A stretch of DNA of 64,000 nt from Ignavibacteria bacterium (GTDB taxonomy: Bacteria; Bacteroidota; Ignavibacteria; Tepidaquicellales; OLB5), in NCBI GenBank assembly GCA_017303675.1, contig JAFLBX010000001.1, forward strand, positions 569,970 to 633,969, written 5' to 3'. The notes beneath the pieces were generated by a model. The model was not told where the DNA came from. It made no database searches and was given only the letters and a program-made list of their open reading frames with translations. A program made the position numbers and the translations under genes. Positions 1 through 64,000 of this stretch are shown here, in pieces (positions within the stretch are counted from its first letter, which is position 1; each line of letters starts with the position of its first letter).

Positions 1-1
1 A

Positions 2-313
2 GAAAGAATATTTATTTACAGAGCGCTTTCAATTGCGCGGGGCGAAAAACAACCGCTGCCGCCCTTTTCTGAAAATGACTATGTAACCGAAGCAAATGCT
101 TCAGTTAGAGGTCTTGAAACATTGATCTCTGAATTATTAAATCTTCACAGGTCATTGCTGGATATGTACAGGTCATTTACACCGGATATTTTACTGCGTA
201 AGGGAAAAAGCTTCGCTGGTGAATACACAGCTGCAGATATTGGTTTTATACTTCCCGGCCATCAGCGCTGGCATTTTGATGTGATAAGGGAAAGGTATAT
301 GAGCTTAATATGA
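2..313 (+). CDS. DinB-like protein, 3' part
   Basis: The window opens inside this gene, so the N-terminus is missing. The frame is open from base 2, well before the first in-frame TTG at 122, leaving about 103 codons. The remaining part looks like the C-terminal half of a DinB/YfiT-type four-helix bundle: an ERIFIYRALSIARGE segment, a PLPPF.END.YV segment and, near the end, GHQRWHFDVIRERY, where the two His would be metal ligands of the family. Members are often thiol-dependent or stress-related metalloenzymes, but this one has no assignable substrate. It converges on the FecR-domain gene, with a shared hairpin terminator between them. A second DinB-like gene lies at 17.8 kb. Confidence 0.75.
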   Translation, partial: ERIFIYRALSIARGEKQPLPPFSENDYVTEANASVRGLETLISELLNLHRSLLDMYRSFTPDILLRKGKSFAGEYTAADIGFILPGHQRWHFDVIRERYMSLI

Positions 314-326
314 TTAGGTTATAAAA

Positions 327-348
327 AATCCCCTAAATAGCGGGGATT
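327..348. terminator. hairpin between convergent genes
   Basis: A 7-bp GC-rich stem, AATCCCC / GGGGATT, with an 8-nt loop sits between the ends of two convergent genes. It is preceded by an A-run and followed by an AT-rich stretch, so it could terminate in both directions. Confidence 0.6.
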
Positions 349-376
349 AATTAAACACCGTTATGTAATAATTCGT

Positions 377-1222
377 CTATTTAAATCTTGCATCTTCAAA
401 CCATTTTGTTTCCCCTGGAGGAATTGGTTCCGGCATTCCGATTTTATTTGTTAATGTAACCATATAACCTGCTTCAACAAGAGTTGGTTTTATTTCCCCG
501 GCCTGCTGACTTGCAAGTTGTGATAAAGCAAGTAGCTTTGTCGTAAATTCTTCTGTTGTCATTTTTCCCGCTTCATAATCTTTTTGAAGCTGTTCCATTT
601 GTTTCGCTGAGCTTTCCAGCTCGCTCATATCTTTTGGCGGATTTACTTCAAAAGAACCTTCATAAACTTTTACAATATCTTTTCCATTCAAAACTTCATA
701 TGTAAATTCAGTTCCCCTTACCCCACCACCGCCATTTTCTGTTGATATTTCAAACTTACCGCCGCCTAGCAATTTTTTTACTTTTGTCCAAATACTGCCG
801 TTGATAAGCTTTACAACCGTTTTTGTTTCTTTACACAGATTTTCTGTGAACATAAGCGAGCTGTTCGGTCCAACAATCATTACAGAACCATCAGCAAGTT
901 CAAGCTTAACAAAACCGTCTTCACCTGTTTTCACTTCCTCATTTTCTACTATATCAAAGCCAACTTTCAGCTGCTCTCCGTTTAGGGTACGATAAACAGT
1001 ATCAACCTCCTCGCCGCATGCCTGCAGCAATTCCATGATCTTAACTGAACCTATTACCAGCCCCGATACCTGGACTACTTTAACCTTGCATTCATTGCTG
1101 TATGGAACTGAAATTTTTGTACCAGAATCATCAAAAAGCAGTGAGTCGTGCCCGCCGCCAAATGAAAAGATCTTTGATGAAGCAAAAAAAATTAACAGAA
1201 AAACCAGTATTTTTCCCGTCAT
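377..1222 (-). CDS. secreted FecR-domain protein
   Basis: 281 residues. Residues 1-20 form a Sec signal peptide ending near IFSF, so the protein is exported. Residues about 90-195 match a FecR domain: a beta-rich region with EVKTGEDGFVKLELADGS, a V.L..GSIW turn and the hallmark GVRGTEFTYEV with VYEGSFEV behind it. The rest (200-281) is charged and probably helical. Stand-alone exported FecR-domain proteins are usually uncharacterised; no sigma factor or TonB receptor is next to it, so a role in iron signalling is not supported. The gene is monocistronic by spacing. A TATATTTG box on the minus strand lies about 30 bp upstream of the ATG. Confidence 0.8.
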   Translation of the reverse strand: MTGKILVFLLIFFASSKIFSFGGGHDSLLFDDSGTKISVPYSNECKVKVVQVSGLVIGSVKIMELLQACGEEVDTVYRTLNGEQLKVGFDIVENEEVKTGEDGFVKLELADGSVMIVGPNSSLMFTENLCKETKTVVKLINGSIWTKVKKLLGGGKFEISTENGGGGVRGTEFTYEVLNGKDIVKVYEGSFEVNPPKDMSELESSAKQMEQLQKDYEAGKMTTEEFTTKLLALSQLASQQAGEIKPTLVEAGYMVTLTNKIGMPEPIPPGETKWFEDARFK

Positions 1223-1252
1223 ATTATATCAAATTAATTTATTTAGAATTTT

Positions 1253-1260
1253 CAAATATA
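1253..1260 (-). promoter_or_regulatory. candidate -7 box (TATATTTG)
   Basis: On the minus strand this reads TATATTTG, matching the Bacteroidota -7 consensus TAnnTTTG, 31 bp upstream of the FecR-domain gene start. The same motif recurs at comparable positions before several other genes here. Confidence 0.4.
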
Positions 1261-1360
1261 AGAATATTGAAAATACTTTTAAACAATCATTATAAAATAA
1301 AATTTTTGAAATAATTTGTGTTTAAGGGTGTGCACATTTTATATTAAAATTTATACCTGT

Positions 1361-2911
1361 TCATAATGTAGATTTAAACTCAACCTCTACGCCAAAAACT
1401 TCTTCAAACAATTTCTGTTTGCTTTCTGCACCCCATATTTCAAGCTCAATATTTTCAGCGTTACCGGTAATGCTGAATGTTACCCTGCCTTCACTGTGAG
1501 ATATATCAATATTACTTATAGATGATGTATGGCTTCTGTCCAGTCCGTCTGCAATACGCAATATTGCTGCAAGCTTCCTTATCACAAGCTGCTCATCAGC
1601 CGTAAGCTTGGCAAAATCCGGGTGCTTAAGTTTAGGATGGCTCTTGCGGTGGTATCTTGCAACATTAGCTACAATTTCCTTCTCGTTCTCAGTAAAGCCA
1701 AGCATTTCCGCATTCCTGATAATGTAATATGAATGCCTGTGATGCTGGGAGTGTGATACAAACCCGCCCACTTCATGCAGAATAGTCGCAGCTTCAAGGT
1801 ATTCACGCTCCGCGGGTCCAAGCTTATGCAGCCTTTTTGTGAGGTCAAACATCTTAAGGGCAAGCCCCGTAACATGGGCGGAATGTTCTTTCTCTATCCT
1901 GAAATTTTCTGCAAGATGCATAACACTGTTATACCTGATGTTGCTAAGGTGATCTTTATCCTTCAGCAAAAATTCTTTTTCAATGGTATCAAGCACTATT
2001 CCTTCGCGCAGGGCATATTCTGATATCATCATTTCTTTTATCTTCAGCTCTTTGAATATCTGCTCAAGCAATATAGCTCCTGCGGTTATAATATCCGCCC
2101 TTGCAGGGTCTAAACCCGGTATCTTCAGCCGTTGTTTTATTGTCCCCGCTTCGATGATATCATTAACCGCTCCGTAGAGCTCATCCCGGGTAAATATAAA
2201 ATTGTTAAGCCTTGCCTCAGCTTCGCCGCCACGCTTAATATTAATTATGTTTGCAAGGTTCATAATTGTACCCGATGAACCCACCGCAATATCATATTTA
2301 TGATGTTTACTCTCTCGGGTAACAGTAGTCATAAATCCTTTAATATACTCCCTGCACGCTTTAACTGATCTTGAATCGGTATCTTTTTTTCCTGCAAAGA
2401 ACCTTTCTGTCAGCCTGATAGCACCAAGCTTTAAGCTGTTATCATAATAAATATCCCTGCCCCTGCCAATTAAGAACTCTGTGCTGCCGCCGCCGATATC
2501 AATCATTAAAATGGTTTTATCAAATACGGGTACTGATTGCAGTATGCCAAGATATATATAACGCGCTTCTTCAATACCTGAAGCAACTTCAATTCTTATG
2601 CCGGCTTCAAGTCTTGCGCGCATTATGAACTCATGCTGGTTTTTTGCTTCCCTTACAGCACTTGTGGCAATGGCGCGCACCTGCGCGCCGGCTGAATCAG
2701 CCAGTGCGGTAAATTTCTTAAGAGCTGCAATTCCGCGGTCCATTGCTTCCTTGCCCAGGTATTTCATGTCCGCTGAGCCTGAACCAAGCCGTACGCTTTC
2801 CTTTTCCCGCCCAAGTATATTGAACTTGCCGGTATTGGTATCCACTTCAACTATTACAAGGTGAAATGAATTTGTTCCTATATCAATTGCCGCCAGTCGT
2901 GGCTTTATCAT
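1361..2911 (-). CDS. ppx: exopolyphosphatase, Ppx/GppA family
   Basis: 516 residues, the usual length for the two-part bacterial Ppx/GppA family. Residues 1-310 are the ASKHA-fold phosphatase: AAIDIGTNSFHLVIVEV at 7-23 (phosphate-binding loop 1), ATSAVREAKN near 83-92 and IDIGGGSTEF at about 137-146 (loop 2). Residues about 320-510 form the HD-like helical domain, with ILHEVGGFVSHSQHHRHSYY and VARYHRKSHP. Known members remove terminal phosphate from polyphosphate or hydrolyse pppGpp; sequence alone does not separate the two. The enzyme is cytoplasmic. No polyphosphate kinase gene is next to it. Confidence 0.92.
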   Translation of the reverse strand: MIKPRLAAIDIGTNSFHLVIVEVDTNTGKFNILGREKESVRLGSGSADMKYLGKEAMDRGIAALKKFTALADSAGAQVRAIATSAVREAKNQHEFIMRARLEAGIRIEVASGIEEARYIYLGILQSVPVFDKTILMIDIGGGSTEFLIGRGRDIYYDNSLKLGAIRLTERFFAGKKDTDSRSVKACREYIKGFMTTVTRESKHHKYDIAVGSSGTIMNLANIINIKRGGEAEARLNNFIFTRDELYGAVNDIIEAGTIKQRLKIPGLDPARADIITAGAILLEQIFKELKIKEMMISEYALREGIVLDTIEKEFLLKDKDHLSNIRYNSVMHLAENFRIEKEHSAHVTGLALKMFDLTKRLHKLGPAEREYLEAATILHEVGGFVSHSQHHRHSYYIIRNAEMLGFTENEKEIVANVARYHRKSHPKLKHPDFAKLTADEQLVIRKLAAILRIADGLDRSHTSSISNIDISHSEGRVTFSITGNAENIELEIWGAESKQKLFEEVFGVEVEFKSTL

Positions 2912-2941
2912 CTACGGTTTATATAAAAATTTCAATAAGGA

Positions 2942-3352
2942 TTAAAATAATGTCAGCTTACTTTCTTCTTTATTAAGCTTTTTCAATACAAAATCTTTAA
3001 TTTTGCGTGCTGATTCTACTGCTTGTCCTGCTTCTGTAATATTGGGAATATAAAATGATTCCGGATAACGTGTATCTACTGCGTAAATAGATAAACCATC
3101 GACATTGATAAAATCAAATTCAGGATCGTCTTTAATACATAAATGATGTAAGAATTTCAGATTATGAGTTCTTGGGTAAGAAATACTTCTGCTGCTTAAA
3201 TAACATTTCAGGAGTTTTTCAACCGATTGTTGTGAATTAAAACATATCGTATCGGTGTAAAGATCATTTTTTGATATACTCAATAGCTGTTCCGCCGTTT
3301 TGAGGTCCCTGATAGCTTTAATTAGCCCTTTAGTAATCAGATCATCAGTCAT
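2942..3352 (-). CDS. HEPN-domain toxin of HEPN/MNT pair
   Basis: 136 residues, all-helical. AEQLLSISKNDLYTDTICFN, the QQSVEKLLKCYL segment and PRTHNLKFLHHL are typical of HEPN proteins paired with minimal nucleotidyltransferases, followed by the frequent TRYPES motif. Its start codon overlaps the stop of the upstream nucleotidyltransferase by 4 nt, so the two are translationally coupled. In characterised pairs the HEPN protein is an RNase toxin and the MNT protein inactivates it by adding AMP to it. Whether this copy is an active RNase cannot be told: the classical R-x4-6-H spacing is not clean here. Confidence 0.82.
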   Translation of the reverse strand: MTDDLITKGLIKAIRDLKTAEQLLSISKNDLYTDTICFNSQQSVEKLLKCYLSSRSISYPRTHNLKFLHHLCIKDDPEFDFINVDGLSIYAVDTRYPESFYIPNITEAGQAVESARKIKDFVLKKLNKEESKLTLF

Positions 3353-3657
3353 ATTAACTGACCTTCTTCAGCAACAAACTTTATAATGCTGTCACTATTT
3401 TCTGAATTCTGCTGCAGGATTTCTTCATTTCCAATTAAAATATCTGAGCATATTTCTGCTTCTGCCAGTTTACCGGAAAGTAAGTCCATCAGCTCAATTT
3501 TTTGGTTTCTGCTAAGCTTCTCTTTTAAAACCAAATAAAGATCATAGTCACTGTTTACATCATAGTCACCGCGTGCTCTTGAGCCAAACAATATTATCTT
3601 TTCAAGGGTGTACCCGTTCAGATTATTTTCTATAATATTTCTGATCTTTTCTTTCAT
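3349..3657 (-). CDS. minimal nucleotidyltransferase (MNT) antitoxin
   Basis: 102 residues, a complete minimal nucleotidyltransferase of the pol-beta superfamily. GSRARG at 25-30 is the helix-turn nucleotide-binding motif, and SDYDLYLV at 37-44 carries the two catalytic aspartates of the DxD motif. It is the first gene of the pair and overlaps the HEPN gene by 4 nt. By analogy to studied HEPN/MNT modules it would modify and neutralise the HEPN partner. A role outside a toxin-antitoxin system is possible, because such pairs are very common in this phylum. Confidence 0.85.
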   Translation of the reverse strand: MKEKIRNIIENNLNGYTLEKIILFGSRARGDYDVNSDYDLYLVLKEKLSRNQKIELMDLLSGKLAEAEICSDILIGNEEILQQNSENSDSIIKFVAEEGQLI

Positions 3658-3766
3658 TTTTTACTAAAATACTCAAATCTTTACGATATTTCTATGAATA
3701 TAAATTTTTTAAAATTTCACTATTTCATTATTTCATTATCTCACTACTTCACTTTTCACTTATATC

Positions 3767-5176
3767 TCACTGATTTTGCAGCTTTATCCACTCTGTTATA
3801 TCATCCAAAAAACCCGGGACAAACTGCTTAGGTAATTGCGGGTATTCATTCGGACTCCCTGTTCCCGCTTCCTGGAATAAATGATTCGCATCAGGATAAA
3901 TAAGAGTAGTATAGTTACTGTTACCGGCTTTTTTCAGCGCGTCTTCCATCGGCTTTTGGTTCTGCCCTACGGGCACCTGCAGGTCCTTGCCTCCAAATAG
4001 CATCAATACCGGAATGGTCGTTTTTTCGAGCGCATAAGAAGGGTCATAGCTCAGGAAAAATTTCATCCATTTACTGCTGAACTGATTTATGGCGTCTTTG
4101 GCTGTCTGCTTTACATATTCATCTTTGTTTTTTATAGCTGATTTTTCTTCAGGTGACATTTTATCATAGCTGTCACTCACATTTTTTTCAAGCTGTTCTT
4201 CAAGCTCTTTAATATTGCCGTCTTTCACAAGTGTTTCATATATAAGGTTAAGCATTACAATGTAACCTGAAATTTCATCTTCGGTTGCATTTTCTGATTT
4301 CATTATTAGCTTCGATTGCTCCTTAATTATATCTATACCTTTTACACCTGTTCCTGCCATTAATATCATGTAAGCAATATTTGTTTTGCCCGCAACAATC
4401 GGGGCTACTATACCGCCTTCACTGTGTCCCAGCAGACCTATAGCCATCGGATTTACATACTCTTTTGTCTTCAGCAGTTCCACTGCTGCTGCAACATCAC
4501 CGGCAAAATCCATGGTGGTTGATTCATTTACGCTTTTGCCTTTTGAGCCGCCAACACCTCTGTCATCATACCTTAGAACGGCAATATCTTTGTTAGCAAG
4601 ATGCTCGGCTATTATCTTAAATATCTTAAATCCGTAAATATCCTCATCCCTGTTCTGAGCTCCGCTGCCGGTAATAAGCACCACTGCCGGGTATTTGCCT
4701 TCACCTTTTGGATAAGTGATAGTACCTGCAAATGTATTTCCGTCATTGAAGAAAGTTATCTCTTCTGTATTGAAGGTTTTTGGGACAGTATCAACCTGTG
4801 TTGTACCGTTATCAAGTCCGCCCCTGATAAGGCTGAACCTTCCGTTAATGCCGGATTGTAAAAATGTGCCGCCTATTGAATCACCGTAATACAGCCCGTC
4901 AAACACGGCAGTTCCGTTTGAAGCAGGCAGCTCAAAATGTACCTTCGGGTTGCTGAATGATACTTTATCAAGCTCTAAACCCATTGCGCCCTGTTCCGGT
5001 ATATCCATCACAGCCTGAACTGTTTTTCCCGTTGTTGTGAACTTAACGCCGATACCGATCTTAGTGCCCATGATATCAATAGCACCGTTCCATGATGTAT
5101 CAATTTCGGATTGTGAGTATAATAGTGGAGTAACAAATACAGATATAATGAGCAGAAAACATTTGAGAGTATTCAT
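3767..5176 (-). CDS. secreted alpha/beta hydrolase
   Basis: 469 residues from the chosen ATG. An upstream in-frame ATG would add 21 residues that bury the signal peptide, so the internal start MNTLKCFLLIIS is preferred. After the signal peptide there is a beta-rich domain of about 120 residues, then an alpha/beta hydrolase: oxyanion region LITGSGAQNRDE, RYDDRGVGGSKG, nucleophile elbow GHSEGG at about 250-255 (Ser 252), FGGKDLQVP for the acid and PDANHLFQEAG for the catalytic His. This is the architecture of S9-like extracellular esterases or peptidases. The substrate is unknown. Confidence 0.85.
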   Translation of the reverse strand: MNTLKCFLLIISVFVTPLLYSQSEIDTSWNGAIDIMGTKIGIGVKFTTTGKTVQAVMDIPEQGAMGLELDKVSFSNPKVHFELPASNGTAVFDGLYYGDSIGGTFLQSGINGRFSLIRGGLDNGTTQVDTVPKTFNTEEITFFNDGNTFAGTITYPKGEGKYPAVVLITGSGAQNRDEDIYGFKIFKIIAEHLANKDIAVLRYDDRGVGGSKGKSVNESTTMDFAGDVAAAVELLKTKEYVNPMAIGLLGHSEGGIVAPIVAGKTNIAYMILMAGTGVKGIDIIKEQSKLIMKSENATEDEISGYIVMLNLIYETLVKDGNIKELEEQLEKNVSDSYDKMSPEEKSAIKNKDEYVKQTAKDAINQFSSKWMKFFLSYDPSYALEKTTIPVLMLFGGKDLQVPVGQNQKPMEDALKKAGNSNYTTLIYPDANHLFQEAGTGSPNEYPQLPKQFVPGFLDDITEWIKLQNQ

Positions 5177-5216
5177 AAATTTATTTAGTTCAATAACTAT
5201 TTCCCAAATTAAATAT

Positions 5217-5267
5217 GCCCTCTCCTTTGGGGAGGGCAATCACGCCGGAGGCGTGATGGGTGGGGTC
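5217..5267. repeat. two-hairpin element, copy 1
   Basis: First hairpin CCCTCTCC / GGGGAGGG, then a second hairpin ATCACGCC / GGCGTGAT, then GGGTGGGGT. Same plan as the copies listed at 17.0, 23.5, 36.4, 40.7, 42.4, 54.3, 55.6 and 58.1 kb. Confidence 0.7.
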
Positions 5268-5334
5268 TATTATACAAAAATACAAAACATTTAATTACCC
5301 TGCTATTAAAATAAAAATACAATATGGGTTATCA

Positions 5335-5419
5335 GACTTCATAAGTCTATTTGTATTTTCTATGATAAATTATTTGGAGGATATGGTTTTCTTGGATAAA
5401 TGTTAAGACTTTTGAAGTC
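5335..5419. repeat. pair of GACTTnnnAAGTC palindromes
   Basis: GACTTCATAAGTC at 5335-5347 and GACTTTTGAAGTC at 5407-5419. The same palindrome occurs twice more at 13171-13183 and 13247-13259, so it is a dispersed unit and not a site belonging to one gene. Confidence 0.5.
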
Positions 5420-5542
5420 TTATCTTTAAATATGTGTGGTTTTTTGACTTTGCAACTGAAACTTACAGGATAAATTTGTGTAATCCGTGAAATTCGCCCT
5501 AAGGGGGCTTATTCGGAGTGGTTCAATTTTTTAATATCATCT

Positions 5543-6316
5543 TCAAAAATTCTTCCTGTTAAACACTCTTAATGCCAGCAGTGTAGGCATTACTGCCCAA
5601 AGAAGAAGGAAGCCTAAAGAAAACAGCATACCAAAAGCTGAACCAAAGAACTGCTGAAGCGTTGCGCCTGTATAACCCATAAGCGCGCTTACATCAAGCT
5701 TTAAAAGTATCAGTATGCGGGCAAGATCAACCGGATTCAAAGCGGATACTATTATTGTAGCTTTTTCAAGCGGGTATGAGCTGAACACAAAATAAAGCAC
5801 AAGTACAAGCGCGTCAAATATAACTGACATATAGAACCATATAACCAGCGATATGCCGATACCTTTGGCTTTATCTTTGTTTATCACCGAAGCCATAAAT
5901 GCTAAAGCTGTAAAAATGAAAGTGAGAAATATTCCGCTCAGTAGCAGGTAAAATGAACCTGCAGCTCCGCCGTAAAGTATCAGCGGCAGACCAGTTCCTA
6001 ACATAAACCCTGCAGCAAGGGCTATTGAAAGCCCTGCATACTCAGCCCAGAAAATATTCTTACGCTTAACGGGCATTGCAAGCAGCATTTCCATGAATTC
6101 CTTTGAGTTGTAGAAATGGATAGTCCCGAAAATTATGCTCACCAGCGGAACAACAAGCAGAACAATATTCAGTAAGCTTATTACTGCTTTTGATACATCT
6201 TTGCCGGTGTATATTATTCCAAACGATATTGCAAAAAGCAGAAGAGTGTATATTATTATCATTTTGCTCCTCAGCACATCATATAAAACATATTTTAAAA
6301 TCTTAAGAGTTGTCAT
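5543..6316 (-). CDS. nosY: NosY, ABC transporter permease
   Basis: 257 residues with about six predicted membrane segments, including IIIYTLLLFAISFGIIYTG, LLNIVLLVVPLVSIIFGT and FSLGFLLLWAVMPTLLAL. It is the membrane half of the NosFY ABC transporter, which in studied systems works with NosD to supply a factor (sulfur or copper related) for building the CuZ site of NosZ. It is the last gene of the nos operon, 2 bp after nosF, and so co-translated with it. Family assignment rests on topology, size and the nosD-nosF-nosY order. Confidence 0.9.
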   Translation of the reverse strand: MTTLKILKYVLYDVLRSKMIIIYTLLLFAISFGIIYTGKDVSKAVISLLNIVLLVVPLVSIIFGTIHFYNSKEFMEMLLAMPVKRKNIFWAEYAGLSIALAAGFMLGTGLPLILYGGAAGSFYLLLSGIFLTFIFTALAFMASVINKDKAKGIGISLVIWFYMSVIFDALVLVLYFVFSSYPLEKATIIVSALNPVDLARILILLKLDVSALMGYTGATLQQFFGSAFGMLFSLGFLLLWAVMPTLLALRVFNRKNF

Positions 6317-6318
6317 GA

Positions 6319-7053
6319 TTAATTTTTTCCTTCACTTTCTGCTGTCTTTATCAATGATGCTATCGCCTGGTTCAGGGTAGCTTTGCCGGTTGAGCTGTAC
6401 AATTCATCCTTGGTATTACTAAAACATATCTTGCCTTCAAGCATATAAATTATTCTGTCTGCCATTGCCTCAACTTCACTTACAATGTGCGAAGTAATGA
6501 TTATCAGCTTTCCTTTTTTCTTTTCTTCAAGAATTTTATTCTTCACAATTTCACTCGAAACGGGGTCAAGCCCAGCTGTAGGTTCATCAAGAATAATAAT
6601 ATCACCGCCGAACAAAAAAGCAGCTGCGCTGCTTACGCGCTGTTTCATTCCGCCTGAGAGCTGCCCTATTTGCTTATCATTCATTTCATGGATTTTAAGC
6701 TTTTCTATCAGCTCTTCATCATACACGCAGTGATTTCCGCGAATATCCTTTATCATAGCCATCACTTCCTTAACCTTCAGGTTTTCCGGGAAGCACGAGT
6801 ACTGCGGCATATAACCGATATGTTTGCGGTATTCGCATTCACCGTTAACATGGCAGTCATTTACATATATATTACCTGAATCAGCCTTAACAAGTCCAAG
6901 TATGCATTTAAGCATCGTGGTCTTGCCGCTTCCATTCGGTCCCATCACCGCAGCAACAGTACCTTCACCAAGTGCAAGCGATACACCCTTCAATGCTTCA
7001 TTTTTATCGAACTTTTTCTTCAAATTCTCTATCTTTATCATATCATTACTCAT
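6319..7053 (-). CDS. nosF: NosF, ABC transporter ATPase
   Basis: 244 residues, a complete ABC nucleotide-binding domain. Walker A GPNGSGKTT at 38-46, Q-loop near 84, signature LSGGMKQ at 132-138, Walker B IIILDEP at 152-158 with the catalytic Glu, and the H-loop in IIITSHIVSEVE. It would power the NosFDY complex that matures the copper centre of N2O reductase. It lies 23 bp after nosD; that gap is a degenerate repeat of ATTGCTAATTG. The start is the ATG beginning MSNDMIKIENLKKKF. Confidence 0.93.
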   Translation of the reverse strand: MSNDMIKIENLKKKFDKNEALKGVSLALGEGTVAAVMGPNGSGKTTMLKCILGLVKADSGNIYVNDCHVNGECEYRKHIGYMPQYSCFPENLKVKEVMAMIKDIRGNHCVYDEELIEKLKIHEMNDKQIGQLSGGMKQRVSSAAAFLFGGDIIILDEPTAGLDPVSSEIVKNKILEEKKKGKLIIITSHIVSEVEAMADRIIYMLEGKICFSNTKDELYSSTGKATLNQAIASLIKTAESEGKN

Positions 7054-7076
7054 TGTTAATTGCTCATTGCTAATTG

Positions 7077-8306
7077 CTAATTGATCACCCTTTCCATCAT
7101 TGGTGTCTCATCAATCAGAGACTCCGGTGTAAATACCGGCACAACTCTTTCTGCCATATCAAGCAGGTCCGCAACAAAGCTCCTTAGCAAAAACACAGCT
7201 TCCGGTGTATCTTCAACAATTTTGCTGAATAAACCTACCGGCCTGTAAGGTACATCGCCTGTCCCGTTCTTATCAAGATCGTATCCTTTATATTTATCCC
7301 AGTAATTGCCCATAAACAGATTACTGTTGCGTGAGCTGTTGGTTGTCACATCAAATGTATTGGCGTTGAAATTATTCCCCCGAACCGTATCATCTGTGCA
7401 GTTGCCCAATATCTTCAGTGCATAGCCGTTTGAATAAAATTCATTTCCGGCTATCAATAGCCGCGTTCCGCCTTCAGAGTATATTCCCACCGTGTTGCCT
7501 GTAAAAGTGTTGTTTTCAATGTAGCTGTCGGTAATTTCTTTTAGCAGCAGACCGTATGAATTAGAGCCGTTATTGAACTCAAACCGGTTGTTTATCATCT
7601 TAACATTTTTGGTGTACATAACCGCAACACCAGCGCCGTTGTTTGCAAATACATTATTAACATATTCATCGTTATGTGAAAACATAAAATGCAGCCCGTA
7701 TCTTACATTATTAAAGCTTGAATTATTTTCAGCGCGGCTGTAAGTAGCGAACTCAAAATAAATGCCATCGCGGTGCCCTGTAATGGTATTGTTCTTCACC
7801 AGAATATAGCTGCATTTCCATAAGTGAATCCCGTTGCCCGAAGAGCTCTCGGTAACCGCATTGCTGGTTGCTTCGTTGTAGATCACATTGCATGAATCAC
7901 TGCCGGCAAGATAAATACCAAAGTAATTATTGATGAGCTTGTTTGAAATAATATTGCAATGTTTTGAATCTTCCACTCTTATGGCTGCATAATCACGCAT
8001 CCCGCTGAAACCTGAATTATTGATATAAAATCCTTTAACTGTAACACTATTGCTGCGTATTATGATAATTTCGCCTTTCGAAAATCCGTCAATTGTGGGG
8101 TATCCTTCTCCTATTAGCTCTAACTTTTTATCAATTAATATTTCAGCTTCTTTATACAATCCTTCCTTAACAATTATCCTGTCACCATTTACTGCAAGCT
8201 CTACGGCGCTTTTAATGCTCTCACCCGGATTTACTATTATATCTTTCCCAAAAATATTCAGAGCAGTTATTGCAAGGATTATCATTATGTATATTATCTT
8301 AATCAA
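7077..8306 (-). CDS. nosD: NosD, periplasmic copper-site maturation protein
   Basis: 409 residues. Residues 1-20 are a Sec signal peptide. The rest is a right-handed parallel beta-helix built of repeated N..I.NN.F/I turns, for example VTVKGFYINNSGFSG, IISNKLINNYFGIYL and YIENNTFTGNTVGIYSEGG. This is the NosD/CASH fold. NosD partners NosFY in the periplasm for assembly of the CuZ centre of NosZ. A WDKYKGYDLDKNGTGDVPYR segment, seen in NosD proteins, occurs near residue 335. The gap of 108 bp to nosL contains no obvious terminator. Confidence 0.93.
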   Translation of the reverse strand: MIKIIYIMIILAITALNIFGKDIIVNPGESIKSAVELAVNGDRIIVKEGLYKEAEILIDKKLELIGEGYPTIDGFSKGEIIIIRSNSVTVKGFYINNSGFSGMRDYAAIRVEDSKHCNIISNKLINNYFGIYLAGSDSCNVIYNEATSNAVTESSSGNGIHLWKCSYILVKNNTITGHRDGIYFEFATYSRAENNSSFNNVRYGLHFMFSHNDEYVNNVFANNGAGVAVMYTKNVKMINNRFEFNNGSNSYGLLLKEITDSYIENNTFTGNTVGIYSEGGTRLLIAGNEFYSNGYALKILGNCTDDTVRGNNFNANTFDVTTNSSRNSNLFMGNYWDKYKGYDLDKNGTGDVPYRPVGLFSKIVEDTPEAVFLLRSFVADLLDMAERVVPVFTPESLIDETPMMERVIN

Positions 8307-8414
8307 TTTTCTTTATCTGTATAACTTGTATTTCTATTGTACCTGCAAATCGAAACCTGATTCTGAAAACCTGCCACCTGAAACCTGCAGCATGTAACCC
8401 ATTCACCCACCCAA

Positions 8415-8876
8415 CTACTTCACCTTGAATTTCACCAACAGGTCGTCCCATGTTTTCATCTCGCCGCCGTGCTGCTTTTGGTTTGCTTCCGCATCACTTT
8501 TTTTGCTGTACGCTGAAAGGTTCGCGCCCATCGGGCTTGGCAGCTTTTCGCTGATCAAATATGAAGCTGTAATGCCGTCAATCAATTGTTTTGGATTCGA
8601 TGCATTAATAACATAAAATCCGGCTGCATCGTTATAGTTCACATTTCCAAGGCTCAGGGCATTGAACATACACTCAGCTGCATCGTATTTGAATATTTTC
8701 CCTTTTTTTGTAACTATTTCAGCACCGAAGCGGTGCTCAGAAATATTCATTCTGCATAAAGAGCACTGGTCAACACCGAAGTTTATTTCTTCAGGGTCTG
8801 TGCTGCAGGCTGAATTTGTAAATCCCATAACAGCTATCATCAAAACAAATAATACCTTGTTCATTAATCGGTTCAT
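8415..8876 (-). CDS. nosL: NosL, copper-binding lipoprotein
   Basis: 153 residues. A lipoprotein signal ends at Cys 24 (NSAC), placing the protein at a periplasm-facing membrane. CSLCRM at 38-43 is the CxxCxM copper site typical of NosL; Cys, Cys and Met are all present. KYDAAECMFNAL and LISEKLPSPMGANLSAY follow the family pattern. NosL delivers Cu(I) for the NosZ centres. Its ATG overlaps the stop of the upstream membrane-protein gene by 4 nt. Confidence 0.93.
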   Translation of the reverse strand: MNRLMNKVLFVLMIAVMGFTNSACSTDPEEINFGVDQCSLCRMNISEHRFGAEIVTKKGKIFKYDAAECMFNALSLGNVNYNDAAGFYVINASNPKQLIDGITASYLISEKLPSPMGANLSAYSKKSDAEANQKQHGGEMKTWDDLLVKFKVK

Positions 8877-9463
8877 TTTACAATTTCCTTTGCTGCAATA
8901 TTTTTGTTAAACTTTAATTCATATATGTATAATAATACTGTCAATATTCCCGCTCCTATTACTATCCATCCCCCGGTATCGGGGTAGGAGTGTGCCACAA
9001 AATTCAGGAGCTGCTTGCTGCCTATCAAAGGCGGCTGGTAGCTCATCCCCGGAACAACAATTGCTGCGGTAGGATCAAGGTCATGCCCGTAATCATACTC
9101 CCACATATAAAAATCCACGCCGCCGGCAATACCTGCAATTAAAAATACAACTGCAAATACCGCAAGAAGCTTTTTTTTGCCGGCTATAGCAGTAATAATT
9201 CCGAAGGCAATAAGCCCGCCAAGTATATACGGCATAACAGTAAGCTCTTTAATTGAATCAGGCTCGATCTTTTTCATACCGATGTAATGATTCAGTCCGT
9301 TTATAGTATTAAGGTCGCCGGTGATCTTACTTATCCATATCTGCATTCCTAAGCCTTCGGGATACTGCGGTGCTTCAAGATCGATCATCCAGATTGGAGT
9401 TAAGAATGCTGCTATCATTGCAAGCGATGAAGCAATTATTAATATTTTGGTTATCTTTTTCAT
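8873..9463 (-). CDS. nos-cluster membrane protein (NosB-like position)
   Basis: 196 residues with four predicted membrane spans at about 7-27, 76-95, 98-117 and 163-183. A long external loop between spans 1 and 2 holds the striking GLGMQIWISKITGD and INGLNHYIGMKKI segments; another, between spans 3 and 4, is rich in Asp and Pro. Clade II nos operons usually carry an unassigned integral membrane protein after nosZ (called NosB in epsilonproteobacteria); this gene has that position, but equivalence is inferred from context only. The conserved LNHYIGM could bind a metal or haem, which is untested. It is translationally coupled to nosL. Confidence 0.7.
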   Translation of the reverse strand: MKKITKILIIASSLAMIAAFLTPIWMIDLEAPQYPEGLGMQIWISKITGDLNTINGLNHYIGMKKIEPDSIKELTVMPYILGGLIAFGIITAIAGKKKLLAVFAVVFLIAGIAGGVDFYMWEYDYGHDLDPTAAIVVPGMSYQPPLIGSKQLLNFVAHSYPDTGGWIVIGAGILTVLLYIYELKFNKNIAAKEIVK

Positions 9464-9476
9464 TTTTCCAGTCCTT

Positions 9477-9512
9477 TATCCCCCCCTCTCCTAAATTAGG
9501 TGAGGGGGGATA
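9477..9512 (-). promoter_or_regulatory. intercistronic hairpin after nosZ
   Basis: An 11-bp perfect stem, TATCCCCCCTC / GAGGGGGGATA, encloses a second small palindrome, CCTAAATTAGG. It fills most of the 59-bp gap between nosZ and the next gene. On the minus strand it lacks a following U-tract, so an mRNA-stabilising or partial-attenuation role that keeps nosZ transcript in excess is more likely than full termination. It may also be a copy of a dispersed repeat. Confidence 0.55.
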
Positions 9513-9522
9513 GGCCATCACT

Positions 9523-11550
9523 CTATTTCTTTACACCCAGCGAGAACTTTATCTCTCCGCTTGAATTTGTAGGCTGAACTCTTATGTATCCCTGCATTTC
9601 CTGGTGAAGCGCGCTGCAAAAATCAGTGCAGTAGAACGGATATACTGTTGCAATCTTGGGTTCCCAAACCATTGTCTGTGTTTCACCCGGCATTATAAGC
9701 ATTTCTGATGATGTTAATCCTTTTACCACAAATCCATGCGGTATATCCCAGTCCTGCTCAAGGTTTGTAACGTGGAAAAATACCTTATCACCCACTTTAA
9801 CTCCTTCAATATTATCGGGGGTAAAGTGTGATCTTATCATTCCTACATATACATGAACTTCATTCCCTTTTCTTTCAACACGGGCATCATTAACTGATTT
9901 TATTGCATCGGGATGTTTATTTTCATCAAGCTTGAATATCTTAACTGAGTTTTTCATTAACAGGTCTGCAGGGCATGCCTGTGCATAATGCGGCTCACCG
10001 ATAGTTGGAAAGTCCAGCAGCAGCTTCATCTTCTCTCCTGAAATATCATAAAGCTGCGCTGATTGTGTCAGCTCAGGACCGGTTGGCAGGAACCTGTCTT
10101 TTGTGATCTTGTTCATTACAACAAGGTATTTGCCGTAAGGTTTTTTGCTGTCGCCGCCGGGTATCATAATATGTCCTACAGAATAGAAAGATGCAGCCCT
10201 GTCAACTACTTCAAGCTTCTTTACATCCCATTTAACAACTTCACTGCTTACAAACATAGATGTGTATGCAAAGCCTTTATCATCAAATTCTGTATGTAAA
10301 GGGCCCAATCCCGGTTTCTGAACCTCACCGTGTAATGCTGCTTCGTATTTTATAACAGGAATTCCCGCAACATCTCCATCGAACTGTTTAGATTCAATAG
10401 CTTTTAACATCTTTGAAAAAGAGAACACCGGAATTACCGTTGCAAGCTTGCCGCCGCCAACTATATATTCACCGCTGGGATCAACATCAGCGCCGTGGGG
10501 TGATTTGGGGCAGGGGATGTAATATATCATATCAGGGCAGTCTTTGGGATCAAGCATCTTAACTGTTTTTAACACTTCGCTGGTAGCCATATGTTTGCTC
10601 TCATCATAAACATTATGATAGTACTCTGAGGCAACATCTTTTGCTTTGCCTTCTTTTAAATACTGTTCTGCTTTTCTCCAGTTAACCGCCATAATAAAAT
10701 CTTTATCCTTCTGGCTTGCGTTAACTTCTAAAAGTGTGAAAGCTTCTTCAGTGTTGTAGCATGAAAAGAAGAACCAGTCCTTTGAAGGACCCTTTCCTGC
10801 ATGGCTCAGGTCATAATCAAACGGCGGGGTCATTATCTGGAACTCAACGTTCATGTTTCCGCTCTCGGGATTCACTTTAATAAAGCTTACTGTACCGTTG
10901 AACTTTTCCCTGTAGCTTTCTATAGGCACATCAAGCTCTTTTATTGGTATGCTGAAACGTGTTCCGCAAACTACGTATTCTGAGTTTTCTGTGGTGAAAG
11001 GTGAAGAATGGTTTCCTGCGCTGTTTGGTATTTCAAGTATTTCAGCGGTGCGGAATGTTTTGAGGTCAATTCTCGCAAGCCTTGGCGTATTGTTCCCGTT
11101 CAAAAAAACCCATTTGCCGTTTGGCACACCGTCTGTCATGCTTAGTTCAGAATGATGTGAATCGTCCCATGGTATAAATCCATGCGAGGTCATAAGCATA
11201 GGCTTTGTTTCTTCGGTATAACCCCATCCTTTTTCGGGATCGACAGAGAATACAGGGATAACCCTGAACAGCCTTCCTGAAGGAAGCCCGTAAACTGCAA
11301 GCTGACCGCTGAACCCGCCTGATATAAATGAATAAAACTCATCATATTTACCGGGCTCTACATATACTTTTGATGCTGCATCTTCGCTCATGTTCAGATT
11401 TGTTGAGCCTTCCTTTTTACCGCATCCTGCAAGCAGTATCACAGAAAATGTTATCGCTAAAATAAGACCCGCTGTGATCGGCGGCAATATGGATGATGAT
11501 GCTACCTGAGACACTAACCTTTTTGAGAAATTCCCTAAATTGAATTTCAT
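9523..11550 (-). CDS. nosZ: nitrous oxide reductase, clade II
   Basis: 675 residues. It reduces N2O to N2 in the periplasm. The N-terminus is a hydrophobic Sec signal (28-42) ending in LLAGC, a lipobox with Cys 43; no twin-arginine motif is present, which is the mark of clade II enzymes. The propeller carries the CuZ histidine region DDSHH at 129-133. The C-terminal cupredoxin domain holds the whole CuA set: PHGF (His 605), then C641xxxC645xxxH649xxM652. Electrons probably come from the cytochrome c encoded just upstream. The lipobox suggests a membrane-tethered enzyme. It is the third gene of the ric-cyt c-nosZ-nosLDFY operon. Confidence 0.97.
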   Translation of the reverse strand: MKFNLGNFSKRLVSQVASSSILPPITAGLILAITFSVILLAGCGKKEGSTNLNMSEDAASKVYVEPGKYDEFYSFISGGFSGQLAVYGLPSGRLFRVIPVFSVDPEKGWGYTEETKPMLMTSHGFIPWDDSHHSELSMTDGVPNGKWVFLNGNNTPRLARIDLKTFRTAEILEIPNSAGNHSSPFTTENSEYVVCGTRFSIPIKELDVPIESYREKFNGTVSFIKVNPESGNMNVEFQIMTPPFDYDLSHAGKGPSKDWFFFSCYNTEEAFTLLEVNASQKDKDFIMAVNWRKAEQYLKEGKAKDVASEYYHNVYDESKHMATSEVLKTVKMLDPKDCPDMIYYIPCPKSPHGADVDPSGEYIVGGGKLATVIPVFSFSKMLKAIESKQFDGDVAGIPVIKYEAALHGEVQKPGLGPLHTEFDDKGFAYTSMFVSSEVVKWDVKKLEVVDRAASFYSVGHIMIPGGDSKKPYGKYLVVMNKITKDRFLPTGPELTQSAQLYDISGEKMKLLLDFPTIGEPHYAQACPADLLMKNSVKIFKLDENKHPDAIKSVNDARVERKGNEVHVYVGMIRSHFTPDNIEGVKVGDKVFFHVTNLEQDWDIPHGFVVKGLTSSEMLIMPGETQTMVWEPKIATVYPFYCTDFCSALHQEMQGYIRVQPTNSSGEIKFSLGVKK

Positions 11551-11635
11551 TTTGATTTTCTCCTTAATTATAGAACCGTTTTATTTGCTGTTATCACTAT
11601 ACTATTTGATCTTTGTTATTTGCTATTTGAATAAG

Positions 11636-12085
11636 TTATTCTTTTGGAGTTACTTTACCTTCATCAACTGCCCTCATATATTCAAGCAGCGCTCTTGCAT
11701 CATCATGGGTTACATCCTGGAATGTCATCTGTACGAGATATTGCGCAAATAATTCCTTGGTCACTTTATCTTTCTGAGCCATTTCTACTGGGTTAAGTAT
11801 CTGGTTCATTATCCATTCCGGTCTTCTGCGTTTTGTCACATCTTTAAGCGGGGGCCCCACAAGCCTTGAACCGAATTTATGGCAGGTAATGCATTTTGAG
11901 TTAAAAATTGTTTCACCTTTAGCATATAATGCTGCATCTACCGGGGCAAGCTTCATTTCTTCCTTTACCGGTCCAATTCCAAACTCATCATTCTTGCACC
12001 CGTTGAATGCAATAACAGAGATCGCAAGGGTTAAACATAACACAGATACTGATATAATTTTTTTGTTATAAAATAATGCTTTCAT
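11636..12085 (-). CDS. class I cytochrome c lipoprotein of nos operon
   Basis: 149 residues. A lipoprotein signal ends at Cys 30 (FNGC). CITCHK at 65-70 is the haem-binding CxxCH; the distal ligand is a Met in the C-terminal third, either NPVEM or LVQMTF. It matches small mono-haem cytochromes that sit beside clade II nosZ genes (NosC-type) and donate electrons to the CuA centre. As a membrane-tethered electron carrier encoded 85 bp upstream of nosZ, it is the best candidate donor. NosR-like, NosG and NosH genes are absent from this cluster. Confidence 0.88.
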   Translation of the reverse strand: MKALFYNKKIISVSVLCLTLAISVIAFNGCKNDEFGIGPVKEEMKLAPVDAALYAKGETIFNSKCITCHKFGSRLVGPPLKDVTKRRRPEWIMNQILNPVEMAQKDKVTKELFAQYLVQMTFQDVTHDDARALLEYMRAVDEGKVTPKE

Positions 12086-12110
12086 TTAATTAACCTTCCT
12101 TTATATTTTA

Positions 12111-12848
12111 TTATAATGTTGAATAAACTTTCTTTAATTTTTCTTCCATAGCTTTTGCTTTAGGAAAAAGAACATTGTTTTCAAGGTGAATGTGCATATG
12201 CAGATCTTCTTCAAACTCTCTAAGCTCGCCATAAAGCACTTTAAAAGTTGCACATGCATCCTGCGGAGGAATATATCCTTCGGATAATGCGTTCATCTTT
12301 TTAAGCAATAAACCGGCATTATCATGTTCTGTTTCCATTACTTTTATCGGGTTATCAACCGAACCGAAAGGCGCAGCAGGCATTTCAATTGAGTTCTTTA
12401 TTGCGAAACTTAGCTTTTTTATATAAGGAAACAGCATTCGTTCTTCTTTTGCCATATGCTCAAGAAGCTCATTTTTCAGCTCAGTAAAAATATATTCTAT
12501 GCTGCAAACTTCCGGATGCCTTACGCCGTGCGCATACACTACTTTCTGCAGATGGTGCTCTATGGTTGAAATTGCATTGTTAACGTATGCGTGGTGATTG
12601 TTGATTATGTAGTCTGTTAAAAAATCAGCTTCCCATTTATCAAAATGCGCTGAAGCAGGATTATTGGCATTCAGCTTTTCCAGCTCCGCTAAAAGACTGC
12701 CGGTATCTATACCTTTTGTTCTGCAGGCTTCTTCTATAGTTCTTTTTCCGCCGCAGCAGAAATCCATACCGTAGCTTTCAAATACTTTTGCGGCATGAAA
12801 ATTCTCCGCTACCACATCACCTACTTTTGTTTCCTTTTGTATCAGCAT
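12111..12848 (-). CDS. ric: Ric/ScdA iron-sulfur repair di-iron protein
   Basis: 245 residues, the normal length. An N-terminal ScdA_N domain carries the Cys pair in MDFCCGGKRTIEEAC (Cys 31, 32). A hemerythrin-like helical bundle follows, with ligands in NNHHAYV, HMAKEERMLFPYIKKL, ETEHDNAGLLLKKM and HMHIHLENNVLFPKA. The family repairs Fe-S clusters damaged by nitric oxide and oxidants, in the cytoplasm. It is the first gene of the nos operon, 25 bp ahead of the cytochrome gene, so nitrosative-stress repair is expressed together with N2O reduction. It lies directly downstream of the Crp/Fnr-type palindrome. Confidence 0.95.
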   Translation of the reverse strand: MLIQKETKVGDVVAENFHAAKVFESYGMDFCCGGKRTIEEACRTKGIDTGSLLAELEKLNANNPASAHFDKWEADFLTDYIINNHHAYVNNAISTIEHHLQKVVYAHGVRHPEVCSIEYIFTELKNELLEHMAKEERMLFPYIKKLSFAIKNSIEMPAAPFGSVDNPIKVMETEHDNAGLLLKKMNALSEGYIPPQDACATFKVLYGELREFEEDLHMHIHLENNVLFPKAKAMEEKLKKVYSTL

Positions 12849-12889
12849 TACTATACTCCTTTAAATTTTTCAGGTTTTCTTTTCTGTTA

Positions 12890-12897
12890 CAAAGTTA
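12890..12897 (-). promoter_or_regulatory. candidate -7 box of ric-nos operon
   Basis: Minus strand reads TAACTTTG, a match to TAnnTTTG, about 42 bp upstream of the ric start. If transcription starts about 5 nt further on, the palindrome at 12919-12934 would be centred close to -41.5. Confidence 0.5.
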
Positions 12898-12918
12898 CCT
12901 AACGGATGTGAGTATCCC

Positions 12919-12934
12919 ATTGACTTAAGTCAAT
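12919..12934. promoter_or_regulatory. Crp/Fnr-family binding site
   Basis: ATTGACTTAAGTCAAT is a perfect 16-bp palindrome containing TTGAC-N4-GTCAA, the form used by Fnr/Dnr/NnrR/HcpR-type regulators. It sits 70 bp upstream of ric. A matching regulator gene lies at 13558-14250. The position relative to the -7 box fits class II activation. Confidence 0.8.
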
Positions 12935-13081
12935 ACAGGAAAATTAGTAATAAATTATTGATAATAGATGGTTTAAGGGGATATAAGATCTGAGTCCTTT
13001 ATAAAAGAATCCGGGGGATATCATTATATTCAGTATTAATGATAAGACTTCAATCCCGGAAATTTTTTAATAAAATTAATT

Positions 13082-13136
13082 AGCCCCGCTCTTCAGAGCG
13101 GGGGACAGGTATAACTCAAACGGGACTTTAGTCCCG
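13082..13136. repeat. CCCCGCTCT/AGAGCGGGG plus GGGAC/GTCCC unit
   Basis: Palindrome CCCCGCTCTTCAGAGCGGGG at about 13084-13103, then CGGGACTTTAGTCCCG at 13121-13136. The same two palindromes occur in opposite order at 36832-36889, so this is a mobile or duplicated unit in inverted orientation. Confidence 0.6.
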
Positions 13137-13170
13137 ATTAATTCTTCAGAAAAATCATTTAGAGTCATAC

Positions 13171-13259
13171 GACTTCAAAAGTCTTATCATTTCTTAATAA
13201 AAATTACATTAAACTTGAAATTAATAGATCAGGGAAAGACCAAACAGACTTTTGAAGTC
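13171..13259. repeat. pair of GACTT...AAGTC palindromes
   Basis: GACTTCAAAAGTC at 13171-13183 and GACTTTTGAAGTC at 13247-13259; same unit as at 5335-5419. Confidence 0.5.
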
Positions 13260-13303
13260 GGATTATTCATTGGTCTCTGAAATTTTTCCATAAAATTGTT
13301 TAA

Positions 13304-13377
13304 CCCGCCTTATAAAAATTACCGTTAAGAAATTTTCTAAACGAAGCGTAACAGGAAAATCTGTTTAAGTCCGGCAG
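13304..13377 (+). repeat. long-hairpin element, truncated copy
   Basis: Starts CCCGCCTTATAAAAATTACCGTTAAG in pieces matching the 5' arm of the long-hairpin family, continues through ACAGGAAAATCTGTTTAAGTCCGGC and then loses similarity. The 3' arm and tail hairpin are missing. Confidence 0.55.
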
Positions 13378-13400
13378 CCGCGGCCCCGTGAGTGGCATTA

Positions 13401-13498
13401 AAAATCCCCCTTATAAAGGGGGACTATTACCACGGGAAAAAATTATCTTCAATTAATATATTGGTAAACTTAAAGCGTAAATTTTCGATGGGGATTTT
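13401..13498. mobile_element. MITE-like element, copy a
   Basis: 98 bp with perfect 9-bp ends AAAATCCCC / GGGGATTTT and an internal CCCCCTTATAAAGGGGG palindrome next to the left end. Relatives at 19.8, 21.9, 42.6, 55.6 and 57.2 kb share the ends. Confidence 0.6.
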
Positions 13499-13557
13499 GC
13501 AGAAAAAAACAAAAAACCACTCTCATGAAAAAACCATTTTTTTCTAACTCAATTCAC

Positions 13558-14250
13558 TCACACAACAAAATCTTTTAATCTATCCATATCACATATCTTA
13601 ATCACCTTACCGTTAACTGTGATCATATCCTCATCCTGCAGTTTTTTTAATGTACGTGAAAGTGTTTCGGGTATTGTGCCTAAATATGCGGCAAGGTCGT
13701 TCTTGCTGATATTAAGTGATATTGTTTCTGAGTTCTGTGATTTCTTTTGTTCTGTAAGTATATAACCGGCGACCCTGCGGGTTACATCCTTAAGCGTAAG
13801 CTCTTCGATGTGATGGTTCAGATGCCTTAATCGTTTCGCAAATCCCGATACCATCTTTATACATATCTTCGAGTTATTTTCAAGCAGCTCCCTGAACTGC
13901 CTGGCAGGTATCAGCAGCACCCGGGTATCATCTTCCAGCGCCATTGAGTTTGCCGGGTAGCGAAAGCTTTCTTCGAACATCTCGTTGAAATTTTCAAACA
14001 GCGGCACTTCAGCAAATGTATTGAACGGAGGAATAAGATGAAGTATATGCTCCTTGCCATCCCTTGATATCTTATATATCTTTACCAGTCCGGTAACTGT
14101 GATGTAAAACCCAAGGTACGGTTCCGTATCGAAAAAAATAATATCACCTTTATTGAAGGTTTTTTGTTTTACTATAGCTGAAAGGGTATCAAGCTCATCA
14201 TCATCCAGACCGGAAAATATGTATACTTTTTTTAAATTATCTTTAAGCAT
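13558..14250 (-). CDS. Crp/Fnr-family transcriptional regulator
   Basis: 230 residues. Residues about 10-125 form a cyclic-nucleotide-binding-type beta barrel (GDIIFFDTEPYLGFYITVTG, AEVPLFEN). Residues 150-225 are the winged helix: RRVAGYILTEQ, then recognition region LAAYLGTIPETLSRTLKKLQDE. There is no N-terminal Cys cluster, so an Fnr-type 4Fe-4S sensor is not supported; a Dnr/NnrR-like (NO, haem) or HcpR-like sensor is more likely. It is encoded 700 bp upstream of the nos operon on the same strand, and that gap contains a perfect TTGAC-N4-GTCAA site, so it is the probable activator. An inverted repeat sits in its own leader. Confidence 0.93.
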   Translation of the reverse strand: MLKDNLKKVYIFSGLDDDELDTLSAIVKQKTFNKGDIIFFDTEPYLGFYITVTGLVKIYKISRDGKEHILHLIPPFNTFAEVPLFENFNEMFEESFRYPANSMALEDDTRVLLIPARQFRELLENNSKICIKMVSGFAKRLRHLNHHIEELTLKDVTRRVAGYILTEQKKSQNSETISLNISKNDLAAYLGTIPETLSRTLKKLQDEDMITVNGKVIKICDMDRLKDFVV

Positions 14251-14260
14251 TAATCTCTAA

Positions 14261-14275
14261 CGGTTATTTTAACCG
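14261..14275. promoter_or_regulatory. inverted repeat in regulator leader
   Basis: CGGTTA-TTT-TAACCG lies between the -7 box and the start codon of the Crp/Fnr gene. The position would suit an operator that blocks transcription, but the half-sites do not resemble TTGAC, so the binding protein is unknown. Confidence 0.35.
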
Positions 14276-14299
14276 CAAACATTTTAATTAATGGACTTA

Positions 14300-14307
14300 C
14301 AAAGTTA
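14300..14307 (-). promoter_or_regulatory. candidate -7 box of Crp/Fnr gene
   Basis: Minus strand TAACTTTG, identical to the box before ric, 50 bp upstream of the regulator start. Confidence 0.45.
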
Positions 14308-14422
14308 CATAAATTTAAATTTGTTTAAAATATAGGGTTTTGAAGTAGTATATTGCAGCTAATCATAGGATTTAGATAAATATTGCATAATTGATAATTT
14401 ATGTAGAAATTTCAGTTATAAA

Positions 14423-15337
14423 ATGGAAGAATTGAAGAAAAATATAATTAAAACCCTGCTTTATTATGATATATTTTCTCATCCGCTTAAGCCGGAGGAG
14501 ATATATTCATTTCTTCCCCGTAATTCCATTACTAAAAGTGATGTGAAAAATTTCCTTGAAACAGCAGCCAAACAGGGTTCAGTTCCTTTCGCTGAAAAAG
14601 ACGGGTACTATTACATCAAGCCCGCTGAAGAAAATATTTCCAAACGGATAATCAAAGAAAACTATTCGCTTAAAATGTGGAAGCGTGCTGCGCTTGTTAC
14701 CCATATAATCAAACGCTTTCCGTTTGTCAGGGCTGTATTTGTTACCGGCAGCCTCTCAAAAAATTCCAGTGATCCTGCAAGCGACCTGGATTTTATGCTT
14801 GTAACCAAAAAGAACCGTTTGTGGATCTCCAGGACACTGCTGATGCTTTTTAAAAAGATATTTTTCCTCAACAGCTATAAGTTCTTTTGCATCAATTATT
14901 ACGTTACAGAAGATAATCTTGTCATATCAGAGCGCAATATTTTTACCGCCACTGAAATTGCTACTATAAAAGCAACATTTAATACAGAGCTGCTTAATGA
15001 ATTCATCCGGCAGAATGAGTGGGTAAAGGAATACTTCCCTAATTATGTATTATGCGACCCGATGCTTCACTCCAGCGGCTGCAAAGTGAACAACCGCAGG
15101 AGCAAATTACAGCGCTTGATCGAATTTTTTATTCCCGGAAAGCTGGCTTCTGCAATTGATAAAAAGCTTATGTGCATGACCCGTAAACACTGGAAGAAAA
15201 AATACCCGCAGCTTCCGGATAATGAACGGAACCATATGTTCAAATCAACAGAAAATGTTTCCAAAACACATCCCGGCAACATGCAGAAAAAAATTCTTGG
15301 CATGTACAGCCAAAAACTGCAGGAATTTAACCTTTGA
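14423..15337 (+). CDS. nucleotidyltransferase-fold protein
   Basis: 304 residues. Residues 1-95 look like a small winged-helix part (IIKTLLYYDIFSHPLKPEEIYSFL pattern). A pol-beta-type nucleotidyltransferase core follows: VFVTGSLSKNSS at 106-116 and SDLDFMLV at 120-127, which keeps G-S and the DxD aspartates 121 and 123. The C-terminal 150 residues are basic and unassigned. Proteins of this layout are common in Bacteroidota next to radical SAM and glycan genes, but their substrate is unknown. It is transcribed divergently from the Crp/Fnr gene. Confidence 0.7.
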   Translation: MEELKKNIIKTLLYYDIFSHPLKPEEIYSFLPRNSITKSDVKNFLETAAKQGSVPFAEKDGYYYIKPAEENISKRIIKENYSLKMWKRAALVTHIIKRFPFVRAVFVTGSLSKNSSDPASDLDFMLVTKKNRLWISRTLLMLFKKIFFLNSYKFFCINYYVTEDNLVISERNIFTATEIATIKATFNTELLNEFIRQNEWVKEYFPNYVLCDPMLHSSGCKVNNRRSKLQRLIEFFIPGKLASAIDKKLMCMTRKHWKKKYPQLPDNERNHMFKSTENVSKTHPGNMQKKILGMYSQKLQEFNL

Positions 15338-15364
15338 ACCGGGATTTAATTATAGTTCCATTAC

Positions 15365-15470
15365 ACTAACCAATTTAAAACCGTTTAACCGATTAAACCA
15401 TAAACCGATTAACCGTTTAACCGATTAACTGTTTAACCAGATAACCGTTTAACAATTTAACTGATCAACC
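15365..15470. repeat. degenerate TTTAACCG/GATTAACC tandem repeat
   Basis: About ten imperfect units of roughly 10 bp (variants of CCGTTTAACC and GATTAACC) fill the space before the radical SAM gene. A shorter block with the same units is at 48090-48129. The pattern is telomere-like in look, but it is short and degenerate and has no gene of its own. Confidence 0.7.
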
Positions 15471-15472
15471 AA

Positions 15473-16924
15473 TTGTCCGATATCCTGTTTGCAAATACGT
15501 ATTTTTTAAAGCATGACCTGAAGGAATTCCGCAACATGAATCTTTATGCGCCTTTGGGTACTCTGTATGCCGCAGCATACGTTATGCAGAAAGGCTATAC
15601 TGCCGCCTTGTTTGATACTATGCTCGCAGATTCTGAAGAGGACCTGAAGGCATCACTTGCACAGCATAAACCCAGATATATGGTGATATATGACGATACT
15701 TTTAACTATCTCACCAAAATGTGTTTAACCAGGATGCGTGAAGCGGCTTTCCGTATGAGCGAAATCGCAAAGGAATTCGGCTGCACTGTGATAGTATCAG
15801 GCTCCGATAGCGTTGACCACCTTGAAAAATATTTCCGGCATAAAGTTGATTATGCCATCTGCGGCGAGGGAGAACAAACCCTCGGTGAACTTTTGGACTA
15901 TTTACAAAATATTTTTGCGAGCGAAGCAAAGCAATCCCATAAACAGAACCTCCCGCATAACATCAACGGACTCGCTTTCCTCGAAAACGGCAAAATAACA
16001 CGCACCGCTCCAAGAAAAGTATTAAAAGAACTTGATACACTGCCTTACCCCGCATGGGAGCTGGTTGATCTTGCAAAGTACCGTGAGTTGTGGCTGAAAC
16101 ATCACGGGTATTTTTCCATGAACCTGGTAACAACCCGCGGATGTCCCTTCCACTGCAACTGGTGCGCAAAGCCCGTTTACGGGCAGGTGTATAATTCACA
16201 CTCACCCCAATATATTGCGGGTCAGGTTAAGCTGCTTAAAGAAAAATATTCCGCTGATCATATCTGGTTCTGTGATGATATCTTCGGGCTTAAGCCCGGC
16301 TGGGTCAAAGGTTTTGATGAAGCTGTAAATAAAGATAGCATTAAGCTTCCCTTCAAATGTCTTTCACGGGCTGATCTTTTACTGAAGGAAGATAATATTT
16401 CGCATCTGGCAAATGCGGGGTGTGAGTCGATTTGGATAGGCGCGGAATCAGGTTCACAAAAGATACTCGATGCCATGGATAAGGGTACAACAATTGAAGA
16501 AATCTACGAAGCAACCCGCCTGCTGAAAAAACACGGCATCAAAACATGTTTCTTCCTGCAGTTTGGCTACACCGGTGAAACAATGAATGAGATCAACCAG
16601 ACCATTAAAATGGTTAATGACCTTATGCCGGATGATATTGGTATTTCGGTTTCATATCCCCTGCCCGGAACGAAATTTTATGAGCGCGTATCATCGCAGA
16701 TGAAGAAAAAGCATAATTGGGAGCTCTCGGATGATTTCGAAATGATGTTCGACGGGACTTACTCAACTGAATTTTATCGCGTACTGCACAAACGCGTTCA
16801 TAAGGAATACCGCACCCGCCAGCTTCTTCACGAACCCTTAAAACGCTTCACATCACTCTGGAAACTGCCCGTGTATGCCGCGGGGTGGATGGCAAGCTCG
16901 AGAAAACTGAGATCTCTAAATTAA
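15473..16924 (+). CDS. B12-binding-type radical SAM protein 1
   Basis: 483 residues from a TTG start. Residues 1-150 form a Rossmann-like cobalamin-binding-type domain (LGTLYAAAYVMQKGYTAALFDT, YAICGEGEQTLGELLDYL); the base-off DxHxxG motif is not visible, so B12 binding is uncertain. Residues about 215-440 are the radical SAM barrel, with C224xxxC228xxC231 in TRGCPFHCNWC and ESGSQKILDAMDKGT further on. Related enzymes modify lipids, tetrapyrroles or secondary metabolites. Two paralogues lie at 25.8 and 33.4 kb. Residues about 147-156 (IFASEAKQSH) come from a GCGAGCGAAGCAAAGCAATC palindromic repeat inserted in frame. Confidence 0.88.
   Translation: MSDILFANTYFLKHDLKEFRNMNLYAPLGTLYAAAYVMQKGYTAALFDTMLADSEEDLKASLAQHKPRYMVIYDDTFNYLTKMCLTRMREAAFRMSEIAKEFGCTVIVSGSDSVDHLEKYFRHKVDYAICGEGEQTLGELLDYLQNIFASEAKQSHKQNLPHNINGLAFLENGKITRTAPRKVLKELDTLPYPAWELVDLAKYRELWLKHHGYFSMNLVTTRGCPFHCNWCAKPVYGQVYNSHSPQYIAGQVKLLKEKYSADHIWFCDDIFGLKPGWVKGFDEAVNKDSIKLPFKCLSRADLLLKEDNISHLANAGCESIWIGAESGSQKILDAMDKGTTIEEIYEATRLLKKHGIKTCFFLQFGYTGETMNEINQTIKMVNDLMPDDIGISVSYPLPGTKFYERVSSQMKKKHNWELSDDFEMMFDGTYSTEFYRVLHKRVHKEYRTRQLLHEPLKRFTSLWKLPVYAAGWMASSRKLRSLN
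15914..15939. repeat. palindromic repeat inside a coding region
   Basis: TTGCGAGCGAAGCAAAGCAA, a type of dispersed repeat found in many genomes, is translated in frame as an ASEAKQS-like peptide between the B12-type and radical SAM domains. Confidence 0.55.
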
Positions 16925-16952
16925 AATTTTGTGGATTGAAGTTTATTAATAG

Positions 16953-17005
16953 CTCCCCTCCTTTCTTAAGGAGGGGAAAGACTGCCCAAGGCAGTCAGGG
17001 GTGGT
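16953..17005. repeat. two-hairpin element, copy 2
   Basis: CTCCCCTCCTT / AAGGAGGGG, then GACTGCC / GGCAGTC, then AGGGGTGGT. Lies just after the radical SAM gene. Confidence 0.7.
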
Positions 17006-17053
17006 AACTTTGCCACAATATATCACAAGCCCAGAAGCGGTGCAATATATCAA

Positions 17054-17187
17054 CGATGGGCGAAGCCCATCGAAATATGCACACATGTATCGCTAGCCCT
17101 GAAAGGGCGGTATAACCTAGCGATGGGCGAAGCCCATCGAAAAAATACACACATAAAACCCAAGCCCTGAAAGGGCGTCATAAAAAA
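17054..17187. repeat. REP-like palindromes, 2 x 67 bp
   Basis: Two tandem 67-bp units, each with CGATGGGC-GAA-GCCCATCG (17054 and 17121) followed by GCCCT-GAA-AGGGC (17096 and 17164). They sit directly downstream of the IS200-like transposase gene. The same palindromes in inverted orientation lie on its other side. Confidence 0.8.
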
Positions 17188-17204
17188 CACACTCCCCCAA
17201 AAAA

Positions 17205-17657
17205 TTATTCCCAAATATATCTCTCATCATAATCAACCTTATACTTCTTTAAAAATGCCAGATACTCTTCTTTAAATGTCTTCATTCTGTGATGATCATG
17301 CTGGTTTTCTATATATGCAACAACCTTATCAATTTCTGAAGGATTTACAGAAAATGCCCCGTATCCATCCTGCCAATAAAATTTTTTTAATAATTCACCT
17401 TTTGTCTTCATCCATTTTGATGAATGTGACTTTACTTCTTCGATCAATTTCATTAATGCAATTTTTTTGGATAAAAGACATACTATATGAACATGATCAG
17501 TGTAACCGCCAATTTTTATCGGAGTACATTCTAACTTTCTGCATATTCCGCCAATGTATGAATGCAGCTCGCTTTCTACCGGAGATTTTATGAAAGGAAA
17601 ATTATTTTTTGTTCCGAATATTATATGAACGTAATTTTTTGTAAGTGATTGCCCCAT
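17205..17657 (-). CDS. IS200-like / REP-associated (RAYT-type) transposase
   Basis: 150 residues, a complete Y1 HUH transposase. HVHIVC (TDHVHIVCLL) provides the HUH pair, and the catalytic Tyr is in AYIENQHDHH, with the usual KTFKEEYLAFL helix behind it. The ends WQDGYGAFSV and DYDERYIWE are family marks. Single-strand transposases of this kind either move IS200/IS605 elements or, as RAYTs, act on REP palindromes. Here the gene is flanked on both sides by GATGGGC/GCCCATC and GCCCT/AGGGC palindromes in opposite orientation, which favours the RAYT reading. Upstream of its start the palindromes begin after 15 bp. Confidence 0.88.
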   Translation of the reverse strand: MGQSLTKNYVHIIFGTKNNFPFIKSPVESELHSYIGGICRKLECTPIKIGGYTDHVHIVCLLSKKIALMKLIEEVKSHSSKWMKTKGELLKKFYWQDGYGAFSVNPSEIDKVVAYIENQHDHHRMKTFKEEYLAFLKKYKVDYDERYIWE

Positions 17658-17672
17658 AGCTTTATTGATTAC

Positions 17673-17750
17673 GCCCTTACAGGGCTTTAATTATTTTATA
17701 TAACTTCGATGGGCTTCTCCCATCGCTGGTATCTTTCGCCCCTACGGGGC
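17673..17750. repeat. REP-like palindromes, right flank of transposase
   Basis: GCCCTTACAGGGC at 17673-17685, CGATGGG-CTTCT-CCCATCG at 17707-17725 and GCCCCTACGGGGC at 17738-17750; inverted relative to the left flank. Confidence 0.75.
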
Positions 17751-17778
17751 TTAACTGATTTTCCACAACACTTCACCC

Positions 17779-18243
17779 CTATCCTTCATCAATCATCTTC
17801 TTTATCAGCACAATCTGTCCCAAATGATATGTATCATGAATAATGATCGACAATACCAGCTCATAATATGAATAACCGCTGGCAGGTGATATTTTTTCCA
17901 GGTGTGAGTCTTTTTGCTTACCAAGAAAAGTTAATATATCCTTCTGTGACTTCTCGAATTTTTTGATAGTATCTTTCCATGCACCGGCAGTTGTGTTCTT
18001 TATTTCAAAGATAAAATTATTCTCAGGATGCCGCACGGGTTTATCTTTAACCCGTGCAATAAGCGCGTTGCGCCATGATATCATATGCAGTACTATCTGC
18101 CAGATGGAATTCATTCCCGCCGGCTTCAGCGCCGCCTGCTTTGCAGGCAATGACCTCAGTGTTTTTATTATTGTTACATCTATCCACGGGTCACCGTTGT
18201 AGTGATCTTTCAGTAATTTGTTTATATGCTGAATATTGGTCAT
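17779..18243 (-). CDS. DinB-family protein
   Basis: 154 residues from the internal ATG (MTNIQHINKLLKDH); the longer frame would run into the upstream gene. A four-helix DinB-like bundle: SIWQIVLHMISWRNALI supplies the first His, and IIHDTYHLGQIVLIKKM near the end supplies the HxxxH pair, giving the usual three-His metal site. Function in the family ranges from thiol transfer to unknown. It follows the secreted gene at 18254 with a 10-bp gap, so the two are co-transcribed. LPAKQAA near residue 35 is encoded by a GCCTGCTTTGCAGGC palindrome. Confidence 0.8.
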   Translation of the reverse strand: MTNIQHINKLLKDHYNGDPWIDVTIIKTLRSLPAKQAALKPAGMNSIWQIVLHMISWRNALIARVKDKPVRHPENNFIFEIKNTTAGAWKDTIKKFEKSQKDILTFLGKQKDSHLEKISPASGYSYYELVLSIIIHDTYHLGQIVLIKKMIDEG

Positions 18244-18253
18244 GGTTTTATTT

Positions 18254-19243
18254 TTATTCGCATTCCGCATCATACATGCTGCCTATACCGTTATACTGCA
18301 TTACATCAGAGTATCTTGAGCCGTCATAATTCTGCCAAACGCTGAACTCAGCGTAACGGCAGGTGCCGTCAGGCCACTTGCCCAGCAGTGTTACATCAAG
18401 CGATCTACCGGTAATAATGCTTGTCCATTCATTCCTCGAAATATACCAGTCATAACTGGTTATAACCGCTTTGTAATATCTTTCCTTCCAGCCTTCGGCT
18501 GCCGCGTAGCGGTTAATTGCGTCAATTGCATCCTGCTCAAGTTTGCTGTTTTTCATTCCTGCAGGTAACTGGCTGAATATCTTAAGTACAGGCTTGTATA
18601 AAGTGAACTCACCTGTTGCAACAGGCTCCTTGCCGCTTTGTCCGCCCGGAGTGCCCTTCCACATTTCTACGTTTATAACATGTTTGCCGCCCGGCAGATC
18701 GTTCACCTGCTTTTCAAAATCCTCAGCGTCGCCGGTTAACTCAGTTTCATATAAAGTGAGTGCGGAAGTATAACCGGATATCTCATTTCCCATAAGTACA
18801 CCGGCAGGTTTATATTCTGCTTCACTGAAATTTATATAAAACTTCAGGTAATAGTCGCCCGTTGGATACTGCTGCACCGTTGGCGTTGTTTGTTCTGGTG
18901 AATCGTAAACCGGGTATTCACCGAAAGGAGCATTCAGCTTTACGCATGCGGTGATTATTTCCTTAAAATTAAAGCTTTCATTATAACGCGGTTCGCCTTT
19001 GGTAAGATCCGGTTCCTTTTCGCGGGTGAATTTCATTTGTACGGTTGAAAAATTTTTCTTCACCGCAACTGAAGTTGTATCAGCCTTTTTCTTTGTTTTC
19101 TTTTCTTTCTTAGGGGCAGATGTAGTATCGATGTACTTTTCAATTTCTTTTTTTACTTTCCCGAATACGTCATCAAGCTGTGAATAAACCGGGTGTGTAA
19201 TAAACAATGCTGCTAAAACGATTATTGAAATATAAGTTTTCAT
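18254..19243 (-). CDS. secreted protein of unknown function
   Basis: 329 or 330 residues from the ATG that gives a clean signal peptide (MKTYISIIVLAALFITHPVYS); a longer frame of 23 residues would hide it. After a Lys-rich linker (PKKEKKTKKKAD) there is a mixed alpha/beta region with no motif I can assign; the C-terminal half includes EGWKERYYKAVITSYDWYISRNE and a Trp/Tyr-rich end. It looks like a periplasmic or surface protein typical of Bacteroidota. A TAATTTTG box precedes it. It likely forms an operon with the DinB-like gene. Confidence 0.7.
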   Translation of the reverse strand: MKTYISIIVLAALFITHPVYSQLDDVFGKVKKEIEKYIDTTSAPKKEKKTKKKADTTSVAVKKNFSTVQMKFTREKEPDLTKGEPRYNESFNFKEIITACVKLNAPFGEYPVYDSPEQTTPTVQQYPTGDYYLKFYINFSEAEYKPAGVLMGNEISGYTSALTLYETELTGDAEDFEKQVNDLPGGKHVINVEMWKGTPGGQSGKEPVATGEFTLYKPVLKIFSQLPAGMKNSKLEQDAIDAINRYAAAEGWKERYYKAVITSYDWYISRNEWTSIITGRSLDVTLLGKWPDGTCRYAEFSVWQNYDGSRYSDVMQYNGIGSMYDAECE

Positions 19244-19281
19244 TTTTGGGGTGTTATTTCTGAATATGTAGTAATAATTAA

Positions 19282-19289
19282 CAAAATTA
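19282..19289 (-). promoter_or_regulatory. candidate -7 box (TAATTTTG)
   Basis: Minus-strand TAATTTTG, 39 bp before the secreted-protein gene start, fits TAnnTTTG. Confidence 0.4.
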
Positions 19290-19321
19290 CCTGTTAAAGT
19301 AAGTAATTTCAAAGAATTTAC

Positions 19322-19816
19322 TTAAAGTTGGAGCCCCATAACATATTCATCCATGTATTTGCCATCCAATTTTGCTTCACGGATCTTTTTGCCTTCTTCA
19401 ATAAATCCGAATTTTTTATACAGCGCTATACCTGCAGCATTATGGCTGTAGACTTCGAGGCAAATTTTCTCAAGACCGTTAACCCGTGCCTGTTTAATGC
19501 ACTCTTCCATCATACGGCTGCCCAAACCTTTGCCGCGGTGCGGCTTTAAGATACCCATTCCGAGTCCGCCTGTATGAGCAAATACTTCACGCTTTCTGCG
19601 TGTAATATCACACCAGCCAACAACAGTTTCGTTAAGCACTGCGTAAACCTGTATATCATTATCTCGTATAAGCTCTGATACAAATTTACGCATATGTTCA
19701 TATGACGGCGCTTCAGTAAATGCAAGCCAGGTTCTTTCGCGCGCTACTGAATCCAGCGCATCGCGGAATGAATCCGCAAGTTCTAAAGTTTTATTTACAA
19801 TTTTTATTTCTTCCAT
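19322..19816 (-). CDS. GNAT-family N-acetyltransferase
   Basis: 164 residues, a single GNAT domain. The acetyl-CoA-binding motif A is LGMGILKPHRGKGLGSRMM at about 101-119 (R-G-K-G-L-G), followed by the beta5 segment ICLEVYSHNAAGIALYKKFGF that places the Asn and Tyr of motif B. The end resembles RimI/RimJ-like enzymes acting on small molecules or protein N-termini; the acceptor cannot be read from sequence. Cytoplasmic, stand-alone gene. Confidence 0.9.
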   Translation of the reverse strand: MEEIKIVNKTLELADSFRDALDSVARERTWLAFTEAPSYEHMRKFVSELIRDNDIQVYAVLNETVVGWCDITRRKREVFAHTGGLGMGILKPHRGKGLGSRMMEECIKQARVNGLEKICLEVYSHNAAGIALYKKFGFIEEGKKIREAKLDGKYMDEYVMGLQL

Positions 19817-19822
19817 AGAATT

Positions 19823-19917
19823 AATTCCCCCTTTTGAATGGGGACTAAAGTTTTGAGGTTAAATTAATTAAAATAAATCAAAAATCTACAGTTGTGAAAA
19901 GATCTTTGATGGGGATG
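19823..19917. mobile_element. MITE-like element, copy b
   Basis: About 95 bp from ATTCCCCC to TGATGGGGAT, with an internal CCCCC..TGGGG palindrome at the left end; the same plan as the 98-bp copy at 13.4 kb. Confidence 0.5.
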
Positions 19918-19975
19918 TTTTTGTTAATATTTATTTTTCTATAAGAAGTCCCTCCGCGAGATCTCTTCAAGTTCT

Positions 19976-20008
19976 TCCTTCACGCCTTTGCGTCTCTGCG
20001 TGTAATAT
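19976..20008. repeat. CTTTGCGTCTCTGCGTG repeat
   Basis: A C/T-rich repeat of the form GCCTTTGCGTCTCTGCG. Related stretches are at 21203-21270 and 37081-37108. Its role is unknown. Confidence 0.45.
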
Positions 20009-20015
20009 ATACATT

Positions 20016-20474
20016 TCACTTCCAAACAACCTTAAACCTCTCGCACACAAGCGGCATATCGTCGGCAAATTCCCTGCCAATTGCCGGCAGTGTACGAGTG
20101 AAAAATCTTATATGCGCTTCGCGCCAATAGTCTAATGATAGGTCCCCTTCGCCCTCATCCCGCGCAAAGGCTGCATCTACCTCATTGTAATTTTTTAAAG
20201 TGACCTCAACTGTTTCAATTATACAACGGGGCTCACCTTTACCATCTACTATAACAGAAAGCAGCCCGGGTTTGGGAATATCGCCGCCCTCATGCTCCCA
20301 CTCCCACAATGCTGAGCATGTCGCAGTTTTTAAACCGCTGAGTACGGGCTCTAACAGCTCATCCGCCATTTCAGGTGAATCACCGAATTTATCAACTATA
20401 TAATCCCCGGAAGAAAACTCATTCTCCTTGCCGAGTGATTTAAGATATTGTATGTAAAATTCTTCGGGTGTCAT
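20016..20474 (-). CDS. ASCH-domain protein
   Basis: 152 residues, entirely an ASCH (PUA-like) domain. LSGLKTATCSALWEWE contains the G-x-K-T-A-T-x-S motif, and GEGDLSLDYWREAHIRFF carries the conserved E/D-rich stretch before the final strand (MPLVCERFKVVW). ASCH proteins are thought to bind RNA or modified nucleosides; a few are amidohydrolases acting on N4-acetylcytidine. No partner gene indicates a pathway. It follows the lipoprotein gene at 20482 by 7 bp and so is probably co-transcribed. Confidence 0.85.
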   Translation of the reverse strand: MTPEEFYIQYLKSLGKENEFSSGDYIVDKFGDSPEMADELLEPVLSGLKTATCSALWEWEHEGGDIPKPGLLSVIVDGKGEPRCIIETVEVTLKNYNEVDAAFARDEGEGDLSLDYWREAHIRFFTRTLPAIGREFADDMPLVCERFKVVWK

Positions 20475-20481
20475 GTTTTTT

Positions 20482-21096
20482 TTAACTTATCCAAAGCTGT
20501 CTGTTATCAAATAATATCCATTTACCATTTTCCTTCTTTAGCCACAAATAATTTGCTTCACCCCACAATCCAGCTTTAAAAAAAGTAATATAAATTACTG
20601 CAACATTTTCTTCTATATTTAAAGAAGGCTTTGAAAAATTAATAAAGCCCCATATATCCGGATATAGTTTATATATTTCTTCATAATTTTTAACATTCGC
20701 AACATCTTTATCAGAATAAGTTTTAATTGATGTTATTTTATTCTGGTCTATTTTATATTTTCTTTTATTAAGCGGTTTCATTCTGTCTGTAAGGTATTTA
20801 TCATTAAATCCCTTATCTTTATGTTGATCAAAAGACCAATTCGAAAGATATTCTATACCTGTAGAGTCTGGTATTATTACTGCTAGAGGTAATCTATTTC
20901 CGGTTCCTTCATAAAACAAGGAATCGTCTGCGGAATAACTTCCTTTTTTATATTTATCCAAATACAAATCAATAGCTGCTGATATTACTTCGTAATCCAT
21001 TTCGTCAAGTTCCGGCAGTAACGCTTGGTTAACTTGCCGATTACCTGAACATGAAATAAAGAATACAAACAATAAAAAGTAAGTTAGGTTTTTCAT
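20482..21096 (-). CDS. lipoprotein of unknown function
   Basis: 204 residues. Lipoprotein signal with Cys 16 (FFISC), so it is membrane-anchored outside the cytoplasm. The mature part has a helical start (DEMDYEVISAAIDLYLDKY) and a beta-rich C-terminal half ending LKKENGKWILFDNRQLWIS, like NTF2-type or small Bacteroidota surface proteins. No known family recognised. Base composition is a little lower in GC than its neighbours. Confidence 0.65.
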   Translation of the reverse strand: MKNLTYFLLFVFFISCSGNRQVNQALLPELDEMDYEVISAAIDLYLDKYKKGSYSADDSLFYEGTGNRLPLAVIIPDSTGIEYLSNWSFDQHKDKGFNDKYLTDRMKPLNKRKYKIDQNKITSIKTYSDKDVANVKNYEEIYKLYPDIWGFINFSKPSLNIEENVAVIYITFFKAGLWGEANYLWLKKENGKWILFDNRQLWIS

Positions 21097-21109
21097 ACTT
21101 TATTATTCC

Positions 21110-21190
21110 GCCCTTTCAGGGCTTTGATTTTCTTTGTTGCTTCTTACCGATGGGCTTTGCCCATCGCTTTTATATTACGCCCCTTCGGGG
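21110..21190. repeat. REP-like palindrome cluster
   Basis: GCCCTTTCAGGGC at 21110-21122, CGATGGGCTTTGCCCATCG at 21148-21166 and GCCCCTTCGGGG at 21179-21190: the same set, in the same order, as on the right flank of the transposase gene. Confidence 0.7.
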
Positions 21191-21202
21191 TTTTATATTA
21201 CA

Positions 21203-21270
21203 ATATGCTCTTTGCGGCTTTGCGCCTTTGCGACTAAATTCTTCTCTGTGTCTCAATGCCTCTGTGTTAG
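21203..21270. repeat. TTTGCG / CTCTGTG repeat stretch
   Basis: GCGGCTTTGCGCCTTTGCG followed by CTCTGTGTCTCAATGCCTCT; a longer version of the repeat at 19976 and 37081. Confidence 0.45.
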
Positions 21271-21271
21271 T

Positions 21272-21874
21272 TTATTTCTTATCCTTCAAAGGCGTCAATA
21301 GACCAATCCTCCTGCCTGCTTCGGTATCCGCAATTAGAGTCTTCATCCGTCGAAGCCTGGTTTCTTCCTGTTTGGCTGAGATCACCCACCATGTCGAGGT
21401 TTTCCTGTATCCCGGCGGCATTTTGCTGAAATTTTCCCATGCTTTTTTGTTCGCCTTCAGCATTTTCAATAACACTCCGGGAAATTTTATTTCCTTCTGT
21501 TCATTTGAATACAATCCGGCCCTTTTAAGGTCTCGGTTCTTATAAACATGCAGCCCGTGCGGATGCATCTTACCGTTTTTGATAAGTTCCTCAGCCTTTT
21601 TGATATTCACAGCGCTCCATATACTGCCTTTGCGGCGCGGAGTGTAACGCTGGCAATAGCTCTCTTCATCAATACTTCTTGAAATGCCGTCTATCCAACC
21701 GAAGCAAAGGACTTCTTCAAGCGCTTCTTTGTATGTGATGCTTTTTTTACCGCTGGCTTTTTTGTAATAACCCAGCCACAGCTCATCTTTTTTTGCGTGA
21801 TTCTTTTCAAGCCAGGCCCTGAATGCAGCCTGTGTTTTAAAGAATTTTATATTAGTTGGTTCGTTAGCCGGCAA
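21272..21874 (-). CDS. YdeI/OmpD-associated family protein
   Basis: 200 residues. The N-terminal part matches the YdeI family: WLEKNHAKKDELWLGYYKK, SITYKEALEEVLCFGWIDG and YCQRYTPRRKGSIWSAVN. The C-terminal part (FPGVLLKMLKANKKAWENF, RKTSTWWVISAKQEETRLRR) is the second conserved block. In Enterobacteria a member is linked to polymyxin tolerance and OmpD, and others are called bacteriocin-protection proteins; the mechanism is unknown. Cytoplasmic by sequence. Confidence 0.88.
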   Translation of the reverse strand: MPANEPTNIKFFKTQAAFRAWLEKNHAKKDELWLGYYKKASGKKSITYKEALEEVLCFGWIDGISRSIDEESYCQRYTPRRKGSIWSAVNIKKAEELIKNGKMHPHGLHVYKNRDLKRAGLYSNEQKEIKFPGVLLKMLKANKKAWENFSKMPPGYRKTSTWWVISAKQEETRLRRMKTLIADTEAGRRIGLLTPLKDKK

Positions 21875-21942
21875 TTTTTCTAATTAATATTGTTTTATGT
21901 TAATGAATTTTAAAACTGGATTTCAGAAAAAAAAAGCTTGTA

Positions 21943-22113
21943 AACCCCCATTATAAATAATCCAAAAAAATTATCCTTTACGATAAATTGGGTTTTATTT
22001 GTTTGCTCAGATTTTGACTCCCCTTTAACAAAGGGGGGATGAAAATCATTAAATATTTGAATTTCGAAAATTAATCTATAAGCTTAATTCACTTTAATTT
22101 CCAAATGGGGGTT
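21943..22113. mobile_element. MITE-like element, copy c
   Basis: About 170 bp, ends AACCCCCATT / AAATGGGGGTT, with an internal CTCCCCTTTAACAAAGGGGGG palindrome region. Same class as copies e and f. Confidence 0.65.
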
Positions 22114-22170
22114 CCACTTTTGTACAAAACCCATATTCATAATTATAACCATTTCCCCGGGGTCTAAAAC

Positions 22171-22932
22171 TCACTTATCCTCAAACTGCTTCTCTTTATA
22201 ATTCTTCTCTTTCTTCATTCCGTTGGCTTCTTTAAGCAGCTCATATGTGTACTTAAGGCTGCCAAGGTCACGCCAGCTTTGGTGACCCGGTATGATATAC
22301 TTTGCATCAGGGAATTTCTGCATGACCTTCTCAGCGGCAGTTTCCCAGCTTTTTGTATCTGCGTGTGAAAGATTCCCCAGTCCGCCTGATTCCGTACTCT
22401 TTATAAAACAGCCGCCGTATAATATTTGAGATGCGGGCAGCCAGATGACAATATTATCCGGTGCGTGACCCGCGCCCGGAAAGAATGTTTCAAACTCCAC
22501 ACCGCCGATATTAAACACCGTATCACCCGATAAAACAAATTCCGCAAGCGGCCTCTTGGTTTCTTTGCAGAGCTCATAAGTATGCCGTGTGGAGTATGTC
22601 CTTACACCAAGCCTTTTTAATATATCAAAACCCGCTGTCCTGTCATCATGGAAATGTGTAGCAATGCACATAACTACATCCTTGCCGTGCCTGGCTTTTA
22701 TGGAATCCATCAGCGGTATTACCTGGTTAGTATCCCAGGGAGTATCAAACATTACAACCCCGGCGGGGGTTACAGCATACATGCTGTTTGAAGGAAATGG
22801 CGTGCCTTCATAATCAACGTATGTGATATAAATATAAAAATCGCCGGCCAGGTGTGAAATTTCAAGTTTACCCTGCGAATAAATATTAAGTGAATACAGG
22901 CAGCTAAATAATAAGATTAATGTTTTGAGCAT
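22171..22932 (-). CDS. subclass B1 metallo-beta-lactamase
   Basis: 253 residues with a signal peptide (1-19), so periplasmic. All zinc ligands of subclass B1 are in place: H93-F-H95-D-D97 (THFHDDRTAG), H156 in GAGHAPDN, C175 in LYGGCFIKS and H217 in PGHQSW. The GGCFIKS..GGLGNLSHAD block closely follows BlaB/IND/JOHN-type enzymes of flavobacteria. It would hydrolyse beta-lactams including carbapenems if expressed, which sequence cannot show. No regulator or mobile gene touches it, so it looks like a resident chromosomal gene. Confidence 0.92.
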   Translation of the reverse strand: MLKTLILLFSCLYSLNIYSQGKLEISHLAGDFYIYITYVDYEGTPFPSNSMYAVTPAGVVMFDTPWDTNQVIPLMDSIKARHGKDVVMCIATHFHDDRTAGFDILKRLGVRTYSTRHTYELCKETKRPLAEFVLSGDTVFNIGGVEFETFFPGAGHAPDNIVIWLPASQILYGGCFIKSTESGGLGNLSHADTKSWETAAEKVMQKFPDAKYIIPGHQSWRDLGSLKYTYELLKEANGMKKEKNYKEKQFEDK

Positions 22933-23044
22933 TTATAATTTTAAATAATAATTAAATTTGAATACAGGAAATTTATTAAAAATAATGCTTTCCTGAAAGT
23001 AATAAAATACTAAATAAGTTCATAATAATACTCAATAAAATATC

Positions 23045-23509
23045 ATGCCGCATAAAACATGGAATGAAAAACTGAACACTACGGGTGACCTGCCCAAGGT
23101 AGTAATGCTCAACCCTAAACAGATCGCAAAGTTTAAAGCTAATACACTTGCAATTCCCTCACCGCCGGAGGTGAATGAACTGATGTCAAAAGTACCAAAA
23201 GGTAAGCTGAATACGATAAATATAATGCGTGAAAAAATTGCACGGCGGCATAAAGCTGATGCGGGCTGTCCCATAACAACGGGGATCTTCGCATGGATAT
23301 CTTCCTTTGCTGCTGAAGAATCACGTGAGCTGGGCAAAAAGCGAATTACCCCCTATTGGCGCACATTAAAAAATGGCGGGGAGTTAAACCCAAAATACCC
23401 GGGCGGAATCAAACAACAGCAAAAAGCTCTTGAATCAGAAGGTCACACAATAATACAAAAAGGCAAACGATACTTCGTTAAAGATTACGAAAAAAAGCTG
23501 GTGAAATAG
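23045..23509 (+). CDS. MGMT/ATL-like DNA-binding domain protein
   Basis: 154 residues. VPKGKLNTINIMREKIARRH resembles the recognition-helix region of alkylguanine-transferase-type winged helices, and GCPITTGIFAWISSFAAEE follows where MGMT has its PCHRV motif. Here the order is C-P-I, so the alkyl-acceptor Cys context is altered. ITPYWRTLKNGGELNPKYPGG is strongly conserved in Bacteroidota homologues as I remember them, often annotated as MGMT-family. It may recognise damaged bases without repairing them. The assignment is a recollection of family resemblance and is not certain. Confidence 0.55.
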   Translation: MPHKTWNEKLNTTGDLPKVVMLNPKQIAKFKANTLAIPSPPEVNELMSKVPKGKLNTINIMREKIARRHKADAGCPITTGIFAWISSFAAEESRELGKKRITPYWRTLKNGGELNPKYPGGIKQQQKALESEGHTIIQKGKRYFVKDYEKKLVK

Positions 23510-23512
23510 TGA

Positions 23513-23543
23513 ACCCTCCCCTTCGGGGAGGGCAGGGTGGGGT
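23513..23543. repeat. two-hairpin element, minimal copy 3
   Basis: CCCTCCCC / GGGGAGGG followed directly by CAGGGTGGGGT; the second hairpin is missing. It begins 4 bp after the stop codon. Confidence 0.6.
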
Positions 23544-23618
23544 CACCTGAAACATTTTCACTCCATTGAACATATAATATAAAACAGTTAATTTATCACA
23601 AATAAAAGGGGTTTTACC

Positions 23619-24095
23619 ATGAAATATTTAATTACAACAGCAATTATTCTGAGCTCACTTTTTCTGTTGAATTCACGCTCATTCAGCCAGTCAGCCACAA
23701 CTATGCAGGATATACTGGAAACGGTATCTGCAAAGGTTGTTGAGCTTGAAGACCAGCGCAACCAGGAAATTGTCAATATGACATTTGACCTTCTGGTTAA
23801 CACCGGTAAAAAATCTTTGTGGCGCTATCTTGATCCTGCATTTGATTATGATGTAATGGTCATAGGCGATAGAAGAATTGAGAAGATTAAAGTAACAGTG
23901 TATAAAAAAAATGCATCTAATAATGAGTGGGAATTTGTTGATGAGTATTCCTCTGATAAGCCTGTTATCAGGCTTGACCCGCTGGAATTTGAACAGTATG
24001 AATTCACAGTTACGGTGGATAAATTCAAAACCGGCAGCACAACAGGACATTTTGCGCTGCTGCTTTACCACCAGAACCCCGAAAGAGGAAAATAG
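23619..24095 (+). CDS. secreted protein of unknown function
   Basis: 158 residues. Signal peptide 1-23 ending in SFSQ. The mature part starts with a helix (TMQDILETVSAKVVELED) and continues with a beta-sandwich-like region, including DFDYDV..IGDRRIEKIKVTVYK with small variations and VIRLDPLEFEQYEFTVTVDKF, ending GHFALLLYHQNPERGK. This looks like an extracytoplasmic beta-sandwich module, but I recognise no family. A strong hairpin terminator follows. Confidence 0.65.
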   Translation: MKYLITTAIILSSLFLLNSRSFSQSATTMQDILETVSAKVVELEDQRNQEIVNMTFDLLVNTGKKSLWRYLDPAFDYDVMVIGDRRIEKIKVTVYKKNASNNEWEFVDEYSSDKPVIRLDPLEFEQYEFTVTVDKFKTGSTTGHFALLLYHQNPERGK

Positions 24096-24121
24096 ATAAG
24101 TTTGACATAGCAGTATTAATA

Positions 24122-24152
24122 AAAAATATCCGGTCTTAATCCGGATATTTTT
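24122..24152. terminator. intrinsic terminator, bidirectional
   Basis: A 12-bp stem AAAAATATCCGG / CCGGATATTTTT with a 7-nt loop lies between convergent genes and can act in both directions. Confidence 0.85.
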
Positions 24153-24208
24153 ATTATATAATTATCCTCGTTCCCAAACTCCGGTTTTGGAACGCACTTT
24201 TGAAACAC

Positions 24209-24658
24209 TTATTGCTTGGTAACCTTTACACTCTTCAGTCTAACATACCTCGGGAAAGTTGGTGTATAATTATTCAACTGCACCACAAAGGAAAAATATG
24301 TGCTTCCCGCAGCTAAATTCTGATTGAGAGAAAACGGCTCATCCCTTGGTGCAAAAATATCGGGAAAATATACTGGCACCGGTGTTGAATTTGTAGAAAA
24401 CCCGAATCTGCCGTAAGCTGATGGGGTATCAACATTGGACTGCAGTGTGAATTCAACCAGCACATTACCGCTTGTTGAAGTTGAGTATGAAACGGAATCC
24501 CTTGCAAAACCAGTTGAGCTTAACCAAACGCTTATTGAATCAGCCGAATACATAACTGTTCCTGCAGGTACACCGGGATTATTTGTTGTTGTATCATCAC
24601 TGCATGAGCTGATGATTGAAACAAAACTAACCAATAGTAATAATAGTATATATTTCAT
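24209..24658 (-). CDS. small lipoprotein of unknown function
   Basis: 149 residues. Lipoprotein signal with Cys 19 (IISSC), followed by the Asp/Thr-rich linker SDDTTTNN. The mature part is Ser/Thr/Tyr-rich and predicted to be all-beta (DSVSYSTSTSGNVLVEFTLQ, PRYVRLKSVKVTKQ), a jelly-roll or Ig-like surface module. No family recognised. It converges on the preceding gene. A TAAATTTG box is found 36 bp upstream. Confidence 0.65.
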   Translation of the reverse strand: MKYILLLLLVSFVSIISSCSDDTTTNNPGVPAGTVMYSADSISVWLSSTGFARDSVSYSTSTSGNVLVEFTLQSNVDTPSAYGRFGFSTNSTPVPVYFPDIFAPRDEPFSLNQNLAAGSTYFSFVVQLNNYTPTFPRYVRLKSVKVTKQ

Positions 24659-24693
24659 ATATAACTTTTTTTGATAGTAAATGTTCTATTTTA

Positions 24694-24701
24694 CAAATTT
24701 A
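24694..24701 (-). promoter_or_regulatory. candidate -7 box (TAAATTTG)
   Basis: Minus-strand TAAATTTG upstream of the small lipoprotein gene. Confidence 0.4.
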
Positions 24702-24814
24702 GCAATTTTATTAAATATAAGTTCTAGCTTAAATAGTTATTTATTTTGAAATTCTTCGGGATAACTGAATATGATCCGCTGCAGCTGAGCTGCTTGCATT
24801 GTAAATTAAAATAT

Positions 24815-24838
24815 AATGGTATATATTAATGGTATATA
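24815..24838. promoter_or_regulatory. direct repeats before toxin-antitoxin operon
   Basis: AATGGTATATA occurs twice, at 24815-24825 and 24828-24838, 13 bp apart, just upstream of the antitoxin start. Such a layout is typical of operators bound by the antitoxin itself. Confidence 0.5.
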
Positions 24839-24858
24839 CTAATTTAATTTTTACTTTC

Positions 24859-25080
24859 ATGAAAAATCTTTCATTGAAGCTTAAAGAAGAGATATACCGC
24901 GATACCGAAAAGGTCGTAAAAAAACTGAAGGTGCCGCGAAATTCCTATATCAACAAGGCGGTGGATTTCTACAACAAAGTAAACACCCGCAATATGACAC
25001 GCAAAAAGCTTTTCGAAGAATCATTGCTTGTAAGCCGGGACTCCATGGAAATATTGCAGGAATTCGAAAAGTTAAGTTAA
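24859..25080 (+). CDS. antitoxin, RHH-type, of MazF pair
   Basis: 73 residues from the ATG of MKNLSLKLKEEIYRDTEK; the upstream in-frame ATG lies within the operator repeats and is less likely. The pattern of one beta strand (NLSLKLKEEIY), then helix (RDTEKVVKKLKVPRNSYINKAVDFYNK), suits a ribbon-helix-helix DNA-binding antitoxin. The C-terminal tail (FEESLLVSRDSMEILQEFEKL) would bind the toxin. It lies 6 bp before the MazF gene. Confidence 0.75.
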   Translation: MKNLSLKLKEEIYRDTEKVVKKLKVPRNSYINKAVDFYNKVNTRNMTRKKLFEESLLVSRDSMEILQEFEKLS

Positions 25081-25086
25081 CCCTTA

Positions 25087-25440
25087 ATGAAACAGCCAAA
25101 CCAAATAAAACAGTTTGATGTATGGATAGCTGATCTGAATCCGCCGAACGGAACTGAACCCGGAAAAATCCGCCCGGTGGTGATAGTACAAACTGATCTG
25201 CTGAATAATTTTCATCCTTCAACACTTATTTGCCCGGTGACTACAAATATTTTTACAAAGGCTGAAATATTACGGGTTAATATGAGTAAGAATGAAGCTG
25301 GTCTTAAGCAAAGGTCAGCAATACTGGTTGACCAGCTCAGGGCAATTGATAACAAAAGACTTGTGAAACGTCTTGGCAGACTGAATAAAAGCAGCAGGGA
25401 GAGACTTATAGATAATCTTAAAGTTATTATGGAGCTTTGA
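25087..25440 (+). CDS. mazF: MazF/PemK-family mRNA interferase
   Basis: 117 residues, full length. FDVWIADLNPPNGTEPGKIRPVVIVQ is the characteristic N-terminal block, in which G-x-E-x-x-K-x-R-P-V-V-I-V is conserved. STLICPVTTN, GLKQRSAILVDQLRAID and the final helix RERLIDNLKVIM complete the fold. MazF proteins cut mRNA at short sequence motifs when free of antitoxin. Expressed with the preceding small gene. Confidence 0.92.
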   Translation: MKQPNQIKQFDVWIADLNPPNGTEPGKIRPVVIVQTDLLNNFHPSTLICPVTTNIFTKAEILRVNMSKNEAGLKQRSAILVDQLRAIDNKRLVKRLGRLNKSSRERLIDNLKVIMEL

Positions 25441-25444
25441 ACGA

Positions 25445-25834
25445 ATGAAGTACTTCATAATTATTTCCTCTTTGTTGTTAGCTGATTCTGTAAATATATT
25501 TGCACAGAAAGAAATTCAATATCTTTTGTATGATTCGGCAAATATTGGATATGACACAGTAATTACTAAAGAACCTCCTGTGTGTATAAATTATTCAGAA
25601 GTTCAAGGAAAACTTGAGTGGCCCTACCGGGCTGATGCCGAAGGTTATGTCTATGCAACATGTATGATAGACACTTTAGGGAATGTTGAAGCTCTGACGG
25701 ATATAAAAGGAGTTGAAGTGTTTTTTAATGAGGTAAAACGAGTAATCTATATGTTGAAGTTTTCACCTGGCAAAATTAACAATCAACCTGTTAAATATTA
25801 CGGAGTGGTTCCGTTTAAATTCATATTAAAATAA
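25445..25834 (+). CDS. TonB C-terminal-domain secreted protein
   Basis: 129 residues. Signal peptide 1-21, then a TonB C-terminal-type fold: LEWPYRADAEGYVYATCMID, LGNVEALTDIKGVE and MLKFSPGKINNQPVKYYGVV. This is the second half of energy-transducer TonB, but without the N-terminal membrane anchor and Pro-rich spanner. Short exported forms like this are frequent in Bacteroidota and their role is unclear. It starts 4 bp after mazF, and the following radical SAM gene starts 1 bp after its stop. Confidence 0.75.
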   Translation: MKYFIIISSLLLADSVNIFAQKEIQYLLYDSANIGYDTVITKEPPVCINYSEVQGKLEWPYRADAEGYVYATCMIDTLGNVEALTDIKGVEVFFNEVKRVIYMLKFSPGKINNQPVKYYGVVPFKFILK

Positions 25835-25835
25835 T

Positions 25836-27218
25836 TTGAAGATCTTCCTCACACATGGCTACTATTTAAACTCCGATCCCAATGAAATGCGGATCATGAA
25901 ACCCTATGTACCTTTGGGAATACTATATATATCAGCTTATCTTAAACAGCAGGGATTCAGTACAACAGTATATGATTCAACTTTCAAATCATTTGAAGAA
26001 CAGAAAAATGCCATGCTGGCTGAAAAGCCTGATATAATTGCGATATACTGTAACCTTATGACGAAGCTGAACGTGCTGCCGCTCGTAAAGTTCATCCGCC
26101 AAAGTAACGAATTAAAAGACAGCAAAATAATCTTAGGCGGACCCGAGCCGCCTTTCCACGCTGCAGAATTCCTGAACTACGGTGCTGATATTATTGTTGA
26201 AGGCGAAGGCGAAGAAACCATGCTTGAGCTGTGCAGGGAGCTGTCAAATCCCAACGGAGATCTAAACAAAGTAAACGGAATATATTTTAAAAAAAATAAT
26301 TTAATTGTAAAGAACCCGCCGCATGAAAAAATTAAGGATATTGATGTGCTGCCCTTTCCTGACCGCAAGGCTGTTGATCTTTCGTTATATCTAAAAGCAT
26401 GGAAAAACGCCCACGGGTACAGCTCAGTAAGCATCAACACAATGCGCGGCTGCCCCTACACATGCAAATGGTGCTCACACACCGTTTACGGCGTAAGTTA
26501 CCGCAGACGCTCACCCGAAAAAACCGCCGATGAAATAGAATTCATCACAGCAAATTACAACCCTGATATGCTTTGGTTCGTTGATGATGTATTCACAGTG
26601 TCACATAAATGGCTTACAAAATTGCTGCAGGTGTTTACCGCGCGCGGAATTAAAATTAAATTTGAGTGCATCTCACGCAGCGATAGACTAAATGAAGAAG
26701 TGATAATTACTCTGAAACAGCTTGGTTGTTTCAGACTGTGGATAGGGGCAGAGTCAGGCTCGCAGCATGTGCTGGACCTCATGGACAGGCGCGTCAGCGC
26801 CGCAGATACGCGCGAGAAGATTAAGCTTACCCGCAAACACGGCATCGAAGCCGGTACATTCATTATGCTTGGCTATCCCGGCGAAAGAAAGCAGGATATC
26901 CTCGAAACCACGGAGCATTTAAAGGATTCAAATCCCGATATATTTTTAACAACTGTAGCGTATCCCATTAAAGGAACGCCGTTTTATACCGAGGTGGAAT
27001 CAAAGCTGTTAACAGATAAAAAGTGGGACCAGCGCACTGACCGTGACCTGGATTTTGAAGGAAGGTATTCAAAAAATTTCTATAAACACGCCAATCGTTA
27101 CATGGTTAACGAGGTGAATTATTTTAAAATGAAAAACAGCGGCGCGGGTTTCACCTCGTATGGTAAAACCTACCTTAAAGCAAAGGTATCAAGAATAATG
27201 ATGAGTTTGATAAAATAG
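25836..27218 (+). CDS. B12-binding-type radical SAM protein 2
   Basis: 460 residues from a TTG start directly after the previous stop. Paralogue of the protein at 15.5 kb: the N-terminal Rossmann-like domain (YVPLGILYISAYLKQQGF, ADIIVEGEGEETMLELC) also lacks DxHxxG. The radical SAM cluster is C206xxxC210xxC213 in RGCPYTCKWC, and GAESGSQHVLDLMDRRV and GTFIMLGYPGE follow. It starts a run of envelope-glycan genes, so a lipid or sugar-lipid substrate is plausible. The residues RRVSAAD come from a GGCGCGTCAGCGCC palindrome. Confidence 0.88.
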   Translation: MKIFLTHGYYLNSDPNEMRIMKPYVPLGILYISAYLKQQGFSTTVYDSTFKSFEEQKNAMLAEKPDIIAIYCNLMTKLNVLPLVKFIRQSNELKDSKIILGGPEPPFHAAEFLNYGADIIVEGEGEETMLELCRELSNPNGDLNKVNGIYFKKNNLIVKNPPHEKIKDIDVLPFPDRKAVDLSLYLKAWKNAHGYSSVSINTMRGCPYTCKWCSHTVYGVSYRRRSPEKTADEIEFITANYNPDMLWFVDDVFTVSHKWLTKLLQVFTARGIKIKFECISRSDRLNEEVIITLKQLGCFRLWIGAESGSQHVLDLMDRRVSAADTREKIKLTRKHGIEAGTFIMLGYPGERKQDILETTEHLKDSNPDIFLTTVAYPIKGTPFYTEVESKLLTDKKWDQRTDRDLDFEGRYSKNFYKHANRYMVNEVNYFKMKNSGAGFTSYGKTYLKAKVSRIMMSLIK

Positions 27219-27230
27219 CCCGCTTTTGAA

Positions 27231-27399
27231 CGGCCTATGGAAAACTGCGTAAAAAAATTTGAGCACGCATTAATTAATGCAAAAAATCTGTTTGAGACGA
27301 AGTCGAGTTATTTTTTGCATCTATTGCGTGCGAAAAGTTTTAGCAGTTTTCCATCAGCCTTGACTTTTTTGGTTCTTTTTGTGTCAAGACAAAAAGAAC
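27231..27399 (+). repeat. long-hairpin element A (type II tail)
   Basis: 5' end CGGCC; inner stem TGCAAAAAAT / ATTTTTTGCA; tip GAC-GAA-GTC; tail hairpin GTTCTTTTTGT / ACAAAAAGAAC after AGCCTTGA. See finding on this family. Confidence 0.85.
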
Positions 27400-27482
27400 A
27401 AATAAATTGAAAGAGTGTCAGGCAAGCCTGTCACCTACCAGAAACAGAATTACAGTATTTACGGGTTTAAAAAAATTAAACA

Positions 27483-28325
27483 ATAATTCAGCTAATTTTT
27501 AAAGATCATACATACAATACCAAATCCGCATTCGACGCCATAGCGGCGGATTATGATGCTCGCGACAATCAGAATCCAATTCTGCAGTGGATGCGCTCAC
27601 TCGTACACAGAGTGTACTTAAAGTATATCCCGGAGGGAAGCAGTATACTCGAGCTTAACGCAGGCACGGGAGTGGATGCGGTGTTTCTTGCTGAAAACGG
27701 ATATCAGGTTTTAGCAACTGACCTTTCTGAGAAAATGATAGGGATCATTCAGTCAAAAAGCAAAAGCCTGCCTGCCGAAACGAATGTGCAGGCAGGTGAA
27801 AAGGCAAAAATAGAAGCAAAAACTCTCTCTTTTGATGAGATATCAACAATTAATGGAAACAATTTTGATGCAGTGGTTTCAAACTTTGGGGGACTGAATT
27901 GCACTAACGATTTTTCGAAACTTTCGGGTGATCTTGCAGCAAAACTTAAACCAAACGGGTTATTTATAGCTGTAGTTATGAATAAAATCTGTCCGTGGGA
28001 AATATTTTATTATATAGTAACACTAAAATTTGGTGAGGCATTCAGGAGGTTCAGAAAGCAGGGCATCATGGCGGATCTAAACGGCGAAAAGGTTCTAACA
28101 TATTACTTCACACCGGGTGAATTCACCGCGGCTTTCAGCCGCAATTTTACGAAAGTAAAATTGTTTTCACTTGGCTTAAAAACTCCCCCGCCCTATTTAC
28201 TGGGAATATACAGCAGGCTTAAACCTCTCGTAAAATTGTGGATGAAGCTTGATGAAATCTTCATAGGTTTACCAATACTCAACCAAATGGGCGACCATTT
28301 TATAATCGTAATGAAGAAGAAATGA
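27483..28325 (+). CDS. class I SAM-dependent methyltransferase
   Basis: About 280 residues. EGSSILELNAGTGVDAVFLA is motif I, and YQVLATDLSEKMIGI places the acidic residue of motif II. Homology-like sequence (NTKSAFDAIAADYDARDN) runs upstream of the first ATG at 27591, back to a stop codon at 27477, yet that stretch has no ATG, GTG or TTG. The start must be ATA 27483, ATT 27486 or a later ATT, or the gene is damaged. It is the second gene of the glycan block and probably modifies a sugar or lipid. The segment KSLPAETNVQAGEK comes from a GCCTGCCTGCC...GGCAGG palindrome inserted in frame. Confidence 0.78.
   Translation: MIQLIFKDHTYNTKSAFDAIAADYDARDNQNPILQWMRSLVHRVYLKYIPEGSSILELNAGTGVDAVFLAENGYQVLATDLSEKMIGIIQSKSKSLPAETNVQAGEKAKIEAKTLSFDEISTINGNNFDAVVSNFGGLNCTNDFSKLSGDLAAKLKPNGLFIAVVMNKICPWEIFYYIVTLKFGEAFRRFRKQGIMADLNGEKVLTYYFTPGEFTAAFSRNFTKVKLFSLGLKTPPPYLLGIYSRLKPLVKLWMKLDEIFIGLPILNQMGDHFIIVMKKK
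27766..27797. repeat. palindromic repeat in methyltransferase gene
   Basis: GCCTGCCTGCC and TGCAGGCAGG arms form a hairpin translated in frame between motif I/II and the next conserved block. A relative outside genes is at about 58333-58361. Confidence 0.55.
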
Positions 28326-28346
28326 AAAATTATGCTCTGATTTTTT

Positions 28347-28568
28347 CCCGCCTTTGAAAATTGCCGGCTGACTGCGGTAGCAGTCAGGAAAATTATTTGA
28401 GCAGATACAACACGGGAAAAGCTGTTTGAGACCGCCGGAGGCGGGTGAGTTCTTTTCCCGAAAGGCGAAAATAATTTCAGGCAATTTTCAGCAGCGGGCG
28501 ATTTTTCTTTGGTTACTTTCTGGCGCTTGTCCCGCACTCGATGCGGGAATCGCTCAAAAGAAAGTAAC
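28347..28568 (+). repeat. long-hairpin element B (type I tail)
   Basis: 5' end CCCGCC; outer stem GAAAATTGCC / GGCAATTTTC; inner stem CGGGAAAA / TTTTCCCG; tip ACCGCC / GGCGGGT; then GCGGGCG and a GTTACTTTC...GAAAGTAAC hairpin. Confidence 0.9.
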
Positions 28569-28577
28569 GTAAAAATA

Positions 28578-30413
28578 TTGTTTAAGTATAAATCCCAGGA
28601 TAAAATCAAAAGGAACAATTTAATATCAATTTCACTGTTCATAATCCTCACCGGAGTATTCATATACTCCGTATTCATCCCTTCTGTTCAAAAAATCAAC
28701 ACAGATTTCCCCAACTACTATGTTTCATCCAACATGTATCTCGATGGCAAAGATATGAAGACTGCTTACGATAATGTTGAATTCAACCGCCAGCTTTTGA
28801 TGTACGGTATTGATGATCAGATCGTATCATATACTCCTTACCCGCCTTTAACGGCTTTATTGATGCTTCCAATTGCTAAGCTAACACCGCTTGATGCGAA
28901 GCTATGGTGGAATATTTTTAACCTCGTGGTTTTGCTAGCCTGTATCGTAGTTCTCTCAAAAATAGCGCAGCTTGATTTTTTCAAATGCGGCTTGATATTT
29001 TTTCTTTCCGGATTCGCACTTGCAAATAACTTTATGTTCGGGCAGGTTTACCTTCCTGTATTGCTATTCCTGCTGCTATCAATGTACTTTATGCAGCGGG
29101 ATAAAGATATTTTATCGGCTCTGTTCATAGCTTTAAGCATCGTGCTGAAATTTTATACCATATTTTTTATATTCCTTTTTATCTTTAAGAAAAGATATAA
29201 GCTGCTTGTATATACTATAGTTTTTTCCCTGTTGATATATATACCGGTTGTTTTGCTTACCGGATTTGATTTAAACTGGTTCTATTTTACAACAATAATG
29301 CCAAGGCTTGGTGATGCATGGGTCGGCACGGTTTATGCGGCGGAGTACCAGTCATGGCTCTCGCTTCTTCACCGCTGGTTCAGCTATGAACCAATGCTGA
29401 ATCCCGAACCGCTTTTTGAAAGCACACTCGCCTTCTATGTATTAAAGTACTCATACATATTTTTCATCTTAACCTTGGCAATATCGGTATTAAAGCGTTC
29501 CGCTGAAAATTTAAAGCTTGAGCTTTCCCTGTTCTGCATAACCTGCCTGCTTCTGCTGCCGGTGAATGCATCATACCAGTTTGTTGTTTTGATTCCAGCC
29601 GCAGCTATACTTTTTAAATATTTCTATGATAAAAAGAAATATTTCGCGGGAGCTTCACTTGTACTGCTTATGTTTTTAATGAATTCACATGTTCAGATAT
29701 TTATAACCAATTCATTTAAGAGTTCTCCATTTAATATTTTTGCATATTTTAAGCTTATCGGGCTATTGATATTCTTTGCAGTAAATTTAAAAATACTGCT
29801 TTGGCTGAACGGAACAAAACTCTTTAACCGCCGTACTTTTCGCCTGCTGGCTATTGGCGGTATTCATGTCATAGTGTTAACAATGATTTCTTACAGCCTT
29901 AATAAACCGATTAATGATACCGAAAAAGCTGAATTCATTCCAACCGGCAACAACTACCTGGTTTCTATGCCTTCGGCATTTGGAAATAAGCTTTTATGGA
30001 CAGAATGTATTAACAATAAATTCGTTTTGCGTTCAAACTTCGGTTACTCTTATGATAAAGAAAATGTATTTTATCCAATGCTGATAGATTCTCAACATAT
30101 AGCCTTTGAAACCATTGAAGACCGCGCGCCAAAACAAAAGATCATTGATATTACTACGGGAATTCAAAGAGATGCTTCAGGGTTAAAACTCGGCGTACGT
30201 TCATTCAATAAAAATAAGACCCTTGAATGTTATTCTGATAATGGAGTGATCATTATTCAAGACCCTTTCACAGGGAAACATTACCCCTTAACATCAGGTA
30301 AACAAATGTGTTACTTCCCGGTATTTGCGGGTGATGACAGCTCCGTGATCTTCTGCTCTGACCGAAACCGCGGCGTAAGCTTCACCGCATTATATAAACT
30401 GAAAATAAAATGA
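28578..30413 (+). CDS. GT87-type (DUF2029) membrane glycosyltransferase
   Basis: 612 residues from TTG 28578; a longer frame would read through the repeat element. An N-terminal span is followed by a periplasmic FPNYYVSSNMYLDG.DMKTAYD block and about 10 further membrane spans (LWWNIFNLVVLLACIVVLS, VYLPVLLFLLLSMYF), as in GT87 polyprenyl-phosphate-dependent mannosyltransferases. The C-terminal 150 residues are soluble and beta-propeller-like (DSSVIFCSDRNRGVSFTALY), an unusual addition. Its paralogue at 35.2 kb lacks that part. It would act on lipid-linked sugars on the outer face of the membrane. Confidence 0.8.
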   Translation: MFKYKSQDKIKRNNLISISLFIILTGVFIYSVFIPSVQKINTDFPNYYVSSNMYLDGKDMKTAYDNVEFNRQLLMYGIDDQIVSYTPYPPLTALLMLPIAKLTPLDAKLWWNIFNLVVLLACIVVLSKIAQLDFFKCGLIFFLSGFALANNFMFGQVYLPVLLFLLLSMYFMQRDKDILSALFIALSIVLKFYTIFFIFLFIFKKRYKLLVYTIVFSLLIYIPVVLLTGFDLNWFYFTTIMPRLGDAWVGTVYAAEYQSWLSLLHRWFSYEPMLNPEPLFESTLAFYVLKYSYIFFILTLAISVLKRSAENLKLELSLFCITCLLLLPVNASYQFVVLIPAAAILFKYFYDKKKYFAGASLVLLMFLMNSHVQIFITNSFKSSPFNIFAYFKLIGLLIFFAVNLKILLWLNGTKLFNRRTFRLLAIGGIHVIVLTMISYSLNKPINDTEKAEFIPTGNNYLVSMPSAFGNKLLWTECINNKFVLRSNFGYSYDKENVFYPMLIDSQHIAFETIEDRAPKQKIIDITTGIQRDASGLKLGVRSFNKNKTLECYSDNGVIIIQDPFTGKHYPLTSGKQMCYFPVFAGDDSSVIFCSDRNRGVSFTALYKLKIK

Positions 30414-30435
30414 GTAACTTTAATATAAAGAAAAA

Positions 30436-30633
30436 CGGCCTACGAAAAACGGCGTGTAAAAACTTGAGAACGCATAGATAAAAAGCAAAAAACTGTTTGA
30501 GTCCGGCAAATCGCACCTATGTTGCGTATCAAGCCGGACGAGTTTTTTTTGCGTCTATTGCGTTCGAAAAGTTTTAGCCGTTTTTCGTCAGCCTTGACTT
30601 TTTTGGTTCTTTTTGTGTCAAGACAAAAAGAAC
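30436..30633 (+). repeat. long-hairpin element C (type II tail)
   Basis: 5' CGGCC; outer stem GAAAAACGGC / GCCGTTTTTC; inner stem GCAAAAAACT / AGTTTTTTTTGC; tip GTCCGGC / GCCGGAC; tail GTTCTTTTTGT / ACAAAAAGAAC. Confidence 0.88.
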
Positions 30634-30698
30634 AAAACAACATTTAATGTAAAGACTGAAAATAAACAATTAATCGAAAAGGGTCAGAAAAAACCACT

Positions 30699-31829
30699 TT
30701 GAATATCCCGTTAATGAAATACGCCGATGAATACATCGGCAGGATAATGTGCTTCCTGTTCGGCAAAAATAAAGCTCAGCAGGCAGCATTTACAGGTAAG
30801 CCGGGTAATATTCTTTTTATTAAGTTCTGGGGAATGGGCAGCATTATCCTTACCGCGCCTGCTGTGCACACAGTGCGTGATAAATTCCCGCAGGCGAAGC
30901 TTCATTACCTTACTTTTGAATCTAACCGGGAGGTACTAACGGTAATCGGTAACACAGATAATATAATCGGTATAAGGCTCACAAATCCGGTAAATTTTTT
31001 TATCGATACACTGAAGCTGATAAACACACTTAAAAAAATCAAATTTGACCTGGTTTATGATTTTGAGTTCTTTACATATTACTCCGCATTGATTAACCGC
31101 TTCATAAAACCAAAATTCAGTACCGGCTTTGATAATAAAAAGAATAAACGTTCACGCTTATTCTCACATACAGTGTTATTTAATGATCATATTCATACCC
31201 GCGATAACTTCCTGAATTTGGTATCAAGCGGTAATAGTAAGTCGCATAAAGAATTTCCTAGGCCGGTATATGGCAGTTTTAAAGAAAGAATTGCAGCACC
31301 TTACATTGTCATCAACCCCAACGCCAGCAAAATGGCATATGAGCGCAGGCTTCCTGATGAGTATTTTGTAAAGCTTACTGATGCGCTCTCAGAATACGGA
31401 AAATTCCGTGTCATACTCACCGGTTCCGTTGAGGAAATAAGTTATGTTTCGGCTATTCATAACAGATCAAAAAATAAAGAAAAAATTACAGATCTTGCGG
31501 GTAAATTAAGTGTAAATGAGTTATTTTCGTTGATTGCAGGGGCAGAATGCCTCATCACAAACGATAGCGGTCCGCTGCACATTGCCACAGCGTTAAACAA
31601 ACCTGTAGTAGCATTCTTCGGACCCGAATCACCTGTGCGCTACGGACCCTTAAGCTCTAAACAGCTTGTATTTTACCGCTCACTTGAGTGCTCCCCCTGC
31701 ATGAGCGTAAGCAACAGCAAAACCGTGAACTGCATTTACAACGAACCCAAATGCATGACAGGTTTTGATATTGAAGAAATTATTAAGAAAATTAAGGAAT
31801 TCCTTGTTTCTCAAACCGAAGTTAGTTAG
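30699..31829 (+). CDS. glycosyltransferase family 9 (heptosyltransferase-like)
   Basis: 376 residues from a TTG start. A GT-B fold: N-terminal ILFIKFWGMGSIILTAPAVH is the acceptor-domain mark of heptosyltransferases. In the C-terminal donor domain, VINPNASKMAYERRLPDEYF, LITNDSGPLHIATAL (with D-S-G-P-x-H) and FFGPESPVRYGP are the GT9 blocks. A Cys pair in LECSPCMS is shared with many Bacteroidota members. It transfers a heptose or other sugar to the LPS core or a similar glycolipid, in the cytoplasm at the inner membrane. Confidence 0.9.
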   Translation: MNIPLMKYADEYIGRIMCFLFGKNKAQQAAFTGKPGNILFIKFWGMGSIILTAPAVHTVRDKFPQAKLHYLTFESNREVLTVIGNTDNIIGIRLTNPVNFFIDTLKLINTLKKIKFDLVYDFEFFTYYSALINRFIKPKFSTGFDNKKNKRSRLFSHTVLFNDHIHTRDNFLNLVSSGNSKSHKEFPRPVYGSFKERIAAPYIVINPNASKMAYERRLPDEYFVKLTDALSEYGKFRVILTGSVEEISYVSAIHNRSKNKEKITDLAGKLSVNELFSLIAGAECLITNDSGPLHIATALNKPVVAFFGPESPVRYGPLSSKQLVFYRSLECSPCMSVSNSKTVNCIYNEPKCMTGFDIEEIIKKIKEFLVSQTEVS

Positions 31830-31891
31830 CAAAATCCTTTCGGAGGGAAACGGGCAAGAAACAGATTTGAATGTAATTTTTAATACTTAAT

Positions 31892-32096
31892 CCCGCATTT
31901 TGAAAATTACCGTTAAAAAATTATTTGAGCAGAATGAACGCGGGAAAAGCTGTTTGAGTCACGCAAATCGCACCTATGGTGCGCACCAAAGCGTGACGAG
32001 TTCTTTTCCCGTAAAGCGAAAATAATTTTAGGTAATTTTCAACAGCGGGCGATTTTTCTTTGGTTACTTTCTTTTGATCGCTCAAAAGAAAGTAAC
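31892..32096 (+). repeat. long-hairpin element D (type I tail)
   Basis: 5' CCCGC; outer stem GAAAATTACC / GGTAATTTTC; inner stem CGGGAAAA / TTTTCCCG; tip GTCACGC / GCGTGAC; shortest tail: a perfect 15-bp stem GTTACTTTCTTTTGA / TCAAAAGAAAGTAAC. Confidence 0.92.
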
Positions 32097-33363
32097 GTAT
32101 ATAAACAAAATATTTAACGAAGAACTGAAACAACTCACAAACAAAATATTCAAAGATACTTTCATAGTAATGATATCAAACATCATCAACTATGGCGGCA
32201 TGTTCGTGCTTGCGGTATTGATAACACGAATGCTTGGTGTAGATGCCCTGGGTGAATTTACATATATCTTTGCGGTAAGCTCAATACTGGCAGTAATATC
32301 AGAACTGGGACTATCTCAGCTTCTGGTAAGAAAGATCAACGCAGAACGTACATTAGTATTTTCACTTGTTCGGAATGTGAATATTTTTAAAATTTTCATT
32401 TCAATTGGCTGTGTTTTATTAACCTCAATGATTTTTTATATCTTCCCCGGTTTCAATCTTAGCATTACACTTATTATCGGAATCGCAGTAATTATCCCAA
32501 AAACCATACAGGCAACATATGATTCATCAATTCGCGCGTTACAGAAACAGGCGATTCCGTCAATTATCAAGAGCATAAATACCTTCCTCCAAATTATCTT
32601 TGCTTATTTTATTTTGGTTTACACAGGAAGTTTGCTGAATATTTTTATTATGATAATTATCATGGAAACTCTCACAATGATAAAGTTTTATATCATAAAC
32701 AAAATTTTATGGAACAGGTCTGGAATTATATTCGCAGATTCAATTCCTTACAGCTACAACTACATTAAGCCTGTGCTTGCAGAATCATTCCCGTTTTTCG
32801 GAAGCAGTTTTCTTGCGCTGTCTATTCCCCGCATAATTGTGATAATTTTGGGATACATGACAAATGCAGTATCACTCGGAATTTTTTCTGCCGCTTCGCG
32901 TTTTGCCAATGGTGTTGGCTTATTTTCGGGTGCCGTGTATAATACATTTTACCCGGCTATGACAAACCCTGATACTTCCGTTGGTGAAAAGTATGCACTC
33001 GCCAGAAAACTTACGTTGTACGCTTTCATTTCCGGTTTAATGATCTCACTGACTATTTATTTTCTTGCAGAAATATTAATTGACCTTACATTCAGAATAC
33101 CGGAAGCCGTGCCTGTGCTTAAACTTTTAGGATTCTCAGTAATTCCTATTTTAACTTATTCAGTTATTCAGCCATATTTAATTTCCACTCATAATGAAAA
33201 ATATATTTTCAGAACTTATTTTTTAGTCTGGTTAATAAATATCATTCTGGGACTATTTATTATCCATCATCTTGGCTATATAGGCGCAGTATTTGGTAAT
33301 ATTATAATTGAGTATTTCATTCTTTTAATTTTATTCTATAAATTTATTAAGATCAGGTTTTGA
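32074..33363 (+). CDS. polysaccharide flippase (Wzx/MVF superfamily)
   Basis: Up to 429 residues. About 12-14 membrane spans; the N-terminus FKDTFIVMISNIINYGGMFV, VLITRMLGVDALGEFTYIF and the later SRFANGVGLFSGAVYNTFYPAM are typical of O-antigen/teichoic-acid-type flippases. The start is uncertain: TTG 32074 lies in the repeat hairpin, ATG 32170 falls inside the first span, and the most natural N-terminus (NKIFNEELKQLTNK) begins at an ATA at 32101. The protein would turn lipid-linked glycan over the inner membrane, in keeping with the surrounding glycosyltransferases. Confidence 0.85.
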   Translation: MIAQKKVTYINKIFNEELKQLTNKIFKDTFIVMISNIINYGGMFVLAVLITRMLGVDALGEFTYIFAVSSILAVISELGLSQLLVRKINAERTLVFSLVRNVNIFKIFISIGCVLLTSMIFYIFPGFNLSITLIIGIAVIIPKTIQATYDSSIRALQKQAIPSIIKSINTFLQIIFAYFILVYTGSLLNIFIMIIIMETLTMIKFYIINKILWNRSGIIFADSIPYSYNYIKPVLAESFPFFGSSFLALSIPRIIVIILGYMTNAVSLGIFSAASRFANGVGLFSGAVYNTFYPAMTNPDTSVGEKYALARKLTLYAFISGLMISLTIYFLAEILIDLTFRIPEAVPVLKLLGFSVIPILTYSVIQPYLISTHNEKYIFRTYFLVWLINIILGLFIIHHLGYIGAVFGNIIIEYFILLILFYKFIKIRF

Positions 33364-33404
33364 TAAGGGGTCAAATTTCAACTTCATTTAACCATCCTTA
33401 TCAC

Positions 33405-33412
33405 TAAATTTG
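33405..33412 (+). promoter_or_regulatory. candidate -7 box (TAAATTTG), near-leaderless
   Basis: TAAATTTG ends 7 bp before the ATG of the radical SAM gene. If it is the -7 box, transcription starts almost at the start codon. Confidence 0.4.
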
Positions 33413-33419
33413 CAGTTCT

Positions 33420-34913
33420 ATGATAGCACTCGTTAATCCAAAATCGGCAAATTGGGGCTTCAGGGTCCCGAATTCATTACTCACCCTCGGGGCTTTCCTC
33501 GAAGGAAGGTATGACTATGCTATTATAGATGAAAATCTGGGGGTAAATGCTGTAAATGAGCTTGCTAAGCTCATACTGAACGGAGTTAAATACATCGGCA
33601 TCACCGTAATGCCCGCTTTGCAGCTTCGCGGAGCGTATTCAATTTCTAAGGAAATTAAAAACCGCTTCCCCGATGTAAAAATTATTTGGGGCGGATACTT
33701 CCCTTCAATGCATCCAAACACTGTGTTAAAATCACCTTATATTGATTTCGTTCTAAAGGGTCACGCTGAATTTTCATTTATAGAGTTGATAGACTCACTC
33801 GAAGCTAAACCCGGAGCAAAAGCGCTCAAACAAATAGCAGGATTATCGTTTAAGCATGATGGTAGCATTTCACATAATGTTAAGGCAAAGCCGATCGACC
33901 CTGATCTTATTCCGCGCCTGCCATATCAAAGGGTTGATGTTGATAAATACCTGAGCATTGGCAAAACATACCTCGGTCCAAGAACAATCGGCTACCACTC
34001 AAGTGTTGGCTGTCCGTTCCTCTGCGGATTCTGCGCCGTTGCGGGCATCTACAAAGGTAAATGGCTTGGCAGAAGTGCGGAGCTTACAGCCTCGGATATA
34101 ATTTTCCTGAAGGAAAAATATAACATCGGCGCGGTGGAATTCCACGATAACAATTTTTTTGTGGCAGAAAAACGCGTGTATGATTTCGCAAAAGCTGTAA
34201 ATGGCCTGGGCATAGGATGGTGGGGCGAAGCAAGACCCGACACCGTAATGAAATTTTCCGATGACACGTGGCAAATGATGGCTGATGCCGGCTGCAAAAT
34301 GATATTCTACGGCGCTGAAACCAGCAACGATGAATTACTAAAGCTTATGCATAAAGGCGGCACGCAAAACGCGCAGACACTGATTGATCTTGCGGAAAAA
34401 TCAAAAAAGTACGGCATTGTGCCTGAGCTTTCCTTCGTGCTTGGTAACCCGACTGATAATGTTACGCGCGATATTGAAACAGACCTGAAGTTCATAAAAA
34501 AAATTAAAGCAATTAACCCCGCAGCGGAAATTGTCATTTACACATATTCACCGGTGAATTTCGAAGATTCAGAAATGTCGCTTGCCGCCAAGCTGAAAGG
34601 GTTTGATTATCCCAAATCACTCGAAGAGTGGGTTTCACCCAAGTGGCAGAACTTTGACCTGAGGAAAAATCCGCTAACCCCATGGCTGAAGCCGCATCAT
34701 TTTAAAATGATACGGAATTTTGAAAAGACACTGAACGCGTACTACCCGACAAACAGTGATCTAAAAATAAGGGGATGGAAGCGTTCATTATTACAGTTCA
34801 TGGGAAGCTGGCGTTATAAAACGGATTTTTACACAGCGCCGTATGAGATCATGCTGACCCAAAAGCTGCTGAAATACCGCCAGCCCGAAATTGAAGGCTT
34901 TGCATCATCGTGA
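33420..34913 (+). CDS. B12-binding-type radical SAM protein 3
   Basis: 497 residues. N-terminal Rossmann-like domain (LGAFLEGRYDYAIIDENLG, KIIWGGYFPSMHP, YIDFVLKGHAEFSFIELI), without a clear DxHxxG. The radical SAM cluster is C198xxxC202xxC205 in VGCPFLCGFC. GWWGEARPDTVMKFSDDTW and FYGAETSNDELLKLMHKGG are barrel segments. It is more distant from the other two than they are from each other. It sits between a flippase and a GT87-type gene, so modification of an envelope lipid or sugar is likely, but the reaction is unknown. Confidence 0.88.
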   Translation: MIALVNPKSANWGFRVPNSLLTLGAFLEGRYDYAIIDENLGVNAVNELAKLILNGVKYIGITVMPALQLRGAYSISKEIKNRFPDVKIIWGGYFPSMHPNTVLKSPYIDFVLKGHAEFSFIELIDSLEAKPGAKALKQIAGLSFKHDGSISHNVKAKPIDPDLIPRLPYQRVDVDKYLSIGKTYLGPRTIGYHSSVGCPFLCGFCAVAGIYKGKWLGRSAELTASDIIFLKEKYNIGAVEFHDNNFFVAEKRVYDFAKAVNGLGIGWWGEARPDTVMKFSDDTWQMMADAGCKMIFYGAETSNDELLKLMHKGGTQNAQTLIDLAEKSKKYGIVPELSFVLGNPTDNVTRDIETDLKFIKKIKAINPAAEIVIYTYSPVNFEDSEMSLAAKLKGFDYPKSLEEWVSPKWQNFDLRKNPLTPWLKPHHFKMIRNFEKTLNAYYPTNSDLKIRGWKRSLLQFMGSWRYKTDFYTAPYEIMLTQKLLKYRQPEIEGFASS

Positions 34914-34972
34914 GTATAGAATTGCTTATTAAAAACCGTTTCTAAGGTTTAGGTGTTTCTTTTGATTTTATT

Positions 34973-35142
34973 CGGCCTCTGAAAATTTCCGCCAGGAAAT
35001 TATTTGAGCAGAAACAACACGGGAAAAGCTGTTTGAATCCCGCAAAGCGGGCGAGTTCTTTTCCCGTGAAGCGAAAATAATTTCAGGAAATTTTCAGCAG
35101 CCTTGATTTTTTTGGTACTTTTTGTATCAAGACAAAAAGTAC
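34973..35142 (+). repeat. long-hairpin element E (type II tail)
   Basis: 5' CGGCC; outer stem GAAAATTTCC / GGAAATTTTC; inner stem CGGGAAAA / TTTTCCCG; tip CCCGC-AAA-GCGGG; tail GTACTTTTTGT / ACAAAAAGTAC. Confidence 0.9.
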
Positions 35143-35200
35143 ATAATAATAACTTTAATGATTAAACAAGTTAAGATTATAAAAATCAATATCAATTAAT

Positions 35201-36430
35201 CTGAAACACATAAAAATAATACTTGCTGTACTCATCTCCCTCGCGTTAATGCATCTCATTTATTACACATGGCTTAAATCACCCGTGCTTACGCACGGTT
35301 TCGCCTCGTATTATACCTCAGCCAGAATGCTCACCGATGGAAGCGATATGACCGCGGCTTATGATACCACTTACTATTTCGCAAAAATGCAGAGCTATGG
35401 TTTCGGTAAAGTTAAAGATCTTTCAAACCTCCCCACCGGATCTTTTATAATGCTGCCTCTGACTGGGTTTGAACCCGTTACAGCCAAAGTTATATGGAAT
35501 ATTCTCGGAATTATATTTTTGTTCATTTCAATACTGCTGCTTTTCAGATCATTCGATATTTCCTTTAACGGCTTACCGGGTTTACTGCTGGTTCTTATTA
35601 CCCTGCTTTTCTACCCGTTCTATTATAATATCGTTTATGGACAGGCGTACGCTTTACTGCTTTTTCTTGCATCAGTTTCTGTTTTCGGGTTCAGGAAAAA
35701 TAACGCGCTTCTTACAGCTTTTCCCATTGCTTTGATAATTATCTTAAAGGGCTACGGATTCTATCCTCTGGCAGCTTTGCTGCTGATGAAAAAACCCAGG
35801 GTATTTTTATATACCATTGGATTAACTGGCGCCGTTTTCCTGTTAACACTCCCTTTGTTCGGCTTATCAGCCTGGCAGATGTATTACGCAAAATTTTATT
35901 CTGTGGTAGCATACGGTGAGTATTCTTCAAATGTGGCGTACCAAACCATAGGTAGTTTACTGGGACACATATTCAGCTATAATTCAGCAGTAAACACAAA
36001 TGCGCTGTTATCTATCCCGAAAATATATGTTTATTACTTTACGCAAATTACAGGATTGGCTGTTTTATTCTTTTTATCAAGAAGATTCACCCGTGAAAAT
36101 TATTTGGTATTTTTTGTTTTGAGCTTCGCGCTGAATGTAGTCTTCTCCCCTGCGGCTGAAGATTATCATTCGTTATTTTACCTGCCATTGATAATTATGA
36201 CCGGCAGCGTACTATTTAAAGAAATAAATTTTAAGTCACCCGTGATCTATATTTTCGCAGCAAACCTGCTGCTTTTATTGCTGCCGCTGCCTTTCAGGCA
36301 ATTACAGGATTCAGGCTTTCCATTGTTTATATTAGCATATCCACGGCTGTATGGTGCAGTAATTATTTCCTTTCTGGTTTTAATCTATTCACAACAAAGG
36401 CTCCCCTCCTTTCAAGAAATCACGCAGTGA
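35201..36430 (+). CDS. GT87-type membrane glycosyltransferase, second copy
   Basis: About 410 residues. The ATG at 35249 falls in the middle of the first membrane span (ILAVLISLALMHLIYYTW), so translation must begin upstream; the best in-frame candidate is CTG 35201. The periplasmic YYTSARMLTDGSDMTAAYD block closely matches YYVSSNMYLDGKDMKTAYD of the copy at 28.6 kb, and about ten spans follow. The gene ends inside a two-hairpin repeat, so its last ten residues (RLPSFQEITQ) are read from repeat DNA. Probable lipid-linked sugar transferase of the same glycan pathway. Confidence 0.78.
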   Translation: MKHIKIILAVLISLALMHLIYYTWLKSPVLTHGFASYYTSARMLTDGSDMTAAYDTTYYFAKMQSYGFGKVKDLSNLPTGSFIMLPLTGFEPVTAKVIWNILGIIFLFISILLLFRSFDISFNGLPGLLLVLITLLFYPFYYNIVYGQAYALLLFLASVSVFGFRKNNALLTAFPIALIIILKGYGFYPLAALLLMKKPRVFLYTIGLTGAVFLLTLPLFGLSAWQMYYAKFYSVVAYGEYSSNVAYQTIGSLLGHIFSYNSAVNTNALLSIPKIYVYYFTQITGLAVLFFLSRRFTRENYLVFFVLSFALNVVFSPAAEDYHSLFYLPLIIMTGSVLFKEINFKSPVIYIFAANLLLLLLPLPFRQLQDSGFPLFILAYPRLYGAVIISFLVLIYSQQRLPSFQEITQ

Positions 36431-36507
36431 TTTCGAAGTCCCGCTTAAGCGGGATTAAGGAGGGGAAGAGAACTATTTCCGACAGGAAATAGTTCGAGGG
36501 GTGGTTT
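36401..36507. repeat. two-hairpin element, copy 4 (expanded)
   Basis: CTCCCCTCCTT / AAGGAGGGG arms hold two extra hairpins (AAATCACG / CGTGATTT-like and CCCGCTTAAGCGGG), followed by GAACTATTTCC / GGAAATAGTTC and GAGGGGTGGT. The left arm overlaps the end of the GT87-type gene. Confidence 0.75.
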
Positions 36508-36561
36508 CATTCAATTCTTAGTACACGGATTCAACCATGGGTAAAGATTATTTATTAAATA

Positions 36562-36791
36562 CCCGCCTTTGAAAAATTGACGTTAAGAAATTATTCGAGC
36601 AAGCGTAGCAAGAAAAACTGTTTGAGTCACGCAAATCGCACCTATGGTGCGCACCGAAGCGTGACGAGTTTTTTTCTTGCAGCGAAGCGAGAATAATTTT
36701 AGGCAATTTTTCAGCAGCGGGCGATTTTTCTTTGGTTACTTTCTGGCGCTTGTCCCGCACTCGATGCGGGAATCGCTGAAAAGAAAGTAAC
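36562..36791 (+). repeat. long-hairpin element F (type I tail)
   Basis: 5' CCCGCC; outer stem AAAAATTG / CAATTTTT; inner stem GCAAGAAAAA / TTTTTCTTGC; tip GTCACGC / GCGTGAC; GCGGGCG, then a tail with inserted CCCGC/GCGGG hairpin. Confidence 0.9.
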
Positions 36792-36831
36792 AACATCAGC
36801 CAAAATAGGAAATTTGCGTTATAAGATATTA

Positions 36832-36889
36832 GGGACTAAAGTCCCATTTTGTGATGAACATTGCTCCCCCCGCTCTAAAGAGCGGGGCT
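36832..36889. repeat. GGGAC/GTCCC plus CCCCGCTCT/AGAGCGGGG unit
   Basis: GGGACTAAAGTCCC at 36832-36845 and CCCCCGCTCTAAAGAGCGGGG at about 36867-36887: the inverse arrangement of the unit at 13082-13136. Confidence 0.6.
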
Positions 36890-37162
36890 AATCAAATAAG
36901 TTCATATAAATGTAAGATAAAAGATAATTGTTGGATCAAGATATGGATTCATTCAATTATTAGCCCACGGATTTATCCGTGGGGAAAAAATGCTGACAAA
37001 TCCACCAAACCGTTCCAACAGTTTATAGCATCCCCAAACTGGTCCGCCTCGGCGGATTGGGAATGAGAAAGAATATTCCTTTGCGCCTCAGCGTCTTTGC
37101 GTGAGCTTTCTTTTCCTAAAAAAATTTTTGACATTTGAAATTCATTTTATCATATTGCATAA

Positions 37163-38203
37163 GTGAACTACAAAGCATTCTTCAATACCGTATCAAATAA
37201 GGCGCATTGCATGCCGGTTGTGATATTATACGTCACAGAAGGCTGCAACCTGAAATGCCTCTCATGTTCATACAGATTGCCAATGCCCGGCGAGCTTAGC
37301 TTTGATGAAATTAAACAATTAGCCCGGGAGCTCTCCGCCTTCGGCTTAAAACATATTGTATATTCAGGCGGTGAGCCGCTTATAAGGCGTGATTTCTGGG
37401 ATATCTGCAACCTGTTCACTGTACTTAAAGCTAAACAAACACTGCTTACCAACGGCCTGCTGCTTGCAAAACGCGCTGAAGAGTTTAAAGGAGTATTCAA
37501 TGAAATTATTGTTTCAATTGATGGCGCTGATGCCGAAACTCATAACCGGCTCAGGGGAGTAAATTCATTTGACTTTATACTCGAAGGAATAATAAAAGCA
37601 CGCAGCATAAATGCTGCACCTGAAATTTCCATACGCACCGTTCTTCAAAAACAAAACTTTCGCCAGCTTCTGGGTTTCATTGAGCTGGCAAAACAAACGG
37701 GAGTCAAACGGATTTCTTTTCTTGCAGCGGATGTTTCAAGCGAAGCGTACGGAAGGGATAACCTCGAAACCCGCTCACAAACTACCGACCCAAACGGAAT
37801 GATTCTTGATAAAACAGAGGTGCTTGAGCTTAAAACCCTGATATACGAAGCATCTCAAAAATATGCTGCTGAATTTTCTTCAGGCTTTATTTCTGAATCA
37901 CCCGAAAAGCTGCAGCATATTGCGTATTACTACGCAGCCGTAAACGGCAGTGATACCTTTCCTAAAAATTTCTGCAATGCTCCCATGGTCTCGGCGGTAA
38001 TAACATCAACCGGTGATATTCACCCGTGTTTTTTTCTTCCAAAGTATGGAAATATCCGTGATAACAGTTTTAAAGAGCTGATTAATTCTGAACCTATTAT
38101 CAAAACACGCAGCCGCGTAAAAGTTATGGAGCCTGACCGCTGCAAAAAGTGCGTCTGCACACTGTTCATCCCCCCCCGTGCCGCATTGATGGATAGATTT
38201 TAA
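37163..38203 (+). CDS. radical SAM protein with SPASM-like C-terminus
   Basis: 346 residues from a GTG start. C28xxxC32xxC35 in EGCNLKCLSC binds the radical SAM cluster, and YSGGEPLIRRDFW is the glycine-rich SAM-binding strand. The C-terminal part has FCNAPM...HPCFFL...CKKCVC, a SPASM/twitch-like set of Cys for further Fe-S clusters. Proteins of this build mature peptides or modify sugars. No precursor peptide gene was seen nearby, so the partner is unknown. It ends the glycan block. Confidence 0.85.
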   Translation: MNYKAFFNTVSNKAHCMPVVILYVTEGCNLKCLSCSYRLPMPGELSFDEIKQLARELSAFGLKHIVYSGGEPLIRRDFWDICNLFTVLKAKQTLLTNGLLLAKRAEEFKGVFNEIIVSIDGADAETHNRLRGVNSFDFILEGIIKARSINAAPEISIRTVLQKQNFRQLLGFIELAKQTGVKRISFLAADVSSEAYGRDNLETRSQTTDPNGMILDKTEVLELKTLIYEASQKYAAEFSSGFISESPEKLQHIAYYYAAVNGSDTFPKNFCNAPMVSAVITSTGDIHPCFFLPKYGNIRDNSFKELINSEPIIKTRSRVKVMEPDRCKKCVCTLFIPPRAALMDRF

Positions 38204-38728
38204 ATTTAAATATTCGATTACATTCATGCCATTGAAAATTTCCGTTAAGAAATTATTCGAGCAAGCGGTTGAAAATGTCTTTTGATTATAATCGGCCTAT
38301 GAAAATTTCCGTCAAAAAATCTGATTTGCAGTATAAGCACAGGAAAATCTGTTTGAGTCCGGCAAATCGCACCGTTTGGTGCGTATCAAGCCGGACGAGT
38401 TATTTTCCTGTAAGGCAAAGCAGATTTTAGGAAATTTTTAGCAGCCTTGATTTTTTTGGTACTTTTTGTATCAAGACAAAAAGTACATATTAAAATTTAA
38501 ACAATCAGTATGCAATCCATACGAAGTGAAGGATTGATCAAAATTCACAGAAGGAAATATTCATCCTATGACTTCAAGGCATCGGATAAATAACTTAAGC
38601 CATACGTTTTCCATTTAAACTATTGTTTTCTTTAATTACTTTGTAAATCAATTATTTACAAGGCTATCAAAGGGATCTTAAGAAAAATAAACTATCTTTA
38701 TAAGTACCATTTTATTGTAAAACCTAAA
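38204..38728. other. gap with one full and one partial long-hairpin element
   Basis: A 5'-arm fragment of the long-hairpin family at about 38226-38266 precedes complete element G. The 240 bp after it show no repeat or gene I recognise. Confidence 0.6.
38293..38486 (+). repeat. long-hairpin element G (type II tail)
   Basis: 5' CGGCC; outer stem GAAAATTTCC / GGAAATTTTT; inner stem CAGGAAAAT / ATTTTCCTG; tip GTCCGGC / GCCGGAC with inner GCACC / GGTGC; tail GTACTTTTTGT / ACAAAAAGTAC. Confidence 0.9.
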
Positions 38729-39349
38729 ATGGGAAAAATTATTCGCCAAAAATTGGCGGGTTATGTATTTACAGTCAGGCCCACTGTTTTTAATCCTGCT
38801 GATTTTATTTCAAGCAAAGTATTTATTTCGTACATAAAATCCATCGACTTAACAGGCAAGCACATACTCGATATGGGCTCCGGCTCGGGGGTGGTTAGTA
38901 TAATAGCAGCCTCAAAGGGCGCAAATTGTATTGCTGCAGATATTAACCCTGTCGCCGTAAGATGTATCACAGAAAATGCTTTGCAGAACAATTTTGCCAA
39001 ACAGATAACTGCGGTTGAATCAGACCTGTTTGAATCGCTTATTAACATCTCTCCTGGTAAATTTGATATCATATTCTTCAACCCGCCGTATTACAAAGGC
39101 AATCCGGGTAATAATTTTGAACGGGCGTTTAAAGGCGGACCCCATCTGGAAGTTATCACCCGTTTTCTTGAAAATGCGAAAAGCTTTTTAGCGCCCACAG
39201 GCAGGTTATGTATGCTGGTTTCATCTGATATGGATCTGGATGAATTTTACAACAATGTAAAAACAGCTGGTTATGATTACAAAATTTTACAAACCAATAA
39301 AAAATTCTTTGAAACGTTTTATATACTAGAAGCAGTTATAAGTAAGTGA
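38729..39349 (+). CDS. HemK/RsmC-like methyltransferase
   Basis: 206 residues. ILDMGSGSGVVSIIAAS is SAM motif I, and CIAADINPVAVRC is motif II. FDIIFFNPPYYKGNP contains NPPY, the mark of methyltransferases acting on the nitrogen of glutamine or bases (HemK/PrmC, RsmC, YfiC types). The substrate, a protein Gln, rRNA base or tRNA base, is not decided by sequence. A short N-terminal part before the SAM fold fits a stand-alone small enzyme. Followed 30 bp later by the metallophosphoesterase gene. Confidence 0.85.
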   Translation: MGKIIRQKLAGYVFTVRPTVFNPADFISSKVFISYIKSIDLTGKHILDMGSGSGVVSIIAASKGANCIAADINPVAVRCITENALQNNFAKQITAVESDLFESLINISPGKFDIIFFNPPYYKGNPGNNFERAFKGGPHLEVITRFLENAKSFLAPTGRLCMLVSSDMDLDEFYNNVKTAGYDYKILQTNKKFFETFYILEAVISK

Positions 39350-39379
39350 AATCACTATATTATATATTAAAAGCAAAGC

Positions 39380-40636
39380 ATGGGGTTCAGAGCAATTTTC
39401 ACCACATTATTTTTATCTTTACAGGCACTTGTTTATTTTACGTTTATAAGATACTGGAAAACCACCAAATATTATAAACCTTCTCACCGCTGGTGGGCGC
39501 TTGCGCCGTTTGTAATATTTAACCTGTCATTCATTATTGTTTCCTTTATTTGGGGCAGAAATTTCGCTCCCCCGGAATGGTTTAAAATTCTCGGACTTTA
39601 CCCGTTCTATATCTGGATGGCAGCAACATTCTTTATTTCTGTTTGGCTGCTGGTCGGCAAGGTTATAAAGCTTCCGTTTCAGATACCTATCTGGATTGCA
39701 AAGATATTCAAGCCGCTTCGCAGGAAGATAAATTCCGTTAAAGAAAAGAAGGTTGTTAAAACAGTTGACCTTTCCAGGAGAAAATTTGTGCGCTATGCAA
39801 CTATGGGCATTTCTACATATGCGTTTGCAGGCGCAACATACGGAATGTTAAGGCATGACTCCTACGAAATTGTACACAAAAATATCACAATAGATAACCT
39901 GCCCGCTGAGCTGCGCGGCACAACGATCACTCTGTTAAGCGATATTCACGCGGGACAGTATATGAATGAAAAAGAAATGCGTGAGTATGCTGATGTTATC
40001 AATTCGCTAGAAAGTGATATCGTTTGTATACCGGGTGATTTTGTTAATTTTGATGTAAGAGATGTTCACATGCTTACAAATGCTTTCAGGGATGTTAAAG
40101 CCAAACACGGAATTTACGGCTCGCTTGGCAACCATGATTTCTTCCAGGATGCTGATTATGTTGCAAAGGCGATCAATAATGAATCACCCATCCAGGTATT
40201 AAGGAATGAACACCGGGTTATCAGCATTAAAGGCAAGCCGCTTTATATGCTTGGTATAGATGATACACAGGGGTCAGGCGCAAAAATGCAGGAAGTATTA
40301 AAATACTACGGAGCAATGGATGAATATCTGAAGAACAATGATCCTGATTTCAACAGCTCCCCTAAAGTACTTTTATGCCATAAGCCATATGGCTTTGATA
40401 CGCTGGCCACCAAGGAAATAGATCTCATACTTTCAGGCCATACACACGGCGGTCAGGTTGTTCCCCTGAAATTCGGGAATTTTAATATGTCTTTTGCCGC
40501 AACTGTAAGCAAATACATCGAAGGTATCTATAAGATCGGGAAATCAAACATGTATGTAAGCCGCGGCATCGGCTCAGTCGGCCTTCCTATCAGAATCAAC
40601 TGTCCCCCTGAAATAACAAAAATTACACTGGTGTAA
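39380..40636 (+). CDS. membrane-anchored metallophosphoesterase
   Basis: 418 residues. Four hydrophobic spans in residues 1-105 (FLSLQALVYFTFIRYW, FVIFNLSFIIVSFIW, FYIWMAATFFISVWLLVG). The calcineurin-like domain, 165-418, has all motifs: LLSDIHAGQ (DxH), CIPGDFVNF (GD), SLGNHDFF (GNHD), LLCHKP and LSGHTHGGQ (GHxH). This is the YkuE/YaeI-like arrangement, for which phosphodiesterase activity on lipid or nucleotide substrates is known. A Tat-like RRKFVRYATMG segment at about 135-145 precedes the domain, with a likely further span behind it. Confidence 0.9.
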   Translation: MGFRAIFTTLFLSLQALVYFTFIRYWKTTKYYKPSHRWWALAPFVIFNLSFIIVSFIWGRNFAPPEWFKILGLYPFYIWMAATFFISVWLLVGKVIKLPFQIPIWIAKIFKPLRRKINSVKEKKVVKTVDLSRRKFVRYATMGISTYAFAGATYGMLRHDSYEIVHKNITIDNLPAELRGTTITLLSDIHAGQYMNEKEMREYADVINSLESDIVCIPGDFVNFDVRDVHMLTNAFRDVKAKHGIYGSLGNHDFFQDADYVAKAINNESPIQVLRNEHRVISIKGKPLYMLGIDDTQGSGAKMQEVLKYYGAMDEYLKNNDPDFNSSPKVLLCHKPYGFDTLATKEIDLILSGHTHGGQVVPLKFGNFNMSFAATVSKYIEGIYKIGKSNMYVSRGIGSVGLPIRINCPPEITKITLV

Positions 40637-40643
40637 GATTTTT

Positions 40644-40708
40644 ACCCCCTCTTAATCTCCCCCTGTCAGGGGGAGAAGAGCCCGCCTTAGGCGGGCGAAG
40701 TAGGGGTC
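40644..40708. repeat. two-hairpin element, copy 5
   Basis: CTCCCCCTGTCAGGGGGAG, then CCCGCCTTAGGCGGG, then AAGTAGGGGTC. Lies just after the metallophosphoesterase stop. Confidence 0.65.
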
Positions 40709-40749
40709 AAAACATAATTTATAGATAGAGTTTCATCGATTTTTATTCG

Positions 40750-40757
40750 TATTTTTG
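40750..40757 (+). promoter_or_regulatory. candidate -7 box (TATTTTTG), leaderless start
   Basis: TATTTTTG-CAG-ATG: the box ends 3 bp before the ATG at 40761, so the mRNA may lack a leader. Confidence 0.4.
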
Positions 40758-40760
40758 CAG

Positions 40761-42419
40761 ATGAAATACATTTTACTTCTGCTGGCACTGCTTAACTCTA
40801 CGCTTATAGCACAGAACTCCGCCGTAATTACATACAATTTCTATTCAAACGGCTCTCCCGCAGGTACACCGCCATTAACACTGGAAGCATCAGCAAATCT
40901 TTCCAGATACACCAATGCATCCGGCGAAACATTCTATCTGGATTACACTTCCTCAAAAACATATCAAACCACAACACTTAAAAACGGCCAGATTATCACA
41001 GATGAAGAATCATTTGGCACTTATAATGTACCTGAACTGCAGAGTGATACTATGACGATCCTCGGCTACCTCTGCAAAAAAGCGCATACGGTTATACGTT
41101 CAAATCATATTGATATATGGTATACAACCCAAACGGAATTTAAAGGTACACCCTCAATTAGTATCGGACCCCAGCTTGGACTTGTTCTTAAAATAGTGCG
41201 GAACGGTAATTTTGAAATTACCGCGGAAAAAATAGAGCTCAGCTCTCAAATGATCACACTACCCTATTCAATAGGTGAAATAGTAGAGTTGCCGTATTAC
41301 AGGTTCAGGGTAACAGCGCAGAATTACACCACTATTAATATTTTCCAAAATGAAAAAATTAATTTTGGTGATAAACCCGTAAATCTTTTAACTAATGAAC
41401 CGGGTATTACTTACCGTTTTGCCGAAGGCACTGTAATTCTGAAAAAAGTCAAGCTTCCTGAAAATATGGGCAAGCATTCCGTTATAGCTGAGCTTACCGA
41501 AAAATCTACGGGTGATGCTTATGACAGAACAGGCTCGCTTTTTATAATACCTGATATCACAAAGGATACTTCACTAACATTCATGGATGCCTTCATTAAC
41601 GGAATTTCAGCTCTGCCAAAATATGACGCAAAGAATAAAAAAGATTACCGCGGGTTTACTTTGACCGATAAGTACACACCGCCGATTGAACTGATGCGTT
41701 TTATTACTCCGTTCGGGATCGGTCATTACAACAGCCAGGTGCAGGTTTATAATACAGTGTGGCTGGATTCCGTTACATACAAACAGGATGTAACAAATCT
41801 GCTGCCTGCCCTCGAGGGTGAAGTATGGTTCGGTATATTTATCGGCTGTTATGATAAAGGCGGCCATAGCGTTAGCCTGGATCTGAAATATTACCCTGAT
41901 GATATTCCGCAGGAACCGGCGGAGGTAAGCAATGAATGGATTCAGCCGCTGATATTTACAACCAATATAATGGAAGTCGCTTCGCAGGAGTATGCAACAA
42001 TTTTTGAAAATGATACATTACAGGTTACAGTTGATATTCCCGATGGAATTAAATCGGTGACATTGCGTTATATCAGTACAGGACACGGCGGCTGGGGTGG
42101 CGGTGATGAGTTCAATAAAAAAATGAATTTTATTTTCGCTGATGGGAAGCTGATATACAGCTACATTCCGTGGCGTGATGACTGCGGTATGTACAGAAAC
42201 TATAATCCCGCCTCAGGCAACTTCCCGAACGGAATGTCATCAAGTGATTTCAGCCGCTCGGGGTGGTGCCCTGGCTCAACCAGCGTGCCTGTTGATATTC
42301 CGCTAAATAATTTGAAACCCGGCAGGCATACATTTTCGGTATATATCCCAATGGGCAAACCCGAAGGCACCAGCTTTTCTGCATGGAATGTATCAGCCGT
42401 ACTTATCGGCAAGTATTGA
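40761..42419 (+). CDS. secreted PNGase F fused to GLPGLI-like domain
   Basis: 552 residues. Signal peptide 1-17, ending in LIAQ. Residues about 18-165 follow the GLPGLI family (MTILGYLCKKA, IDIWYTTQ, GPQLGLVLKI, FEITAEKIEL). From about 240 to the end it matches peptide-N-glycosidase F: a FMDAFINGISALPKYD segment, GHYNSQVQVY, HSVSLDLKYYPDD, and in the second jelly-roll STGHGGWGGGDEF, YIPWRDDCGMYRNYNP and SGWCPGSTSVPVDIPLNNL. The enzyme removes N-glycans from glycoproteins, turning Asn into Asp. Exported or surface-bound. Confidence 0.88.
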   Translation: MKYILLLLALLNSTLIAQNSAVITYNFYSNGSPAGTPPLTLEASANLSRYTNASGETFYLDYTSSKTYQTTTLKNGQIITDEESFGTYNVPELQSDTMTILGYLCKKAHTVIRSNHIDIWYTTQTEFKGTPSISIGPQLGLVLKIVRNGNFEITAEKIELSSQMITLPYSIGEIVELPYYRFRVTAQNYTTINIFQNEKINFGDKPVNLLTNEPGITYRFAEGTVILKKVKLPENMGKHSVIAELTEKSTGDAYDRTGSLFIIPDITKDTSLTFMDAFINGISALPKYDAKNKKDYRGFTLTDKYTPPIELMRFITPFGIGHYNSQVQVYNTVWLDSVTYKQDVTNLLPALEGEVWFGIFIGCYDKGGHSVSLDLKYYPDDIPQEPAEVSNEWIQPLIFTTNIMEVASQEYATIFENDTLQVTVDIPDGIKSVTLRYISTGHGGWGGGDEFNKKMNFIFADGKLIYSYIPWRDDCGMYRNYNPASGNFPNGMSSSDFSRSGWCPGSTSVPVDIPLNNLKPGRHTFSVYIPMGKPEGTSFSAWNVSAVLIGKY

Positions 42420-42430
42420 AACATGTAAAG

Positions 42431-42484
42431 CTCCCCTCCTTTTTTAAGGAGGGGAAATCACGCTGAAGGCGTGATGGGGTGGTC
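42431..42484. repeat. two-hairpin element, copy 6
   Basis: CTCCCCTCCTT / AAGGAGGGG, then ATCACGC / GCGTGAT, then GGGGTGGTC. Confidence 0.7.
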
Positions 42485-42500
42485 AAGTTATAGTACATGA

Positions 42501-42546
42501 TTAGCCGCATAGCGGCGCGATACACCAGCAATGGGCAAAGCCCATC
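42501..42546. repeat. REP-like palindromes
   Basis: AGCCGCATAGCGGC-type palindrome and ATGGGCAAAGCCCAT; a diverged relative of the units around the transposase gene. Confidence 0.5.
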
Positions 42547-42587
42547 TTGAAAATCTTTCAGCAAATATTGATAAAACACATAATCCA

Positions 42588-42680
42588 ATTCCCCCTTATA
42601 AAGGGGGACAATATTGTTAAGATTCAAAAAAATCAGATTGAAAATTTAATGTTAATATTCGTTAATCACAGATGGGGATT
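42588..42680. mobile_element. MITE-like element, copy d
   Basis: From ATTCCCCCTTATAAAGGGGG to AGATGGGGATT, about 93 bp. The right end contains the ATG used by the next gene. Confidence 0.5.
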
Positions 42681-43397
42681 TATAAATTTACGGTGATCAG
42701 GTTACTCATAATACAAGTAATAGCAGCAATAATATCTTCAACTCTCTATTCGCAAAATCCGTATATAGAACACTCTCCCCATAGCGATACTATACCTTCG
42801 TGTAATTTATCAACATTACAGGCTGATTCCATTTTCAACTTCATCATATCAAATAAACACCTTATCGATCTGGATGACTGCAATATCTGTAAATCACGTG
42901 CCCACATTATTGCCCGCATTATAGAAAAATATTTCCCCGGTGTAACAACAGCTAAAGTATGGCTGATAGCTGATTGCAAAAGAGCTTCAAAAACTGAATA
43001 TTACAGGTATAAGCCGGAAGTACTTCTGCATTCCCCCGGCAAGTGCCGCAATTGGTCATATCATGTTGCCCCGGTTATTATTACCGCTGAAGATACAATT
43101 GTAATAGACCCCTCAACACAGGCTAAACCAGTTAACTTAAATAAATGGGCTGGTGATATAATTCCCGATAACGGTGACGGATTTTTGATAATTAAAGATA
43201 AGAGGTATTACATCTATCCGCAGAATAAAGATGACCTAATGCTTGATACTTTAAATAACTGGGATATCAAAAACAAAAATATGACCGATGATAAATATTT
43301 GCGATCTGTCGATGAAACACTCCGCGCTAAACACAGTCTGTATGAGCCATGGAAGTTCAATTATTACATTTCTGAATTAATGAAGCTGCTGGAGTAA
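42672..43397 (+). CDS. secreted protein-glutaminase-like enzyme
   Basis: 241 residues with a signal peptide (to about residue 27). CKSRAHIIARIIEKYFPG at 73-90 gives the catalytic Cys 73 ahead of xRAH, NWSYHVAPVI at 128-137 gives His 131, and TIVIDPSTQ at 142-150 gives Asp 146: the Cys-His-Asp triad of bacterial protein glutaminases (transglutaminase-like fold). Known enzymes deamidate glutamine side chains in proteins. A Cys-rich loop (CNLS, DDCNICK, DCKR, GKC) may form disulfides. It lies directly after the PNGase F gene. Its ATG lies in the end of a repeat element. Confidence 0.75.
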   Translation: MGIYKFTVIRLLIIQVIAAIISSTLYSQNPYIEHSPHSDTIPSCNLSTLQADSIFNFIISNKHLIDLDDCNICKSRAHIIARIIEKYFPGVTTAKVWLIADCKRASKTEYYRYKPEVLLHSPGKCRNWSYHVAPVIITAEDTIVIDPSTQAKPVNLNKWAGDIIPDNGDGFLIIKDKRYYIYPQNKDDLMLDTLNNWDIKNKNMTDDKYLRSVDETLRAKHSLYEPWKFNYYISELMKLLE

Positions 43398-43768
43398 AAA
43401 ATTGTTTATTACATACCCACTCCTTTATTAAAAGTGGGTATGCTTATGTTCTTTCAATACTCATTTAAAATCCCGCCTATGAAAATTGCCGTCTCGGAAA
43501 TTATTTGAGCAGATACAATACGGGAAAAGCTGTTTGAGTCCGCAAATCGCACCTATGGTGCGCATCAATGCCGGACGAGTTCTTTTCCCGTAAGGCGAAA
43601 ATGATTTCAGGCAATTTTCAGCAGCGGGCGATTTTTCTTTGGTTACTTTCTGGCGCCTGTCCCGCACTTGATGCGGGAATCGCTCAAAAGAAAGTAACGT
43701 ATAAATTGCAATATGCTGTTATATAGTTTCCCAAACTGGAGTTTGGAAACAGAAAAAGATCAATTTTT
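43398..43768. other. gap with long-hairpin element
   Basis: A CCCACTCC...AGTGGGTA hairpin at about 43418-43441 can end the preceding gene. Element H follows, and then a TTCCCAAACTGGAGTTTGGAAA palindrome at about 43728-43749, like the one at about 24170. Confidence 0.6.
43472..43698 (+). repeat. long-hairpin element H (type I tail)
   Basis: 5' CCCGCC; outer stem GAAAATTGCC / GGCAATTTTC; inner stem CGGGAAAA / TTTTCCCG; tip GTCCG / CGGAC with inner GCACC / GGTGC; GCGGGCG; tail with CCCGC/GCGGG insert. Confidence 0.9.
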
Positions 43769-44509
43769 ATGATAATCACTTCCAAAATACTGTCATCACA
43801 CAAAGAGCTCATCCACGGCATCTCAACACGATTTGCGGATGAACCGCCGTTTTACAATAACCTGAGCAAACATGTCGGAGATGAGCATAATACAGTCATG
43901 AAAAACCGCACGCGGTTTTTCGGTTCTCTGGGAATCGCAGAAGCATCACTCGTTCATGCCAACCAGGTTCACAGCGATGGCGTATCAATAGTAACAAAGC
44001 CGGGCCTCTATCCAAACACAGATGCGCTTATCACTTCACAACCGGGCTTGAATCTTGTTATATCCGTTGCGGATTGTATGCCCGTAATGATATTTGACAA
44101 ATTAAACGGTGTGATAGCAAACATTCATTCCGGCTGGCGCGGCACCCAGAAAAATATTACAGGTAAAGTAATTTCAATTATGGTTAATGATTTCGGCTCA
44201 AAGCCCGAAGAGCTTGCAGTATTTATGGGTCCCGCAATAAGTAAACCTAATTTTGAAGTGGATAAAGATGTTGCTGATCTGTTTCCCGGGGAGTATGTTT
44301 CACCAAAAATAAATTCAGATGGAAAATATATTGTTGATACAGGCTCTATGGTTTACCAAAGCCTGCTTTCAGCAGGCGTGCAGCCGGGTAATATTGAACA
44401 ATTCAATGAATGCACTTTTAATAGCGCTCACCTGCATTCATACCGAAGGGATAAGTCAACCTCAGGCAGAATGTTTGCGGTCTTAGGAATGAAGAATATA
44501 AACATTTAA
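43769..44509 (+). CDS. pgeF: PgeF, peptidoglycan editing factor (YfiH family)
   Basis: 246 residues. LVHANQVHSDGVSIV holds the first His, ISVADCMPVMIFD the conserved Cys, and NIHSGWRGTQKNI the second His plus GWRG. The C-terminal NSAHLHSYRRDKSTSGRMF matches the S-x-R-R/x-D ending of the family. Former names call it a polyphenol oxidase or laccase; the E. coli enzyme is an amidase that removes wrongly added L-Ser from peptidoglycan precursors. It converges on the histidine kinase gene, with only 6 bp between. Confidence 0.93.
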   Translation: MIITSKILSSHKELIHGISTRFADEPPFYNNLSKHVGDEHNTVMKNRTRFFGSLGIAEASLVHANQVHSDGVSIVTKPGLYPNTDALITSQPGLNLVISVADCMPVMIFDKLNGVIANIHSGWRGTQKNITGKVISIMVNDFGSKPEELAVFMGPAISKPNFEVDKDVADLFPGEYVSPKINSDGKYIVDTGSMVYQSLLSAGVQPGNIEQFNECTFNSAHLHSYRRDKSTSGRMFAVLGMKNINI

Positions 44510-44515
44510 CTTCAC

Positions 44516-47500
44516 TTATACTCTTTTTTTATATCTCAGTTCTTTAAAATCTATAACTATTTCAGTTCCTACTTTATTATTTATTACTGCTTCGCCATCA
44601 AGCTGAGCGGTAAGGCTTGTGAGAAGTGTCATGCCCAATGAATTGGTTTTTCCCGGGTCAAAATTTTCCGGCAAACCTTTGCCGTTATCTTTTATCTTAA
44701 GCCTGTATTTACCTAGCCCATGAAAGTTGTTAAATCCGCCTGCAATGTTTGGATCTATACCCTCAAGCTCAACTCTTATTTCACCTTGAGCTCCTTCCGG
44801 AAATGCATGCTTAAGTGAATTTGAGATCCCTTCGTTAAGTATCAGGCCCAGTGGAATGATGGTATCTAAGCCAAACTCGATACCATGCGTTTCACAGAAA
44901 AACTTTACACGCTCAAAAGATACTCCGTATGATGAATAAATGTTCTTGGCAAGCATTATCAAATACTCTCTCAATGAGGTTTTGCCTATGTTCTCGCTCT
45001 GGTAAAGGTTTTCATGAACAAGCGCCATTGCCTTAACCCTGTTGCGGCTTGAATTAATTGCGTCAATTGCCTCGGGGTGTTCATACTGCTCAAACTGCAT
45101 ATTAAGAAGACTGGATATCACCTGAAGATTATTTTTTACGCGGTGGTGAATTTCCTTAAGCATTATCTCCTTTTCTTCCAGTGAATCCTTCAGCTCTTTA
45201 TCCTTTTTTTTCTTTTCAGTGATATCCTGTTTTATGGCAATGTAATGTGTTACCCTGCCGTTATGGTCTGTTATGGGACCTATTGAAGCAGCTTCCCAGT
45301 AAAGCTCTCCGTTTTTCTTCAGGTTTAAAAACTCGCCGTGCCATGTTTCACCTTTGTTCAATGCCTCCCATAAGCCTGAATAGACATGGCTGTCTGTCTG
45401 CCCTGATTTCAGGATAGATGGATTTTTACCGAGCACATCTTCAAGCGTAAAGCCGGTTAGCTCTGTAAAATATGGGTTAACGTATTCTATTTCAGAATCA
45501 GCATTGGTAATAACTATGCTGTTCGGGCTGTGTTCAATCCCTTTGGAAAACTTTCTCAGCTGTTCAAAAGCAGCGTCTTTTTCTTCCAGCTCGCTTTGCA
45601 GCTTCCTGTATAGCTTTGCTCTTTGTATAGCCGAAGCAAATATAAACGCAAACGGCTCAAGCTTCATTAAATCACTTTCGGTAAACTTACCGGTTTCTGC
45701 GTTCTGCACCTGCAATACCCCTATTACTTTATCTGCATGTTTAAGCGGTATCATAATTGCAGAGTGAGAAACATTCTCAATTTCTCCGCCGGGTGTGCTT
45801 AGTTTTCCATCCTGGTCAACAAAAAATTTATTTCGCGAACCCTTAACGCGCTCTTCAAGATCGTTCACTATCTGCGGTTTACCGGATAATATGGTTCGTG
45901 TTAGCGGTCCCTTACCTTCGGGATTAAGCTTCATTAGGGGAATGTTTGATGTATCAATATTCTCACCCTTCATCCACAACGCGTCATATTTTATATGCCG
46001 GTTATCATCTGTAACAAGTGATACCATTAATCCAGTAACATCAAGTATCAGGTTTATGTAACTGAAACAGACCCTGTAAAGCTCTGATACATCTACTGCT
46101 TTATTTGCTGCAAGGCTAGCCTCGTAGAGAATTTTAAGGTAATCTTCATTTTTCTGTTTTGATTCGGCAAATTTCTTTTCAAGGGTAATATCTACTCCGT
46201 ATGCAAGGATAGATTCAATTTCGCCGTTCATTCCGCGAACCGGTTTTGCATGAACCCTGATAAATACAGGGCTGCCGTCTTTTCTTTGCCTTAAAAATTC
46301 AATGCCGTTTAAGCTTTCTCCGCGCTTGAGGATATTAAAAAAGGTTTCAAACTCACCGGATCTATCAGCAGGTATAATCGGCAGCTTTCTGCCCAGAACT
46401 TCATCTATTTTCCAGCCGAAAATTTCCTCCGCTGCTTTATTCCATATGCTCAATACCTTTCCTTCAGGATCCAGGTTATAGATCGCTATAGGCGATACTT
46501 CTATTATTGAATTTAAGTAAGCAGAATTTTTTTCCGATTCCTCTTTTGATCTTCTCAGCTCAGTAATATCAATTGCGCTGCCAAGCACTTCTATGGGTAT
46601 ACCGTTTTCATCCCTTTTGAAAATACAGTCATGGCTTCTGAACCAGCAATACGTTCCGTTTTTCCGTCTCATTCTGTATTCAAATTCGGCAATTTCCCCG
46701 TCTTTCAGATTCAATACCTCTTTTTGAACGTAATCTGAAATCCTGTTCTTATCATCCGGATGGATAAAATCATTTAAAATATTTACTCCCGGTGCCTGCA
46801 TCTCATCTGGCCTGTATCCCAGTATTTTTATAAGCGCCTTATTAGTAAAAATCTGGTTTTGGTTTATAAGATTATAAATATATACTATTACATTGCTTGA
46901 ATCTACGAGGTGTCTGTTGAATCTTTCAGATTCTTCAAGCTGCAGCATACTCTGCATCATCTCAGTTTCATCGGTGAGGATTGAGAGCACGGATACAATA
47001 CTGCCTTCATTATTCAGTTCAGGGTATGTGTGAACAGAAAGATATCTTTCGCCGTATTTTACTTTTCTTACAACGCTCTTACCTGTTTCTTTTATATAAT
47101 TTACAGTACTTTTAACGCGGCTGATAAGATCATTATCTTTATATATTTCCTCAGGAAATAAACCGGCTATATTTCCTTCAATATCAGGTTTTAAATAATC
47201 CTGCAGAATGTTCCTGGCAGCATTGTTCATAAAAATATACTTACCTTCGGGTGTACATCTTATTATACCTGCTTTTAAGTGGCGGGCAAGCGTGCTGTAT
47301 TCCGTTTCTTTTTTAAACAGCTCTGTATTGCTTTTATGGTAAGCCGCAAAATATTTTTTGAGAAGGTAAAATATCAGCAGTGAAGATAAAGTAACAAACA
47401 GCATTCCTTTTCCGATCTCAAGAAGTACCACTCTGAAATTATTATGAAGGTAAATGCCATTCAGCAGGTCAGAAAGCAGTATCCATGCTGTGCCTATAAA

Positions 47501-47566
47501 AAAGTATATTAAGCTGATCTTTTTTCCGTAAGAGTCTTTATTTTGTGGTTTAATGCTTTGATCCAT
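44516..47566 (-). CDS. multi-PAS/GAF sensor histidine kinase, HisKA_2 type
   Basis: 1016 residues. Two membrane spans near residues 15-35 and 45-68 with almost no periplasmic loop. Then successive PAS domains (about 85-205, 210-335, 345-460), a GAF domain (about 475-640, HSAIMIPLKHADKVIGVLQ) and a further PAS domain with PAC (about 665-790). The dimerisation box is HHRVKNNLQVISSLLNMQ from residue 807 (phospho-acceptor His), and the ATPase has NEGISNSLKHAFP and DNGKGLPE. This is the HisKA_2/HWE-like class, often paired with a separate regulator; none is next to it. Signal unknown. Confidence 0.92.
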   Translation of the reverse strand: MDQSIKPQNKDSYGKKISLIYFFIGTAWILLSDLLNGIYLHNNFRVVLLEIGKGMLFVTLSSLLIFYLLKKYFAAYHKSNTELFKKETEYSTLARHLKAGIIRCTPEGKYIFMNNAARNILQDYLKPDIEGNIAGLFPEEIYKDNDLISRVKSTVNYIKETGKSVVRKVKYGERYLSVHTYPELNNEGSIVSVLSILTDETEMMQSMLQLEESERFNRHLVDSSNVIVYIYNLINQNQIFTNKALIKILGYRPDEMQAPGVNILNDFIHPDDKNRISDYVQKEVLNLKDGEIAEFEYRMRRKNGTYCWFRSHDCIFKRDENGIPIEVLGSAIDITELRRSKEESEKNSAYLNSIIEVSPIAIYNLDPEGKVLSIWNKAAEEIFGWKIDEVLGRKLPIIPADRSGEFETFFNILKRGESLNGIEFLRQRKDGSPVFIRVHAKPVRGMNGEIESILAYGVDITLEKKFAESKQKNEDYLKILYEASLAANKAVDVSELYRVCFSYINLILDVTGLMVSLVTDDNRHIKYDALWMKGENIDTSNIPLMKLNPEGKGPLTRTILSGKPQIVNDLEERVKGSRNKFFVDQDGKLSTPGGEIENVSHSAIMIPLKHADKVIGVLQVQNAETGKFTESDLMKLEPFAFIFASAIQRAKLYRKLQSELEEKDAAFEQLRKFSKGIEHSPNSIVITNADSEIEYVNPYFTELTGFTLEDVLGKNPSILKSGQTDSHVYSGLWEALNKGETWHGEFLNLKKNGELYWEAASIGPITDHNGRVTHYIAIKQDITEKKKKDKELKDSLEEKEIMLKEIHHRVKNNLQVISSLLNMQFEQYEHPEAIDAINSSRNRVKAMALVHENLYQSENIGKTSLREYLIMLAKNIYSSYGVSFERVKFFCETHGIEFGLDTIIPLGLILNEGISNSLKHAFPEGAQGEIRVELEGIDPNIAGGFNNFHGLGKYRLKIKDNGKGLPENFDPGKTNSLGMTLLTSLTAQLDGEAVINNKVGTEIVIDFKELRYKKRV

Positions 47567-47718
47567 ACAAATTCATAAAAGTTAACCCCGAAAACACGGG
47601 AAAATACTTTACAAATTACTAAAACACAGTATTTATCAAAATGAGAAGGGTCATTTTAATTTATGATTTTTATCCACTGTTTGGTACAGTATATATTTGT
47701 TATTTTATTGATATCTCG

Positions 47719-47994
47719 TTATTTATCTAAAGTATGCATTGTGCAATAACTGTTAAAATATGTAAAATAATTGTTTTTTATGCAAAATTTCTGTCCATAT
47801 TCATACCGCAGGTATACGCCTTCTGATTCATAGTTTCTGAGAATTGCAGCAGCGCTGTAGCGCGGCATTAGCCGGTAATAGAACTTGCAGTTGAAACATC
47901 TCTTTCCAGGAGGCGCGAACTCCGGGAGCAGTATATTGGTATGATCACTTTTGAATTCCGACATATCCCAATATACCTGCTGTTTCTTTTTCAT
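47719..47994 (-). CDS. small Cys-containing protein, unknown
   Basis: 91 residues from the ATG of MKKKQQVYWDMSEF. Four Cys arranged as GKRCFNCKFYYR and, 40 residues later, GQKFCIKNN...SYCTM could bind zinc or an Fe-S cluster. Rich in Tyr and Phe. No signal peptide, no known family. The coding status rests on a plausible frame, composition and the conserved look of the Cys pairs. Confidence 0.5.
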   Translation of the reverse strand: MKKKQQVYWDMSEFKSDHTNILLPEFAPPGKRCFNCKFYYRLMPRYSAAAILRNYESEGVYLRYEYGQKFCIKNNYFTYFNSYCTMHTLDK

Positions 47995-48012
47995 GTGTAT
48001 CAATTAATGATA

Positions 48013-48038
48013 TAAAAAAGACGGGCAAAAGCCCGTCT
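48013..48038 (-). terminator. intrinsic terminator
   Basis: On the minus strand AGACGGGC-TTTT-GCCCGTCT is followed by TTTTTATA; it lies downstream of the propeller-protein gene and upstream of the small Cys protein gene. Confidence 0.85.
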
Positions 48039-48089
48039 GATCATATACAAATATATTTTTATTTAACTTGTTAAAGGATTATTTTTTGA

Positions 48090-48129
48090 CCGATTAACCG
48101 ATTAACCGTTTTACCGGTCAACCATTTAA
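48090..48129. repeat. degenerate GATTAACC / TTTAACC repeat
   Basis: GACCGATTAACCGATTAACC followed by GTTTTACCGGTCAACC; the same units as at 15365-15470, here just after a stop codon. Confidence 0.6.
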
Positions 48130-48133
48130 CAAA

Positions 48134-49801
48134 TTACGGTTTTGCTTCAACAAAATACATATCATTGCCTTTTGAGGCTATGAATGTAATTGTGCCGTCA
48201 TTCTTTACATTTACATCTGTGTAAGCTGAATATGTATCACCAAGCTTTTTATTATTTACATAAAGTGAGTAGTCATATATATAGAGATCTTTTTTAATCA
48301 TATTTCCGGCAAAATATACAAGCTTTCCGTTCACATATTTAAGATCGCTGATATTATCAAATGTTTTGCTCTCACCGATATTTGAATAAACATTATATTT
48401 ATAACTGTAATTTTTCTTATCAACCAGATCGCCTGCTAAAAATGAATAACCATTGCTGCCGTTGGTTAATATTATCTGGTTCGTTTTCCAGTCTGCTGTA
48501 TTGATAGTGTTATACGGACCCATTTCTTCATCATCAATTATCACATAACTTTTATCGGGAATATTCTTATCATAATTACCGTACTTTACCCCTACGTAAG
48601 CTATATTTCCGTTCGGCATGAACTTTGCTTCGCTTATGTAATCATATTTTCCCGATATCTGTTCGCCGTTAAGCACCACAAAGTATTTGTTATCCTTATC
48701 AGAAGCCGTAAAAAGAACATCGCCCTTTTTATTAAAAATCGGGTAATTAACTGATGAATATTTACTGCTCTTTTTACCGCCAATAACCAATGTTGCTGAA
48801 TATACATACTCGCCTTTCGAGTTGGTGCTTTCTTCTGAAGTAATGTAGTACAGCTTTCCTGCCTCATTAAAGCCGTAATTATAGATGCTTCCGCTCACGC
48901 TTTCAATTGCTGTTTCGCCCTGCATAAGCGTTGAGCGGTATTTATATTCGCCAACCGAATCCTGTCCAACATACATCGGGTTGCCGCTGTTATCAAATGT
49001 TATCGGGCCGTAAACCCAGTCAAAAGATTTAAATTCCCTGTTACCTACAACAACAAATGTATTGCCTCTTTCCATGTAGAACTGCCCGGATGATCTTGCA
49101 ATATAGCAGGGTTCATCATTAGCATTGAACTTCAGGTCATACCATGTAATATCGCTGTAATGCTTCTGCTCTTTATCGCCTATTACAAGGAATGTTTCAT
49201 TGTTTTCCCTGGCTATATAATAAACGCTTCCTGATTTTGTGAAGCCAACATAACCTATAGGCTCACCTTCAGAATAGCCATCAGGTGTATATGCAAGCCG
49301 TACCTCATCGTATACTTTTCCCTTGGTTATACTTCCTGTTTTGGTATCATACATTGCTAAAAATGATTTTCCGCCTTCGCTTGCTGAATAATAAATTACG
49401 TTATCTTTAATTGTCCATCCTTCGGTGACAAAATCATATTCTGCAACCACATCATTATTCTTTAATATTGAATATTTATAAACAGTATCCGTGATATTTT
49501 CGCTACCTATTATGTATGAATTTCCATCTGTATCAAACAGAGCGTTATATGTCATAGCGTAATTGAAAGGCTTAGAGGAGCCTTTCGGTGTAATTATCGT
49601 ATATTTTGTAGTTGTTGTATCATAAGATGCATATGCCCAGCCGCCTGTAGCTGCATCGTATTTCAGTGAATAAGCGTCAACAGTTCCGTTCCCCTGGGGA
49701 ATTCCTGTTATCAGCTTTTGGTTAATTGTCTGAGCGCCTGCCTGCATAACTAACATTATGCATAAAAACGCTGAAAATAATGTAATATTGACCCTTTTCA
49801 T
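48134..49801 (-). CDS. secreted beta-propeller-like protein
   Basis: 555 residues from MKRVNITLFSAFLCIM, which gives a clean signal peptide (to QAGAQ); a 12-residue longer frame is rejected. The rest consists of many repeats of about 45-60 residues of the form G.P.Y..G...Y....G (KYSSVNYPIFNKKGDVLFTA, KYDYISEAKFMPNGNIAYVG, DKEQKHYSDITWYDLKFNAN), WG-repeat or propeller blades rich in Tyr and Ser. A surface or periplasmic binding role is plausible. TATCTTTG is 34 bp upstream and an intrinsic terminator lies downstream. Confidence 0.75.
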   Translation of the reverse strand: MKRVNITLFSAFLCIMLVMQAGAQTINQKLITGIPQGNGTVDAYSLKYDAATGGWAYASYDTTTTKYTIITPKGSSKPFNYAMTYNALFDTDGNSYIIGSENITDTVYKYSILKNNDVVAEYDFVTEGWTIKDNVIYYSASEGGKSFLAMYDTKTGSITKGKVYDEVRLAYTPDGYSEGEPIGYVGFTKSGSVYYIARENNETFLVIGDKEQKHYSDITWYDLKFNANDEPCYIARSSGQFYMERGNTFVVVGNREFKSFDWVYGPITFDNSGNPMYVGQDSVGEYKYRSTLMQGETAIESVSGSIYNYGFNEAGKLYYITSEESTNSKGEYVYSATLVIGGKKSSKYSSVNYPIFNKKGDVLFTASDKDNKYFVVLNGEQISGKYDYISEAKFMPNGNIAYVGVKYGNYDKNIPDKSYVIIDDEEMGPYNTINTADWKTNQIILTNGSNGYSFLAGDLVDKKNYSYKYNVYSNIGESKTFDNISDLKYVNGKLVYFAGNMIKKDLYIYDYSLYVNNKKLGDTYSAYTDVNVKNDGTITFIASKGNDMYFVEAKP

Positions 49802-49834
49802 GTAGTTTAGTTTATTATTTAAATTTCTGATATA

Positions 49835-49842
49835 CAAAGATA
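49835..49842 (-). promoter_or_regulatory. candidate -7 box (TATCTTTG)
   Basis: Minus-strand TATCTTTG, a full match to TAnnTTTG, 34 bp upstream of the propeller-protein start. Confidence 0.5.
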
Positions 49843-49946
49843 CTCAAACAAAAATCATCTGCCAATCTATAAAATTACAATATTTACGGAAAAATTCGCG
49901 CGTTTGTTTTTAATTGAAATTCTTTATAAAACAGGTAAGGATTTAC

Positions 49947-51407
49947 TTAAGATTTTGAAGCATTTTCAATTTCATCGGTTTTTTCAAGAAGCCATTGCCT
50001 GCCTATGGTTTTTGAGGTCAGTATTTCATGTCTTACTTCATCCACCGGTATATCGGTTTCCTTCTGCTTTATTCTGAAGAGCTTTGAAGCATGGGTAATA
50101 AAATTCCTGATAGGCGTTATCAGGTTTTCGTTCCACGAGCCTTCTTCTTTTATCAGATGCCGGATGCTGTCAACAGTATAATAGAATTCCTCATAGCTTC
50201 CCGTCTCATAAAATATCTTGAGATAAATATTTTTTATCAGCCACTTATCATTTATATGCTGGTAAGTTGCTTTTGCAAGATATTCAAGGGCTTTGCTGTA
50301 ATCTTTTTTGTGCATAGCAAGCTGTGCAAGCGCATGGTTCACAACATTTTCACTGTCATTGCCTGATACCGCGGAGCGGTATTTATTGATATATTCTTCT
50401 GCGAATTTTATTTCGCCGGCGTTAAATATTTTAAAGAATATTCCGCGGAACCAGCCTGGATCAATTACCCCGTTATTTATGATCATCTCTTTTTCTATCA
50501 TTTCCTTTGAAATTTCAAACTCCACCCTGCTGTAATCCACATCCTTTTTCAGCTTGTTGATGTTGCAGTAATTGAACAGGTGAATGTAAAGATGAAACAG
50601 CTCGTTCTTGCTGAAAAGCGCTGTGTTATCTTTGATAAGCTGTTTAAGCTTATGGAAATCATCATCATTGTTACTCTCAGCATACAGCCTGAATGCCCTG
50701 TAGTAGATCTCAATGGCAACAGAGCCCATAAAATTTGAGCTTGTTGCAATATGCTGCAGCTCATCTGCGTATTTAAGCTCATACTCCTTATTAAAGAAAA
50801 ATTTCTCATACTCTCCGAAACCATAAAGTCTAAGCATTGATGAAAGAAGGTACTTCCAGTGGTTCACTATCTGTTTTTCAAACCCAGATCTTTTATATGT
50901 AGGGTCATATTTCAGCATTTGGTTTCTTTCTATTTCATTTAAAGTGCTGAGATTGTAAAAATATTCCGGATCATTTATTTCCTGTGACTCCAGGAAGCCC
51001 TCTATATTTCTTAGCTGCTTTTTAAATGATTTATCTGCGTTTTTTGTGAAGTAGAAATTCAGTAGGTCTTTTTCGTATTCAAATTCATTTTTCCGGCGGC
51101 TTGTATATGCACCGTATTCTTCACCAAGCTTAAATAGATTGCTGTTAAGCCTTCTTATCACATCATCCCTGAAAGCTGTTCCGGGGTACAGTTCTGCGAA
51201 CACATTTTCTTTGGTGAACTCTTTATGAGAAAAATCCGGGTAATATTTTTTGATCACATCAAAATAACTGCTTACCTCGCTGCGGTTGTTAAAGAACGGC
51301 GAGTGTACAAACCTGTCAAACTCCCTAAGCTCATTTTTATCCAGCAGCTTCAAAAATCCAATAGCCAGCGTTAAGCCAAGTGAATCACTTTTTTCATTAT
51401 CCGGCAT
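49947..51407 (-). CDS. helical repeat protein, unknown
   Basis: 486 residues, soluble and almost wholly helical, with no signal peptide. LGLTLAIGFLKLLDKNELREFDRFVHSPFFN at the start and YSKALEYLAKATYQHINDKW near residue 390 suggest TPR-like helical pairs. Proteins with this start and length are frequent in Bacteroidota/Chlorobi genomes as uncharacterised single-copy genes. No enzyme motif is visible. A scaffold or regulatory role is a guess. Confidence 0.6.
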   Translation of the reverse strand: MPDNEKSDSLGLTLAIGFLKLLDKNELREFDRFVHSPFFNNRSEVSSYFDVIKKYYPDFSHKEFTKENVFAELYPGTAFRDDVIRRLNSNLFKLGEEYGAYTSRRKNEFEYEKDLLNFYFTKNADKSFKKQLRNIEGFLESQEINDPEYFYNLSTLNEIERNQMLKYDPTYKRSGFEKQIVNHWKYLLSSMLRLYGFGEYEKFFFNKEYELKYADELQHIATSSNFMGSVAIEIYYRAFRLYAESNNDDDFHKLKQLIKDNTALFSKNELFHLYIHLFNYCNINKLKKDVDYSRVEFEISKEMIEKEMIINNGVIDPGWFRGIFFKIFNAGEIKFAEEYINKYRSAVSGNDSENVVNHALAQLAMHKKDYSKALEYLAKATYQHINDKWLIKNIYLKIFYETGSYEEFYYTVDSIRHLIKEEGSWNENLITPIRNFITHASKLFRIKQKETDIPVDEVRHEILTSKTIGRQWLLEKTDEIENASKS

Positions 51408-51501
51408 ATTTTAAGAATCCTCTTTCTTTTTCTTTTGGGGACCTTTAATTTGCGTTGCCGCAAATATCGTAAAAGAAACACAAAATATGCAGGATAAAAC
51501 T

Positions 51502-51525
51502 AAAGCCGGTATTTTACCCGGCTTT
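51502..51525 (-). terminator. hairpin terminator
   Basis: AAAGCCGG / CCGGCTTT stem with an 8-nt loop, downstream of the Lys-rich protein gene. The U-run is better on the plus strand, so efficiency on the minus strand is uncertain. Confidence 0.6.
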
Positions 51526-51570
51526 TTAAAAATTTGGTGTATAACAAGGGTATCAATTAGATAAGATCAA

Positions 51571-51855
51571 TTACCTGCCTTTACCTTTGCTGCCGTTCCC
51601 TTTTTTATTCATCTTTTTGGAGCCCTTTTTATTTTTGCTGCCCTTTTTATTCTTTTTGCCTGTGCCGTCTTTTTTAGGAACGCAGTTCGGGTCCTTCTGC
51701 TGAAGCCTGTCACGCTTTCTATCCTGGGTGCCGGTGCAGGCCTTCAGGGGATCGCCGTTTCCGGCAAAATTCATTTCTGCTGCTGTTACAAGTGTGGTGG
51801 ATATGGATGCTGCGGCGAAGAGCACAACGAAGAGTTTCAAAAATGTGCTTTTCAT
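51571..51855 (-). CDS. small secreted Lys-rich protein
   Basis: 94 residues from the ATG of MKSTFLKLFVVLFAAAS. Signal peptide to about residue 26. After a short segment with two Cys (KACTGTQ and DPNCVPK) the last 40 residues are low-complexity Lys/Gly/Ser/Asn repeats of the type KKGSKNKKGSKKMNKKGNG. Strong positive charge suggests binding to polyanions such as DNA, LPS or mineral surfaces. No family recognised. Confidence 0.6.
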   Translation of the reverse strand: MKSTFLKLFVVLFAAASISTTLVTAAEMNFAGNGDPLKACTGTQDRKRDRLQQKDPNCVPKKDGTGKKNKKGSKNKKGSKKMNKKGNGSKGKGR

Positions 51856-52030
51856 AGTAATTACTGTTTTATTGTAAAATTGCATTTCTGCCTGCTTACA
51901 TATATATGACAGTTGCTATTAGCAAAGGTTTAATTATATCTCTAAAATTGTTCTTAAGGTTGTAAATATCAGTTACTTCTGAAACGGCTGAAGATAAACA
52001 AAGGTTCTTTAATCTTTCCGCTGATTAAGC

Positions 52031-52038
52031 TATCTTTG
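52031..52038 (+). promoter_or_regulatory. candidate -7 box (TATCTTTG)
   Basis: TATCTTTG, 23 bp before the ATG of the UDG-fold gene. Confidence 0.45.
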
Positions 52039-52060
52039 TGGTTTACAAATAATATTAAAT

Positions 52061-52747
52061 ATGTCTGCACTTGCACAGGGAATCCTGGATTTTAACGCTT
52101 CGCTGAAATTCACAGCACCATTGCCAAAAGGCATCGGGGTTATGAACCCGTTTTGCAATAACCCTGAAATAACCCGGGTTACATCACTTTTTTACAACAA
52201 GTATTACTCTTCCGGCAAACCGCGGTATATGATACTTGGCATAAACCCCGGGCGCCACGGCGCCGGTGTTACGGGTATCCCCTTTACCGATACAAAGCGC
52301 TTAAGCGAGTTCTGCGGAATTAATATCAACGGCTTCAGCTCTCATGAGCTTTCAAGTGTTTTTATTTATGATATGATAATGGCTTATGGCGGCGTAAAGA
52401 AATTTTACAGCCGTTTCTATATTAACTCGATCTGCCCGCTGGGCTTTGTATCGCTGCATGCAAAAGGCAGGCAGAAAAACTATAATTATTACGACTCCCC
52501 TGAGCTTACCCGCGCAGCTAAGGATTTCATCATAAAAAGCATTAATGCCCAGCTTAAGCTGGGCTTTCGCCGGGATAAATGTTACTGCCTCGGTACGGGA
52601 AAGAACTATAAATTCTTAACAGCATTAAATGCTGAGCAGAACTTCTTCGGCGAAATTATCCCGCTCGATCACCCACGGTTCATAATGCAGTACCGCCTCA
52701 AAAAGAAAGATGAGTATATCCGCAAATACCTGGCGTTACTGAAATAA
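52061..52747 (+). CDS. uracil-DNA glycosylase-fold protein (DUF4918-like)
   Basis: 228 residues. MILGINPGRHGAGVTGIPFTD is read in two parts: GINPGRHG corresponds to the GMNPG motif of SMUG/family 3-like glycosylases, and GIPFTD continues it. PLDHPRFIMQYRL near the end carries the HP motif of the UDG leucine loop. CPLGFVSLHAKG lies between. This fits the SMUG2-like DUF4918 family; uracil or related base excision is possible but unproven. A single gene with its own promoter box. Confidence 0.75.
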   Translation: MSALAQGILDFNASLKFTAPLPKGIGVMNPFCNNPEITRVTSLFYNKYYSSGKPRYMILGINPGRHGAGVTGIPFTDTKRLSEFCGININGFSSHELSSVFIYDMIMAYGGVKKFYSRFYINSICPLGFVSLHAKGRQKNYNYYDSPELTRAAKDFIIKSINAQLKLGFRRDKCYCLGTGKNYKFLTALNAEQNFFGEIIPLDHPRFIMQYRLKKKDEYIRKYLALLK

Positions 52748-53163
52748 ACCTCTCCCCTTAATAAAGGTGGGTCGATAGGTAAGTTTTAACATACTATGAT
52801 CTTCGGTGGGATTGCTTGAGCTTTTGATTCTAACCGGCCTATTTCTCAAAGAGCTGTAAGCTGTAGGCGTCCAGTGGAAAGGTTTTTGATCTTTTCTTTT
52901 TCCCCGCCTTTGAAAAATTAGCGGAAAAAAATTATTTGAGCGAACGTCGCAGGAAAAACTGTCTGAAGTTCAGGCACGTAAGTGACGGAACGAGTTCTTT
53001 TCCTGCAGTGAAGTGAAAATAATTTTAGCTAATTTTTCAGCAGCGGGCGATTTTTCTTTGGTTACTTTCTTTTCATCGCTGAAAAGAAAGTAACATTAAA
53101 CTTAATTCACCGGGTGTTCTAAATACTAATCACATTAATCAAGCTAATCAGGGTAATCATGGT
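52748..53163. other. gap with long-hairpin element
   Basis: A GGCCTATTT fragment similar to the 5' end of the long-hairpin family at about 52839 is followed by complete element I. No gene. Confidence 0.6.
52903..53094 (+). repeat. long-hairpin element I (type I tail)
   Basis: 5' CCCGCC; outer stem GAAAAATTAGC / GCTAATTTTTC; inner stem GCAGGAAAAA / TTTTCCTGC; tip GTTC / GAAC; GCGGGCG; tail GTTACTTTCTTTTCA / TGAAAAGAAAGTAAC. Confidence 0.92.
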
Positions 53164-53742
53164 TTATACCACAAGCTTCCCGCGGAAGCCGCGCGCAGCG
53201 TAATAGCTTTCTGCGCCGTTATGATAGGTGAACACGCGGTCAAACCTGCGGTCGCAGAATATCGCGCCGCCAAGATCGCGCACTTCAGGCGGAGTTAACA
53301 CCCAGCTTGATGTCTTCAGGTCAAACTCGCCAAGCTGCTGCAGGGCGCGGTATTCATCTTCGGTTAAGAGCTCAATGCCTGTTTCGCGGGCCAGGTCACA
53401 AGCGGAATTCTTCGGCTTATGCTCTTTGCGCTTATCAAGCGCTTCGCGGTCATAACACAGGCTCCGCCTGCCGGCGGGTGTTTCAGCGGAGCAGTCATAA
53501 AATGTAACAGCTCCCGTTTTTTTATCGATGGCAATTACATCAGGCTCGCCGCCGGTGCGCTCCATTTCTGCCAGCGAAGCAAGCTTCTCCGGGTTCGCTT
53601 CAAGCCTTTTGGAAACGCTTTCCCAGGTTATACCCTTATGGCGCTGTTTATTTTTTTCAAACCGCTCTTTTAATATATCAAGCAGGTCTTCAAATTCCGG
53701 CGCTTTGTTCGTTTTTTTGCTGCTGCTCTTTGTGGTTTTCAT
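53164..53742 (-). CDS. DUF4256 family protein
   Basis: 192 residues, soluble. The whole length fits DUF4256: LLDILKERFEKNKQRHKGI.W, RTGGEPDVIAIDK, TFYDCSAETPAGRRSLCYDREAL, NSACDLARETGIELLTEDEY and LDLKTSSWV-type followed by TPPEVRDLGGAIFCDRRFD and YHNGAESYYAARGFRG. The family is widely spread and functionally unknown. Two invariant-looking Cys (CSAE, SACD) and the DR/RF motif could be catalytic, but this is inference. Confidence 0.85.
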   Translation of the reverse strand: MKTTKSSSKKTNKAPEFEDLLDILKERFEKNKQRHKGITWESVSKRLEANPEKLASLAEMERTGGEPDVIAIDKKTGAVTFYDCSAETPAGRRSLCYDREALDKRKEHKPKNSACDLARETGIELLTEDEYRALQQLGEFDLKTSSWVLTPPEVRDLGGAIFCDRRFDRVFTYHNGAESYYAARGFRGKLVV

Positions 53743-53781
53743 GTTTGGTACTGTTGTGTATAGATGAATGACAGATTGAAT

Positions 53782-54204
53782 TTACTTTTCCAAAAGCATA
53801 CGCACGTATGCGGATGCGATAATATCACCATTTGATTTAACCGCGCTTACTTTATATTTGCCCGGGTGTTTAAATACTATTTTATCGAAGAAAATATAAT
53901 CCCAGTTTGCCTCAACATCAAAAGGCTCGGTGGATACTTTTTCTTTAATGCCCGCTACATCACGCTCAATAAGTATGCTTACCGATGTAACGCCTATAGC
54001 TTTCAGTGTGCGGAGCATTACCGTAATATAGCCGCCATCGGCTGATATATAGAACTCATCATCGTTGCCTATCTCTTTGCTATCCTTATATTCCTCACAG
54101 AAGTAAAGTGTATCGTTTTTCTGGCGCTGGCTGTAAGAATCGCCGGCTAAAGCAGCAAATGCTGCAAGTATAACTATAGTGTATGCTGTTATCTTTTTCA
54201 TCAA
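53782..54204 (-). CDS. small secreted protein, unknown
   Basis: 140 residues with a signal peptide (ITAYTIVILAAFAALAGDSYS). The mature part appears all-beta, Ig-like: DEFYISADGGYITVMLRTLK, SVSILIERDVAG, YIFFDKIVFKHPGKYKVSAVKS. A periplasmic or surface module with no recognised family; it might be related to gliding/secretion accessory proteins, which cannot be shown. Confidence 0.65.
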   Translation of the reverse strand: MMKKITAYTIVILAAFAALAGDSYSQRQKNDTLYFCEEYKDSKEIGNDDEFYISADGGYITVMLRTLKAIGVTSVSILIERDVAGIKEKVSTEPFDVEANWDYIFFDKIVFKHPGKYKVSAVKSNGDIIASAYVRMLLEK

Positions 54205-54338
54205 TTGTGTGGTTAATTATTAGAATTTTTGCCGAATTTACCGCAAGTTAGCGGTTAAAGTGATTTATTACAATATTTAAGTTCGTGATAAGATCAAAAA
54301 CGTATCTACTCCCCCTCAAAGCATTTAATAAATATAAG

Positions 54339-54403
54339 CTCCCCTCCTCTATTGAGGAGGGGAAAGCAGCAAATTGCAATAGCAATTTGATGCAGGGGTG
54401 GTA
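54339..54403. repeat. two-hairpin element, copy 7
   Basis: CTCCCCTCCTC / GAGGAGGGG, then CAAATTGC / GCAATTTG, then GCAGGGGTGGT. Confidence 0.7.
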
Positions 54404-54459
54404 TGAACAATACTTGAATTGAGTCTGCCCATCAGCTTAAAGAGGACAGCTTAATTTCG

Positions 54460-55455
54460 TCATATATTTTTTTTGCACCATGCAGAAACTGTTGTTTCGA
54501 TCTCAGGCAGATCCGGTAAAAATGATTCGCTTACGCTTCCTTCAGGCGGCGGATTAAAGCTTATAAAAACTACCAGGTCTTCACGTGTTACTTTCGGTAC
54601 AAAATGCTGAACTACTTTCAGAAAATAATCAAAATCAGATCCGCATTTCGGACCTTCTGATTCATAATCCTTTAGTATTTTATCTATCATCACCAGATCT
54701 TTTATCCCGTGAACCTTGCCCTGTGAAAAATGACGTATCTGTTCTGCGCATAAATGTTTGTTGTTTATTTTGGCTGTTTCAAGAATGTTCATTCCGCCTG
54801 CTGCCGCTGAATTGGTAGTTATCCGCTGGATATCCTTTACAGCATCATACCCTATCTTAAGCTCATGCCCTTTGATCTTTATCCGGATAAATGTTCCCGG
54901 TACCATATCTTTTATTGAAAATATCTTTTCAATAAAAACCCCAACATCCTCGCCTCCCGGTATTTCATAATCATATTTCCTCAATTGTTTAGCCTTGTGA
55001 CCGGTTTCAATACCCAAGCGGGTTTCAATACCCAATCCGGATTTTAAACCCGTACCGTTTTTTTCTTGTGATAACTTTTTTTTATTTTTTTGATGTGCTT
55101 CTGTTTCCTTTTCTATTTCACTTCTTATCATATCTATTCTGTCCCAGCTGTAGCTCATGCCAAATCTGGATTCCATTTCATGGCGTATCCGTTCGATATC
55201 CATCTGCCGGTAAAGCATCCCCCCAAGAAGCTCTTTTTCCTTTTCGGTTATTTCACGTACCGGCGGGTTGTATTGCGGTCTCCTGTAATACCCCGGCGTA
55301 TCCTTTTTCATCTCACGGTAAACGGTAGCCTTGCTGATCTTATGCTTAGCCATTATTTCAGCTTTCCGCTTATTGAAATCTGACTTATCTTTTTTCATAT
55401 GCAGCGTTTTTAATTCTGTGATATCTGCGTTAAGAGCTTTATTGAACTTTTTCAT
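54460..55455 (-). CDS. HTH-containing protein, unknown
   Basis: 331 residues from the ATG of MKKFNKALNADITEL. Near residue 40, KAEIMAKHKISKATVYREMKK has the shape of a helix-turn-helix as in transposase or resolvase N-termini. The next 100 residues are highly charged. A short internal duplication, LKSGLGIET followed by RLGIETGH, comes from 20-bp DNA repeats. The C-terminal half is mixed alpha/beta and unassigned; no DDE or Tyr-recombinase motif was found. It could be a regulator or the remains of a mobile-element protein. Confidence 0.6.
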   Translation of the reverse strand: MKKFNKALNADITELKTLHMKKDKSDFNKRKAEIMAKHKISKATVYREMKKDTPGYYRRPQYNPPVREITEKEKELLGGMLYRQMDIERIRHEMESRFGMSYSWDRIDMIRSEIEKETEAHQKNKKKLSQEKNGTGLKSGLGIETRLGIETGHKAKQLRKYDYEIPGGEDVGVFIEKIFSIKDMVPGTFIRIKIKGHELKIGYDAVKDIQRITTNSAAAGGMNILETAKINNKHLCAEQIRHFSQGKVHGIKDLVMIDKILKDYESEGPKCGSDFDYFLKVVQHFVPKVTREDLVVFISFNPPPEGSVSESFLPDLPEIETTVSAWCKKNI

Positions 55456-55553
55456 ATTCATTAACATCCCCGCGCAAGCGGTGATCCCTGGTTTAGTTAT
55501 AAAATAAATTTAAAAAATTTGTAAAGTCTAAATGCGCACAAAGTTAATAAAAG

Positions 55554-55618
55554 CTCCCCTCCTTCCTGATTGCCTTAGCAGTTCTTAAGGAGGGGTGGCA
55601 CAACGTGCCGGGGTGGTA
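55554..55618. repeat. two-hairpin element, copy 8
   Basis: CTCCCCTCCTT...AAGGAGGGG arms with inserted TGATTGCCTTAGCAGTT, then GGCACAACGTGCC and GGGGTGGT. Confidence 0.65.
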
Positions 55619-55640
55619 TTTACAAATCTCCGCAAAGCTG

Positions 55641-55809
55641 AACCCCCATCTAAAATTTAGGATTATCCTAGCGTAAAGTTTAATTTCAGATTTTCCTTAA
55701 GCAGAGATATAGTCCCCCCTTCGGTTGAAGGGGGGAGGAATTCTATAATTATCAATAAATTCAAAATTTATCAGTAAACTTTAACAAACATTAATCTGAG
55801 ATGGGGGTT
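55641..55809. mobile_element. MITE-like element, copy e
   Basis: 169 bp with perfect 11-bp terminal inverted repeats AACCCCCATCT / AGATGGGGGTT and an internal CCCCCCTTCGGTTGAAGGGGGG hairpin region. The best-preserved copy. Confidence 0.75.
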
Positions 55810-55977
55810 GCTTTTGCTTTTGATTTTGATTGAGCTTTTGATTCCAAACAGCCTATGAAAAACAGCTTAAAAAAAATCAAATCTTTTGACCCGCCTCAGA
55901 AAAACGATTAGCCCCCCTCTTTAGAACAAAAAATAGACACCAAGTCTCAAAGGAGTACAAAGCTTTTGCTTTTAAAA

Positions 55978-56148
55978 CGGCCTATGAAAATTTCCGCCAG
56001 GAAATTATTTGAGCAGAAACATCACAGGAAAAGTTGTTTGAGTCACGCAAAGCGGGACGAGTTCTTTTCCTGTAAAGCGAAAATAATTTCAGGAAATTTT
56101 CATCAGCCTTGATTTTTTTGGTACTTTTTGTATCAAGACAAAAAGTAC
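55978..56148 (+). repeat. long-hairpin element J (type II tail)
   Basis: 5' CGGCC; outer stem GAAAATTTCC / GGAAATTTTC; inner stem CAGGAAAA / TTTTCCTG; short tip CACGCAAAGCGGG; tail GTACTTTTTGT / ACAAAAAGTAC. Both flanking genes are on the minus strand, yet the element keeps the plus orientation. Confidence 0.9.
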
Positions 56149-56458
56149 ATAATCATAACGCCCTTTCGGCTCTGGTTTATCCTGCGAAATTGTATTAGTG
56201 GGCTTTTCACATTTCTGATATATTAAGCCTTTTCATTGCTGATTATCCGAATTATTTTTTTTCAAAACCGGCTGCCAAGTCTCAAAAGAGCACAAAGCTT
56301 TTGCTTCTAAAACGGGATATAAATACAACATAAAACTCCAGGCTTCTGAACCCCGTAGAGGTGACACGTTATTTACAATAACCCCCGGTAAGCATAGCAA
56401 AGAAAGGGGCGTAAGCTGCCCCTCCCTTAGATATGAAAGAAAACATAAGGGTTGTAAT

Positions 56459-56773
56459 TTAATTCATAGAAAAATTATTAAACGCCTGCTTAACCAGCTT
56501 ACTATCCCTTACACACTTCATCATTATAGCAATGTACTCTTCAGTTAACTTAATACTTTTCATTGTTTTCATGATCTCCTCAGGCTCCATTTTAAGATCT
56601 GTTAAAAGCATGTCAATAGCCCTGTCTGCCATCTCATATTCACCGGTAATAAGAAAACATTTAAGAGAAGCGCAAAAAACCACCTGCGCTTCGTTAATTT
56701 CGCCAACTTTCCTTTCCGTCAGCTTTTTGAGTGTTTCTTTTGCTTTTTCAAGCCTTTTTTTGTTTATCTGCAT
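56459..56773 (-). CDS. small helical protein, unknown
   Basis: 104 residues, soluble, all-helical and Lys/Met-rich (KKRLEKAKETLKKLTERKVG, MADRAIDMLLTDLKMEPEEIM, YIAIMMKCVRDSKLVKQAF). No family recognised. It lies isolated in a repeat-rich region. The frame is long for its surroundings and has a normal start, so I take it as real. Confidence 0.5.
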   Translation of the reverse strand: MQINKKRLEKAKETLKKLTERKVGEINEAQVVFCASLKCFLITGEYEMADRAIDMLLTDLKMEPEEIMKTMKSIKLTEEYIAIMMKCVRDSKLVKQAFNNFSMN

Positions 56774-57172
56774 TTTATTTTTTGTTTAATTTATAAAAGT
56801 TTGCTCTTCTTCCCCTAACAGGCCTTACGGACTGGCGAAGACACGTGGGAGCTAGAGGGGGTCTCTACAAAAACTCCATTGTTTATGCCTCCGGCAGTTT
56901 CGAAGTTCCGCTGAAAGCGGGATTACATTTGACATTTCACAATTAACGTTTGACGTTTTACTTTTGACGTCTCACATCGACCAACAAATATAACCTATGC
57001 CAACAGCATATTCGTATCATTGCATGATACTTTTTTGGCATACACCCGGATATTTCCATAAATGATTGATTTTATAATAAGTCCCCCTTGATGAGGAGGC
57101 TGGTCAATGACTCATCGAGTCGACTTGTTGAGGAGGATTTGTCTAGCTCAAGCAAAGCCGCCATATAAAGCT

Positions 57173-57340
57173 AACCCCCCGTTGGAGATTAAGCCGAGAT
57201 CGAGCTAAAGTTTAATTGAAGATATACCAATTGGCTTAGAGTCTGTCCCCCCTTTGATAAAGGGGGGATGAAAATCCTGAACAATAAATAATCTGTGATT
57301 AAACGTTAATATTGATTTTCTATAATTTAAAAAGGGGGTT
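57173..57340. mobile_element. MITE-like element, copy f
   Basis: About 168 bp between AACCCCCC and GGGGGTT, with internal CCCCCCTTTGATAAAGGGGGG and GGGGATGAAAATC as in copy c. Confidence 0.55.
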
Positions 57341-57431
57341 CATTTAAACTACACCTGGAATTTTATTATGTCACCTGAATTCTTGCCTGCTGAACCAACA
57401 TACAGTCAAAAGTAAAGCATGACAAAAAAAT

Positions 57432-57521
57432 AGCCTTTTGGTTACTTTCTGCCCCTGTCCCGCACCCGATGCGGGAATCGTTGAAAAGAAAGTAACAGGC
57501 TTTTATCAAGACAAAAAGTAC
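57432..57521 (+). repeat. long-hairpin family, chimeric 3' tail
   Basis: A type I tail (GTTACTTTC...CCCGC/GCGGG...GAAAGTAAC) is followed directly by half of a type II tail (ATCAAGACAAAAAGTAC). The main hairpin is absent. Confidence 0.7.
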
Positions 57522-57590
57522 ATAAGCTAAATATTAAAATAGAAACGAACCAATTTCATTACAAATAGTAAAAAAGATAACATACCGCTT

Positions 57591-58004
57591 TTAAAACCAC
57601 GTTCCTTTTTTATACTCCGTATATTTCCCGCCGAACGCACCGAGAAGCACAGCTTCTTCTTTTTCCATGTAAATAAGATGAAGCGTTACAAGCACTCCCC
57701 ATATAAAAACAAGCCACCAAACGCCCGTTATGAGCACAACGCCGAGCAATACCAGGTCAATAAATATATACAGCGGATGCCTGATCTTTGAGTATATGCC
57801 GCGTGTTGCGAGTCCTTTTGCCGCAGGCAGTACGGCGAAATATTTACCTATATGCACCCTGCTGATAAGGAGCAGAATAAACGAGGGGATACCAAGAGCT
57901 AATCCGGCAGCGAGCCGTACGTTATATGAGAGATTTAAAGCAGCCCAGGCAGTTATAACGGCAAGGATTATAGCAGCCAAAGCCTTCCCTGCTGAGATCT
58001 TCAA
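57591..58004 (-). CDS. ICMT/PEMT-like membrane methyltransferase
   Basis: 137 residues with three to four spans (ALAAIILAVITAWAALNL, LAAGLALGIPSFILLLIS, PLYIFIDLVLLGVVLITGVW). The C-terminal half carries the isoprenylcysteine carboxyl methyltransferase / phospholipid methyltransferase signature: RGIYSKIRHPLYIF, then MEKEEAVLLGAFGGKYTEYK with the E-E and Y residues of the SAM/substrate site. It is shorter than many relatives but complete in motif order. Bacterial members methylate lipids or small molecules; the substrate is unknown. Confidence 0.82.
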   Translation of the reverse strand: MKISAGKALAAIILAVITAWAALNLSYNVRLAAGLALGIPSFILLLISRVHIGKYFAVLPAAKGLATRGIYSKIRHPLYIFIDLVLLGVVLITGVWWLVFIWGVLVTLHLIYMEKEEAVLLGAFGGKYTEYKKGTWF

Positions 58005-58084
58005 TTTTACACCTCCGTAACTCGAAAGAGAACCGTTACAAAATTAATAAAATAAGATGTGATTTGAACTGCTCTTGCTTTGGC

Positions 58085-58118
58085 ACCCTCCCCCTGACAG
58101 GGGGAGATGGAGGGGGTA
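58085..58118. repeat. two-hairpin element, minimal copy 9
   Basis: CCCTCCCCCTGACAGGGGGAG followed by ATGGAGGGGGT; second hairpin absent. Confidence 0.5.
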
Positions 58119-58581
58119 TAAAATCAAATTCAATAACTTTCACCAAACTAACTGTAGAGACGTCCCGCCTAGCCAAGCCAAAGGCATGGTGGGTCGTCTG
58201 CTTATTATGGTTTTTGGCGGACTTAAATTTGCGAAGAGAAATAAGGAAAGTCAGGCGGAGGCACTGAACTTTTATAAATCTAAAAGTCAGGGGCACTGAG
58301 TCACGTATCAGCTTTTTGTCACCCTGAACTCCTGCCTGAACTGCCGTTACGGCAGGCAGGTGCTTCAGGGTCTGCTCTCCTGCACATACATCTTAGAGGA
58401 TGCGATCAAATGCATTTGTAGTTGTTACGGTTTAGTTTACTCCTTGGGAGCCTGACACCCCACAAAGCAAAAGCATTTCACCGCTCCGAAGGTTCAAAGT
58501 ACAACTATGGAGAGCCCCTTTGGGGCCAAGACGCCAAACTTTAAAGTCAGGTACGCTATGTTTTATTTTTTGTTTTTGATT

Positions 58582-58748
58582 GGCCTTTGAAAAAAAGCGT
58601 AAAAAAACACGAAGGCGCATTTAATAACTGCAAAAATCTGTTTGAGGCGAAGCCGAGTTATTTTTGCTTCAATTGCGACTGAAGTGTTTTAGCTTTTTTT
58701 CAGCAGCCTTGATTTTTTTGGTACTTTTTGTATCAAGACAAAAAGTAC
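58582..58748 (+). repeat. long-hairpin element K (type II tail)
   Basis: 5' GGCC; inner stem TGCAAAAAT / ATTTTTGC; tip GGC-GAA-GCC; outer stem GAAAAAAAGC / GCTTTTTTTC; tail GTACTTTTTGT / ACAAAAAGTAC. Confidence 0.88.
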
Positions 58749-58769
58749 AGATTTGTTTATCTTTGCATT

Positions 58770-58835
58770 ATGGCAGATGTACACACAAAAAAATGGTATA
58801 TGCACCATATTATTACTAATGTTAATTTTCAATGA
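58770..58835 (+). pseudogene. broken vsr gene start
   Basis: ATG begins MADVHTKK, which is the conserved N-terminus of Vsr mismatch endonucleases; after eight codons the sequence turns into unrelated WYMHHIITNVNFQ and stops. TATCTTTG lies 5 bp upstream, a matching -7 box. The AT content rises sharply from about 58795. The simplest reading is that the resident vsr gene was cut here when the operon to the right arrived. It could also be a chance match, since only eight residues are involved. Confidence 0.5.
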
Positions 58836-58858
58836 TTTTATTTAATAATTTTACTTAC

Positions 58859-58866
58859 TATATTTG
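58859..58866 (+). promoter_or_regulatory. candidate -7 box of defence operon (TATATTTG)
   Basis: TATATTTG, 57 bp upstream of the vsr start; the stretch between includes CTGAA...TTCAG inverted repeats. Confidence 0.4.
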
Positions 58867-58922
58867 ATAGTTAGGGGGACTCGTTCTGAATTTCTTTCAG
58901 AGTGGGTTTCCTTTTTTTATTC

Positions 58923-59384
58923 ATGAAAAAGGATAACAATATCTTCATACGCGATGGAAGAGCACCAATACCACGAAATGTAAATATTTCAAGGGTTATG
59001 AGTGCAAATAGAGCAAAAAACACAAAACCTGAATTACTAATTAGAAATGAACTTTATAAAAGAGAAATTAGAGGTTACAGGATTCATCCCAAAAATATAC
59101 CAGGCAAACCTGACATTGCATTAACTAGAAATAAAATAGGAATCTTCATAAATGGATGTTTCTGGCATAGATGTCCATATTGTAAACTTAAGATACCCCA
59201 AAGTAACAAATATTTTTGGGAAAATAAATTTGCAAAAAATAAAGAACGTGATAAAAGAAAGATTTATGAATTAAAAAGAATGGGCTGGGTAACATTAACC
59301 TTATGGGAATGCCAGATCAAAAAAGATGTGAATAAACAAATATTAAAAATTGAGAAAAAGATCAAAGATAAAGATGCAAAATGA
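58923..59384 (+). CDS. vsr: Vsr very-short-patch repair endonuclease
   Basis: 153 residues from the ATG of MKKDNNIFIRDGRAP. VMSANRAKNTKPELLIRNELYKR is the family start, and YRIHPKNIPGKPDIALTRNK places the catalytic Asp (GKPD). FINGCFWHRCPYC holds the zinc- and DNA-contacting His/Cys, and SNKYFWENKFAKNKERDKRK and TLWECQIKK complete the fold. Vsr nicks next to T in T:G mismatches that arise when 5-methylcytosine deaminates. It overlaps the methyltransferase gene by 11 nt, the classical pairing. AT-rich codon use differs from genes left of 58 kb. Confidence 0.93.
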   Translation: MKKDNNIFIRDGRAPIPRNVNISRVMSANRAKNTKPELLIRNELYKREIRGYRIHPKNIPGKPDIALTRNKIGIFINGCFWHRCPYCKLKIPQSNKYFWENKFAKNKERDKRKIYELKRMGWVTLTLWECQIKKDVNKQILKIEKKIKDKDAK

Positions 59385-61077
59385 AAAGTTAACAGTTTTA
59401 GATTTATTCTGTGGAGCTGGTGGATTTTCAGAAGGTTTCAGGCAACAGGGCTTTGAAATCATTATGGGTATCGATCATTGGAAACCTGCAATAGATACCT
59501 TTAACAAAAATTTTGATCTTAATTGTCAAATTAGGAATATTAAGGATTTTAGTTCTTATTTAGAAATTGAAAATTTACCAGATACTGATGTAATTGTTGG
59601 GAGCCCACCTTGTGTAAGTTTTTCTAGCTCAAATAGATCTGGAAAGGCTGACAAAACCGAAGGTATTTTATTAACTAAAATATTCTTAAAGATCATTGCT
59701 TTAAAAAAACATAAGCCAGGTTCAATTTTAAAAGCATGGTTCATGGAAAATGTGCTTAATTCACAAAAACATTTAAAGGAATTTTATACTTTTAATGACC
59801 TGTATTTAACCAGTTGGGCAAAGAAGAATAATATTGATCCAAATAATATTGCAATTAATTTAAAAGGTAATAATGCTGTAATAAATTCAGCCGATTATGG
59901 TGCACCGCAAAGAAGAAAAAGATTAATTACGGGTGAAATAATAAAATTAAATAAATTTGTAATACCGTCTAAAACGCATTCTATAGTAAATAACAAAGAA
60001 AATTTACCTGAGCACATTACAATAGGATTTATAAAGAATACATTACCTAAACCAAATGAAAAAGAATCAAAAAGAGAAATAATTGATCCAGTTTATGGTT
60101 TTTCAATAACCATGGATAAATTAACTGATCATTTTTATGATACCGGCATACATAAACATGATTGGGAAATGTCTAAACGCCTGAAAACAAATCACCCATA
60201 TATGGGACGGATGTCGTTTCCTGAAAATATGGATGCACCAAGCCGGACCGTAACTGCTACAAAAATTGGAAGTTCTAGAGAAGCATTAATATACTTATCT
60301 GAATACAATAGAGAAGGTAATGGAAAATATAGAACTGCAACTGTTAGAGAAGCAGCTGTTTTTATGGGTTTTCCTATTACCTACCAATTTATTGGGAATG
60401 AGAATCCAAAGTGGAGATTGGTCGGAAATGCAGTCTCTCCTAATGTCTCGCGAGCTTTAGCAAAAGAGGTAAGGCGTGCATTAGGATTAGAATCTATTTG
60501 TAATCCTCAAATAAAAGTTGATCAAGATATTAATCAAATTGTTAACTTGAATACATTTAAGGAAAAAGTGTTCCAAAAGTTTTTCAAAAAGAAAAAAGGT
60601 TGTCGTTTTAGAGGTCATATTATAAAAGAAGGTAATATGACTGTTACATTATCCAATTATGATATTAGTAAAAAAACAAATTTAAAAAAATGGTTCACAT
60701 CTGTTCAATACGGCACAGGAGAAGGTTTTCCTACTCATAATTATCCTGACCATTTTTACTTAAAATTAGAAGAAACCATAATTAATTTTAAAAATGGTGA
60801 CAAATTTTTAGATATGATTAATAACGGTTTTTCTGATAAGATTGCTCCAAGTAATTTGATGCAATATATGTATGAGAATCAGCGCAATATTAATAATTTT
60901 TTAGAACCTACAGCATTAATTGAAGAAGCTTCAAAAATAATTTTACATTTAAAAAATGATAAATTAAATTATAAGCAAGGTAACTTAAAAATTTTCAAAA
61001 AAAATATAGTACCTATAAAACAAATACTAGCTCTTTATGCAATAAATAAAATTTGTACAATAACCAACAAACAATAA
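59374..61077 (+). CDS. DNA (cytosine-5) methyltransferase with long C-terminus
   Basis: 567 residues from the ATG inside the end of vsr. Motif I LDLFCGAGGFS at 9-19, motif IV VGSPPCVSFS with catalytic Cys 80, motif VI MENV at 124-127, motif VIII GAPQRRKRL at 176-184 and motif X LVGNAVSPNVSRALAKEV at about 350. The target-recognition part between VIII and IX is short (about 100 residues). Residues about 375-567 are an extra, Lys- and Asn-rich domain not found in ordinary Dcm enzymes (GCRFRGHIIKEGNMTVTL, FTSVQYGTGEGFPTHNYPDH). It marks self DNA; the recognition site is unknown. Confidence 0.93.
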   Translation: MQNEKLTVLDLFCGAGGFSEGFRQQGFEIIMGIDHWKPAIDTFNKNFDLNCQIRNIKDFSSYLEIENLPDTDVIVGSPPCVSFSSSNRSGKADKTEGILLTKIFLKIIALKKHKPGSILKAWFMENVLNSQKHLKEFYTFNDLYLTSWAKKNNIDPNNIAINLKGNNAVINSADYGAPQRRKRLITGEIIKLNKFVIPSKTHSIVNNKENLPEHITIGFIKNTLPKPNEKESKREIIDPVYGFSITMDKLTDHFYDTGIHKHDWEMSKRLKTNHPYMGRMSFPENMDAPSRTVTATKIGSSREALIYLSEYNREGNGKYRTATVREAAVFMGFPITYQFIGNENPKWRLVGNAVSPNVSRALAKEVRRALGLESICNPQIKVDQDINQIVNLNTFKEKVFQKFFKKKKGCRFRGHIIKEGNMTVTLSNYDISKKTNLKKWFTSVQYGTGEGFPTHNYPDHFYLKLEETIINFKNGDKFLDMINNGFSDKIAPSNLMQYMYENQRNINNFLEPTALIEEASKIILHLKNDKLNYKQGNLKIFKKNIVPIKQILALYAINKICTITNKQ

Positions 61078-61078
61078 T

Positions 61079-62410
61079 ATGAACAAAGACCTAAGAATTG
61101 AACAATTAGATAATATCAAAAAATCCGGAAAACCTTATTCTAAAATGGAAGTATTTTATAAAAATGACAGACATAAAATGGATGTATTTGAGATTGATTT
61201 AGAATTATTAATTTACAATAAATATAATGGCCGTATTTCAAGTATGGTTAAATCTTATGAAAAACAATTCGAAGAATTAAATCCTGAACAGGATAATCAT
61301 AAAAAGAAAATTGAGGAGTTTTTATGGAATTCGAGTTTAAATTATAACAAGAACACTGAAACAGATATAAACGAAAAAGGTCAATTAAAATATGGTATAG
61401 TTACTAAAGACGGTATTATTATTGATGGGAATAGAAGAGCTCTTATCTTAAATAAAATTGCCAAAGAAAAAAATATTAGACCCCAATACTTTAAAGCTGC
61501 AATTTTAGATGAAACTTTGGATGATAACCCAAAAGAAATAATGAGACTGGAAACAATGTATCAAATGGGGGAAGATGCGAAAGTCGATTATAACCCAATA
61601 GAAAAGTATTTAAAATGTAAAGATTTGAAAGAAATTGATTTTACTAAAGAACAAATTGCTAAGATGATGGGAGATAAGCCTTCTAATGTTCACGATTATT
61701 TAGCAATAATGAAACTCATGGATGACTATTTAGATAAATTAACATATTCAGGCATATATACAAGATTAGAAAAAACTGAAGGGATATTTGTTGATTTAGA
61801 AAACTATTTATCTTCTTATGGATATATTTACAACGAAACCAACAATGAATTTCAATATAAAAATACAGGTAATGGTCTGAGTAAAATGAATTGGAACCCA
61901 CAGGAAACCGATATAAACGAATTAAAACTAATTTATTATGACTTTATCAGAGCGAGATACAGTGGCGAAGGAAAAGAGTACCGTATTATAGGAAAACCTA
62001 ATAAGGAAGATAGTATTTTTTGCAACAAGTCCATTTGGGATGAGTTTAAAGAAAACCATTTTAAAAAAACAGATAATATTCTGGCTTCTGAACCAACAAT
62101 AGATGAAATAAGAAAAGATAATCCTAAAGGTGATTTAGCAAAGTTATTGAAAAGTAGAGATGAAAAATGGACAAGCGATGTCTCGGGTTTATTAAAAGGA
62201 AATTTGAATATTGCTAGTGATAAGTTAGCAAATGTAAAGTCTATAAAAGAACCAAAAAAATTATTACAAAAGGCATTAGATGCACTTTTGCAAATAAACA
62301 CGGATATAGAAGCTTTTTATTTAGATAATGAGGTTGAAGCCTTAATAAAGGAAATAAACAGTTTAACATGGGACTTTAAGCAAGTTATAAAACATAATAA
62401 ACAGAATTAA
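61079..62410 (+). CDS. ParB-like domain protein in defence operon
   Basis: 443 residues, starting 1 bp after the methyltransferase stop. YGIVTKDGIIIDGNRRALIL at 105-124 is the ParB/sulfiredoxin-fold core (D-G-x-R-R, here IDGNRR). YNPIEKYLKCKDL and FTKEQIAKMMGDKPSNVHDY at about 205-225 resemble the following ParB HTH. The C-terminal half is helical and unassigned. Such proteins can be CTPases, nickases or DNA-binding regulators; here it is fused to no other domain. Its place between a methyltransferase and a helicase suggests a specificity or effector role in DNA defence. Confidence 0.8.
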   Translation: MNKDLRIEQLDNIKKSGKPYSKMEVFYKNDRHKMDVFEIDLELLIYNKYNGRISSMVKSYEKQFEELNPEQDNHKKKIEEFLWNSSLNYNKNTETDINEKGQLKYGIVTKDGIIIDGNRRALILNKIAKEKNIRPQYFKAAILDETLDDNPKEIMRLETMYQMGEDAKVDYNPIEKYLKCKDLKEIDFTKEQIAKMMGDKPSNVHDYLAIMKLMDDYLDKLTYSGIYTRLEKTEGIFVDLENYLSSYGYIYNETNNEFQYKNTGNGLSKMNWNPQETDINELKLIYYDFIRARYSGEGKEYRIIGKPNKEDSIFCNKSIWDEFKENHFKKTDNILASEPTIDEIRKDNPKGDLAKLLKSRDEKWTSDVSGLLKGNLNIASDKLANVKSIKEPKKLLQKALDALLQINTDIEAFYLDNEVEALIKEINSLTWDFKQVIKHNKQN

Positions 62411-64000
62411 TGCTAATAACTATAAATATTCTTGAAGACTTACAACAATTTGAAATTACTGGTGAAATTCATGGATTACAATCAAATAGAAGAATAAATT
62501 CATTTCTAGTTGATTTTTTGAATGCACATTTTGGCCATGATTCTATCCTAGTTCCATATAAAGTATCATCACAAAATCAAATTTTAAATAATTTACAACA
62601 ACTTTTCAAACAGTATAGTATTAAACATCATTTTACTACAAAAGTACAAAATGTATTGAGTGAATTTTTATTAAACGAGTATAATTTCGAGTTTTTTTCT
62701 AATGAAGCTAAGAATATATGGGAAAACAAAATAAATATTCAGGACTTTAAAGATTTTTCTGAATGCATAAAAAAACATTTACCAACAAGAACACTATACT
62801 ATTTACAATTATTAGCTTCTTTTCACTTAGCTTTTTCTCAAAATGCTTGTAATTTTTCAGTACCTGGTTCTGGTAAAACGTCTATAGTATTTGCAGCTTA
62901 TTCTTTTTTAAAGAATCTTGCTTCTAATAATGTTAGACATGTTAATAAATTACTAGTTATTGGACCTTTAAGTTCGTTTGCCCCATGGGAAATGGAATAT
63001 GAAAAATGTTTTGGAGAAAAACCCTCCTCAAAAAGATTATCTGGCGGAGTTTCCAAAGAAGAACGAGAATATATATTAAACCCAGTTTCAAGTATAGATG
63101 AATCACCTGAATTACTGTTAATGTCATATCAAACGTTATGCAACGAGATAGAAAATGTCAAGAATTATCTTAACAAAAAAGGTAACAACGTTATGGTTAT
63201 TCTTGATGAAGCTCATAAAATAAAGAATACTGATGGTGGTGTATGGGCACAAGCTGCGTTGAATATTGCACCTTTTTGTAAAGCAAGGGTTGTTTTAACT
63301 GGTACACCAATGCCTAATGGATATGAGGATTTATATAATTTGTATAAATTTATTTGGCCGGATAAAGATATTTTAAAATTCCATTTGTTTCAATTAAGAG
63401 ATATGACAAATAATAGATTTGATCCAAGGGTTAAGAATTTAATAAACAATGCTTCTTCTTTTTTTATAAGAATAACCAAAAAAAATCTAAAAGAACAATT
63501 TGGGTTACCGAGTCCAATTGAAAACCCACCAATTACAGTACCTATGGGCTTAAATCAAAGAAAAATATATGATTTTATAGAAAATAAATACCTATCGTAT
63601 TTCCAAAATACTCAAGAGAATCAATGGTCATCTACATTATTAAAAGCTAGAATAATAAGATTATTACAAGCTTCTTCTAACATTAACTTACTTAAAAATC
63701 CTTTGGACAATTATTTCAATGAAAATGAAATCGGGAACCAAGTATTTATTGATGACAGAGAAATTTTAAAAAATATTTTAGAATACAGCCAATCTGAAAT
63801 ACCTGCTAAATTTTTAGCAACTTTGTCTTTAATAAAAAAAATTATTAACAATAATCAAAAAGTCATTATTTGGACTACTTTTATCCAAACCGCAAAAGAA
63901 TTAAAAACTTTTTTAGCATACAACAATATACAAAGTGAACTTTTAATAGGTGAAATACCTGTAGAAATAGATGATACAATTGAATCTGTAATTACACGTG
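62410..64000 (+). CDS. SNF2-type helicase, 3' end outside window
   Basis: At least 530 codons; the ATG overlaps the previous stop as TAATG and the frame is still open at base 64000. Residues 1-140 are an N-terminal region of unknown fold. Walker A VPGSGKTS lies at 151-158, motif Ia LVIGPLSSFAPWEMEY follows, motif II LDEAH is at about 265, and motif III TGTPMPNGYEDLYNLYKF near 298. KVIIWTTFIQTAKELKTFL marks the start of the second RecA-like lobe. This order is that of SNF2/RapA-like double-strand DNA translocases. Such motors drive restriction or phage-DNA sensing in many defence systems. Confidence 0.88.
   Translation, partial: MLITINILEDLQQFEITGEIHGLQSNRRINSFLVDFLNAHFGHDSILVPYKVSSQNQILNNLQQLFKQYSIKHHFTTKVQNVLSEFLLNEYNFEFFSNEAKNIWENKINIQDFKDFSECIKKHLPTRTLYYLQLLASFHLAFSQNACNFSVPGSGKTSIVFAAYSFLKNLASNNVRHVNKLLVIGPLSSFAPWEMEYEKCFGEKPSSKRLSGGVSKEEREYILNPVSSIDESPELLLMSYQTLCNEIENVKNYLNKKGNNVMVILDEAHKIKNTDGGVWAQAALNIAPFCKARVVLTGTPMPNGYEDLYNLYKFIWPDKDILKFHLFQLRDMTNNRFDPRVKNLINNASSFFIRITKKNLKEQFGLPSPIENPPITVPMGLNQRKIYDFIENKYLSYFQNTQENQWSSTLLKARIIRLLQASSNINLLKNPLDNYFNENEIGNQVFIDDREILKNILEYSQSEIPAKFLATLSLIKKIINNNQKVIIWTTFIQTAKELKTFLAYNNIQSELLIGEIPVEIDDTIESVITR

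Follow-up and report, generated by a model that had tools for sequence, protein, structure and literature searches.

The locus and its setting

The window (the whole stretch of DNA analysed, 64,000 nucleotides) comes from an uncultured Ignavibacteria bacterium whose genome measures 3.65 Mb in two contigs. It holds two intact open reading frames for a PNGase and a protein-glutaminase-like protein, which lie in tandem on the same strand with 252 bp between them, at the positions and in the orientation that an earlier note on this DNA had given. The genes and their immediate neighbours are as follows:

39380-40636, + strand: YaeI-type metallophosphoesterase (PF00149), upstream neighbour; belongs to the conserved block solely in the main clade
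40761-42419, + strand: type II PNGase F, 552 aa (PF22252, PF09112 and PF09113)
42420-42671, no strand: spacer of 252 bp with dispersed repeats and a terminator-like hairpin
42672-43397, + strand: protein-glutaminase-like protein (PF18626), putatively exported, 241 aa; triad Cys73-His131-Asp146
43769-44509, + strand: pgeF (peptidoglycan editing factor; TIGR00726, 174 bits), downstream neighbour, a housekeeping enzyme

The spacer is enlarged in this species by dispersed repeats. Two repeat elements (42429-42483 and 42493-42550), with related copies at 16951-17075, precede a terminator-like hairpin at 42590-42608, and the filling of the 252 bp by repeats may be the reason why the pair is not operon-like here. 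A promoter scan gave results no better than those obtained with shuffled sequences.

The two repeat elements are linked, occurring together at both 16951-17183 and 42429-42550, and one repeat copy matches the Rfam Acido-Lenti-1 RNA (17095-17139, minus strand). A dispersed family of about 240 bp with the palindromic core TTTCTTTGGTTACTTTCT...AAAGAAAGTAAC is present in about a dozen, mostly intergenic, copies within the 64 kb. Arrays of TTAACCGA-like units with a period of 8 bp lie far from each other at 15361-15477 and 48070-48138. Copies of the 240-bp family were located at:

13304, 27224-27410, 28359-28576, 30429-30644, 31887-32127, 34966-35153, 36562-36799
38224-38497, 43467-43706, 52903-53070, 55971-56159, 57451, 58574-58759

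Enzyme families and putative export

The first frame matches PF22252 (104.6 bits), PF09112 (178.1 bits) and PF09113 (155.8 bits) from end to end, all far above cut-off, and its closest solved structures are Elizabethkingia PNGF-II (4r4x, E 8e-131) and the PNGase B035DRAFT_03341 of Bacteroides massiliensis (7zgn, E 3e-126). It shares with these an N-terminal bowl domain together with two N-glycanase domains, the conserved DxxDR and GDEF motifs, and a Gly at the position of Glu118 of PNGase F; unlike them it is carried by Ignavibacteria and has a glutaminase-like gene next downstream. The residue concerned, Gly362, aligns with the Gly of 4r4x and 7zgn, as opposed to the Asp of the group 1 enzymes 3ks7 and 4qhb, in line with the Glu or Asp found at this position in type I and the Gly found in type II enzymes (PMC9522356). 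The alignment also places a compensating Glu, conserved in type II enzymes, at Glu405, and Asp255 and Glu450 were further located. The designation PNGase F was thus right as to family, and Gly362 and the bowl domain refine it to type II. Since type II PNGases accept core alpha1,3-fucose, as in plant and invertebrate N-glycans (PMC9522356), these two features make core alpha1,3-fucosylated glycans the likelier substrate of this enzyme. The gene is under purifying selection (dN/dS 0.06-0.14).

The second frame scores 51.4 bits with PF18626 (Gln_deamidase_2), for which the cut-off is 25, and a family profile of members from the genus and more distant ones matches the Chryseobacterium pro-protein-glutaminase 3a56 at 1.5e-41. 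Counted along the profile alignment, Cys73, His131 and Asp146 fall exactly on Cys156, His197 and Asp217 of that enzyme. All three are invariant in the 20 aligned PF18626 members, drawn from five family codes of the phylum, as are Lys95, Trp128, Tyr130 and Trp159. An AlphaFold2 model built with 14 sequences is of moderate confidence (pLDDT 64, pTM 0.62); its best Foldseek matches are protein-glutaminases (8z3i, 1.1e-4, probability 1.0), and VIA-align places 8z3i, 2zk9, 3a56 and 3a54 first (Z 11.1, 10.1, 9.9 and 9.9), followed by SseI (Z 7.0) and NTAQ1 (Z 6.7). The Cys-His-Asp layout noticed earlier therefore holds to the residue, and the fold on which the earlier note had made its proposal depend is supported by profile, Foldseek and VIA-align alike. 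This gene, too, is under purifying selection (dN/dS 0.07-0.23).

The protein has in common with the protein-glutaminase of Chryseobacterium proteolyticum (2zk9, 3a56; EC 3.5.1.44) and with Flavobacterium FBPG (8z3i) the PF18626 profile, the register of the triad, the modelled fold and a putative signal peptide, but it is only about 20% identical to the characterised enzymes. These have a pro-region of 108-118 residues (114-118 in 2zk9, 3a56 and 8z3i; PMC9396377), whereas here about 25 residues separate the putative signal peptide from the PF18626 domain. It differs further in a longer, poorly modelled loop (residues 102-128) before the catalytic His, in an extra invariant Cys70 three residues ahead of the catalytic Cys73, and in a conserved, genus-specific C-terminal part with the motif EPW. 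Against the equivalog model NF040782 it scores 14.3 bits, far under the cut-off of 250. As judged from sequence and model, it is a PF18626 member with the protein-glutaminase fold and triad, belonging to the same superfamily on a separate branch and not an equivalog of the Chryseobacterium enzyme; in view of the low identity, the absent pro-region and the equivalog score, we speak of its glutaminase activity as putative.

By eye, both N-termini carry a hydrophobic stretch ending in ...LIAQ (PNGase) or ...LYSQ (glutaminase), with an AQ or SQ site, and signal-peptide-like N-termini are likewise seen in the proteins of most relatives. Neither protein has a lipobox, and both are without the T9SS tail seen elsewhere among the proteins of the genus. 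For this reason the term secreted, used earlier, is replaced by exported: putative export of both proteins stands, and the enzymes may be released from the cell or, lacking a T9SS tail, may both stay in the periplasm.

Distribution and conservation of the pair

Of the 152 genera in the class, only the one studied here has PF18626, which is present in 12 of the 294 genomes, so that both genes were probably gained and then came to lie together. The named relatives matching the glutaminase are exclusively Ignavibacteria MAGs, Chlorobi bacterium OLB5 among them. In a sample of 395 genomes of the phylum, PF18626 was found in 11, a strong PNGase match in 20 and both in five; the genes are adjacent only in the two genomes of this genus and not adjacent in the remaining three (G244, G252 and G307). 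Genomes of the Chryseobacterium/Elizabethkingia type commonly hold both enzymes, as here: in the family around a Chryseobacterium-like genome, PF18626 is present in 107 and a PNGase-type match in 230 of 320 genomes. Unlike here, however, the two genes are unlinked: among the matches listed, 25 genomes have the two on a single contig, and in each of these the distance is 479 kb or greater (pairs matched up by hand from the match lists). In these surveys the same pairing did not recur in unrelated lineages. Co-occurrence is therefore ordinary; what sets this genus apart is the adjacency.

The earlier note had known of no described pairing of these two enzymes. This stands for the linked pair, as a literature search returned no paper linking protein glutaminase with PNGase F, the sole co-mention of an N-glycanase being in the SseI structure paper; it does not stand for co-occurrence in one genome, common among Chryseobacterium relatives. 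Phage or plasmid cargo was rejected as an origin, since tblastn with the glutaminase against the records of 50,697 phages and 72,556 plasmids gave no match, and so was a defence system, with no PADLOC match for either protein.

Among the 13 genomes of the genus, the glutaminase is present in 12 (PF18626 above cut-off), the PNGase in 11 and both in 10. The survey of neighbouring genes suggested earlier finds the pair recurring, adjacent and co-oriented with the PNGase first, in eight of the 10 genomes with both (G000, G003, G004, G008, G009, G010, G013 and G014); lack of co-occurrence, which would have spoken against the proposal, is not what is seen. In G005 the two genes are cut off by the ends of their contigs, each on the side where its partner would be expected, and in G006 both genes are present but apart. 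G007 and G011 have the glutaminase only, and G012 the PNGase only. The PNGase gene of G003 is broken, which we do not accept as gene death since this is a draft metagenome assembly. Spacers in the genus range from 28 to 455 bp, with 28 bp in G008 and 38 bp in G009.

In G004, the intact glutaminase gene is closely followed by two degraded pieces of its C-terminal part (G004:C1:377417-378028; L014, L015). G011 has a second PF18626 copy which groups with G007 and may be contamination, estimated at 6% for that genome. A large ORF of 1,823 aa is inserted between pgeF and a histidine kinase gene in G014 (L114:2720-8188) and G005 (L102:5171-10654), and is alpha-2-macroglobulin-like by Pfam in G014. 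The Chryseobacterium-like genome G687 carries nine PF18626 genes, of which seven form a cluster of about 13 kb (G687:C2:204314-217356).

The pair could owe its persistence to neutral synteny, a tentative but substantial alternative: two useful, independent exported enzymes would have been neighbours by descent since the ancestor of the genus, sharing neither substrate nor regulation. The surrounding block of phosphoesterase, pgeF and kinase is conserved too, and pgeF adjoins the glutaminase in nearly all genomes, including G007 and G011 which are without the PNGase; the large spacer with repeats and hairpin in the window and the distances in Chryseobacterium relatives point the same way. On the other hand, glutaminase and pgeF trees both separate G007, G009 and G011 from the remaining genomes, and the pair is present on both sides of this deepest split, although in G009 a squalene/phytoene synthase gene takes the upstream place of the phosphoesterase while PNGase, glutaminase and pgeF are kept. 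The short spacers of G008 and G009 (28 and 38 bp) also argue for more than inherited order, and the rarity of both genes in the class makes a chance landing side by side unlikely. The PNGase of G008, unlike its neighbours, groups inside the main clade, a borderline hint that a transfer within the genus has renewed it, with its place beside the glutaminase unchanged; because the AU result is itself borderline and was obtained post hoc (p 0.04), we do not claim this transfer. As the pair has been inherited mostly vertically within one genus, the conserved adjacency may represent few independent events.

Possible joint action on foreign protein

The best explanation, to which we give even weight for and against, is that of two exported, amide-hydrolysing enzymes which scavenge foreign protein and whose genes are linked by ancestry and probably regulated together. 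The two genes would be transcribed together and their products would act in succession. The type II PNGase would remove N-glycans from foreign protein, leaving Asp; core alpha1,3-fucosylated N-glycans from plants, invertebrates or protists are probably among its substrates. The glutaminase-like cysteine enzyme would then hydrolyse the exposed Gln side-chain amides to Glu by means of its Cys-His-Asp triad. Both deamidation steps would add negative charge, opening and solubilising the protein and easing digestion by peptidases, so that the food would be the peptide and not the glycan. Behind this proposal stand the family assignments, the aligned catalytic residues, the fold at the level of a model, the conserved adjacency, the purifying selection on both genes and the glycosidase complement described below.

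In contrast to the plant-N-glycan pathway of B. massiliensis (PMC9522356), a search for GH92 mannosidases and GH29 fucosidases, these two families being the ones searched, found none in this genome or across 15 genomes of its GTDB family. Without them a freed plant-type glycan would not be dismantled as in B. massiliensis, which favours protein as the target, in keeping with the earlier note; the organism probably does not feed on the glycan. A study of Chlorobi/Ignavibacteria from anammox granules, which are relatives of this organism but distinct from it, proposed that they break down extracellular protein (PMC5460018).

Several observations weigh against the scavenging pair. The glutaminase has retained pgeF as a neighbour no less faithfully than the PNGase, the 252-bp spacer holds repeats and a hairpin, and G006, G007, G011 and G012 are exceptions; to these are added the mostly vertical inheritance in one genus, the separation of at least 479 kb among the matches listed for Chryseobacterium-like genomes, the glutaminase's identity of about 20% and the missing T9SS tails. 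The adjacency thus suggests, without proving, joint work on protein waste.

A more specific version, which we consider rather doubtful, is that of a protein-softening module, in which the type II PNGase and then a pro-region-less branch of glutaminase, possibly redox-controlled through Cys70-x-x-Cys73, act on the same glycoproteins. Asn and Gln side chains alike would lose their amide nitrogen, and an organism without the usual plant-N-glycan glycosidases would feed on the peptide part.

It is improbable that the PF18626 protein is instead an amidase or transferase of the related papain-fold kind which acts on something else (a single particular protein, an N-terminal Gln or, given the pgeF neighbour, an amidated peptidoglycan stem peptide) and is only incidentally linked to the PNGase: its divergence from the characterised enzymes in identity, equivalog score, pro-region, loop and C-terminus, the more distant fold matches NTAQ1 and SseI and the constancy of pgeF would fit such a protein, but in profile, sequence and fold comparisons protein-glutaminases come first with a clear lead over the other matches, and the triad and its surrounding motifs are kept.

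What emerges is a conserved pairing of two enzymes of known kinds, one of them divergent, and it is not categorically new. If the scavenging pair is real, it offers a testable gene unit by which Ignavibacteria of biofilms and wastewater would open up glycosylated protein. It would also tell apart two uses of PNGase, one freeing the glycan as food, as in gut Bacteroides, and one freeing the protein, as the absence of GH92 and GH29 suggests here. Protein-glutaminase and PNGase are both commercial enzymes, and a pro-region-less glutaminase would represent a new enzyme branch with a possible use in protein processing.

Finally, most genomes of the genus encode a second, distant protein of about 440 aa with a PNGase C-domain and a T9SS sorting tail, which is possibly the extracellular counterpart of the paired PNGase:

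L036:1015-2328 (G000:C2:1183010-1183519): PNGase-C-like paralogue with T9SS tail; relatives at L027, L028 and L030-L035
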